From IMG/VR virus record IMGVR_UViG_3300010885_043740, positions 1 through 38,733 of that record: DNA of 38,733 bases; one strand, given 5' to 3'. The notes under the pieces are model-generated. The model did no database searches and had not been told where the DNA came from. It worked only from the letters and a program-made list of their open reading frames with translations. The stretch is from a virus. The translations under genes were made by a program, and so were the position numbers. Of the stretch, positions 1 through 38,733 are shown piece after piece; the stretch's first letter is position 1; each line of letters starts with the position of its first letter.

Positions 1-117
1 AATTGATAATTTAATCTTTTATAACGATTATTGAAAGTATCTGGTAACCAATAGGTTTCTTTATATTCTACTTTAACGTTGGCTAAAAAGAAATCTAGAT
101 CGTTATGAGTAATTACG
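1..117 (-). pseudogene. Possible 5'-truncated reading frame running off the left edge
   Basis: On the minus strand a reading frame stays open from a TAG near position 120 to the left edge, about 39 codons, and reads like a protein (it contains LDFFLANV and YWLPDTFNNRY). It has no ATG, GTG or TTG start inside the open stretch. Its upstream side is cut off exactly where the + strand repeat gene begins. It lies downstream of uvsW in the same direction. One explanation is a gene whose 5' part was replaced when the repeat gene arrived. The other is a chance open frame, which is quite possible at this length in AT-rich DNA. I do not recognise the family. Confidence 0.3.
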
Positions 118-440
118 ATCTAGCAACAAATCCCAACACACCACCAGAAACATTAGACCGTCTGGCTAATGATAAAAATTATATGGTTCGTTGTGGTGCT
201 ACATATAATTCCAACACACCACCAGAAACATTAGACCGTCTGGCTAATGATGAGGATTATTGGGTTCGTTCGTCGGTTGCAGGAAATCCCAACACATCAC
301 CAGAAACATTAGAACGTTTGGCTAATGATAGGAATTCATGTGTTCGTGGTGAGGTTGCATATAATCCCAACACACCCCAATACATCAAAGATTATCTTAA
401 AATTAAAAATTACTTGAGTTCTACGGCTACCGTATCATAA
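105..440 (+). CDS. Leucine-rich-repeat-variant-like repeat protein (111 aa)
   Basis: This is the only convincing + strand gene in the window. The protein is almost entirely three and a half copies of a 26-residue unit with the core NPNTPPETLDRLAND followed by a variable part containing VR. It resembles the short alpha-helical LRV/HEAT-like repeats seen in many bacterial and phage proteins, which normally act as binding surfaces. No catalytic motif, signal peptide or membrane segment is visible. The ATG is followed directly by the repeats, and the upstream ribosome site is weak (AAGAAA). The 3' end overlaps the 3' end of uvsW by 31 bases in convergent orientation. Opposite strand and repeat structure suggest a recently acquired accessory gene (moron). 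The exact role is unknown. Confidence 0.7.
   Translation: MSNYDLATNPNTPPETLDRLANDKNYMVRCGATYNSNTPPETLDRLANDEDYWVRSSVAGNPNTSPETLERLANDRNSCVRGEVAYNPNTPQYIKDYLKIKNYLSSTATVS
133..372 (+). repeat. 78-bp tandem repeat inside the LRV-like gene
   Basis: The element starting CCAACACACC recurs at 133, 211, 289 and 367, a strict 78-base period (26 codons). The first two copies are nearly identical over about 40 bases, and the third and fourth are diverged. High DNA identity between copies 1 and 2 points to recent duplication or recombination between units. Confidence 0.85.
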
Positions 441-1873
441 TCAAAACCTTCTTCGTTATAGATCTTAATTCTAGACATAAAATGTTTAAGTGTGTAATTG
501 TTACCGAGATCGTCGGCAATATCGTGAACAATAACTTTTTCTTTTGAAGAGTGTTTTCTTAAACCTCTTCCTATCGTCTGAAGAATAAGAATTCTACCCT
601 TAACAGAAGACGCTAAAAGAATGTTATGCAGATTCTTTATGTTGACTCCGGTACTAAAGATCTTATAAGACGCAATAATAATGGCGTTATTTTCTTGCTC
701 ACAAATCTGCCTAACGTTTTCACGAATCTCAACATCTACACCACCATGCAAAAAGAAAACCTTTTTGTTCGGATTATTCTTGAGTATGTTGTATAATACT
801 TCACCATGAGTTTCAATACGTGAAAACATGATAAGAGTATTATTGCTTAGCTTACCCGCATAATCACAGATAAAATTATTTCTCTTTTCGTTACCGATAA
901 GATATTGAACCTCATCTTCATAACGAGCAAACTTTTGGGGTTTATGTTTTAGAACAACACATCGGATGTCAAGTTTGGAGATTCTACCTCTATCAATTAA
1001 TTCTTTAGTGTTGGTCGTCTTATAAGATGGGCCGAATAATCCTGTGATAGTCAATTCATTCGGTTCTTTAGCGTCACCATCGTTTGTGAGTGTTCCCGTA
1101 AATCCAAAACGGTATTTAATATCGGGACAATTCTTCATGATATTAATAAGACTTTTAGCAACTGCCCTATGACATTCGTCTACGATGACAACATCATATT
1201 GCCTAAAGAATGACTTTTCCTTATCATAAATGGATTGAAAAGTTGAAAGATGAACGGGATTATCAGAGTTTTTACTTTGACCACTATAAATCATGTGGCA
1301 GTATTCTTCTGAATCCAGACCATATTCGGCAAACTCTTTAAAGGTTTGTTTAATCAGACTCGTTGTTGGGAAAATGATAAGAATCTTTAATTTTTTTAGA
1401 AGATAATATCGTACAATACTGTAAATTTGAAATGTCTTACCTGAAGATGTTGGTGAGATAATAGTTTTTCTATTATAGCGAAGACATTCATATGCAGCAC
1501 GAATTTGGTAATCATCCGGTGTTATATTGGCTTTTTTACCCAGTAAATTAACAAAACCTTGTATTCCTTCTTCTGAGATTTCCTCATTTATTTCAAAAGG
1601 TAAGCCATATTGCTTATTGTCTTTGAACTCGTAAGTTAAATCATGAAGCTTTAATTTGGCAATAACCTTGTCTAGAAGACCAGCATAAATTTCTCCGGTA
1701 GACGTGGAAAGCATACAAATCTTGCCATCCCATCCACCTCTTTTATAGGCAGGAGAATACTTCGCTCCCGGAGAATCAAATTTAAAATATTGAGCCATTT
1801 CATAAAGAATATAAGGCTCACAGATTAACTTAATAAAAGTCTCGTTCTTTTTCTGGATAATAACATCACTCAT
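410..1873 (-). CDS. uvsW: UvsW-type superfamily 2 DNA/RNA helicase
   Basis: This 487-residue protein (T4 UvsW is 503) has the full set of SF2 helicase motifs. Walker A SPTSSGKT is at about 140-147, the DECH box (motif II) at 232-235, FTGTL (motif III) at 258-262, and QTIGRGLRKH (motif VI) at 432-441. In T4, UvsW unwinds R-loops and branched DNA, drives branch migration, and helps switch from origin-dependent to recombination-dependent replication. The N-terminal 80 residues match the small substrate-recognition domain of the family in position. Its ATG overlaps the uvsY stop (TAATG), so the two are translationally coupled. Its last 31 bases are overlapped by the + strand repeat gene. Confidence 0.95.
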   Translation of the reverse strand: MSDVIIQKKNETFIKLICEPYILYEMAQYFKFDSPGAKYSPAYKRGGWDGKICMLSTSTGEIYAGLLDKVIAKLKLHDLTYEFKDNKQYGLPFEINEEISEEGIQGFVNLLGKKANITPDDYQIRAAYECLRYNRKTIISPTSSGKTFQIYSIVRYYLLKKLKILIIFPTTSLIKQTFKEFAEYGLDSEEYCHMIYSGQSKNSDNPVHLSTFQSIYDKEKSFFRQYDVVIVDECHRAVAKSLINIMKNCPDIKYRFGFTGTLTNDGDAKEPNELTITGLFGPSYKTTNTKELIDRGRISKLDIRCVVLKHKPQKFARYEDEVQYLIGNEKRNNFICDYAGKLSNNTLIMFSRIETHGEVLYNILKNNPNKKVFFLHGGVDVEIRENVRQICEQENNAIIIASYKIFSTGVNIKNLHNILLASSVKGRILILQTIGRGLRKHSSKEKVIVHDIADDLGNNYTLKHFMSRIKIYNEEGFDYDTVAVELK

Positions 1874-2298
1874 TATTGACCTGCGATAAATTTATGCCAC
1901 TCTAGAGAATCTCTGATCTGGAAAGAGCGATTATGAATTTGTTTAAGAATATCTTCTAGGTATTTTATTGTGTGTCCATAATAATCTAACATATATTTTA
2001 ACTTATTAAGATCTTCATCAGCATCAATGTAAATGCCAACGTCCGACTTCATGATCTTATGAAGAAAAGGTTTTTCTTTATAAACCTGTTCGTCTGCTTT
2101 ACCAGAATAATATAGCCATTTTTCTTTGTATAGATTCTTATATTCTAACTCTTTTTGTTTTTTTAAGATAAAAACACGGTTTAGGATCTCATGATATTTA
2201 CCGTGTAATTGTGGAATTCTTATTGCTTCTTGATGTAAATTATCTGCATCAATAACGGAATCTTCTCTCCACAATTGTTCAATTTCACTTTGCTTCAT
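1873..2298 (-). CDS. uvsY: UvsY recombination mediator
   Basis: The protein has 141 residues (T4 UvsY 137), with the family's helical, charged character and conserved stretches such as EQLWREDSVID near the N-terminus and RDSLEWHKF near the C-terminus. UvsY forms hexamers that load the UvsX recombinase onto single-stranded DNA covered by gp32. The start ATG overlaps the stop of the upstream tail gene (ATGA), and its stop overlaps the uvsW start (TAATG). Recombination genes are therefore tied to a structural operon, an arrangement I recall from marine T4-like phages. Confidence 0.92.
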   Translation of the reverse strand: MKQSEIEQLWREDSVIDADNLHQEAIRIPQLHGKYHEILNRVFILKKQKELEYKNLYKEKWLYYSGKADEQVYKEKPFLHKIMKSDVGIYIDADEDLNKLKYMLDYYGHTIKYLEDILKQIHNRSFQIRDSLEWHKFIAGQ

Positions 2299-2867
2299 AA
2301 AGGATTGCCTTTTCTATCCAAGAATTCAAAGTATGTATATTGGAATTTTACGGTTGCGAGAAAAGGATCTGGCTTAGAAATGGTGGCATCAAAAACCAGT
2401 GGTGTTAGTGTATATGGAAACAAATCATAATATCTGACTTGTAAAGTAATTCGGTTATTAGAGTTAAGTATTTGAAGAGTTCCATCAGAATAAATGTTGA
2501 TACCAGAGTTGTATTTTGTATAGTCAACTCTATCAGTATCTTGTAAATCATAAATCTGCTGAAGTGATTCAGGGAAACTCATTCCCCTAATCCAACGATT
2601 AATCTCTATGTAATTTGTTAGGTCTTCATCAACAATAAATCGTAACTCAAAATCATCCATTCGTAGTTTATTTCCAGGATGTGGAATATCTCTTCCAATA
2701 CCTGTACTTTGGGTTGCCAGTGGTATTTGTATTCCTGGAACCGAAGCCGAATTAGCAAAGAACACTGTTTTTGGTGCCCGTGATAAAGTAAACCGATATT
2801 TTGTCGGGTATGAATAATTTCTGTTCTCAATCTGCGTATTGGGTTTGATATAATCGGGTTCTGGCAT
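2295..2867 (-). CDS. Tail-tube-fold virion protein, gp3-position (tail completion)
   Basis: This 190-residue protein lies between gp23 and uvsY, where marine T4-like phages carry the gene usually labelled gp3, a tail completion and sheath stabiliser protein. The N-terminal pattern (YRFTLSRAPKTVFFANSASV, then PGIQIPL) and the block MDDFELRFIVDE followed by INRWIRGM look like the beta-sandwich of tail tube proteins of the gp19/gp54 type. The C-terminal part (LFPYTLTPLVFDAT) also fits a tube or terminator fold. It is expected to sit on the tail tube, at its end or at the tube-to-baseplate junction. Its own late promoter lies about 20 bases upstream and a terminator separates it from gp23. I am confident it is a tail protein but less so that it is the true T4 gp3 orthologue. 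Confidence 0.7.
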   Translation of the reverse strand: MPEPDYIKPNTQIENRNYSYPTKYRFTLSRAPKTVFFANSASVPGIQIPLATQSTGIGRDIPHPGNKLRMDDFELRFIVDEDLTNYIEINRWIRGMSFPESLQQIYDLQDTDRVDYTKYNSGINIYSDGTLQILNSNNRITLQVRYYDLFPYTLTPLVFDATISKPDPFLATVKFQYTYFEFLDRKGNPL

Positions 2868-2885
2868 ATTGAGTCTTTTATTGTG

Positions 2886-2892
2886 TATTTAT
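2886..2892 (-). promoter_or_regulatory. T4-like late promoter core (ATAAATA)
   Basis: The minus strand reads CATAAATAC here, one base off the T4 late consensus TATAAATA. It lies about 20 bases before the ATG of the gp3-position gene and just downstream of the gp23 terminator, as expected for restarting transcription into the tail gene, uvsY and uvsW. Confidence 0.6.
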
Positions 2893-2922
2893 GGGTGGAT
2901 TATTACTTTTATTGTGAAAGGC

Positions 2923-2953
2923 AATAAAAAAGGAGGCCTTTTGAGCCCCCTTT
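2923..2953 (-). terminator. Rho-independent terminator after gp23
   Basis: On the minus strand the 9-base arms AAAGGGGGC and GCCTCCTTT pair with one G-U wobble around a 7-base loop, followed by a run of T. It begins 21 bases after the gp23 stop codon and should end or reduce the very abundant capsid transcript. It is the clearest intrinsic terminator in the window. Confidence 0.85.
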
Positions 2954-2974
2954 GATGTTATTTGTGATCTTATA

Positions 2975-4375
2975 TCAGGCGAGGTTGCGAATAGCAACAC
3001 GACGATAATAGCGGTTGCTATTAGGAATAAGACGACCTAGGCCTTGAGTTAGTCCTTCGGAGAAAGGATTAGCTACCATTCCATAACGACTCTTGAAGCC
3101 AATTCTAGGTTGAAAACTTTTTGGATCAACAGCACGAACCATTTGAAGGGGTACATAAGGACAGTAGAAAATACCCGCGTCCATAGGTGAAGCACCCTTA
3201 TAACCAACAACATAATAATGGGTGTTGCTGGTGTTAGCAGCATAGGCATCAATATATACTTTAAATTTACCCATCAGAGTACCAGCAAAGAGATTGCCGG
3301 TATCATCAACACTAAGATTGGAATTAAGAGAAGGAGTATAATCAAGTACACCAGCCATAGTTAGCGCAGAGGCTACGTCAGCGGAGCACATGATAATATT
3401 ACCCTTTCCGCGACGAGTACGCTGACCGACAGCGTTGGCATCACGTTCCATTTGGAAAATAAGACCCTTAAACTTCTCTACAGACCAACGGCCGTTGGAG
3501 TCAATATCAAGGTCAAATACACCAGGAGTAGCAACGTTATTTACAGCACCTTGTTCGGCCACTCTATAAATGGTACGAATAATCTCACGGTTGATCTCAG
3601 CGAGAATCTCAGTGGAAAGAATATTCGCAAGCTCAGCTTCAGCAGAGAGGTTGTGAATAGCACGAAGATCCTGCATCATCTCTAGGCTGTACTCACCAGC
3701 TAGAGCACGGCTCTGAGCCTGTACAGTGACTTTCTCAATAGTGAAAGCCATCTCATTGAACTGGTTGGTATCACCATTACCGAGATTCTCAGAATCACCA
3801 GTCTCCATACCTTGACCAATGTTATAGGTCTCAGTAGATGTTTCAGTTGGGTTCAGTAGGCCAGGATTGCTACCACGCTGAGTAGTACTACCGAAACCAG
3901 CGGCAGTTGAACCGAAACCAGCAAGGCTAAGGCTGTTATTCTGACCGGAGAAAGCGGTATTGACTTCATCGAAGAAAGTCTCAGGACCAGTTTGATTGGT
4001 ATAACGACTACGCATAGCGAAGATAAGACCAGCGGGGCCAGTCATCGGCTGCACACCAGCTAGATCATAAGCCACAAGATTAGGCATAGAGCGCCGAATC
4101 AGGCTGATTAGAATTGGGTCAAAACCGGCTACAGGGCCAGCAGCAGAGGCACTACCAGTGAAACCACCAGATGTACCAGCAGCATTAGCTGAGTTGGTAG
4201 GGGCTTCCATTAGTAGTTGGCCGGATTCAAATGCGGCGGAATCACGGAGGAAAACTTCTTGGTTTTCTAGAAGCTGTGCAGTAACTTCACGACGATGACG
4301 ATCTTTGATTGGTTCTAGTTGATCGGAATTCAGAAGTGGTGCCCACTTTCGTTGCAGATTTTCTTGTACGAACAT
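2975..4375 (-). CDS. 23: Major capsid protein gp23
   Basis: This is the 466-residue precursor of the hexameric head subunit (HK97 fold; T4 gp23 is 521). Diagnostic stretches are the N-terminal RKWAPLL, PNLVAYDLAGVQPMTGPAGL, FAMRSRYTNQTG and the C-terminal GRLIPNSNRYYRR. The N-terminal propeptide probably ends at LLME/A (Glu57-Ala58), which fits the L-x-E rule of the gp21 protease, so mature protein would begin at Ala58. The cleavage site is inferred. The start is preceded by AAGAGGT as ribosome site. The gap to gp22 is only 46 bases and shows no clear late promoter, so expression may depend on transcripts from the gp22 promoter. An intrinsic terminator follows. Confidence 0.97.
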   Translation of the reverse strand: MFVQENLQRKWAPLLNSDQLEPIKDRHRREVTAQLLENQEVFLRDSAAFESGQLLMEAPTNSANAAGTSGGFTGSASAAGPVAGFDPILISLIRRSMPNLVAYDLAGVQPMTGPAGLIFAMRSRYTNQTGPETFFDEVNTAFSGQNNSLSLAGFGSTAAGFGSTTQRGSNPGLLNPTETSTETYNIGQGMETGDSENLGNGDTNQFNEMAFTIEKVTVQAQSRALAGEYSLEMMQDLRAIHNLSAEAELANILSTEILAEINREIIRTIYRVAEQGAVNNVATPGVFDLDIDSNGRWSVEKFKGLIFQMERDANAVGQRTRRGKGNIIMCSADVASALTMAGVLDYTPSLNSNLSVDDTGNLFAGTLMGKFKVYIDAYAANTSNTHYYVVGYKGASPMDAGIFYCPYVPLQMVRAVDPKSFQPRIGFKSRYGMVANPFSEGLTQGLGRLIPNSNRYYRRVAIRNLA

Positions 4376-4421
4376 TTACTTGTACCTCTTAGGTGTGTTT
4401 GGGTTTGATTGAATACTAAAA

Positions 4422-5636
4422 TCAGGTGTTAACTCCAATAGCTCTTAAATAAGTCTCCATTGCGGGAGAATAATCTGGCTCCTCATGGTATTCAGTACCT
4501 TCGGAAAGAGTTTCTAATTGAGCATTTTGGACTCTTGATTTTTGTGGAAAATAAGATTCCCGAAGAGTCTCTAATTTCTCACGATATGTGGCTTCACTTT
4601 CAAACTCAACACTTTCTGCAAGCGAAGCGAGCTTTTCTTGCTGGGTCATCGCTAGACCATCAGCAACTTCATCAAAAATCCTATCAGCCACAGACTCAGA
4701 AAGTTTCTGAGTTAGCTGCATATTCTTTTCAATTTGCTCGTTGAGTTTATCTTCCATTTCATCTAGTTTTTCTACCATATTCTCTACGATGTCATACTTC
4801 TCCTCAGGGAGATTTACATGATGATCTTCAAAAAGTTCAAACAGTTTGCCTAGGAAAGACTCGGCAATCTGTTCTTTAATGCCATACTGAACGGCGAGTT
4901 TATTGTCGCTGATCCATTCGTCGGCGACGTACTCAAGATAAGCATCCACACGCTCTTGAAGTTCAGAAGCAATAACTTCTACTTCCTCAGCAAGGGCAGC
5001 CTCATATTGCTCTTCAAGATGTTCACGAATTTCACTAACCTTGGACCGTACAGCGGCCTCATAAATTACACGAGTTTTTTCTTTAAACTCTTCAGAAAGA
5101 CCTTCGCCTTCTACGATGGCATCAACGTCTTCTTCAAAGTTATACTCTTCTTCAGCAGACTCTTTCATGGACTCTTCTTCGTCCTCTTCTTCTTTTTCTG
5201 ACTTTTTGGATTTCTTCTTAGGAGCTTCTTCTTCTTCGTCCTCATCCTCGTCCTCGTCATCCTCTTCTTCTTTCTCTTCCTGAAGCTCTTCCTCGTCTTC
5301 CTCTTCGTCTTCTAGGTCTTCTAGATCTTCATCATCTTCATCATAATCTTCTTTCATTTTCTGCATTGGTTCAGCAGGTTTAGCGTTACGAGTTACAGCG
5401 TCAGAAACTCGCTTTAGTCTGGCAGCAGGATCGGCGATTTTATTAGAATCATCATCTGGCTTGGAATTCTCTGGAGTAGGACCGCCTAGATCTTCCCAGT
5501 TGCCAGTTTGGCCATCAGGAATACCAGTGGTCAGCTTTTTCATAGGTTCACCAGCCTTAGCACCGCGATTCACTTGAGTCACTGAATGTGCATTTTTAGC
5601 TTCCATTTCACTAAGATTTTGTCTAGTACGAGGCAT
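4422..5636 (-). CDS. 22: Prohead core scaffold protein gp22
   Basis: The 404-residue scaffold protein forms the assembly core inside the prohead and is degraded by gp21 before packaging. Residues about 175-330 match the family (ADEWISDNKLAVQYGIKEQI, then LFEDHHVNLPEEKYDIV), followed by long coiled-coil heptads. The N-terminal half is unusual: residues 97-167 are an extreme Asp/Glu run with a short Lys patch (KKKSKKSEK). This accounts for much of the extra length over T4 gp22 (269 residues). A GGAG ribosome site lies just before the ATG. Gene order 21-22-23 is the same as in T4. Confidence 0.93.
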   Translation of the reverse strand: MPRTRQNLSEMEAKNAHSVTQVNRGAKAGEPMKKLTTGIPDGQTGNWEDLGGPTPENSKPDDDSNKIADPAARLKRVSDAVTRNAKPAEPMQKMKEDYDEDDEDLEDLEDEEEDEEELQEEKEEEDDEDEDEDEEEEAPKKKSKKSEKEEEDEEESMKESAEEEYNFEEDVDAIVEGEGLSEEFKEKTRVIYEAAVRSKVSEIREHLEEQYEAALAEEVEVIASELQERVDAYLEYVADEWISDNKLAVQYGIKEQIAESFLGKLFELFEDHHVNLPEEKYDIVENMVEKLDEMEDKLNEQIEKNMQLTQKLSESVADRIFDEVADGLAMTQQEKLASLAESVEFESEATYREKLETLRESYFPQKSRVQNAQLETLSEGTEYHEEPDYSPAMETYLRAIGVNT

Positions 5637-5666
5637 GTTTTTCTCCGATTACCTGTTTATATTCTG

Positions 5667-5677
5667 TATTTATTTAG
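5667..5677 (-). promoter_or_regulatory. T4-like late promoter core upstream of gp22
   Basis: The minus strand reads CTAAATAAATA, two overlapping copies of the late core (CTAAATA and ATAAATA), about 30 bases before the gp22 ATG. It is the nearest clear late promoter for both gp22 and gp23. Confidence 0.6.
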
Positions 5678-5692
5678 AAATTTTAGTTTTTA

Positions 5693-6343
5693 TCAAATAA
5701 GATTTAGATAGTTTTCAAAGTGCATAAGCATTCTCTGCTCATCCAATCTCCTTGAAACGACATCTTTTTCAATTTTATTCTTAATATTATAAGCAACATA
5801 ATCCTGTCGCTTAGAATCGTAAAGCCACTCTTTACCTTCATAAATTCCATTAACAAAAGCGGCAGCACCAACACTGGGGTCAGCAACAATATCAACGGTT
5901 GAGATCATTAGATCATCGCCTACAATATTGTAACCTTCATTATTAGGCCGAACAGAACCTAGTGCGCGGCTGCTTACACCCAGAACAACACCCTCGTCAA
6001 TAAGAGACTGTGCAATCTTGCCTAGTGGGGTATTAAGAATTCTTGCTTTCCCATAAAAATAATTACCTTTCTCTTCAAGATTGGTAATTATGTGTGATAC
6101 TTTGGTTAAATCAATAGAAGGTGTGCTATTGTGATTCAGTTCACCTAAAGATCTTTTTGATTTAATGTAATTTTCATTGTATGTTGAAACGGCATTCCGT
6201 AGAGTCCGCATCGGATAGATCCGGTTGTTACGGTTGGGTTTATCACCCATCATGAAATTACCCTCAATGTAAAGAGTCTTTTTACCTCCTACATTTTCTT
6301 CTAATACTTTTACCGATTCAGCCTCTTCTCTAATAAGTTTCAT
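5693..6343 (-). CDS. 21: Prohead core protein protease gp21
   Basis: This 216-residue serine protease (T4 gp21: 212) processes the scaffold and the capsid precursors after prohead assembly. Family signatures are NNRIYPMRTL at about 39-48, GELNH at 67-71 with His71 as the likely catalytic His, and GVSSRALGSV at 122-131 with Ser124 or Ser125 as the likely nucleophile. VDIVADPS at 150-157 matches the herpesvirus-protease-like fold. It precedes gp22 and gp23, its substrates. A perfect late promoter lies 24-31 bases before the ATG. Confidence 0.95.
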   Translation of the reverse strand: MKLIREEAESVKVLEENVGGKKTLYIEGNFMMGDKPNRNNRIYPMRTLRNAVSTYNENYIKSKRSLGELNHNSTPSIDLTKVSHIITNLEEKGNYFYGKARILNTPLGKIAQSLIDEGVVLGVSSRALGSVRPNNEGYNIVGDDLMISTVDIVADPSVGAAAFVNGIYEGKEWLYDSKRQDYVAYNIKNKIEKDVVSRRLDEQRMLMHFENYLNLI

Positions 6344-6366
6344 TATTGCTTAAGTTTATTATGAAC

Positions 6367-6374
6367 TATTTATA
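6367..6374 (-). promoter_or_regulatory. Perfect T4 late promoter core TATAAATA before gp21
   Basis: The minus strand carries TATAAATA, identical to the T4 late consensus recognised by a gp55-type sigma factor with the gp33 co-activator and sliding clamp. It is the best match in the window and sits at the normal distance before the gp21 start. Confidence 0.8.
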
Positions 6375-6388
6375 GAAACGTGTAATTA

Positions 6389-6940
6389 TTAGGCATCTCC
6401 TGAAATTTGGACTTGTTGATAATAAATTGCACCAGCATTAACACCGAAAGCTGAGATCTTTGCAGAAGCTCTTAGATCAGCATCATTAGCGGTATAGGCA
6501 GTAACAATACCAGATGAATTATTATCAACGATAATACGTCTTGAGTAAAAACCATCAACACCCATAGCTGCGGTTTGAACGTTTGTTACTCTCTTATGGG
6601 TAAAATTATAATAACTTTGATTTGGTGAAGTCAGTGAAACATAATCACCAATACCAAAAGGTGAAAAAGTTCCTTCAAGAAAGTTTATAATAGTTGTAGC
6701 TCCAGTAGTAATACCGGCAACTCGTGCTGATACAGGAGAAAGAGCGAGTGTATATTGATTATTAGCTACAACGTAATAACTTCCTGATGTGGCACTAGGT
6801 TCTGAATCTACTGTAACAAATGCGTTTGCAGTTGGAACGATTCTAAGAGTATCACTATAAATTTGAAATGCTTGTGAAGTGGTGGCCGAACCAGCAGAAA
6901 CAGAAAAAGAACTACCGACACCAACAGGTTTGTGAGCCAT
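6389..6940 (-). CDS. Putative virion protein, 183 aa
   Basis: I do not recognise the family. The protein is rich in Ser, Thr, Ala, Val and Gly, lacks Cys, and alternates in a way that suggests beta structure (for example YTLALSPVSARVAGITTGAT and the C-terminal INAGAIYY-like strand). No signal peptide or membrane segment is visible. It sits between the gp68-position gene and gp21, with its own late promoter (CTAAATAA) about 26 bases upstream. Context and composition suggest a minor head or decoration protein. Function is inferred from position only. Confidence 0.65.
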   Translation of the reverse strand: MAHKPVGVGSSFSVSAGSATTSQAFQIYSDTLRIVPTANAFVTVDSEPSATSGSYYVVANNQYTLALSPVSARVAGITTGATTIINFLEGTFSPFGIGDYVSLTSPNQSYYNFTHKRVTNVQTAAMGVDGFYSRRIIVDNNSSGIVTAYTANDADLRASAKISAFGVNAGAIYYQQVQISGDA

Positions 6941-6965
6941 TTATAATATGAGTCTAAGTATAATT

Positions 6966-6973
6966 TTATTTAG
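6966..6973 (-). promoter_or_regulatory. Late promoter core CTAAATAA before the 183-aa gene
   Basis: The minus strand reads CTAAATAA between the stop of the 416-aa gene and the ATG at 6940. It is a variant of the T4 late core also found at several other gene starts here. Confidence 0.5.
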
Positions 6974-6976
6974 GAA

Positions 6977-8227
6977 TTAGCTAATTTCTTTCCATTGTAT
7001 AGATACACCCACAGTAGCATTATATGAAGGGTCAATATTATAAACTCTAACAGAAAATATCTCTGAATCTGTTGAATCAAAATTCTGGGCAAGAAAATTC
7101 TTCTTGGCTTGTGGTCCAATTTGAGCATTAGCAGAAGCCGCATTGGGAGTATTAGCATTTTGACTACTTCCAGCAGCATAACCACCAATAAAGTCCTCAT
7201 AATAACTCGTTGAAATCCCGGTTGCTGTTTGGTTATATTCAACGGCAGAGTTCGCGTTTTCAGAAAGCCACGTTCCAGTGGTATTAATGCCAACAGATGT
7301 GGGGATTTTTACAACTTCATATTTCACATTAGCCCCAACAGCAAAAACTGTGAGATTTGTTAGTTTTACGATAACTCTATTCTTTTCACTACCAATAGTA
7401 TTTTTTAATCTTATTGAAATTACAGGTAAAGAAGAACCCACACTAATACTTCTTAACGAAGAAGTATGAGACCACTCCATCCCCGTTTCCGTATAACCAC
7501 CTTCACTCATAACAGATGCACATATCTGCGAAAAGGAAGTAGCAGAACCAACCGGACCAGAATTCCTAATTTCACATCTAACAGGAAGATTGGGCATTCT
7601 CATGTAAACGGTCTCAAGTTCATTGGAATTATAAAATTCGTGGCAAATTATATTCTTTCCGTTAATAGAAAATCCACAACGAACAATACCAACACCTAAC
7701 CATTCAAAATCAATAATAAAAAGTTGAGTTTTGGTTATATCCAGAATATAACCCGAAGGTGAATTACCATCAAGAGTATCAATATTCCAATTTTCTTGAG
7801 ATACTCTTCGTTCGGTTAGGACGTTATTTACATCAGATCTAATTACGAAATTAATTTTTTCGTCCGCACCAATTTCAAGAAAAATTCCATTATAATCATC
7901 AAAATATCCGGTTCTTTTTATGTTATTTGTTTTGGAACCTCTAAAATTGATAGAAGAATAAATTAATTGGGATTTTCCTGGTGAGTATGGGTGATAATGT
8001 TTTGTTTGATGTATTGCATATGAGCCCGAATCAATTCCGACTTGTAGTATAGCGGCAGATTGATTCCTATCATGATAAACAGTTGATCCAGCACCAGACA
8101 CAACGTTAATAAATTCTGGATTGAGGTAGAAAGAATGTTTATAATCCCCAAGAGTAAATGGTTCAGAAGTCCTAAGCCGACCGAAGGCATCCTGCTCTTG
8201 TCTGGGTGGTGCGAATAAATGACTCAT
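6977..8227 (-). CDS. Putative virion protein with AFGRLR motif (416 aa)
   Basis: The N-terminal block QDAFGRLRTSEPFTLGDYKH is a recurring signature in marine phage and giant virus structural proteins. It is followed by about 250 residues of beta-rich sequence and a C-terminal region with TGISTSYYEDFIGGYAAG. The exact role is not known; a surface protein of the head or fibre is likely. I chose the ATG at 8227, which overlaps the previous stop as ATGA. A longer frame from 8239 would need a TTG start. It lies in the head gene cluster between gp68-position and gp21, where T4 has no counterpart. No membrane or signal sequence is visible. Confidence 0.75.
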   Translation of the reverse strand: MSHLFAPPRQEQDAFGRLRTSEPFTLGDYKHSFYLNPEFINVVSGAGSTVYHDRNQSAAILQVGIDSGSYAIHQTKHYHPYSPGKSQLIYSSINFRGSKTNNIKRTGYFDDYNGIFLEIGADEKINFVIRSDVNNVLTERRVSQENWNIDTLDGNSPSGYILDITKTQLFIIDFEWLGVGIVRCGFSINGKNIICHEFYNSNELETVYMRMPNLPVRCEIRNSGPVGSATSFSQICASVMSEGGYTETGMEWSHTSSLRSISVGSSLPVISIRLKNTIGSEKNRVIVKLTNLTVFAVGANVKYEVVKIPTSVGINTTGTWLSENANSAVEYNQTATGISTSYYEDFIGGYAAGSSQNANTPNAASANAQIGPQAKKNFLAQNFDSTDSEIFSVRVYNIDPSYNATVGVSIQWKEIS

Positions 8228-8895
8228 ACGATTCTCCAAGCATTATTTTTCCATATAAAAGTTAGACTACCATAATCAAAAGCAAGAACGGCCTTATCTC
8301 TTCCGTCTATAAGATCCGAATTACTTGGTAGTATTGTGATATATCTGTTCATTCCTTTAGATGCTTCTCCTTTCTCATCCTTTACGATGAAAACTCTTCC
8401 TTCTCTATCAGCCTTAGGGAGTGTTATTGTTACAGCCCCAGCATAATCAACACCGATGTAATAGTCTCTGTGAGTGACCGAATAAAAAGAAGACGTTACC
8501 GTTCTTACCGGCAACGTCATAAAAGCAAGATTCGTTTCTCCACCACCACCTAGAGTTGATAGCTGTTGTTGTATTCTTTTTAGAAATAAACTATAATGTT
8601 TTTGTAGATCATCAAAACTTACGAATTTTTGATCTAATGGAGTCAAAGGATCATTACCTTGCTTTTTATCCGATGGCTCAGATAATAAACCCAAAGATCT
8701 TTCAATAATAGGTGCGACTTCTTCCTTGATTATTGGAATTTCTTTTTTTACTTTTCGTTTAGGTTTTTTCTCAGATTCTTCGGATAATTCATTCCACAAT
8801 AAATTATTAAAGGAGTCTGAAACAAGATTCTCAAACTCCTCTTTTTGTTTTTTCTTTTCTTCTGATATTAAGTGAAAAAGATCGTTAAGATCCAT
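8224..8895 (-). CDS. gp68-position prohead core protein with added C-terminal beta domain
   Basis: This 223-residue protein has two parts. Residues 1-75 are highly charged and helical (Lys/Glu rich, KKPKRKVKKE), as in T4 prohead core protein gp68 (141 residues), and the gene sits after portal and the gp67-like ORF exactly as gp68 does in T4. After a linker with Gly4 at about 116-119 comes a beta-rich domain of about 95 residues (YYIGVDYAGAVTITLP, then YGSLTFIWKNNAWRIV). This looks like the small domains at the ends of phage fibre or decoration proteins. The combination suggests a core-derived protein carrying a displayed or folded cap. Function is inferred. The stop overlaps the next start as ATGA. 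Confidence 0.6.
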   Translation of the reverse strand: MDLNDLFHLISEEKKKQKEEFENLVSDSFNNLLWNELSEESEKKPKRKVKKEIPIIKEEVAPIIERSLGLLSEPSDKKQGNDPLTPLDQKFVSFDDLQKHYSLFLKRIQQQLSTLGGGGETNLAFMTLPVRTVTSSFYSVTHRDYYIGVDYAGAVTITLPKADREGRVFIVKDEKGEASKGMNRYITILPSNSDLIDGRDKAVLAFDYGSLTFIWKNNAWRIV

Positions 8896-8896
8896 T

Positions 8897-9049
8897 TCAC
8901 TCTTCTTCTACTTGAAAAAGATTAGATGCTACTTCTGGGCGATATTCGTCAACTCGCTGCACGGCTTTCATTGTTAATGCGTCTTTAATAGCATCAGAAA
9001 TCTGTGAAGGAGATTCGTTTTTAAGAATCAGTTGTACTAGGTCTTCCAT
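8897..9049 (-). CDS. gp67-like prohead core peptide (50 aa)
   Basis: This small ORF fills the gap between portal and the 223-aa gene. It begins MEDLVQLILKNESPS and ends FQVEEE, with a central helix containing IKDALTMKAVQRVDEYRPEVA. The pattern (short acidic N-terminus, a helix with K..RV...RPEVA) resembles small proteins found at this place in marine T4-like phages and T4 gp67, an internal prohead core protein that precedes gp68 and gp21. The stop is two bases from the next start. The gene is likely real because of its position and codon pattern, although gp67 identity is partly by synteny. Confidence 0.7.
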   Translation of the reverse strand: MEDLVQLILKNESPSQISDAIKDALTMKAVQRVDEYRPEVASNLFQVEEE

Positions 9050-9072
9050 AATTGTTTTTTAGGTAAGGTTAT

Positions 9073-11199
9073 TTAGATTTCACCACCTTTCGGTGCTTCT
9101 ACAGCAGATGTATCTACTTTAGGTTCAATGGGTACTTTACCCATATCACTATTAATATTATTTCCGGCTGTAACTACTGGCTGACCCGTTTTAGGATCAA
9201 TTTCTGGCTTGTCTTTTGGATCTGGAATGATACCATTTTCAATTTCTTTTTTGATTTGTGCATCCTCTTCCACTATCTCTTGATCAGTCTGTCTCAGAAT
9301 TTTACGACGAACATAATCTTGTGAAAAATATACACCGATATAAGGTTCGGCGATTTGAGCAGTATTTAATCTTTCCGATAGAAGTTCAGACTCTTTTAGT
9401 TCTGCGAAGTGATTATCGTATAGGAAGTCAAATTGAATATGTTCATTCATCACCTTCCAATCTTCAGGAGTGATAATATTTTTTAGAATAAGTTGCGTCT
9501 TAAGAAGATCTGTAAAGAGAGTTGAAAATCTTTTTCTTAGACGACCTACGAATTTTGAGAATTTAACTTCGTCTCTTAGAATCTCGGAAGATCTACCTAG
9601 ATTAAATCCTGAGTCTCCACCGATTCTGGATTCGGGAACATTTAGGTCCTTATAGAGTTTTCTTTGGAAGTAGTTAATATCAGTTAATTCTCCTAAATTA
9701 CTGTTTTTTGTATAAATTCCACAAGAAAGTGCAAAAGTATGATAATCGTGGAGAATTTCATTATCGTCAATTGTTAGGGTTCCAACTTCAATTTCTTCCG
9801 TTAGATGTTCAATAGTATCAATAAATATAAAACTTTCTGTCCCATTTTTGTGTGAACTTATTAGCATAGTATCAACTTCTAAGTCCTTGGCCTCAACAAA
9901 ACCAACATCATAAATCGGAAACTTGTGATCATAAGTACAAACAACACGCTCTCCATTATCCAATGTAATCTTCATTACCTTTGCACTCTTTTGAGTCACA
10001 CCAGCCCAAGAAATTAATCCTGGAGAAAATTCACCTGTAGTGGGGTGACAAGAATAAGTCCATAAATTTTTGCCTTCTTTAAGTTCATTTTCAATATCAG
10101 AAATAGAAAGGTCTCTTCCATCCAAGAGGGAAACCTTTGTATCCATAGCTAAACAGCCCCCAGGAACAATATCCAACTGAGTACCGCGACCACCTTCTCT
10201 TCGGGGAAGGAAGAAGTCATCCATAATACTCATAAACTTCTTATCGTCTCTAATAGTACCATCTGCCGTTGAATATGCAGAACGATTACGATAACGAAGC
10301 ATAACATCACGGAGATATTGTTCAGCTTTTTGCTTTGGTAGATTACCAACATCAATATAAAACACCCGCCTTTCGGAACTACGAAGAAGTCTGTAAATTA
10401 CTAGACTATCCTCAATCATTCTTAATTGGTTGAGAGTCTTAGATGCTTTGTTCAGATATGATAATGTGGTTCCTTTATTTCTGTCTACAAGACCGCTAGT
10501 ACAATAAACAACAGAATCTCTAGCGAACTTAACTGTTTTTTCCTGTCCTGCATTCATGTCCTTTGGTGTTCCAACAGGATATGAAGTAGTAGGGGTGTAG
10601 ATGAAATACTCTTCCAGCTTGGGGAATTTGTAATTCATCGGATCAGAATCACCGTATTCTTTAACGACTGCCTTATCGTTTTTTACTTTAAGTTCTTGTC
10701 GCACATAACGCATTTTAAGAGCGTCAATATATCTTAGGTCTAGAATGCCATCTTCAGGCTTTTTAATATCAATAACCTTATGATAATAAAGTCTACCGTC
10801 AACAAACCAGTTACGATAGATTTCGTGAGCTTTCTTATCAAAGTCTAACAGCTCTAGAATATATTTAAATTCTTTACGGATAGTATTTTTAAGATCTTCA
10901 CCAACGTTTAAATTTGATAGTTCAATTTGAATAGGGCTATCGTTAGTGTCTGATACAATTGCCTCATTTACAATATCTTCAATAGCGGAATCAACTTCTG
11001 GATGAAGCGACATTTCACGGTATCGTCTGATAAGTTCAAATTCTGTTCTATAGATACCCTCAATGTCAATATATGAACCAAAAAATCCACTAGTTAGATA
11101 AAAATCAGACCCGTCCTCATCAGAAGGAGGAACGGGTGATAGTGTACTAGGGGATAATTCTAAATCATCATCAAAAGAAAAACCAAACAAACGAGCCAT
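9073..11199 (-). CDS. 20: Portal vertex protein gp20, interrupted by a mini-intein
   Basis: The 708-residue precursor is the dodecameric portal through which DNA enters and leaves the head, and it initiates prohead assembly. Extein features include YREMSLHPEVDSAIEDIVNEA at about 60-80 (given here as YREMSLHPEVDS), the segment RNWFVDGRLYYHKV at 129-142, LRYRNRSAY at 301-309, and the conserved PGG/SNLGELTDI joint. Between Gly348 and Ser500 lies an intein of 151 residues. Removal gives 557 residues, close to T4 gp20 (524). The gene is followed by gp67-like and gp68-position genes as in T4 and preceded by gp19. A late promoter overlaps the end of gp19. The C-terminus is proline and acidic residue rich. 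Confidence 0.96.
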   Translation of the reverse strand: MARLFGFSFDDDLELSPSTLSPVPPSDEDGSDFYLTSGFFGSYIDIEGIYRTEFELIRRYREMSLHPEVDSAIEDIVNEAIVSDTNDSPIQIELSNLNVGEDLKNTIRKEFKYILELLDFDKKAHEIYRNWFVDGRLYYHKVIDIKKPEDGILDLRYIDALKMRYVRQELKVKNDKAVVKEYGDSDPMNYKFPKLEEYFIYTPTTSYPVGTPKDMNAGQEKTVKFARDSVVYCTSGLVDRNKGTTLSYLNKASKTLNQLRMIEDSLVIYRLLRSSERRVFYIDVGNLPKQKAEQYLRDVMLRYRNRSAYSTADGTIRDDKKFMSIMDDFFLPRREGGRGTQLDIVPGGCLAMDTKVSLLDGRDLSISDIENELKEGKNLWTYSCHPTTGEFSPGLISWAGVTQKSAKVMKITLDNGERVVCTYDHKFPIYDVGFVEAKDLEVDTMLISSHKNGTESFIFIDTIEHLTEEIEVGTLTIDDNEILHDYHTFALSCGIYTKNSNLGELTDINYFQRKLYKDLNVPESRIGGDSGFNLGRSSEILRDEVKFSKFVGRLRKRFSTLFTDLLKTQLILKNIITPEDWKVMNEHIQFDFLYDNHFAELKESELLSERLNTAQIAEPYIGVYFSQDYVRRKILRQTDQEIVEEDAQIKKEIENGIIPDPKDKPEIDPKTGQPVVTAGNNINSDMGKVPIEPKVDTSAVEAPKGGEI
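9703..10155 (-). other. Mini-intein in the portal protein (151 aa, no endonuclease)
   Basis: Portal residues 349-499 form the intein. Block A starts with Cys349 (CLAMDTKVSLLDG), block B is ERVVCTYDHKF with Thr422 and His425 (the T-x-x-H motif), block F is VGTLTIDDNE and HDYHTFAL, and the end is GIYTKN with Asn499 followed by Ser500. The penultimate residue is Lys rather than His. There is no LAGLIDADG or HNH motif and no room for one. Excision restores PGG-SNLGEL, a strongly conserved portal segment. It cannot home on its own, so persistence suggests either vertical inheritance or loss of an earlier endonuclease. Confidence 0.93.
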
Positions 11200-11222
11200 A
11201 ACTACTTGTAATTACTACCTTG

Positions 11223-11229
11223 TATTTAT
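11223..11229 (-). promoter_or_regulatory. Late promoter core ATAAATA before portal
   Basis: The minus strand reads AATAAATACA directly after the gp19 stop and about 24 bases before the gp20 ATG. Confidence 0.55.
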
Positions 11230-11864
11230 TAGCGAATAACCAGCCCGTTTTGGTCTCCGTCTTCTCCGGCAGTCATATACTGAACCTGGAATTCTACACT
11301 AAATTCTGCAATGGTATTATCCTGCTCATAAGAAAGAGCCATTTCACCCACATCTGAGGGCCAAATATCATACAGTTTGAATCGTCTTAGTGGACGGATT
11401 CCAACGTTTCCTACGGCCCCGCCAGTAGCGGAGTTTCTTGTTGAGAACCGACCAGCATCAGCACCCCGACCTAATTGATCAACATAAGCATTCACCATAT
11501 ATGCCGAAGGTGAAGTTGCACCAGTAGCGTTCTCTAGCTTGTTGATACCATTCTGCCACTGCAAAAATGCGTTGTGTAGTTTGAAATCTTCGTCGTTAAT
11601 AACGGTGATAGTCCATGGTGCAAAAGTTCTATCTCCAGAAACTTTTAGAGCCCGACCACGAAAAGGAACATCAATGGGATTAACGGTTGAACCAGGAATA
11701 GCAGCAGCTTTACACAGAAAATTTAGAGTTCGCGCTTCTTCCTGCCCCCAGGTAATTCCAAGGCTAGTTGGAAAAGTGGGAATGCTGACTTCAAAGAGAT
11801 TAGGTCTAGTGCCACCACCAGCAAGACGCTCTTTAAAGCCAGTAATTGTTCTTAGAGTTGACAT
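11229..11864 (-). CDS. 19: Tail tube protein gp19
   Basis: The 211-residue tail tube subunit (T4 gp19: 163) stacks as hexamer rings inside the sheath to form the DNA channel. Family features include RPNLFEVSIP near residue 21, FLCKAAAIPGSTV at about 49-61, the central DEDFKLHNAFLQWQNGI, and RRFKLYDIWPSDVGEMALSY near 160-179. The gene follows gp18 as in T4. A very strong ribosome site (AAGGAGG at 11874-11880) lies 9 bases before the ATG, as expected for a highly expressed structural subunit. The larger size comes from loops such as TGATSPSAYM and GRGADAGRFSTRNSATGGA. Confidence 0.95.
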   Translation of the reverse strand: MSTLRTITGFKERLAGGGTRPNLFEVSIPTFPTSLGITWGQEEARTLNFLCKAAAIPGSTVNPIDVPFRGRALKVSGDRTFAPWTITVINDEDFKLHNAFLQWQNGINKLENATGATSPSAYMVNAYVDQLGRGADAGRFSTRNSATGGAVGNVGIRPLRRFKLYDIWPSDVGEMALSYEQDNTIAEFSVEFQVQYMTAGEDGDQNGLVIR

Positions 11865-11899
11865 TTAATTTATCCTCCTTATTAGATATTTAATAATAA

Positions 11900-14080
11900 T
11901 TAAACTCTACCAATAACTTCTTCAAAACTTACACCAGTTCTGGTAGCAACATAGGTAAGAGTGATAAAGTTAATAGCCTTAGCGGGTTTGAGGAAGATGT
12001 CGCCTCGGAATTCATTGTTATCAATAATGTCTGGAGTGTTATTGCTATCATCACAAATAACTCGGAAATCAATAAGACCTCGTTTGGCCATCACATCCCG
12101 AAGATAAGGTTCAACGATATTGATAAAGTTTGAACGAGTGATTTCGTCATTTAGTTCAAAAAGTGTTGCCTGAGCAGTACGTTCCAGAGATTGTTCAACG
12201 GTAAGGAATAGTCTCCGTACATTGATTCTATCAAAAGCAGAAGCATAACCAAGAGCTGTCTTATCACCGTAAAGAAGAATACCAACTCCGGGTTGATTGA
12301 TAATGGAGTTGATTCGCTGTGAATACAGTCGATCTCTTTGTGGGCGCTCTGAATTATAGGCTAGTTTGATTGCGCTATTAAGAATACCACGTTGCTGTCC
12401 AGCAGGAGAGAACCAAGGATATGCAAAGATACTAGTTCTTACACAAAGACCAGCAACGTCAGCGTTGGTTGGAATATACCGGAACTTATTGTTGAATCGG
12501 TCAAAGGTGTACTTATAGTTGTCATCAAAGACAGCATATGAAGAAGATGCGAGAGGTGCATAGAAAGAAATAATATTTGCAGTCTGAGTGTCTCGGTTGG
12601 TTACACCAACAACATCATTCTTGTGGGGTGAAATTGTTGCGATACAATCCTTTCGCTGACCTGCGATGGAGATGAGTTCTTGGGCTTTTGCCTGAGACTC
12701 GGCCTTTTCGGTCAAACCAGGTCCCATGACCAAGTAATCGCAAGGGATTTCGTCTCTGTTATTGAACAGACGATACGCCGTGACCAAACTAGCAAGAGTG
12801 GCCTTCAAACCGCTTGTGGCGCCGTAATTAGCTCCTCCGCTAAGATTATAGGTTACGTTGCCGATAACAGAGAAAGTTTTACTCTGGGTGTCTTGATTCC
12901 ACTGACCTTGAGCAGTAGTAATACCGACAAATCCACTAGAGAATCCAGTTTGATAAACTGGTTCATTAGCATTGCTATTATCGGAAGGATCGTCACCGAC
13001 GTAGACGTAATTGGAGAATTGAGCAAGATAAGCTTTCCACCAAATCTTCTGAGGGGAATTTACTGCGCTGATAGCATCAGTGGCCTTAGAAAGGAAAAGA
13101 TGTTTCTCAAGAAGATTACCTTGAATTCCGGTAACAGTACCAGTGTCATCTACAACGGCAACGTGAATAGCATCGTTTCTTGAATTCCGCTCAGTAGCAA
13201 ACTCGCTAGTGATTGGTTTAGGTGCGATTGACTTCCAGTAGATAGTAGTATTTGTTAGATTTAGTTGTTGTTGATCGTACCAATCCACAACAGAACTAGC
13301 GGCAAGAGTCTGAGTTGTTTGAGCAACACCAGCGGAATTGAGAACGGTAATATTGCTACCACTAACGAAAGATGTTAGTGAATCACCTTCTTTGTAGGTT
13401 ACGAGTTGTTCGGCAGTGCTACCAGCAGCTACGCGAGAAACAATTTTAACATCTAGTGAGGTTGATGTTTTACCAGTTACAATAGCCTTAAGATAACCAT
13501 TAAAAATGCTAGTTGAACCAACACCAGGAACAACCTGATTGGTAAGAGCAACGGTTACACCCATTCCGATAGATGTTGATGTTGCAGTTCCAGCAGAAAC
13601 GGTAAGAGTTTGATCTGCCTTATCGTCAATAATGCAAACCTTTAAATTGTTGGCCCATGAACCAGGATTTTTAGCAGAAAAAATATAATTTGCGATATCG
13701 TCTGAATGATTTAACTCGTAATCATCAAAATTCTTGATTTTGAGGGTTGGGGCGCCGCAGGTTGATACTCCAGAAGCATTACGAATGGCATTTGCATTTA
13801 CTAAATTATTATCATCTACACGAACAACCTTCATTACCCCACCGTAGGATAAGAAGGAACTAGCACTCATCCAATACTCGTATTGATTATCTGTATTCTG
13901 TGGTTTACCAAAAACATTAATAAGATCTTGTTCAGTAACAATATCAATAGGATCTTCTACTGGGCCTAGGGGAAAAGGGCCGGCAAAAGCACCGATATTA
14001 TCAAGTACGTTATCAGCACGCCCTACAGTAAGATCTACCTCTCTGGTAAGAACCCCTGGAGATAATTGAGGTGTCGCCAT
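11900..14080 (-). CDS. 18: Contractile tail sheath protein gp18
   Basis: The 726-residue sheath subunit (T4 gp18: 659) surrounds the tail tube and contracts at infection. The N-terminus LSPGVLTREVDLT and GPVEDPIDIVTEQDLINVFG are typical. The C-terminal core is recognised by the block NSERPQRDRLYSQRINSI and the stretch AQATLFELNDEITRSNF, and then LRDVMAKRGLIDFRVICD. The variable middle (about residues 130-330) forms the protruding domains. It follows gp17 and precedes gp19 as in T4. A late promoter (CTAAATA) is present about 35 bases before the ATG, with GGAG close to the start. No intein is present. Confidence 0.96.
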   Translation of the reverse strand: MATPQLSPGVLTREVDLTVGRADNVLDNIGAFAGPFPLGPVEDPIDIVTEQDLINVFGKPQNTDNQYEYWMSASSFLSYGGVMKVVRVDDNNLVNANAIRNASGVSTCGAPTLKIKNFDDYELNHSDDIANYIFSAKNPGSWANNLKVCIIDDKADQTLTVSAGTATSTSIGMGVTVALTNQVVPGVGSTSIFNGYLKAIVTGKTSTSLDVKIVSRVAAGSTAEQLVTYKEGDSLTSFVSGSNITVLNSAGVAQTTQTLAASSVVDWYDQQQLNLTNTTIYWKSIAPKPITSEFATERNSRNDAIHVAVVDDTGTVTGIQGNLLEKHLFLSKATDAISAVNSPQKIWWKAYLAQFSNYVYVGDDPSDNSNANEPVYQTGFSSGFVGITTAQGQWNQDTQSKTFSVIGNVTYNLSGGANYGATSGLKATLASLVTAYRLFNNRDEIPCDYLVMGPGLTEKAESQAKAQELISIAGQRKDCIATISPHKNDVVGVTNRDTQTANIISFYAPLASSSYAVFDDNYKYTFDRFNNKFRYIPTNADVAGLCVRTSIFAYPWFSPAGQQRGILNSAIKLAYNSERPQRDRLYSQRINSIINQPGVGILLYGDKTALGYASAFDRINVRRLFLTVEQSLERTAQATLFELNDEITRSNFINIVEPYLRDVMAKRGLIDFRVICDDSNNTPDIIDNNEFRGDIFLKPAKAINFITLTYVATRTGVSFEEVIGRV

Positions 14081-14114
14081 TTATTACTCCGAAATAATTC
14101 AACTTGCTAAAAAT

Positions 14115-14121
14115 TATTTAG
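14115..14121 (-). promoter_or_regulatory. Late promoter core CTAAATA before gp18
   Basis: The minus strand reads CCTAAATAATT about 35 bases before the gp18 ATG. Immediately on its gp17 side is a weak hairpin-like element (AAAAAG/CTTTTT arms with a very small loop, 14123-14136) that overlaps the gp17 stop and might weakly reduce read-through. Confidence 0.5.
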
Positions 14122-14134
14122 GAAAAAGGGCTTT

Positions 14135-17100
14135 TTAGTAATAATTAAAAAGATTTAATAAAGTATTCATCTCTTCATCTTCAACGACTTGCCACATGTC
14201 TCCTGTTTTCTCATCAACAATAACATCTTCCGAGAAAGGAGCAAATCCAAATGGTAATACATCCTCTTCCTCTTTATCTTTTTTCTCAGCCAGAAGCCTT
14301 TGTCTGAGATCAATATCAATAATATCTTTGAAGTATTGATTGGTTGTTAACCATGAGAACATAACCAGACACATAACAAGATCGTCATTTCTACCAGATT
14401 CCGCTTCAAAGGTTGATCCTTTTTGTACGAACGTTGTTAATTCTGAAAAGATATCATAATCGTTTATTGTTAGAATATTTTCTTCTATTAGAGTTTTTAA
14501 TTTGAGGCACCCAACTTTTTTGGTGTTTTTCTGCATTTTAACACCGAGTTCATACTTACCGGAGAAATTCTGACCGACAAATTGGCCACTTCTAGACTTC
14601 GTTGAACATAACAGCATATTTGGGTACTCGTCATCAATTAAATCTTTAGCAACCTCTCTACCTATTTCGTTTACTTCACACAATAAGAAACTTTGATTAT
14701 ATTGTAATGCAACTTTTTTTACTATGTCCGAATATAATTCAGGTTTAATCTCATTATCTCTATATTTTGCGACTACAGGATAAGGCGCTTTTATTATGTC
14801 AATAATAACAAAAGCACTATAATCTTTCTCAACGCCTTGGGCTGTATCTACAAGGGTTACATACACATGACCAGCTTTTGGTTCTTCATAAACATCTAGA
14901 TTGTTTATTCTTCGTATTGGTGTATTTGTTACAATATTACTTAACTTTGAACCTGAAATAAGAGTTTCTGAAGATCCTAAGAATTCGGTATTAAATTCCT
15001 GATCAAAGTCTTTTTGGCTCGTGTTGGCGATTTGTTGTCGTTTCCATTCTTCGTCTCTTCCAGGAACGTCGGACCAATGAATTTCAAATGGATGATAATC
15101 ATTTGTACCACTTTTCGCTTCAATCCACAACTTATAAAAGTGGTTCATCCCCTTAGGGGTTTGATGACCTAAGAAGTTATTGTAAAGTACGGAGTGACAC
15201 CATTTATCATCGGGGCAATCTGGTAGAGAAACATCAAATACTTCAGCTTCAGATTTTTCTATATTTTTTATAGGAACCCAAATAAGATCTTCTTGAACAT
15301 TATCATCAAGAAAAGTTCTTATGATGTCATTAGATACTTCATAAAAAGATTCTTTAAGATTTAATAATTGTTTTCTAGAAAAGGTCGTAAATGGTCTTTT
15401 TTTTCTTTTTGGAATTAATTTAAGATTTTCAACTTCTGTTGTAATATTTTCTAATATAAATTTAGCAGATCCTGGAACAACATCAGTACGATGTCCAATT
15501 CTGTTAGAATTTTGTATTAAACTATAACGATCATTTTTTCTTTTAAGATTAAACCCTATTTCCTCAAAATATTTGTGAGCGTAATTTCCGGTGATTTCTA
15601 TAGAGTAACATTGAGAAATAACTTTTACTTTTTTTGAGGGTTTTGTTTTTGCGCTATACACTGAGCCTATTATACCTAAATTCGCCAATAAAAGCTGAAC
15701 TTGATTGATCAACTCTTTTGACGTTGAAGTATATGTTACTTTTCCTTTATTAGTAATACAACCATCACCATCAAACATACCTCTTAATAAAGAAGCAATG
15801 TTCTCTTTAGACCAAGATAAAACTTTATCAGGTATAACTTTAAATTTAGCTTTTTTCTTAATATCAAAACCCAAAGTCTTTAAAAATTCTGTTAGATGAT
15901 AAGAATTAATAATATAATGAAAATCATCTACTTTTTTATATTTTATCTCTAATTTATCTAAACTTTCTGAAATATTATCACCACAAGTTATTACGATCTG
16001 TCCACCAATAATATTGCCCGATTTTTTAGAGATTATATCTCTAGCATATCCTTCTGCAATGTATAAACCGATAAAATATGCTATATCTTTGTTTATACAA
16101 TTACAAGAAAATGTGTTTTTATTTTTATTCTTTTTAGGTAAAAATCCAACATAATTATTATTACCAAATATTTGTTGATTATACTTAACCGCAATATAAT
16201 CACCAATTTTTAAATCTCTACTTTTTACATACCCATAAGATCCATTTGAATAAGCCCACAACTTATGATCTTCTGAACATTCTAAACTGTTATACCTAGT
16301 AGTAATAATGTTTGTTTGAGATTTTTTATTATTTACTATTATGTTACTACTGTAAAATTTATTATTACCTCTTACTGTATATTCTGGAACAAAATATGCA
16401 CCTTCTTTATCCTTCTGTATCAAATTTTCTATCTTTCTATATCCTTTCGGTGTTAAAAGATAAGTATCTTTTGTTACACAAGAAACAACGATAATCTTGG
16501 AATTGTTACCAGATGAAATAGTCGGATATACAGATTGCATGAAATTATTAGCTACCTGCTCTGGTACGAACGCATATTCGTCCAACATCAAAAGCGAATA
16601 TGTTCCACCGCGAACTGCTGATGCCGATGTTGAGGCTGCAATAACTTTGGATCCATTTTCTAATTCCATGGATGTCTTATTGCAAGACTTAACACCCTGT
16701 TGCATCCATTTTGGTAGATTCTCGTAAGCAGTCTGTAATCTTGATAAAATTTCTTTAGCCGTTTGTGCTTTGTTTGCTAGAATAGCAATTGAAGTGTGCT
16801 CATCAAAAAGCATATTGTGGATGAGGAACGCAACTGTTGTCGTTGAATTGTGTGTAGGTATAAAAGTTCTTCCACATAAAAATAGGTGATCTTCACTATC
16901 AACTGATAAACAAGCTACAGGTACACTATTAATTTTTTCTATTTTTTGTATGTAAATTCTTTTATCTTGAGATCTAGTCTTTCTATTAACATTAACATTA
17001 TTGCATTTTCTTTGTAAGTTAAAAACTTGTTCGGTTGTTGTAAAAGATACAGTATAATATATTTGTCCTTTTAATCTTTTACTTCGTATTCTTGACTTGA

Positions 17101-18097
17101 TTCCTAAGGAAGAAAGCAATTCCACAAATTGAAGAATTAACGAATAATTTTTTTGATAAAATTCAAAAGATCTACTATTTTTTTTAACAGAACCATCAGT
17201 ATCCATTAAACCCCTTAATAAATTTAACCTATTTTCATAAGATGATCTTAGATATATCTGAGGTATATGTTTATTTCCTAATAAATTATTATTTTTTAAT
17301 TTTTTAAATAAATTTAAACATTTAAATTTAATACAATTTCCTTCTTCTCTTTCGTATTCTACATCTATTTTTTGTTTATAATAATAAAAATCATTTTTAT
17401 GAGCTATTATTCTTCCGCTATCTGAATATCCGTCACCCAACCATAATCCAAGTAAATATGGATCAATCGGTAATACATCATGTATGAAAGTATTCAGAGG
17501 TTTTGAATGTTCAATATAATAAGATCCAGCAAAACCAAAACCTTTTTTATTAGCTTTCTTTAAATTATAAGCATCAAAAATTTCTTTGGAAGAAATTATT
17601 TTTTTTTTCGAATTCCAATATGCGCTATTAACTTCCCATAAATGCTCAGAGTCTGCTACTATGCTATCACCATTGTCAAAGTATAATTTATAACAATCAT
17701 GATTATACATAATATCAGTTTTTTTTATAACACTCACAGAATTACCATTTGGATCTAAAATACTATCTCCGATCTTAATATCACCCATAGTTGTCCATCC
17801 GTTGGGTGTGGGTATGGGTGTATCTAGAGAAAGAGCTTTCCCACTCTGCCTAGGGAGTTTACATATGTTGAATCTTTTGGTGTAAAAATTCTCCAGCATC
17901 TCTTCCTGAAAAGAATAAGGTTTGAAATTAACCAATCCTTCATTAAGAGTTACGATTTTAATATAATTCTTCGCAAAATAAATTGGGTCGTCAGAACACT
18001 TAGCAAGCTCTAGAAGTTGGTCTGGGGCCAGTTCAACTTCTATATTAGCTCTTTTAAGTAACGGATTACCGAGATAGTGTTCTTCCCTTATTGGCAT
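14135..18097 (-). CDS. 17: Large terminase gp17 (packaging ATPase-nuclease) with two inteins
   Basis: The 1320-residue precursor would give about 550 residues after removal of two inteins (T4 gp17: 610). It pumps DNA into the prohead and cuts the concatemer. The ATPase domain has Walker A LPRQSGK/STT (residues 81-87 then 418-420), split by intein 1; Walker B LLMLDE at 502-507; and the coupling motif VVS/TP (539 then 980), split by intein 2. The nuclease domain follows: VDTAQG with Asp1084, LLCEVNEIG with Glu1141, and GRNDDLVM with Asp1238/Asp1239. Both inteins therefore interrupt ATP-hydrolysis motifs, and the unspliced protein should be inactive. It follows the multi-DUF gene and gp16 and precedes gp18. 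Confidence 0.97.
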   Translation of the reverse strand: MPIREEHYLGNPLLKRANIEVELAPDQLLELAKCSDDPIYFAKNYIKIVTLNEGLVNFKPYSFQEEMLENFYTKRFNICKLPRQSGKALSLDTPIPTPNGWTTMGDIKIGDSILDPNGNSVSVIKKTDIMYNHDCYKLYFDNGDSIVADSEHLWEVNSAYWNSKKKIISSKEIFDAYNLKKANKKGFGFAGSYYIEHSKPLNTFIHDVLPIDPYLLGLWLGDGYSDSGRIIAHKNDFYYYKQKIDVEYEREEGNCIKFKCLNLFKKLKNNNLLGNKHIPQIYLRSSYENRLNLLRGLMDTDGSVKKNSRSFEFYQKNYSLILQFVELLSSLGIKSRIRSKRLKGQIYYTVSFTTTEQVFNLQRKCNNVNVNRKTRSQDKRIYIQKIEKINSVPVACLSVDSEDHLFLCGRTFIPTHNSTTTVAFLIHNMLFDEHTSIAILANKAQTAKEILSRLQTAYENLPKWMQQGVKSCNKTSMELENGSKVIAASTSASAVRGGTYSLLMLDEYAFVPEQVANNFMQSVYPTISSGNNSKIIVVSCVTKDTYLLTPKGYRKIENLIQKDKEGAYFVPEYTVRGNNKFYSSNIIVNNKKSQTNIITTRYNSLECSEDHKLWAYSNGSYGYVKSRDLKIGDYIAVKYNQQIFGNNNYVGFLPKKNKNKNTFSCNCINKDIAYFIGLYIAEGYARDIISKKSGNIIGGQIVITCGDNISESLDKLEIKYKKVDDFHYIINSYHLTEFLKTLGFDIKKKAKFKVIPDKVLSWSKENIASLLRGMFDGDGCITNKGKVTYTSTSKELINQVQLLLANLGIIGSVYSAKTKPSKKVKVISQCYSIEITGNYAHKYFEEIGFNLKRKNDRYSLIQNSNRIGHRTDVVPGSAKFILENITTEVENLKLIPKRKKRPFTTFSRKQLLNLKESFYEVSNDIIRTFLDDNVQEDLIWVPIKNIEKSEAEVFDVSLPDCPDDKWCHSVLYNNFLGHQTPKGMNHFYKLWIEAKSGTNDYHPFEIHWSDVPGRDEEWKRQQIANTSQKDFDQEFNTEFLGSSETLISGSKLSNIVTNTPIRRINNLDVYEEPKAGHVYVTLVDTAQGVEKDYSAFVIIDIIKAPYPVVAKYRDNEIKPELYSDIVKKVALQYNQSFLLCEVNEIGREVAKDLIDDEYPNMLLCSTKSRSGQFVGQNFSGKYELGVKMQKNTKKVGCLKLKTLIEENILTINDYDIFSELTTFVQKGSTFEAESGRNDDLVMCLVMFSWLTTNQYFKDIIDIDLRQRLLAEKKDKEEEDVLPFGFAPFSEDVIVDEKTGDMWQVVEDEEMNTLLNLFNYY
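15161..16480 (-). mobile_element. Terminase intein 2: LAGLIDADG intein ending in Gln
   Basis: Residues 540-979 of gp17 (440 aa) form a full intein inserted in the ATPase coupling motif (VVS/TPKG). It starts at Cys540 (CVTKDTYLLTPKG), block B is ECSEDHKLWA with His611, and it ends NNFLGHQ with Gln979 followed by Thr980. A terminal Gln in place of Asn is uncommon but known in active inteins. Two LAGLIDADG motifs are present, YFIGLYIAEGYA with Glu682 and LLRGMFDGDGCI with Asp778, so the endonuclease active-site acids are intact. A long region follows before block F (AEVFDVSLPD). The DNA is visibly more AT-rich than the flanking exteins. Confidence 0.94.
16847..17836 (-). mobile_element. Terminase intein 1: class 3-like LAGLIDADG intein in Walker A
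   Basis: Residues 88-417 of gp17 (330 aa) form an intein inserted in Walker A (RQSGK/STT). It begins with Ala88, not Cys or Ser (ALSLDTPIPTPNGW). Trp101, Cys396 in block F (VPVACLSVDSEDH) and Thr415 in the end PTHN match the Trp-Cys-Thr signature of class 3 inteins, in which the block F Cys makes the first attack. The extein +1 residue is Ser418. Two LAGLIDADG motifs, LLGLWLGDGYSD with Asp222 and LLRGLMDTDGSV with Asp301, suggest an intact homing endonuclease. The DNA contains long A/T runs compared with the flanking gene. Confidence 0.94.
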
Positions 18098-18100
18098 AAA

Positions 18101-19696
18101 TTAGTTACAATTCCAGCGTCTTAGCGCCTTATTGATTCTTGAATCTGGATCTCTAGCGGTTTTTGTGCTAGTTAACTTAGACTTCATCCCAGACATCCGC
18201 CGACAAAAGCTAGCTCTACGGCTTTTCCTTTTACCTGTGGGATTCTTTTCGGTAACAGCGGTCTGTAGTTTAGAACCGGGATTATCTCTCCGATAAGCCT
18301 TTACTGCCTTTTGGCTTAGACCATCAACCTTATCTTTGCGGTTGATTTTCTGCCAGGCTTCCTCTTCATTAACTTGAACCAGTGGCATTTTTGGATTCAG
18401 TTCGCTCACTCTAAAGCTAATGACTTTGGAGCCAGGATATACTTTTTCAACAGCGGCGAAGATCTCTAGTCTTTTAGGAATTCTTACTTGAGGGAAGAAC
18501 ATCTGAGTGACAATAATTTTGTTTCTCCAGTTAAGCATAATATTCATTAATTGACCACTTTGCGATTGAATTCTTACACCTTCTGGTAGATACTCCTCAG
18601 ACTTTGTTCCCCAACTATTAGAGCCAACTTTACGACATTTTGAAAGAGCCAAACTTCCATATGCACTAGGCCAGACATCGTAGCGAGCCTTTACTTTATG
18701 ATAACAAGCATCTTTTTTTGATTTTTCTTTTTTGGCTTCGTAGATTACTTCTTCGGTTTTAACATAAGTTGGTTTAGTTGCTCCACTTTTTTCCGGTTGG
18801 CTTGGATCCTTTCTATTCTTTCTTTTAAAAGCTCTTTCCTCTTCCTTATCTGACATATTTCTTGCCATCTTAGAGCTACCACATTTTGGTGTGGATTTCT
18901 GTCCTGGTTGTCTGGCACAAGGAGCGCCTTTATAAGGACCACCTAATTGAACCCAACCCGGAACCTTTTTTCCTGTTTTTGGGTCGGTTCCACTTGATTT
19001 ACTGATCCAATCTCTAAGACTATTATCCCCAGATTTTGTATCTTCTTTTATAGGTGATTTCTCTACTTTAGAAAGTTTGGAATAATAATCCGGTCTTTCT
19101 GCTAGATGCTGAAGTGCGATGGATTCGGCCTCACTTTTATCTGTGGTGTGTTCCATCTCAACTTTTATTCCACGCTTCAAAGCTTTATCAATTCTTTCTG
19201 GAGTTGTTTTGTGCTTTTTTGCGATTTCATTGACACTCTTATGGGGCTTCATGTCACAGTCACAACCCATCTCAGCGAGAATTCTTTCTGTTAGAGTGGA
19301 TTCTTTAAGTTTTGGTAGATCAACACCTACTTTCTTTTTAACTAATTCTTGATTAGGAAGTTGTTTCCTCTGAGAATCTGACATTCTTCTAAGTTTATCA
19401 GAACCAACTGCGGGTCTTGATTCTTTATGCTTCTCTGGGTTAATACTAAAACTTGATGCTTCATCTAACTCTTCATCCGAACCCAGATACTCAGCAGCAG
19501 TATCAATATAATCAGCACATTTTGTGATTTTTGACTGAACCCACGCCGGAAGTTGTTGATCTGATTTGTTTACTATCTTTCTTAGTTTTGAAACTGATCT
19601 CTCAATACTATCCAGCTCAAGCCGAGCCATATAACCTTCATCGTCTTTCTTTTTACCAGACTGAATTTCTTTATGGTCTTCAGAAAATATTGCCAT
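18101..19696 (-). CDS. Multi-domain protein of phage DUF modules (531 aa), between gp16 and gp17
   Basis: The protein is a string of small basic domains. Residues 22-75 are a helical region. Residues 152-213 (NEIAKKHKTTPERID, GIKVEMEHT, ALQHLAERPDYY) resemble DUF5661. Residues 226-305 (WISKSSGTDPKTGKKVPGW, LGGPYKGAPCARQPGQ) resemble DUF5872. Residues 328-363 (DACYHKVKARYD, WPSAYGSLALSKCRKVG) form another phage module. Residues 375-450 are unrecognised. Residues 458-531 (GLSQKAVKAYRRDNPGSK, RRWNC) resemble DUF6321. Several Cys residues sit at conserved points. Its place between the terminase genes suggests a DNA- or virion-related role, but function is unknown. The domain names are from memory and were not checked by search. 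Confidence 0.8.
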   Translation of the reverse strand: MAIFSEDHKEIQSGKKKDDEGYMARLELDSIERSVSKLRKIVNKSDQQLPAWVQSKITKCADYIDTAAEYLGSDEELDEASSFSINPEKHKESRPAVGSDKLRRMSDSQRKQLPNQELVKKKVGVDLPKLKESTLTERILAEMGCDCDMKPHKSVNEIAKKHKTTPERIDKALKRGIKVEMEHTTDKSEAESIALQHLAERPDYYSKLSKVEKSPIKEDTKSGDNSLRDWISKSSGTDPKTGKKVPGWVQLGGPYKGAPCARQPGQKSTPKCGSSKMARNMSDKEEERAFKRKNRKDPSQPEKSGATKPTYVKTEEVIYEAKKEKSKKDACYHKVKARYDVWPSAYGSLALSKCRKVGSNSWGTKSEEYLPEGVRIQSQSGQLMNIMLNWRNKIIVTQMFFPQVRIPKRLEIFAAVEKVYPGSKVISFRVSELNPKMPLVQVNEEEAWQKINRKDKVDGLSQKAVKAYRRDNPGSKLQTAVTEKNPTGKRKSRRASFCRRMSGMKSKLTSTKTARDPDSRINKALRRWNCN

Positions 19697-19713
19697 TTGT
19701 ATAAAATTAATAA

Positions 19714-20142
19714 TTATTTATTATTCATTTGAGCTTTTAGCATTTTAATAGCTTCTGCGGTAGTTCCAATAAAGACTGCGTTATTATTTGTTACGTTATT
19801 AGTGGTCATCTTTTCAGTCTCCATATCTTTTAACTTAACATGAATATCAATAATTTTCTCTGCGGAATCAACAGTTTGTTTAATAAGTTGAGCGACGACT
19901 TCGTATGCCCTCGCCTGATCTGTTTCTTGTGCCAGTTCAAGAGCACCATCTAGAGCCTCTTGGCTTTTAGAAATGGTTGCATTAAGAACACCAAAAACAT
20001 AATCAATGTCTTTGTCAAGTCTTGAAATTTCAGGATTAACAACAACCTCTACTGGAGATTCTTTTACAATAGAAGTTTCTTCGGGTGTGGATTCAATACC
20101 AAAAGTGGCGTCTAGTTCTTTAAATTTTTTCTGAGTGGCCAT
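19714..20142 (-). CDS. 16: Small terminase gp16
   Basis: The 142-residue protein (T4 gp16: 164) recognises DNA and stimulates the ATPase and nuclease of gp17. A charged N-terminus is followed by a long helical hairpin (DKDIDYVFGVLNATISKSQE, then AQLIKQTVDSAEKIIDIHVK), the coiled-coil core of the family. The C-terminal tail NNAVFIGTTAEAIKMLK matches the T4 pattern of N-A-x-V-F-x-G followed by a short helix. The start overlaps the gp15 stop (TAATG). It is separated from gp17 by the 531-aa gene, unlike T4 where 16 and 17 adjoin. No HNH or intein is seen. Confidence 0.9.
   Translation of the reverse strand: MATQKKFKELDATFGIESTPEETSIVKESPVEVVVNPEISRLDKDIDYVFGVLNATISKSQEALDGALELAQETDQARAYEVVAQLIKQTVDSAEKIIDIHVKLKDMETEKMTTNNVTNNNAVFIGTTAEAIKMLKAQMNNK
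19715..19721 (-). promoter_or_regulatory. Late promoter core ATAAATA before the 531-aa gene
   Basis: The minus strand reads ATAAATA at the end of gp16, overlapping its stop region, about 19 bases before the next ATG. The position is close for a late promoter, so the call is tentative. Confidence 0.4.
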
Positions 20143-21146
20143 TATTCAAAAGTTCCTATGAATGAAAAAGGATCTGAAGGTGGAATTAAATCATCGTCTA
20201 TAGTAGTAATATTTAATACATCTGAACCTTTAACATGTAATTTTGCCGTTGTATCATATGATGCTCTTGTTACATTTAAAATGTTTCCGTCTTTAGAATT
20301 CACATATAATGTTTCGCCGTTTATTACAATAAAAGACTTTTGGTTAATATTTGTCGCATCTGAAACTTCAATAATAGTATCCAAAGTTGTTGCATCTTTA
20401 TTAACTGTAGTGACAACAGTTCCCGTATAATTTCTTGTTGCTTTTGGTGTTACAGTATATCGCACATCTTCAACCTTATTATCACCAGAAGAATCCCCAG
20501 AAATAAAACCAAAGGAAACCTTATCAATAATATTTTTATTTGTATTAGCTGGAGATATTGGAATAAAGAAGAAAATATCTGCTGTGAATTTTAATGTCCA
20601 AATAAGAGATCTTCTTTTTTCAAAATTACCTTCATAATCGTCGGTCATTTCAATATCGGTTAGGGTGAAAATAATATCCCTCTTCTCATTAATTTCTTCT
20701 AATAATACAACACTAACCGTATAACTGGGCCTAAAGTAAGGAAGAATCTGCTCAACAATTTGAAACATATCATCCTCAAGTTTAGTAAAAATACCTAATT
20801 CAAGATATAAGGTGTAAGCAACCGGAAGATATCCAGAACGAGTATTGTTATTAGTATCTCTAGAAATAAAAGATTGTGTTGCGGTAGTTTGTCTTGCGCT
20901 ATCATAACGAAGATTAACAATCTCCATTGACATTCTAGGGAGTGTAATCTGAATTGGCTTACTTAAATCTGGAGATTGTTCTAAGCGTGCTAGAAACTTT
21001 TGTGTTGGACCATAGGCAACAGGAACTCTAATGGTTGATACAACATCACCGTCGTCATTTTTATGTTTGATGTAGATGTTATTGAATAATGTTCCAAAGG
21101 CATAAATTACTCGCCTTAATGATTCGTTATAAAAATGCTGAAACAT
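20142..21146 (-). CDS. 15: Tail sheath stabiliser gp15 (neck), with C-terminal extension
   Basis: The 334-residue protein (T4 gp15: 272) caps the tail end and binds the neck. The N-terminus HFYNESLRRVIYAFGTLFNNI corresponds to the T4 pattern of FYNxSxRR, and ELGIFTKLEDDMFQIVEQIL (residues 116-135) is nearly the T4 segment. Residues about 258-312 form an extra module (INGETLYVNS, NVTRASYDTTAKLHVKG) absent from T4 gp15 and similar to modules in the two giant baseplate proteins here. The start overlaps the gp14 stop (TAATG) and the stop overlaps the gp16 start. Confidence 0.95.
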   Translation of the reverse strand: MFQHFYNESLRRVIYAFGTLFNNIYIKHKNDDGDVVSTIRVPVAYGPTQKFLARLEQSPDLSKPIQITLPRMSMEIVNLRYDSARQTTATQSFISRDTNNNTRSGYLPVAYTLYLELGIFTKLEDDMFQIVEQILPYFRPSYTVSVVLLEEINEKRDIIFTLTDIEMTDDYEGNFEKRRSLIWTLKFTADIFFFIPISPANTNKNIIDKVSFGFISGDSSGDNKVEDVRYTVTPKATRNYTGTVVTTVNKDATTLDTIIEVSDATNINQKSFIVINGETLYVNSKDGNILNVTRASYDTTAKLHVKGSDVLNITTIDDDLIPPSDPFSFIGTFE

Positions 21147-22549
21147 TATATTCTCCCAAAGATGTTATATTCCACATCATCAATAACTTTAGCAGCCTCA
21201 ATCTGAATATCGTTATTTTGAACAAAGGGATTTATGGAGACTCCAATCTGTTGATAGTCAGTAACACTCATAGTTGTGATTCCTGACTGTATTGTATATT
21301 GTGCGCCGGATTCTGCCCCGGTTATAACTTCCCCAGCGACAAAAGATCCAGTCATGTTACCGACTTGAAGGGTATTCGTCGGTTTATCCCATTGCTTCAC
21401 TCTAGCACTATTACCAGTAATATTTCCACTTACAATTTCATTATAATTGAATGTACCGCTGGCACTACTTGATGGATTGCCCACAATAATTTCTGGTACG
21501 GCAGTATAACCTATACCACCTCTCACTATTCTTATTTGGGTTAAAGCTCCATTTTGAATAACACCTCTTAAGATAGCTGTAGTGGAAGCAATACCAATAA
21601 CTGTTATTGTTGGCTCTGCGGTATATCCTGAACCAGGATTTGTTATTGATGTTATACCGAGAACACCATCTGCAATAGTTGCCTCTGCAACGGCTCCAAC
21701 TCCACCACCACCACCGTAAAATGCTACTGAAGGAGGAACAGTATAACCAAAACCCGGATTAGATATTTCTACTCCTTGGACTCTGAATTTAGATTCATCT
21801 GGTTCACAAAGGTCCACAATACCTCCGATCATGGTTGCGATACCAGTAGCGGTTATATTTGAAGAAGCTGAAAATTCAACCGTTGGGGCTCCAGTATATC
21901 CTTCACCACGATTTTTTACAATAACACTTGTTACACCACCATTAACAATTGTACCCGTTAATGTTGCTGTTATTCCAATACCGATTAATTGATAAATTTC
22001 AGTATAGATTTCATTTTTAACAGTCTCATCAATAAAGGAGTATCCAGTATCAATAATTTCATCTTGATATCTGAAAAGTTCACATCTTAGCCCATAAACA
22101 TAATTCTTTTGGAGTTGATAAAATGGTGTCTCGTGGTCAACATATTTTATTTCAAACAATCTATCGCCGAGTGGAAACCAGATAAGATCACCTTCTTTTG
22201 GTCGTGAAGGTAATTCAATATCAGGAATATTCTGGATAAGTGGTGCGATATAATTACTAAAACGTTCCTTTGAAATGATGAGATTCAAGTCTAGTTCGGG
22301 CTTGATACCAAATTTACTTAAAAGAGTTCCAGCACCTTCATATCCTTCGTAAGTGTCAACATAGGCTTCTAAAGGAAATGCTGATGTAAATTGAGATTCA
22401 ATAACCTCTCTTATGACCTTTCTTTTTGTCACATAGAGTCTAGGGAGATAATAAACGTCTATGCCGTGCATTTGAATGCACTCGTTCATTAAGTCCTGAA
22501 GAAGACCTTGTTCAGAGTTAGAGCCTTGTAAAAAGAAAGGATTTAACAT
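21146..22549 (-). CDS. 14: Neck protein gp14 with inserted GYT-repeat region
   Basis: Residues 1-165 match T4 gp14 (256 aa): NECIQMHGIDVYYLPRLYV, AYVDTYEGYEGA, KEGDLIWFPLGDRLFEI and the segment PFYQLQKN. The protein makes the neck ring that joins head and tail together with gp13 and gp15. Residues about 200-355 contain four copies of a beta repeat with the core G-x-GYT-x-x-P (GYT at 217, 268, 308 and 347), followed by a further beta-rich stretch, before the C-terminus (EAAKVIDDVEYNIF). This makes it nearly twice as long as T4 gp14. The stop overlaps the gp15 start. Confidence 0.94.
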   Translation of the reverse strand: MLNPFFLQGSNSEQGLLQDLMNECIQMHGIDVYYLPRLYVTKRKVIREVIESQFTSAFPLEAYVDTYEGYEGAGTLLSKFGIKPELDLNLIISKERFSNYIAPLIQNIPDIELPSRPKEGDLIWFPLGDRLFEIKYVDHETPFYQLQKNYVYGLRCELFRYQDEIIDTGYSFIDETVKNEIYTEIYQLIGIGITATLTGTIVNGGVTSVIVKNRGEGYTGAPTVEFSASSNITATGIATMIGGIVDLCEPDESKFRVQGVEISNPGFGYTVPPSVAFYGGGGGVGAVAEATIADGVLGITSITNPGSGYTAEPTITVIGIASTTAILRGVIQNGALTQIRIVRGGIGYTAVPEIIVGNPSSSASGTFNYNEIVSGNITGNSARVKQWDKPTNTLQVGNMTGSFVAGEVITGAESGAQYTIQSGITTMSVTDYQQIGVSINPFVQNNDIQIEAAKVIDDVEYNIFGRI

Positions 22550-22554
22550 TTAAA

Positions 22555-23373
22555 TTAACCAATAAGATCTAGGGGCGGAAGTTCATAAGTGTTACTCATT
22601 TCCTCTCTTATAATATCCAGTTCTCTCTGAGCATCATCATAAATTTCTCTACCGTTTAGTTCAACTCCACCAGGGAGTTTAACACTGCGGAATTTTAATA
22701 GGTTTGAACCCCACTGTCTTTTTATAAGAGCTGTAGTATATCTCTTTAGAAAAGAATCGTTCCAGACTTTGGTTGATTCCGCTGGATCCAAGGCCCTGTA
22801 GCACTCAATCAACAGATAAGAACCGACAGACATTGTACTCCAGTCAACATCAATATAAAGCTTCCCTTCTCTTTTATTGAATCTAATAGGTTTTTCTGTT
22901 GATAAAATCCAATCAATATCTTCTAGATATCGTTTAACCATAGTATAGGATAACAGTTCCGTTGAACCCCAGAAGTATAAATCGTTTAGAAACAACTGAT
23001 ACTTAAGGCTAAACATATTGCTTGAAAGAGTGTTTGTTCCTTCAAACTTGAAAATCTTGGTTACACCAAAAATATAATCTGGAATTTGGATATAGTTTCT
23101 ATCTTGTTGGAATGTATAATTTTTTCCCGCACTTGTGGTAGTTGTTATTCCGGGATTGATTCTACCTTTCGCACGATCTATGTCTTCTTGGGTAATTTTA
23201 TACTTTAGGTAAGTGAGTTCAACCCCGTCAAAATGGCGCTCTTGAAAATACTGAATCGCATCATCTACCCTATCTTCTATTTGTTCTTGGGCGATATTTA
23301 TCTCAAGAACAGGAGCACCAAGAGCCCGTAAGCAATATTGAATAAATTGTTCTCTACTTGCGGGTTGGGCCAT
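22555..23373 (-). CDS. 13: Neck protein gp13
   Basis: The 272-residue neck protein (T4 gp13: 309) forms part of the head completion ring. Signatures include FIQYCLRALGAPVLEINI, EQIEDRVDDAIQYFQERHFD at about 26-45, the strand segment RNYIQIPDYIFGVTKIFKF, then TALIKRQWGSNLLKF and PGGVELNGREIYDDAQREL toward the C-terminus. The ATG shares one base with the stop of the small upstream ORF (TAATG). It is followed after a short gap by gp14, in T4 order 13-14-15. Confidence 0.95.
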   Translation of the reverse strand: MAQPASREQFIQYCLRALGAPVLEINIAQEQIEDRVDDAIQYFQERHFDGVELTYLKYKITQEDIDRAKGRINPGITTTTSAGKNYTFQQDRNYIQIPDYIFGVTKIFKFEGTNTLSSNMFSLKYQLFLNDLYFWGSTELLSYTMVKRYLEDIDWILSTEKPIRFNKREGKLYIDVDWSTMSVGSYLLIECYRALDPAESTKVWNDSFLKRYTTALIKRQWGSNLLKFRSVKLPGGVELNGREIYDDAQRELDIIREEMSNTYELPPLDLIG

Positions 23374-23543
23374 TATTTTTTACCTAAGTTTATAATAGAT
23401 TCTTGTTGTATTAAATAAAGTTTTAAAAAGTCTTTACACACAACCTTAAGGCTATCAATATCATCTAAATTATCTATATCTCTAGATAACTTTTCGTAAG
23501 TAAACATACGATTCATATCTTCTAGTTTATGGTTTTTTAACAT
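23373..23543 (-). CDS. Small conserved-looking ORF (56 aa) before gp13
   Basis: This ORF fills the gap between the 78-aa ORF and gp13 and uses an ATG that overlaps the end of the 78-aa gene by 17 bases in another frame. The core reads MFTYEKLSRDIDNLDDID and then DFLKLYLIQQESIINL, an acidic helical peptide. Internal ATGs (codons 10 and 13) are alternative starts. The stop overlaps the gp13 ATG as TAATG, which supports translation and coupling. I recall similar peptides in marine T4-like phages but cannot name a function. Confidence 0.65.
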   Translation of the reverse strand: MLKNHKLEDMNRMFTYEKLSRDIDNLDDIDSLKVVCKDFLKLYLIQQESIINLGKK

Positions 23544-23763
23544 CGGATGAAAAAGCTAATAGGAGATTTTTAATTTCACAAAGATCACTTTTTAAACATT
23601 CTATTTCTGTCTGCATTTGGTTAATAGATTGATGTTCGGCCTCTTTTTGTTTTCTCATAAGCAGATATTTGTTATATTCGCTAGAGTTTGTATTGACGAT
23701 AGCATTCGTTGAGATATCTCTGGCTAGACTGATATCTGATTCTATGGAAATTAGGTCCGACAT
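23527..23763 (-). CDS. Small helical protein of unknown function (78 aa)
   Basis: The protein has 78 residues with a predicted coiled-coil second half (YLLMRKQKEAEHQSINQ, then ECLKSDLCEIKNLLLAF). No motif is recognised. It starts one base after the stop of the 2485-aa baseplate gene and overlaps the next small ORF. The location between baseplate and neck genes suggests a small structural or assembly factor, but this is inferred from context only. Confidence 0.7.
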   Translation of the reverse strand: MSDLISIESDISLARDISTNAIVNTNSSEYNKYLLMRKQKEAEHQSINQMQTEIECLKSDLCEIKNLLLAFSSDVKKP

Positions 23764-23764
23764 T

Positions 23765-26700
23765 TTATGCTAGGGCGATGGAACGAATATCATTGACCTT
23801 TGGTACATAAGATTGATTTGTTGAAGTAAAGATCAATTTAATCCTAAAGTATCTGAAAGGTGGCAGATTATTGGAAGTAAATTCGTACTCCCTAAACTCT
23901 TGTGGTTCAAACGATAGGGTATTACTCTTTTGAGTAAATCTATCAGGAGTTCCATCGTTAAGACTTGAATTTACTGTGTTCCCCAAAGAGTCAATATTAC
24001 TATAACCTGGGAACAACTCAAAAATTGGATTGGAATTCTCTTCAAGATCAATTGAATAAAGTGCTCTTATGTCAGAATATGTGTTAATGTCAGCACTTAC
24101 ATAAAGTTTAAGTGAAGTTGCTGGAATTTCAAGTCTATGAGCTTTAGAAACATAGATAAAAGCATTTTGATCTCTTGTTAGAGAGTTTACACGATTATCA
24201 CCGGCATAATTATCTACAATTTTATTGATTCTGTTGGAAGTGGTGATAATACTGGCTCTTGTTATATCAATACAAGGACTGATTCTACTATCTAATGTTG
24301 ATAGATTAGTAATAATATTGAATGATTTATTGCCAGGGAGAGAGGTTAGATTGTTAATTTCATTGACTCTAGAACAGATAATTCTAGGACTATCAAAGTA
24401 ATTGTATTCACCGAGAGTTATATCAGAATAACCTTTATCTTCAAAGGAAGTCTCTGAACCAGAAACACTTGTTCCAGAAACACTCCTAACCTTGGCTGTA
24501 ATGCTAGTATTATTGGGAATGAAAGACTCCAGAGTTGGTGTTATCATTTCATACGGCATATTTTGTGTTGCCTTAACTTTGGATCCACCAGATGATTTAC
24601 TATCAATAAAATAAATCGCTGGATAAAGACCTGATCCTGTTCTATCGGTAATAACCTTACTACCAACAGTTTCTGAACTTTGTGAAACTTTAATTGAATA
24701 ATAATCTAAACCAATCGGATTGGTGATGGTTGCATCTTCTAGTCTATGAGTTTTATTGATTCTTAACAGAGAAATACCACCTAATTCATATTTGTAAACA
24801 TCAGAATTAATATCATGAGTTAGAGGAATCGTAGAATCAACACCACGGGTGATATTATTAAGAGATCCCGTTGTCACCGAAGTATATTTGATAACTTCAC
24901 CATTAACACTGACGTAACCAGGATTACTTTCGTCTACTGGATATCCTTCAAAGGTTGTAAAGTTGGATGATACGCTTACAGAAATACTAGATGTTGCAGT
25001 ATTAGAAAGCTGGGCTGTTAGTTTCGCCGCCTGGGTATCGGGTTCAACATCTTTAACAGTAACATAATTTAGATCCGAGTGCATTCCGTGATTAGAATGT
25101 TTTACTCTAAAATGTAGTCCATCGTTTTCAATTTGAATTGGTGCGGTGATTGTTACATTGCCACCAGTTATAGAATTAACTTGAGTTGAAATACCGCTGG
25201 AATTGAAATAATAAAGGCTATTACCAACACCGACGCCAGTGGAGAAGTTTCCTTGAACATTATCAAGAATAATCTCATTGAACTGTGTCACTTGACCGAT
25301 AGAAATTCTAACGTTTCTACCAAGAGCATTTGCACCGATTTGAGTTGGTTGTAGAACATCTCCAACCTGATAACCAGAACCACTATTAACGATAGTTGCA
25401 CCAATTGCGACACCATTAGAAATAGTGATGTTCGCGGTCGCGTTTCTACCAGTTCCTGTTATTGGTGAAAGGGTTACATTGCTATAGGTGAAGCTTCCAG
25501 AAGCAGGAGTATAGCCAATACCAGCAGAAGTTACTGTTAATCCACCGTCAGTAGTTCCACCTGTTGCTAGACCAACCTTAGAAACATAAATGCCTTTCGC
25601 ACTACTGCTAGGTTGATAAACTGTTTGCCCATACTTAAGATTTGCAATACTTTCGGTAATAGTTACTGCTAAGCCCAATCTTACACGCCTTGAAATAAGA
25701 TCTAAAGGATTACGTGTTAGTAGAGGAATCTGAGAATTTGCCTCATTTAGGTCAGGATTATAGAAATTAATGAAACCGTTTGTTGCTGTAAAATCAGCAC
25801 GATACAGTGTGAACTTAAGGTCTTCAAACTGACTTGGTGTCCATGTTGAGGCATTTTGTGACTTAAACAGTGAGCCTAGAGTAGGTTGAGTTTCTACGAT
25901 TTTCTTACTGATAGAATCGCGCTCACCGAGTCTTGAGATCCAAACTCTATAAGAAGTTGAGTTGGAGAGCAGAACCATTGAATACTCTTGCCCAGACTCA
26001 ATATAAACTGGTGAACTAAACGTGAAAGTTGTAGGAACAGAGCCATCACTGGAGATGTTTACATTATCTGGATTAAGAGTTACTTCACTGAAAGGTAGAA
26101 TAGTTTTCGTAGGAGTACCCAATTCCATTGTACGAATTTGGCATCGTACAGGAATTGATACATCTTTTGATTCAAAATATACATCTACCTTTGTTAGATA
26201 AACTCCAGTAGGATCGTCACAAGAGAAAGATTGTGCTAACGGGTCAATGTATAGTCCAGTGAACACTTCTTCGGTTTTGGTTTCGGTGAATGTTCTATTG
26301 ACAACTTTCGCATTTCTAACAGAAAGAACTTTTTCTTGTACAGATTGCCTCTTACCTTCGGCAAAGAATTTTGATTCTGCCGCACTTAGAGGAGTTCCTT
26401 TTACTGGGGTATTTGATTGATTGCTTGTTAATTTAAACGTTTTTGTTCCAGCACCAAAAACAGGATTTTCCGGCACATTAGGATCGGGAATCAAGAAGGA
26501 TCCAACAATATCACCATTAGCGTCTGTAATTAAACGGTTATTGGTAACTCTTGCCTCTGCTTTGCTACTTTCTCCAATAAGAATGAAACCACTTTGGATT
26601 CTACCGTAATAATTCCCCTGTGATTTCAGTGACAATGATGCAGTGTCAACGTTAAGAATTGTGCTGGTTGAAGTATAAGAAGTTGGGAGTGTTGTATTAC

Positions 26701-29700
26701 GATATGGTTCAGTCTGATAGATCTCTGATGGTGAATTAAATTTACCGTCTTTATGGTTTGGTTGTGCAAGTCTAAAGGATCCTTCTATGTTAGATCCAAA
26801 GCGCACCCGAACAGTCTCACCGATAACAAATGTACCAGAAGTCATAGTAACTTCCAGAAGTTTAGGTGAACAATATTTCGTTACGTCAACACCATCAAAG
26901 AAAGGATACACTTGAATTCCTTTCTGCATACCAGAACATTTAAATTCAATGTTTCTGGACCGCATATTTGGTAAAATATCAATGGCTACAACAGAATCAC
27001 CGAGAGATTTGGTGTCAAAAATTTCTGTAACAATAGTTTGATTGCCGCTTCTACCAAAAATAGCATCTTTGGCTTCCACGAATAGCCCTCTATTGGGAAC
27101 AACACCATTGTTTACCGCATCATTAGAAGTGCCAGTCCAACGCGAAGGACCCAATACACGACGGCCCTGGAATACTGAAGGAACTCCTCTATTAAAACCT
27201 CTACCAGGAACCCAGCGAGGATTACCATAACCGAGAAGAGACCAAGATCCCCAGATGATAGGACCAATGCCAGTTTGTGCATTAACCCCACTATCTCTAA
27301 CCATCCGATTTAATGTGTCAAGATAATCACCTTCAACCTGAATAGTCTTTGGGTTTAACCGAACGGTATCAACCCAAATATCAGAAGAAGGATTAAGATC
27401 AACAGTTCCTTCCCAGAAACTTAAAATATATGGTTGTACATTTTCAACTCTCGTGGCAAAAGGTTGATTTAACCATTGAATATTATCATATTTTAGTGTA
27501 ATAATATCTCCGGTCTTTTGAATTCCCTGACCAAGAATATCATCAGTAGCAATACTGGAATAATCAATATTGGTTGTTGCACCAACACCCAAAAAGTCCT
27601 TAGTGCCAACTACAAGATTAACAGATGACGTGTAATGAGAAGGTCTCATACCACCATTAATAGGATCAACAGAATTTCTTATACCAACGCTTTCTTCTTG
27701 TGGTAGAAGTGTTCTAAAGTTATCAACAAAGAAACCTGATTTGAATCTGTTAAGACCAAGATTGGTATTATCTGGAATGAACAGATTGGAAGTTTCAGTC
27801 TCTAAGAGAGATAGTGTAGTATAAGCCTCTAGATTTTTAATTCTATTTTCAAGTTTAGAGATATCGGACATTTGATATCTCTTATAATCATATTGTGTAA
27901 TAGATGCTTTTGTAGTATCGTACAAATATGCAGGTAGAAATACTTTAGCGATTTCAATAGAATCGTCTACAGCTTGAGGTAATGCTGGTTCATCGGCAGG
28001 AACACCTTTTTGTACAACAAAATTGCCGTCCTTATTAAGGAAAATTCTATCTACTCTAGGCTGATAATAATTAAAATCTAATACGATACTTTCATCGGAT
28101 GCCAGAATATTTGATGCCGAGTTTCCAGTCTGAGTGAAGATTCTTCCTTCAAATTCAAACGGAGATCTAACATTTTCCTGTACACTAAAGTTGTCAACTC
28201 TTGGTCTAATATCAATAATATCAGTGTTTCTTATTTCATTTTGTGGTTGAATATCTTTTCCATAATTAAAGGTTAGATAAGAAGATGCTGTTGTAACGTC
28301 TCCGTTATCTTGGACATCATAATATAGATTATCAAAATAGATAATAATTTTTGATTGTGGGTCTAACGAACCTTGTTTTCTTATGATCTTACTATAATCA
28401 TAATATGATTCTCTTTGGCCATTATCAAATATAAAAGATTCTGTAATATTTTTGCTGTTATTGGTAATCTGACTAACGGTAGCTTCTATAGAAGATTCGT
28501 TAAATTTTACAATTTCACCAATACGGAATTCTGAGCTATTTTTGTAGATGAATAGAATTTCATCATTATCAACAATACCAGCACAGATGGCAACGGCACC
28601 ACTGGTATTTCCGATAAACTCTTCACCAACAAGAAGAGAAGCTGTGGTGTTATTAGGACTAATATTAGCCAGAACGATCTTTGGTGCTGAAGGATTTTGT
28701 AGATTCTGGGACTCAAAAACTGCATGTACTCTGATAACATCAGGAACATTTAAACAAATTTCTGAGTCTTGTACTCTAGTACCATAAGGATAGCTACCAT
28801 AATTCAAATTATCATTACGAGTTGTGGTTCCAATACCTGAGGAAGGTAGTGAAGACTTATCAACAACAAATGAATTTACTCGCTTTTTCTGCTTAACTTT
28901 AGATTTGACGTTGATTTTTCTCTGAGTTGTTATGAGAATAGAATTTATATCGTTAGCGCCTAGACCATTTACTCTTAGTTGCTTACCGTCGGAAGATATA
29001 TCAAACTTGTCAGAACTTAGAGATTCAATAACTCCAGTAGAACGAATTAAAGAATATCGCTCTTCATCATAAGGGAGGAATGTAAAATCTCCATCCGCAG
29101 TTAGAGTATTAGTTGAATTCGCAGTAATATTTACCTTATACTGTTTCCTTATGCTAAGATTTGACTCCGACAGATCAACAATTGAAACATTCTGTCTTGG
29201 TAGTGGAGTGTAGAGTCGTGTTTGATCTCCAGAAGAAACACTTGTTTGTACGAGAGTTAGGTCTGTAAGATTTGTTGCTGCTACTGGAAGTTTTCCATCA
29301 TAAACACCAGAAACGGTTGTCACTCCTGTTACAACAAGACTGGTAGATTGACTATCAGAACTAACAGATTTAACCTTGGCTAGTATAGGAAGAGATGATT
29401 GTGAAGGTAAAGAGAATCTAACAAGATCATTATTTGAGAAACTATTGATATAATTTAAGCCGTTAATTTTGATCGTTGCTTCGTTAGCGGCTTCGGCCGA
29501 AATGGAGCAAATGCCAACAGCGAGAAAATCAGACTGAATAACATCAGCATTGAATACACCAAAAGTAGAATTACCATAAACAGACTTAACATTGGAGATA
29601 CTATAAGTTGTTACGGCAGTACCAATTCTACTGTTTACGATATTATTAATTGTGAAAGATTCATTGTCAACAAATTTGCCGGTAACATTGTATAGAACAA

Positions 29701-31222
29701 TACTTCTGGAGTTTGAAACTGAAGCTTTTAAGTGTCCGGTTGCACCACTGGAATTGCCGGTGAAGTAAGCTGGAGTTGAAAGAGTTATCGGCTGATTAAG
29801 AGTTACTTTTGTAAAAGGCTGCACATCGTAGAGTGTAGTATCCCACACATTAGTATCCAGAAGAGACTGATAACCGCCAGATTCTAAGGCAAAGTCATAA
29901 ACTCTGGCAACACCAATTTCATCGCCAGCGACTGTGGATGATCCAATACCAATTCTGCTGTCTCTTAGCGATAAAACATAAGTATTACCAATTCCGATTT
30001 CTGGAGTACCATAAACATTATTGAGGGATAATGTGGTTCCAGTTGAATATATGATTGATTGATTACCAATTTTCTTTGTGGTTCTGGGTTTTTCAATATC
30101 AAGAAAAGTTGGGGAATTTATTTCAACTTCATAACCCCGAACATACGCCTTGCCGGGTGACATTTTGTAGATAGCAATATCATCGGAAGGTGTGTTGCCC
30201 TGATAAGTCTTTGAACCGCTTAGAAAAATACCATTATTGCCGACTAGATTATTAAGCGACTCCTCACATGAAACATCAAAGCGATTTACGTAATAATCTC
30301 CAGACTCATCATAAGTTCTCTTTGCAAATTTTTCTTCAATGATATTGTATAGTGGATCATTGGGATTGTTTCGGATCAATCCATTTTCAATACGTGCAAT
30401 TTCAACAAAGTTATCAGAAAGATTATCACTGATAACTTTCTTGTCTAAGATTGCTGCTATTTTGAATCTGTCGGCCCCAGGCGCAGCGTAATTATTGAAT
30501 CCTTTAGCGTTATCTGTTAATGAAGCGTCAATATCGGAAGTGATTATCTCTTCTACAACAGTGAAACCAATTTTATAAGTTGGGTTATTGGAATACTGAT
30601 CAAGAAGAATGGTTTGGGTGTCAACAGCTACAAAATGTCCTCTAAGGTAATAAACACCTTCGGAAACTGTAAAAGTTGAAGCCAATGAATTGCAGTTAAG
30701 AGCAATAGTTTTAGCGATGGCCTGTCCAGCTTCAAAGGCTATCTGAGAAGTTACGATACTCTCTTGAACTAGGATGTTTTCTCCATCAAGAAAAGTTAAT
30801 TGTGAATTATTTACATTACTCGCAGAAAGATAATTAACATAAAGAGTAACACTACCTCTTTCTGATTCTCTTGAAGTTAAAACAGTATCAATGGTCGCTT
30901 CTATACCAGAAGTGGAACCCAGAATTTTCTTACCTACTAGAAAAGATAGATAAACCTCAAGATCTACACCAGCAAATGTATTTTCTACTTCTACAGAACT
31001 ATAATAACGATTATAGCTAGTTTGTCCCGGAATTACCTTTGCACCTTCTTTAAAAATATGATCCCCAAGAGACTCAATCTGATTTTGAAGAATAGATTGA
31101 AGATTATTAATTTCCCTAGCTTGTACGGGAAATTCAGGTTTTATTAGTACCTTATAATACTTCTTATTCGGATCAAAATCATCAAAATAGGGAGCGACGT
31201 TTAGGTTAGTCTCTTGTGGCAT
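23765..31222 (-). CDS. Giant DUF4815-type baseplate/tail-fibre protein (2485 aa)
   Basis: The N-terminus (NVAPYFDDFDPNKKYYKVL, PVQAREINNLQSILQNQIES) is the start of the DUF4815 family of phage structural proteins. Further recognisable blocks are ILPNMRSRNIEFKCSGM with PFFDGVDVTKYC, and DPLAQSFSCDDPTGVYLTKV with VDVYFESKD, which are shared by many marine phage baseplate or fibre proteins. GSGY/GYT repeats (near 25345-25555) and an INGE-like module (near 24775-24990) lie in the C-terminal third. Its place after gp8 corresponds to the T4 region of gp9 and gp10, so a gp10-like or fibre-connecting role is plausible but unproven. It is several times longer than T4 gp10 (602). Confidence 0.85.
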   Translation of the reverse strand: MPQETNLNVAPYFDDFDPNKKYYKVLIKPEFPVQAREINNLQSILQNQIESLGDHIFKEGAKVIPGQTSYNRYYSSVEVENTFAGVDLEVYLSFLVGKKILGSTSGIEATIDTVLTSRESERGSVTLYVNYLSASNVNNSQLTFLDGENILVQESIVTSQIAFEAGQAIAKTIALNCNSLASTFTVSEGVYYLRGHFVAVDTQTILLDQYSNNPTYKIGFTVVEEIITSDIDASLTDNAKGFNNYAAPGADRFKIAAILDKKVISDNLSDNFVEIARIENGLIRNNPNDPLYNIIEEKFAKRTYDESGDYYVNRFDVSCEESLNNLVGNNGIFLSGSKTYQGNTPSDDIAIYKMSPGKAYVRGYEVEINSPTFLDIEKPRTTKKIGNQSIIYSTGTTLSLNNVYGTPEIGIGNTYVLSLRDSRIGIGSSTVAGDEIGVARVYDFALESGGYQSLLDTNVWDTTLYDVQPFTKVTLNQPITLSTPAYFTGNSSGATGHLKASVSNSRSIVLYNVTGKFVDNESFTINNIVNSRIGTAVTTYSISNVKSVYGNSTFGVFNADVIQSDFLAVGICSISAEAANEATIKINGLNYINSFSNNDLVRFSLPSQSSLPILAKVKSVSSDSQSTSLVVTGVTTVSGVYDGKLPVAATNLTDLTLVQTSVSSGDQTRLYTPLPRQNVSIVDLSESNLSIRKQYKVNITANSTNTLTADGDFTFLPYDEERYSLIRSTGVIESLSSDKFDISSDGKQLRVNGLGANDINSILITTQRKINVKSKVKQKKRVNSFVVDKSSLPSSGIGTTTRNDNLNYGSYPYGTRVQDSEICLNVPDVIRVHAVFESQNLQNPSAPKIVLANISPNNTTASLLVGEEFIGNTSGAVAICAGIVDNDEILFIYKNSSEFRIGEIVKFNESSIEATVSQITNNSKNITESFIFDNGQRESYYDYSKIIRKQGSLDPQSKIIIYFDNLYYDVQDNGDVTTASSYLTFNYGKDIQPQNEIRNTDIIDIRPRVDNFSVQENVRSPFEFEGRIFTQTGNSASNILASDESIVLDFNYYQPRVDRIFLNKDGNFVVQKGVPADEPALPQAVDDSIEIAKVFLPAYLYDTTKASITQYDYKRYQMSDISKLENRIKNLEAYTTLSLLETETSNLFIPDNTNLGLNRFKSGFFVDNFRTLLPQEESVGIRNSVDPINGGMRPSHYTSSVNLVVGTKDFLGVGATTNIDYSSIATDDILGQGIQKTGDIITLKYDNIQWLNQPFATRVENVQPYILSFWEGTVDLNPSSDIWVDTVRLNPKTIQVEGDYLDTLNRMVRDSGVNAQTGIGPIIWGSWSLLGYGNPRWVPGRGFNRGVPSVFQGRRVLGPSRWTGTSNDAVNNGVVPNRGLFVEAKDAIFGRSGNQTIVTEIFDTKSLGDSVVAIDILPNMRSRNIEFKCSGMQKGIQVYPFFDGVDVTKYCSPKLLEVTMTSGTFVIGETVRVRFGSNIEGSFRLAQPNHKDGKFNSPSEIYQTEPYRNTTLPTSYTSTSTILNVDTASLSLKSQGNYYGRIQSGFILIGESSKAEARVTNNRLITDANGDIVGSFLIPDPNVPENPVFGAGTKTFKLTSNQSNTPVKGTPLSAAESKFFAEGKRQSVQEKVLSVRNAKVVNRTFTETKTEEVFTGLYIDPLAQSFSCDDPTGVYLTKVDVYFESKDVSIPVRCQIRTMELGTPTKTILPFSEVTLNPDNVNISSDGSVPTTFTFSSPVYIESGQEYSMVLLSNSTSYRVWISRLGERDSISKKIVETQPTLGSLFKSQNASTWTPSQFEDLKFTLYRADFTATNGFINFYNPDLNEANSQIPLLTRNPLDLISRRVRLGLAVTITESIANLKYGQTVYQPSSSAKGIYVSKVGLATGGTTDGGLTVTSAGIGYTPASGSFTYSNVTLSPITGTGRNATANITISNGVAIGATIVNSGSGYQVGDVLQPTQIGANALGRNVRISIGQVTQFNEIILDNVQGNFSTGVGVGNSLYYFNSSGISTQVNSITGGNVTITAPIQIENDGLHFRVKHSNHGMHSDLNYVTVKDVEPDTQAAKLTAQLSNTATSSISVSVSSNFTTFEGYPVDESNPGYVSVNGEVIKYTSVTTGSLNNITRGVDSTIPLTHDINSDVYKYELGGISLLRINKTHRLEDATITNPIGLDYYSIKVSQSSETVGSKVITDRTGSGLYPAIYFIDSKSSGGSKVKATQNMPYEMITPTLESFIPNNTSITAKVRSVSGTSVSGSETSFEDKGYSDITLGEYNYFDSPRIICSRVNEINNLTSLPGNKSFNIITNLSTLDSRISPCIDITRASIITTSNRINKIVDNYAGDNRVNSLTRDQNAFIYVSKAHRLEIPATSLKLYVSADINTYSDIRALYSIDLEENSNPIFELFPGYSNIDSLGNTVNSSLNDGTPDRFTQKSNTLSFEPQEFREYEFTSNNLPPFRYFRIKLIFTSTNQSYVPKVNDIRSIALA

Positions 31223-31227
31223 AGTAA

Positions 31228-32814
31228 TTAGAACTGAATGTTAATTTTGATATATTCTTTTTGGTTAGGAGATCTATAAACAGATGGTCTATTGTCAACA
31301 GTAACAATATTACCTGAGTATTTTTTCACCTCTGGTTGCGATACACCACCAACAAAAGATTGCCCGAGTTGATACGTTCTATTATTTATTACTGTGGTTA
31401 TACCAGGATTAGTTTCTGTTCCAAATGAAGAATCAATATTTAAATTTAAATTATTAGATTCACCTGAAATAATCAGCGTTCCACCAGCAGAAGGTGTTGA
31501 ACTAAACCTGTTCATATTGAACCCATAAGTTGGATTATTATTTCTGGTTCCATTCGTATTAAATCCAACAAGAGTTCTATCCTGCCAATACTTAAGAACA
31601 CCAGTATAAGAGTCATATGAAGCCACTCTACCGACGGCAGTAACACCTGTTCCCACTGTTTGTGTGATTAGACTGTCTTGAATAAAAGTTGCGTTCTTAT
31701 AGTCGTTAACGCTTGTTATGCCAACTAACTTAAGTGCATATAACGCACTTACTTTATCATCTGTCATAAGAGTATTGGAGTTAAATCTTTGAGGATTTTG
31801 TACAATGCCAACTCTTGCGAATTCGTTCTGTTGAATGAAGTCTGGGTTATCTGAGTCATTTTCAATAATATTCTGAACCATGACCCTATAACTTCCAAGT
31901 TCATTATAGATGTCGTAGCCGTGGCCACCAGAAGGAGGAATAATAACATCAAATTCTGGTCTTGTTGAGCCTAATGGAACTCCCCCGGCAGAAAGATCAA
32001 CGCTACCATATGTGTAATTATCACCACCAATGGAAACTGTTATTGAATCAACCTTTGAGTCATTATTAACAACTATAGTAGCAAGAGCCCCAGATCCGTC
32101 ACCTTTAATAGGAACATTTGAATATGTGGAATTTGGTGTTCCGACACTTATACCACGGTTTCTAATAATAACAGTCTTAATCTGACCGCTAGTAATCGCA
32201 TTGTTTTTTACTAAAGAAGTCTGAGGATCAATTCCCCACTCTTTGGGTAGTGGGATGTAATAACCACTATCAAATTTGATAATATCGCTAGGTTTAATGG
32301 TGAAGAGATACTTCCAGATATATCCGTCTCCACTCGTTCCTGCGGTTGCGGGTTCTAAATCTTTGAAGAATGGTTCATCAAGAGAAGGTCTGCCAAGAGG
32401 ATATTCGGGGTTGGTTCCGTTGTTTAAACAGATATAAACATCATAATTACTGTTTAAAACATAATAATTTGAAGTGTATAGACTTGTTGCCCCTGAAGGT
32501 TTAGCTGTATTGGATACGCTAATATCATGTCGGTACATATCATAAATTGTACCTGAAGACCAAATATTTTTCTTTACTACCAGCCTAACATCATCAGCTT
32601 TGATCTTTTTAAGTGCGATCATTGTATCCCAATAATCGTTCTCTTCGGAAAAATTATCTTTTGGAATTTGTGGAGATTGATCCCAATCGCTTTTATAAGC
32701 TGTTGGATTCAGCAGACCAATAAAAGTATAATAAGAATTTGTTGAGGTTGTTATACCAGCAACAAATTGTTTAGCATTGGTTATTCGTAACTTATCCTTT
32801 TTAATCGCCGCCAT
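31228..32814 (-). CDS. 8: Baseplate wedge protein gp8
   Basis: The protein has 528 residues (T4 gp8: 334). The N-terminal half includes YYTFIGLLNP, YWDTMIALKKIKADDVRLVV with the following Trp-rich region, and SGDGYIWKYLFTIKPSD, which corresponds to T4 GDGYVWEYLFEIPP. The C-terminus EYIKINIQF parallels T4 gp8 INILFTF. An insertion at about 215-290 contains beta repeats (IIRNRGISVG, GDNYTYGSVDL). gp8 dimers bridge gp7, gp10 and gp6 in the wedge. It is directly downstream of the gp7-position gene as in T4 and has a CTAAATA motif about 17 bases before the start. Confidence 0.85.
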   Translation of the reverse strand: MAAIKKDKLRITNAKQFVAGITTSTNSYYTFIGLLNPTAYKSDWDQSPQIPKDNFSEENDYWDTMIALKKIKADDVRLVVKKNIWSSGTIYDMYRHDISVSNTAKPSGATSLYTSNYYVLNSNYDVYICLNNGTNPEYPLGRPSLDEPFFKDLEPATAGTSGDGYIWKYLFTIKPSDIIKFDSGYYIPLPKEWGIDPQTSLVKNNAITSGQIKTVIIRNRGISVGTPNSTYSNVPIKGDGSGALATIVVNNDSKVDSITVSIGGDNYTYGSVDLSAGGVPLGSTRPEFDVIIPPSGGHGYDIYNELGSYRVMVQNIIENDSDNPDFIQQNEFARVGIVQNPQRFNSNTLMTDDKVSALYALKLVGITSVNDYKNATFIQDSLITQTVGTGVTAVGRVASYDSYTGVLKYWQDRTLVGFNTNGTRNNNPTYGFNMNRFSSTPSAGGTLIISGESNNLNLNIDSSFGTETNPGITTVINNRTYQLGQSFVGGVSQPEVKKYSGNIVTVDNRPSVYRSPNQKEYIKINIQF

Positions 32815-32830
32815 CTTTGATGTTTTTACT

Positions 32831-32837
32831 TATTTAG
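32831..32837 (-). promoter_or_regulatory. Late promoter core CTAAATA before gp8
   Basis: The minus strand reads ATCTAAATAAG, overlapping the stop of the gp7-position gene. The distance to the gp8 ATG is short (17 bases), so any leader would be minimal. Confidence 0.4.
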
Positions 32838-35800
32838 ATGTAATAATTCTCGTATTTTAGTGGTTTTGTTCTCAACACAACAGGAGAAGTTGATAACCCC
32901 GCTGAGTTAAGATTGAATATGGTTGGATCTTTTCTGTTGAATGAATGTAATCTACCCCAGCTAAAATCACCATAATAATTGCTATAACCAATTCCTGTTA
33001 CAAAACGATCAACTTTGGTAGTAACTTCCACAACAGCGGTAACACCAATACCAGGGACGCCAGTTTGTGCTATGGAGACGGAATACGCCCTATAAACATT
33101 ATCTATAAATGTAGTTCCTATGCCAATAACAGATCCATCGTTATTTAATGACCTTATTCCATTCTCAATATTAGAATTGCTAACAACAAAATAAAATCCT
33201 GTTGAGATTCCACTAACGTTACTTATGATATAATTTTCTTGTCTTAATGGTGAAGTTGGTGGAATATAGAATTGGAATACCAAACCTGTTGAACCAACAC
33301 CTATGGTTGATGTTTTGATTCCAGTAACTTTTCCAAAATCTCCATCATAATACACATTTGAAATTGTTTCATAATTTAGATTGCTGTCATCAAGTGAAAT
33401 AATCGTGACAGATCTATGTTGTGTATCACTATCAAGATACTCGTTTTTATTATCAAAATAACTTCTAACGTTTTCAACAAAAATTTGTGTGGCTCCAATA
33501 GAAACAGGGGAGATTATTCTGGTTGCTGGCGTTATAATAGGTTCTAATGTTACGCGATTTTTACCGATAATCTGTCCGTTTAAAATCAAGTCTTCTGTTT
33601 GTTGGCAGAGGGTTAGCGGTCTAATACGGGTCTCATCTTCAGAAACACCAGGACCAGAATATAGATAGGTCTCAAGAGTATCAACAGATAAGATATCTGT
33701 TACGAGTCTACCATTTTGTTGATAATCTATATCTTCACTATTAATAGTAACGTTATCACCGATCTTAATTTCTTCAATAATATCAACATCAAGAGTATCA
33801 TATTGGCTTGTACCTCTGTAGAAAATTACTCTAGATGTATCAGTTTCTGTCGGAGGTTCATTGAAAGATACGATGCTACCACCATTGAAGGTATAAGACT
33901 CTCCTGGAATTTGCAGTATATCATTAATGAAAATAAGAAGGTTATAGGAAAGGTCAAGATCAGATCCTTTACGCTTTTGGATTGAAACTGGGTTATTAGA
34001 AATTCTTAGTTGGAAGTTTCTTCGTGATCCATTGAAGAAATCATCAAAGGAATCTAGTGGTTGAAGATCACCAACAACCCAAGATGAGAATTTATCATTG
34101 AAAACTTCACTAACATTGAGTTTGAATGGAATGTATGGTTTTGAGGTATCAGTCGGAATACCAACAGACCCGCCAACGGGAATATTAAGAGCTTCACCAA
34201 CTTTATATCCATAACCACTATTGATGATTTCAAAACTTATAACACTGCTTCCTTGACCAACAACAATATTAACTTGACCTTCAACACCAGAACCAGATGA
34301 AATAAGGGGGATATTTGAATATGGTAATGGATCATCAAAAATAACTTTTGGCGGGTTATATGTTTTAATACTTACTGTTGTGGCCACAGAAATTAAACTG
34401 TTCGCGGTAAAAGCCGTTCCGATTGTTACTGCGGTTGAACCGATTCCAGTAATAATTGCATTTGTGATAGCAGTACCGACACTAATGCGGTTTGTTGTTG
34501 ATATCCCAGAGGTTACATTGAAAGGTATTATGGTAGAACCAATAGAAACTATACTATCGGTGTATGAGGTATAGGTTGTTGTAAAGTTAGTGTATCTGAT
34601 TCCGGGGTTTGTTATAGCAACGCTGACAACACGCCCATTTGTAACAGTTGCGGTTCCAATAAACTGAATGGAAGGAGTTTCAGAGCTTTCTGTTTGAACA
34701 CCAACTCTGACGGTTTGTACACCATTACGATAACCTGAACCGCTATTACCGATGGAAATGGATTGTATAGTTCCAGCGGCAGAAACTAATGCTGTCCCTC
34801 CAGCAGATACTAACGGTTGGTAACCAAATCCTTGAGTTGATCCAGCTGAGACTATAATGCCGCCGCGAGGAATAGAAGCGTTATTTACATCATAGGTTAC
34901 TGAAGTTGCCGCTCCAGTAAAGACTATTGATGAAACACCAACGTTCTCTGTAATATTGTATTCAAATTTTGGTGATTGGAAAATACCATTAATCAATACG
35001 ATAGCATTTCTATCTTCAGTTGTGTCTACTTCATTTTTATTATTGGTGAGTTTGAAAATCTTAGTCTTACCGTCAAAGCTAGAAGAGATATCATCAATGA
35101 TGTAATTATCATAATAAGTTTTATTTTGCGAATTTATGTCACCAGAACGGTTGAATACTCTACCACCAAAAGTATAATTGTATAGATATTCCTCATTACT
35201 TACAAATCTAGGAGCTTCATAATAAAGAGAATTTCTTATGATATTGTAATTACCTTTAATTTTTGTTGTTAAGGCGTTCTGGCTATGAGTTGCAATACCA
35301 GTACCCAGTCGTGATCTATCAACCAATAAAGTATTTGTTGAACCCACACCAACAGCTAGGACTTTAACAATCTCATTATCAATCTTGAGGAAATCACCAG
35401 AAACAATCAGATTGGAGGAATTAACAGAGATCTTGCTATCAAAAGATTTAATTTCTCTGGTAAGGAATGTTGTAGTCCCTGTTGATACTATCGGAGATTG
35501 AATCATATTATCAACAGTTATCAAGGATCTCACATTTTGAGAAGTAGCAACGAAAGAATGTGAGGTTCCAATACCTATAGCTGTTATATTAAGAGTTCTA
35601 GCAGGAGCTGCAAGAGCGTCAGAAGCAGAGGCTGCAACTCTTACATCCAAGTCATTTACCTTTACGAGATAAACTGTTGAAGGTAGTAATGAAGTAGTAC
35701 CCACACCAACAATAAAGGTCGTACCGATTCCGATGGGGGTGTTATCATATTCATAAGCAACTTCCTCTCCGGTAACAAAGAAGTGGTTTGGGAGTCTAAT

Positions 35801-38733
35801 TGTATTTTCTGTTACGCTTACACCCGAATGGCTTTGGGCGTTGAAAGGTTTGATAAAGATTGGTTGATTATTGTGTAAGAGTTCAAAATTGTCATTTACG
35901 CCATATAATGGAGATTCATAATTTGAATAGTTACTATCAATTGAGAACGATGTGTTTATGGCAACAGTGGAGTTGTTATTATTATTATTAGGAACGATAA
36001 TATTATGAATACCTCTGACCGAATAATATTCTGAGTTGTTGGGCTTAAACGCGATAATAACAGAATTACCAGAAACATAAGAAGAGATAATTCCTAATTG
36101 TCCAGCAGTATTGTTGATCGCATACGAGGTATAATATGTTTGATTTGTGCCCTCATTATACATGTCAACAAATTCAAGAACTGTACATTGAGATCTCGTT
36201 AGGTTCTCAATACAAACAATATTATATGAAGCAGTATTTGATTTTGGATATGATAATAAAGCAGTAGAAATTCCACCAGAAGTTGTTACTGCTGTAGATA
36301 CAATTGTGTTTTGATTAATAGTCGTTGAACCGACTCCAACAAAAGACCGATTGTTAATAATGCTGGCGTGGGTGTTAACATAATACTGAGTTCCGGTTCC
36401 AACAGTATTCGGAATTAAATCAATATTGATATTGTTCCCATTATAATAAGCATGATAGGTGCCGATACCATTAGTGTTTGGTGAAGCGATAAGATCACCA
36501 TAGGCAACCAGCTTAACATCCGTACCGTTACCGACTAGGCTTAGTTCATTCAGTTCGTAATGTGAATTATTAGTAAAGGCAATACCGATCATGAATTTGG
36601 CGGCTCTTACTGAAGACGAAATTCCAACAATCGTTGTTGTTCCTATACCGATATTATGGATTGCTCCAGAATATTGAATTCTTGCCACACTACCGAGACC
36701 AACACTTGAGATCCCCAGAGCATTTTTACCAACACAATAAGAGAATGTATTGATATAATAGCTGGAATTCTGGAAGTCTGTTGGTAAGAAAATAAGCTCA
36801 TATTGATTATCAGCTAGACCATATCCAAAAGAGCCAAATACTTCTCCTGCAGTCAGTTCAGCGTATTGATTATTGATGACGTTTTCTTGATTAACAAGAA
36901 CATTAATAATACTGAAATTGGTCTTGTCTTCGTACCATTTATCTCTAATGAATACAAAATACCGTTTATAATAGCATTCAGTGGTATCAAAAGTATCAAC
37001 AATTTCATAATCAAAAGAAATGTCCTGATTTGCGAAATCAACGATAACTTCATCAATGCTCAGAACTCTGTTGCTAATAGATTCAATATAATCCTGAAGA
37101 ATAACCGACTCAAAATAGATTTCGTTAGAGCTTAAGCTACCGTCAATATTGAATGAGTTTTCCCGCACTAGATCAAAATTATCAATACAGTTCATATTAA
37201 GATCTATATTGATATCGTTAACAGAAATGTGTTCAAAACTTTCTTGGGTTGTTATACCTGCTTCTGAAATTTCTGTGTAAACAATAAGATCGCTAAACTT
37301 TTTAAATCCAGACGGGTGAACTAGATCAGAAACAACCTCGTTCCACTTTCTATATTCAATAGTTGAATTTAAAGAGTATGAAAAATATTGATAATAATCA
37401 TTATCATGGAGTCTCTGTAAGTTATTATTGAAGAATCCAGTCTCACGCTTCCAACCATCAACCACCTCGGAAGTTGACTTGATATTCAGATAGCCTTCAA
37501 ATTCTACAATATCTGAAATTAATATTGTGGTTTTTGATGTTTGTCCAGTAAGCTTATTACCAATAGTAAGAGTATCTTCAGTCAAAACCTTGATATAATT
37601 ATTGGTTAAATTCTGATCAATAATTACACCATTAGCTCCAGCACTATAAATGTTCTCACCAAGAACAAAATCATTTCTGGTTAGGAAAACTTCAAAAGTT
37701 GGTATGTATTTTTCAGGAACAGCATTACCTTTTAGTGTGAGCCCTTTATAGGAACCTAATACTTCACCAGCGGTCAAATATTCTGACATACTATAACCAA
37801 AAGTTGCACCAAAACCACCGATATTCGGGTCAATGTTTTTGATTTCAAATAGAGCGTAATTATAGAGTGAAGAATTATATCCTTGCTCCCCGTCCCCAAC
37901 AATAACATTTTCAATTAGAACTTTTTTACCAACCTCAAACGGGAAATCACCAATATCACTAAATTCACTATCAAGAACAACTGTAACATCCTTGGTTGCA
38001 GAGTTGTAACTGATATTACTTATAGCGATACCAACGGAATTGTTTGTTGGTATCAAATATGGCTGGGTTCCTACAATCTCTTGTGTATTTTTTAATACTG
38101 AAACTGTCTGCTGTGTTGGAGAGTAATCAAATACAGCTTCAAGAATAGGATTATTGTTGAAATTGTCAATAAGAACCAACTGAGGTGGTGTATAATATGT
38201 TACTGGAGTATTAACTACTTCTACTCTATCAATGGTATAGAGTGGTTCGGCCTTAACGATCTTTGGAAGATTGAGTTTCGGCTTCACTGTTTGATCAGTT
38301 GAATACTCAAATCCAATATCATTAATTGTTATATTCTTAATAGAACCAATACCAATGTTGGAGACCTCTAACTTTGCACCTTTACCAGCAAGAGTTTCTA
38401 GATTTGTGATATTGGGTAACGAATAATTATTATGGTTATTTTTCGTTATTTGAATATCTTTAATACCACCAACATCATTGATTGAATTAGTATCATAGCT
38501 TATATCGCTTGTCGCTGACGTATATTGGTAGGTGTCATCAATATTTTTTGAATCGCAAGTGAAGGTTGAAGAAGTTGTATTCTTAACCTTATATTTTTGA
38601 TTTATTGCTGGGAATTTAATATGCAAGGTGTTGTGGTTAACTTGCTCTAGGTCATTAACTATTCCATATTTTATTGCTGGGATACTTGAATCTACTGGTG
38701 AGAAGTTATAAAAAATGGTAGTTCTTGTGTTGT
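32834..38733 (-). CDS. Giant baseplate protein in the gp7 position (partial, 5' end missing)
   Basis: The frame stays open to the right edge of the window, giving at least about 1965 residues. A start at 38626 would be a TTG inside continuous coding sequence, so the true start lies beyond the window. The sequence is beta-rich with frequent GIGTT/GVGST motifs, GSGY-type repeats (near 34190-34225, 34585-34625 and 34722-34755), a module with IDNEIVKV and DRSRLGTGIATHSQNAL (near 35263-35403), and near the C-terminus LLIFINDILQIPGESYTFN. The gene lies directly before gp8, where T4 has gp7 (1032 aa), the largest wedge protein. Identity with gp7 rests on position and size class, not on a motif I can verify. 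Confidence 0.75.
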   Translation of the reverse strand, partial: NTRTTIFYNFSPVDSSIPAIKYGIVNDLEQVNHNTLHIKFPAINQKYKVKNTTSSTFTCDSKNIDDTYQYTSATSDISYDTNSINDVGGIKDIQITKNNHNNYSLPNITNLETLAGKGAKLEVSNIGIGSIKNITINDIGFEYSTDQTVKPKLNLPKIVKAEPLYTIDRVEVVNTPVTYYTPPQLVLIDNFNNNPILEAVFDYSPTQQTVSVLKNTQEIVGTQPYLIPTNNSVGIAISNISYNSATKDVTVVLDSEFSDIGDFPFEVGKKVLIENVIVGDGEQGYNSSLYNYALFEIKNIDPNIGGFGATFGYSMSEYLTAGEVLGSYKGLTLKGNAVPEKYIPTFEVFLTRNDFVLGENIYSAGANGVIIDQNLTNNYIKVLTEDTLTIGNKLTGQTSKTTILISDIVEFEGYLNIKSTSEVVDGWKRETGFFNNNLQRLHDNDYYQYFSYSLNSTIEYRKWNEVVSDLVHPSGFKKFSDLIVYTEISEAGITTQESFEHISVNDINIDLNMNCIDNFDLVRENSFNIDGSLSSNEIYFESVILQDYIESISNRVLSIDEVIVDFANQDISFDYEIVDTFDTTECYYKRYFVFIRDKWYEDKTNFSIINVLVNQENVINNQYAELTAGEVFGSFGYGLADNQYELIFLPTDFQNSSYYINTFSYCVGKNALGISSVGLGSVARIQYSGAIHNIGIGTTTIVGISSSVRAAKFMIGIAFTNNSHYELNELSLVGNGTDVKLVAYGDLIASPNTNGIGTYHAYYNGNNINIDLIPNTVGTGTQYYVNTHASIINNRSFVGVGSTTINQNTIVSTAVTTSGGISTALLSYPKSNTASYNIVCIENLTRSQCTVLEFVDMYNEGTNQTYYTSYAINNTAGQLGIISSYVSGNSVIIAFKPNNSEYYSVRGIHNIIVPNNNNNNSTVAINTSFSIDSNYSNYESPLYGVNDNFELLHNNQPIFIKPFNAQSHSGVSVTENTIRLPNHFFVTGEEVAYEYDNTPIGIGTTFIVGVGTTSLLPSTVYLVKVNDLDVRVAASASDALAAPARTLNITAIGIGTSHSFVATSQNVRSLITVDNMIQSPIVSTGTTTFLTREIKSFDSKISVNSSNLIVSGDFLKIDNEIVKVLAVGVGSTNTLLVDRSRLGTGIATHSQNALTTKIKGNYNIIRNSLYYEAPRFVSNEEYLYNYTFGGRVFNRSGDINSQNKTYYDNYIIDDISSSFDGKTKIFKLTNNKNEVDTTEDRNAIVLINGIFQSPKFEYNITENVGVSSIVFTGAATSVTYDVNNASIPRGGIIVSAGSTQGFGYQPLVSAGGTALVSAAGTIQSISIGNSGSGYRNGVQTVRVGVQTESSETPSIQFIGTATVTNGRVVSVAITNPGIRYTNFTTTYTSYTDSIVSIGSTIIPFNVTSGISTTNRISVGTAITNAIITGIGSTAVTIGTAFTANSLISVATTVSIKTYNPPKVIFDDPLPYSNIPLISSGSGVEGQVNIVVGQGSSVISFEIINSGYGYKVGEALNIPVGGSVGIPTDTSKPYIPFKLNVSEVFNDKFSSWVVGDLQPLDSFDDFFNGSRRNFQLRISNNPVSIQKRKGSDLDLSYNLLIFINDILQIPGESYTFNGGSIVSFNEPPTETDTSRVIFYRGTSQYDTLDVDIIEEIKIGDNVTINSEDIDYQQNGRLVTDILSVDTLETYLYSGPGVSEDETRIRPLTLCQQTEDLILNGQIIGKNRVTLEPIITPATRIISPVSIGATQIFVENVRSYFDNKNEYLDSDTQHRSVTIISLDDSNLNYETISNVYYDGDFGKVTGIKTSTIGVGSTGLVFQFYIPPTSPLRQENYIISNVSGISTGFYFVVSNSNIENGIRSLNNDGSVIGIGTTFIDNVYRAYSVSIAQTGVPGIGVTAVVEVTTKVDRFVTGIGYSNYYGDFSWGRLHSFNRKDPTIFNLNSAGLSTSPVVLRTKPLKYENYYI

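Follow-up and report, generated by a model that had tools for sequence, protein, structure and literature searches.

Predicted inteins at two ATPase motifs of the large terminase and in the portal protein of a T4-like phage

Introduction

Inteins have been found in the packaging genes of several phages. In mycobacteriophages, the published elements include the large terminase (TerL) inteins TerL1-a, at the P-loop Lys/Thr joint (slashes mark splice joints throughout), and TerL6-f, in the C-motif, as well as portal inteins; the available text of that report describes splicing of five terminase or terminase-like inteins and cleavage of empty TerL DNA by two (PMC5050341). Terminase inteins are also mentioned, in the portions available, for RaK2 and K64-1 (PMC5259590) and for the T4-like phage Maynard (PMC3868846). 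Two inteins in a single TerL are described in the accessible parts of the reports on cyanophage Mic1 (PMC7156551) and on a crAss-like phage (OBYQ01000140; PMC7886860). A comparable arrangement is found in M. smegmatis DnaB, which, according to the sections available, contains the class 3 P-loop intein DnaBi1 and, in another motif, the class 1 intein DnaBi2 with an endonuclease (PMC6195587). Class 3 inteins are characterised in the available text by a Trp-Cys-Thr motif in blocks B, F and G (PMC7664689, PMC5050341).

Here, we analyse a 38,733-nucleotide virus contig (IMG/VR record IMGVR_UViG_3300010885_043740, hereafter the window). Its sequence makes it very probable that the large terminase gene, gp17, has taken up two inteins, unrelated to each other and each mobile on its own, and the portal gene, gp20, a third one without an endonuclease, all translated in frame.

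Results

Two precise insertions in gp17

The gp17 precursor (positions 14135–18097, minus strand, as are all features below; Pfam Terminase_6N and Terminase_6C) is encoded by a frame that is uninterrupted over all 1320 residues. The N-extein (residues 1–87; 17837–18097) ends in the Walker A sequence PRQSGK, the middle extein (residues 418–539; 16481–16846) extends from Walker B (LMLDE) to the IIVVS of the coupling motif, and the C-extein (residues 980–1320; 14138–15160) comprises the remaining ATPase and the RNase H-like nuclease. The original prediction placed inteins after Lys87 in Walker A and after Ser539 in the coupling motif, and expected their removal to restore an ATPase-nuclease of about 550 residues with its catalytic acids. 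Joining the three exteins yields a T4-type protein of 550 residues with all motifs present, which aligns with T4 gp17 (3ezk) at an E-value of 2.9e-89 and shows no gap at either joint (PRQSGK/STTT and IIVVS/TPKG). Walker A, the Asp-Glu of Walker B, the coupling motif and three residues that we take, from the T4 literature, to be the nuclease acids are all found in this alignment. Together with naturally empty sites in relatives, the alignment confirms that the gp17 of this T4-like phage holds two precise, in-frame inteins, located as originally proposed. Within the inserts, Pfam recognises LAGLIDADG_3, Hom_end and Intein_splicing, and these matches, along with those to NCBIfam intein_Nterm and to DnaB inteins, rule out chance as their source.

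Intein 1 in Walker A

Intein 1 (residues 88–417, 330 residues; 16847–17836) separates the Lys and Ser of Walker A (PRQSGK/ALSLDT...FIPTHN/STTT). Its splicing residues, in intein numbering, are Ala1, Asp62, His65, Trp67, Cys309, Thr328, His329 and Asn330, and its endonuclease motifs are LLGLWLGDG and LLRGLMDTDG (Pfam LAGLIDADG_3/Hom_end). It matches the solved DnaB inteins 6bs8 and 6rix (E = 1.1e-27), the former titled a class 3 intein. Trp67, Cys309 and Thr328 line up with DnaBi1, so that the Trp-Cys-Thr motif of blocks B, F and G is present, and we assign intein 1 to class 3 as a relative of the M. smegmatis DnaB intein in the P-loop. Cys321 (in FLCG) was considered as the class 3 nucleophile and rejected, as the alignment to DnaBi1/6bs8 points to Cys309 (in VACLSVD). 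Among the 89 copies of intein 1, which like the 15 copies of intein 2 and the 30 of the portal intein contain close relatives and are not independent counts, Trp67, Cys309, Thr328 and the terminal Asn are each present in all 89. Position 1 is Ala in 77 copies, as in the window, Pro in seven and Ser in five. These five Ser1 relatives fall outside the class 3 definition of no Cys or Ser at position 1, yet keep Cys309.

Intein 2 in the coupling motif

Class 1 inteins have Cys or Ser at position 1, a block B His, a block F Asp, a C-terminal Asn or Gln, and Cys, Ser or Thr at +1. Intein 2 (residues 540–979, 440 residues; 15161–16480), inserted within the coupling motif (IIVVS/CVTKDT...FLGHQ/TPKG), displays Cys1, S69xxH72, Asp416, Gln440 (HQ/T) and a +1 Thr; in an alignment of 10 sequences, C1, H72, D416 and Q440 do not vary. 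The NCBIfam intein_Nterm match starts exactly at gp17 residue 540, and the LAGLIDADG motifs read YFIGLYIAEG and LLRGMFDGDG. An AlphaFold model (pLDDT 84, pTM 0.88) predicts a Hint fold into which a LAGLIDADG domain with two motifs is inserted; Foldseek with this model returned the TliVMA intein (7qss, E = 2.7e-21) as the best match, with 2cw7, PI-PfuI and PI-SceI among the best folds. Sequence and predicted fold both identify intein 2 as a class 1 LAGLIDADG intein. Across its family, Cys1 is kept in 15/15 copies, and the C-terminal end is HQ/T in 13, YQ/T in one and HN/T in one. In one relative (L185), the LAGLIDADG motifs have degenerated and the splicing ends are intact, the pattern expected of selection on splicing without selection on homing.

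A third intein in the portal protein

The window also appears to contain a further intein, in its portal gene, which the original prediction overlooked. The gp20 precursor (708 residues; 9073–11199) has a Pfam Portal_T4 match (E = 7.3e-170) broken into two stretches and contains a class 1 mini-intein (residues 349–499, 151 residues; 9703–10155) with a TIGR01445 match that is above cut-off and begins at residue 349. Its junctions are VPGG/CLAMDTK...YTKN/SNLGEL, giving Cys1, TxxH, a C-terminal Asn and a +1 Ser, and a Pfam search of the 151 residues found no endonuclease family. Foldseek matches inteins and Hint domains at the top with a weak AlphaFold model (mean pLDDT 66.7), in which residues 135–151 lie under 50 and the C-terminal block is not visible. 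Cys1, the terminal Asn and the +1 Ser are each found in 30/30 family rows, which count the window and one other contig twice. The portal of Synechococcus phage B23 (MN695335) is uninterrupted, and the portal of one other relative (L194) apparently contains three inteins.

The inserts could be read as decayed, non-splicing inteins, in a dead gene or in a protein that works with its inserts. Two of them have C-terminal blocks that are not ideal, with the Gln end of intein 2 and a penultimate Lys in the portal intein, and their Pfam Intein_splicing scores lie near or under the cut-off of 35.8 bits (intein 2: 36.4 in the whole protein, 35.4 alone; portal intein: 30.7 and 34.3). We consider decay extremely unlikely, as relatives keep these same ends (HQ/T and portal N/S, counts as above), the gp17 frame has stayed open, intein 1 sits between the P-loop Lys and Ser, and the three extein segments, compared with the near-identical contig L013, show a dN of 0–0.010 against a dS of 0.038–0.129. 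For intein 1 (dN 0.010, dS 0.021), the changes are too few for a judgement on this element by itself.

Occupied and empty sites in relatives

All combinations of the gp17 inteins are found in related contigs. Both sites are empty in L094; site 1 is empty in L175/L095, a single contig in which intein 2 (67% identical) and the portal intein are present; and L013 has intein 1 and an empty intein-2 site, with gp17 segments and intein 1 97.9–100% identical to those of the window in protein. The empty sites in all three place the joints where they lie in the window. The pair occurs at the same codons in 8/80 related contigs, from about four lineages (L041; L057; L084/L085; L089–L092). Mis-assembly, joining inteins to gp17, is a concern for a single metagenomic contig such as the window; against it stand the open gp17 frame and the recurrence of this pair under other IMG/VR names, and we give it a negligible probability. 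In a sample chosen by the nuclease domain only, intein 1 is present in 1/64 judgeable contigs and intein 2 in 0/77.

The window copy of intein 2 shares 67% identity with its nearest relative, and the sequences compared include no donor. Recent exchange between L175 and the window was considered and rejected: their middle exteins share 97% identity as protein and 80% as DNA, which indicates constraint rather than recent conversion.

Up to three inteins are found in the gp17 of L089 alone. An extra 147 residues in L089, L091 and L092, considered as nested within intein 1, proved to be a separate mini-intein three residues upstream. Many gp17 genes are interrupted near extein residue 264; a group I intron was rejected here, as the reading frames resemble those of a split intein, and Rfam at its gathering threshold gave no match at four such loci. 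The available text of PMC7891396 supplies the name of a split TerL intein, and a search for this name with "terminase" found nothing among open-licence PMC papers.

Mismatches cluster at the intein-2 site

The window and L013 differ at 39 of 2058 shared gp17 nucleotides, and 14 of these mismatches lie within 40 nucleotides either side of the intein-2 site (80 nucleotides). As many mismatches, at this site or in any 80-nucleotide window, were obtained in 0/20,000 permutations. This pile-up is the footprint of recent homing or of its reversal: an identical pattern would result whether the window lineage had gained intein 2 or L013 had lost it precisely by recombining with an intein-free allele. 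The conversion-type footprint and the catalytic LAGLIDADG motifs would be consistent with homing, in which the endonuclease is predicted to cut the empty allele. Two further divergence patches lie elsewhere in L013, where exchange is not confined to inteins.

Discussion

In the invasion that we propose, intein 1 would most likely follow the class 3 route, with internal Cys309 attacking the bond after Lys87 and the extein P-loop Ser serving as the +1 nucleophile. Intein 2 would follow the class 1 route, with attack by Cys1, the coupling-motif Thr as +1 nucleophile and cyclisation of the terminal Gln as the last step; the portal intein would do likewise with its Cys1, terminal Asn and +1 Ser. 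Not until all three had left would the P-loop and the coupling motif be complete and the portal continuous. During co-infection, the LAGLIDADG domains of both gp17 inteins may copy these elements into empty alleles, and insertion at invariant ATPase codons would keep the target conserved and make imprecise loss lethal. The original prediction made packaging strictly dependent on two splicing events; with the portal intein, their number rises to three, and a dependence on them is predicted on good grounds.

Such dependence could have been co-opted as a switch, in which the class 3 P-loop intein splices conditionally (e.g. according to redox state), holding back the ATPase and, with the portal intein, motor assembly until the host cell is in a given state. 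In DnaBi1, to which intein 1 is related, oxidative stress leads to an inhibitory disulfide between the catalytic Cys118 and Cys48, as described in the available text (PMC6195587); Cys48 occupies the same position in intein 1 and is kept in 87/89 copies, and the Mic1 authors propose, in the portion available, that TerL inteins control packaging (PMC7156551). We nevertheless regard a switch as unlikely. Intein state differs between near-identical phages (L013 is without intein 2), both gp17 inteins are rare in the nuclease-domain sample, and Cys48 mutations abolish DnaBi1 splicing in the available text (PMC6195587), so that its conservation may be structural. The strictest version, a serially gated motor in which the redox-sensitive P-loop intein (Cys48/Cys309), the coupling-motif intein and the portal intein must all leave before assembly and firing, seems to us no less improbable; if true, protein splicing would set the time or host condition at which packaging starts. 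Given the presence/absence polymorphism and the homing-type footprint, we favour tolerated mobile elements over an evolved packaging switch.

The virus is T4-like and likely a cyanophage, a grade that reflects Photo_RC (psbA-type) matches in 5/10 records searched (four over cut-off) and no match, among these ten, in the records of the close relative L175 and of B23. Related alleles with both inteins, either or none provide a natural series in a motor well studied in T4, with which one can ask whether active-site inteins act as timing devices or persist as neutral parasites. With an intein also in the portal, on which gp17 docks, the question concerns the whole motor and no longer a single enzyme, and the conversion-type footprint is evidence, at the sequence level, that environmental phages have recently exchanged inteins.

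The original prediction held that terminase inteins are known and that two in one T4-like gp17 are unusual; the first part stands, as each kind has been published, and the second holds only in part, given the published two-intein TerLs and the recurrence of the same pair in relatives. Like the gp17 of the window, Mic1 TerL has two inteins, of which the large one occupies the coupling-motif position of intein 2 (LLTG/C...N/TPKG; deposited sequence, L006), but its second intein lies in the nuclease domain, not in Walker A, and its authors place this TerL, in the available text, in the P22-like headful group. The crAss-like TerL (OBYQ01000140) also has two, described in the part available as of Hint-Hop type, with recoded stops and in another TerL family. 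The mycobacteriophage inteins occupy the same two ATPase positions, with portals also as targets; the available text of PMC5050341 describes these TerL sites one at a time and not, as in the window, together in one protein. P-loop inteins at the same site are found in the terminase of RaK2 and, as single inteins without a coupling-motif partner, in the gp17 of B23 (67% identical to intein 1) and of coliphage ECD7 (36%). M. smegmatis DnaB similarly combines, in one ATPase, a class 3 P-loop intein that uses the P-loop Ser with a class 1 endonuclease intein elsewhere, and residues 48, 62, 65 and 67 of intein 1 align with DnaBi1; here, however, the inteins sit in a phage packaging motor, with intein 1 retaining its endonuclease and intein 2 placed in the coupling motif. 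Each kind of element is known, and it is the combination of two gp17 inteins with a portal intein that is unusual.

Two inteins interrupt the ATPase motifs of gp17

The window, a single 38,733-base virus contig from IMG/VR, carries a T4-like phage structural module, in which family searches place a uvsW-like helicase, gp23, gp22, the portal gp20, sheath, gp17, gp15, neck proteins and a gp8-like baseplate protein; the tail tube and small terminase are assigned by position only, which is the same as in Synechococcus phage B23. The frame of the large terminase gp17 (14135-18097, minus strand) runs for 1320 residues without a stop and matches Pfam Terminase_6N and Terminase_6C, with LAGLIDADG_3, Hom_end and Intein_splicing matches between their pieces. 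Without residues 88-417 (intein 1) and 540-979 (intein 2), the joined exteins form a 550-residue protein that aligns to T4 gp17 (E 2.9e-89) with no gap across either joint, showing that both inserts are precise and in frame, as the original prediction held in placing them after Lys87 and Ser539. The predicted spliced product likewise proved complete in its motifs, keeping Walker A, Walker B (LMLDE), the coupling motif and three nuclease acids, whose roles we take to be those assigned from T4 work. Its closest relatives in the phage collection are cyanophages and unnamed marine viruses (54-58% identity among the best 40 of 2751 records).

Intein 1 sits between the Lys and Ser of the P-loop; in its splicing halves it matches 6bs8, a class 3 intein from M. 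smegmatis DnaB (E 1.1e-27). The class 3 triad, as defined in PMC7664689 and PMC5050341, corresponds to W67, C309 and T328, each present in 89/89 copies, a set of often closely related and hence non-independent contigs. It comprises the window, 79 of the 80 loci retrieved with intein 1, and nine more, including L093, where a mini form occupies a neighbouring site. At the two endonuclease acid positions Asp is present in 88/89 and 86/89 copies, the mini form being without an endonuclease domain. Residue 1 is Ala in 77 copies, Ser in five and Pro in seven (L181, L085, L177, L174, L084, L010, L093); a proline at the N-terminal junction would be an unusual splicing substrate.

Intein 2, in the coupling motif, begins with Cys1 and ends in HQ, followed by Thr. 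The NCBIfam intein_Nterm match begins exactly at gp17 residue 540 (29.7 bits against a cut-off of 24.5), and the folds nearest to its AlphaFold model (pLDDT 84) are endonuclease inteins, 7qss at the top. Cys1 is kept in all 15 copies, which include the window, L095/L175 (one contig), L089-L092 (95-100% identical in the pairs compared) and the identical L084/L085; the end is HQ in 13, YQ in one (L196) and HN in one (Perkons), the Perkons copy being located in Walker A. In L185 both splicing ends are kept while the LAGLIDADG motifs are degenerate, which supports selection on splicing. Intein 2 has 65 matching phage-collection records at E 1e-5; among the 40 listed, from which records very near the window may be omitted, none is by name a T4-like cyanophage, three 'uncultured' and one 'Dulem' record not being judgeable by name.

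Additional interruptions in related gp17 genes

Some relatives carry a class 3-like mini-intein of 147-149 residues at PRQ|CGK (L089, 8998-9438; also L091, L092 and, truncated by the contig end, L090), a second intein within Walker A. This mini-intein, which also starts with Pro, precedes intein 1 by three extein residues. With inteins 1 and 2, it makes three inteins in one gp17 in L089, L091 and L092; in L093 (8545-8991) the mini form is alone. Elsewhere the gp17 gene is interrupted around extein residue 264 (L056 at ~4103-4570, L017, L022, L047, L052, L084 and, by its first frame, L009): the first frame ends in a short intein-like start, and the second opens with ~110 residues ending SHN|C(E/S)FLG. 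All intein matches here are sub-threshold, an Rfam search gave no match in four loci, and in L017 a 319-residue frame that matches HTH and DUF559-like nuclease families lies between the gp17 halves. The arrangement resembles an intein split in an atypical way, probably a relative of the AceL TerL split intein described in the literature.

A mini-intein in the portal protein

The portal frame (9073-11199, minus strand) contains a 151-residue insertion at residues 349-499 (VPGG|CLAMDTK...YTKN|SNLGEL; 9703-10155, minus strand), a class 1 mini-intein. An intein_Nterm match begins at residue 349 (31.9 bits against 24.5), Pfam Intein_splicing is sub-threshold (30.7 and 34.3 against 35.8), and the model is weak, its fold matches being inteins and Hint domains. 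The B23 portal is uninterrupted at this site; only four phage-collection records match at E 0.01, none across 80% of the intein, and viral contigs yield 27 loci. Cys1, the terminal Asn and a +1 Ser occur in all 30 rows compared, which take in the window (twice) and L095. Lengths are 146-153 residues in 20 rows and 346-463 in ten, the long forms lying at the same site in L189-L198; because both size classes occur, the mini form may be the long form minus its insert. Separately, a 1332-residue portal frame in L194 (1160-5155) apparently holds three inteins (156, 254 and 346 residues), with L195 listed likewise; L052 (14829-17792) has a portal intein of ~419 residues at a different site (VIYRL|CLVGDT...IIVHN|SRAPERR), and in the L057 portal an intein starts near extein residue 312.

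Inteins come and go independently

Of the 80 loci retrieved with intein 1, intein 2 is also present in eight (L041, L057, L084, L085, L089-L092; about four lineages), its site is empty in 69, and three are not judgeable. Intein 2 occurs without intein 1 in L009 and together with the portal intein in L175 and L185, and L174, L177 and L181 combine intein 1 with the portal intein; these varied combinations indicate that the three elements are gained and lost independently. In the best 80 loci picked by the nuclease domain alone, a rough guide biased to contigs with a whole nuclease piece, intein 1 occurs in 1/64 judgeable loci and intein 2 in 0/77.

An Intein_splicing search of ten records behind ten loci gave matches in 8/10, above the cut-off in 3/10. 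Several lie in frames other than gp17 or gp20, so the packaging genes are not the sole intein targets. The search found none in B23 or the record of L064, yet both carry intein 1, and it therefore misses class 3 inteins. Photo_RC (psbA-type) matches fall in two separate pieces, as if interrupted, in each of the records behind L044, L064, L065 and L084.

L013 provides an empty intein 2 site while keeping intein 1 (97.9% amino acid identity to the window). With the window joined at its intein 2 flanks, the two are 97.8% identical over 8436 aligned bases (19 gap columns). Within the shared 2058 nt of gp17, 14 of 39 mismatches are located no more than 40 nt from the empty site, a number reached there or in any 80-nt stretch by 0/20000 permutations with codon positions kept. 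This footprint is consistent with intein 2 having homed into the window lineage and converted short stretches of its flanks; had L013 instead lost intein 2 by replacement, the result would look alike. Two further divergent patches in L013 (about 1701-2100 and 4701-5000) lie away from the intein site, so patchy exchange is not limited to inteins. Seen from the window, the same kind of divergence, far above the window-L013 background, falls at ~22385-22784 and 19485-19784, which suggests that recombination took place close to gp13/gp14 and to the presumed small terminase.

Splicing and comparison with known terminase inteins

The most likely picture is that three self-excisions would yield functional gp17 and gp20, with inteins 1 and 2 presumably maintained through homing by their own endonucleases. 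It is reasonable that the P-loop insertion would block the ATPase, as PMC6195587 likewise argues for DnaB. There, the catalytic Cys of DnaBi1, the class 3 P-loop intein, has Cys48 as its redox partner, and changes to Cys48 abolish splicing. Cys48 is kept in 87/89 copies of intein 1, the one hint of regulation; because its changes abolish DnaBi1 splicing, this conservation may be purely structural.

That terminase inteins are known, as the original prediction noted, is borne out by examples from T4-like or large phages, namely Maynard (PMC3868846), RaK2 and K64-1 (PMC5259590), from Campylobacter phage IBB_35 (intein plus intron) and from mycobacteriophages, whose intein targets are the P-loop, C-motif and portal (PMC5050341). 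The pair had been called unusual, a description that stands in part: our searches of open-licence PMC papers turned up no T4-like gp17 with two inteins, nor any T4-like phage with inteins in both terminase and portal. Against it stand the same pair in 8/80 related loci and the published cases of two inteins in one TerL of cyanophage Mic1 (PMC7156551) and of a crAss-like phage (PMC7886860). Each site also has its counterpart: B23 and coliphage ECD7 carry inteins at the intein 1 site, 67% and 36% identical to that of the window, and Mic1 carries one at the same coupling-motif position as intein 2.
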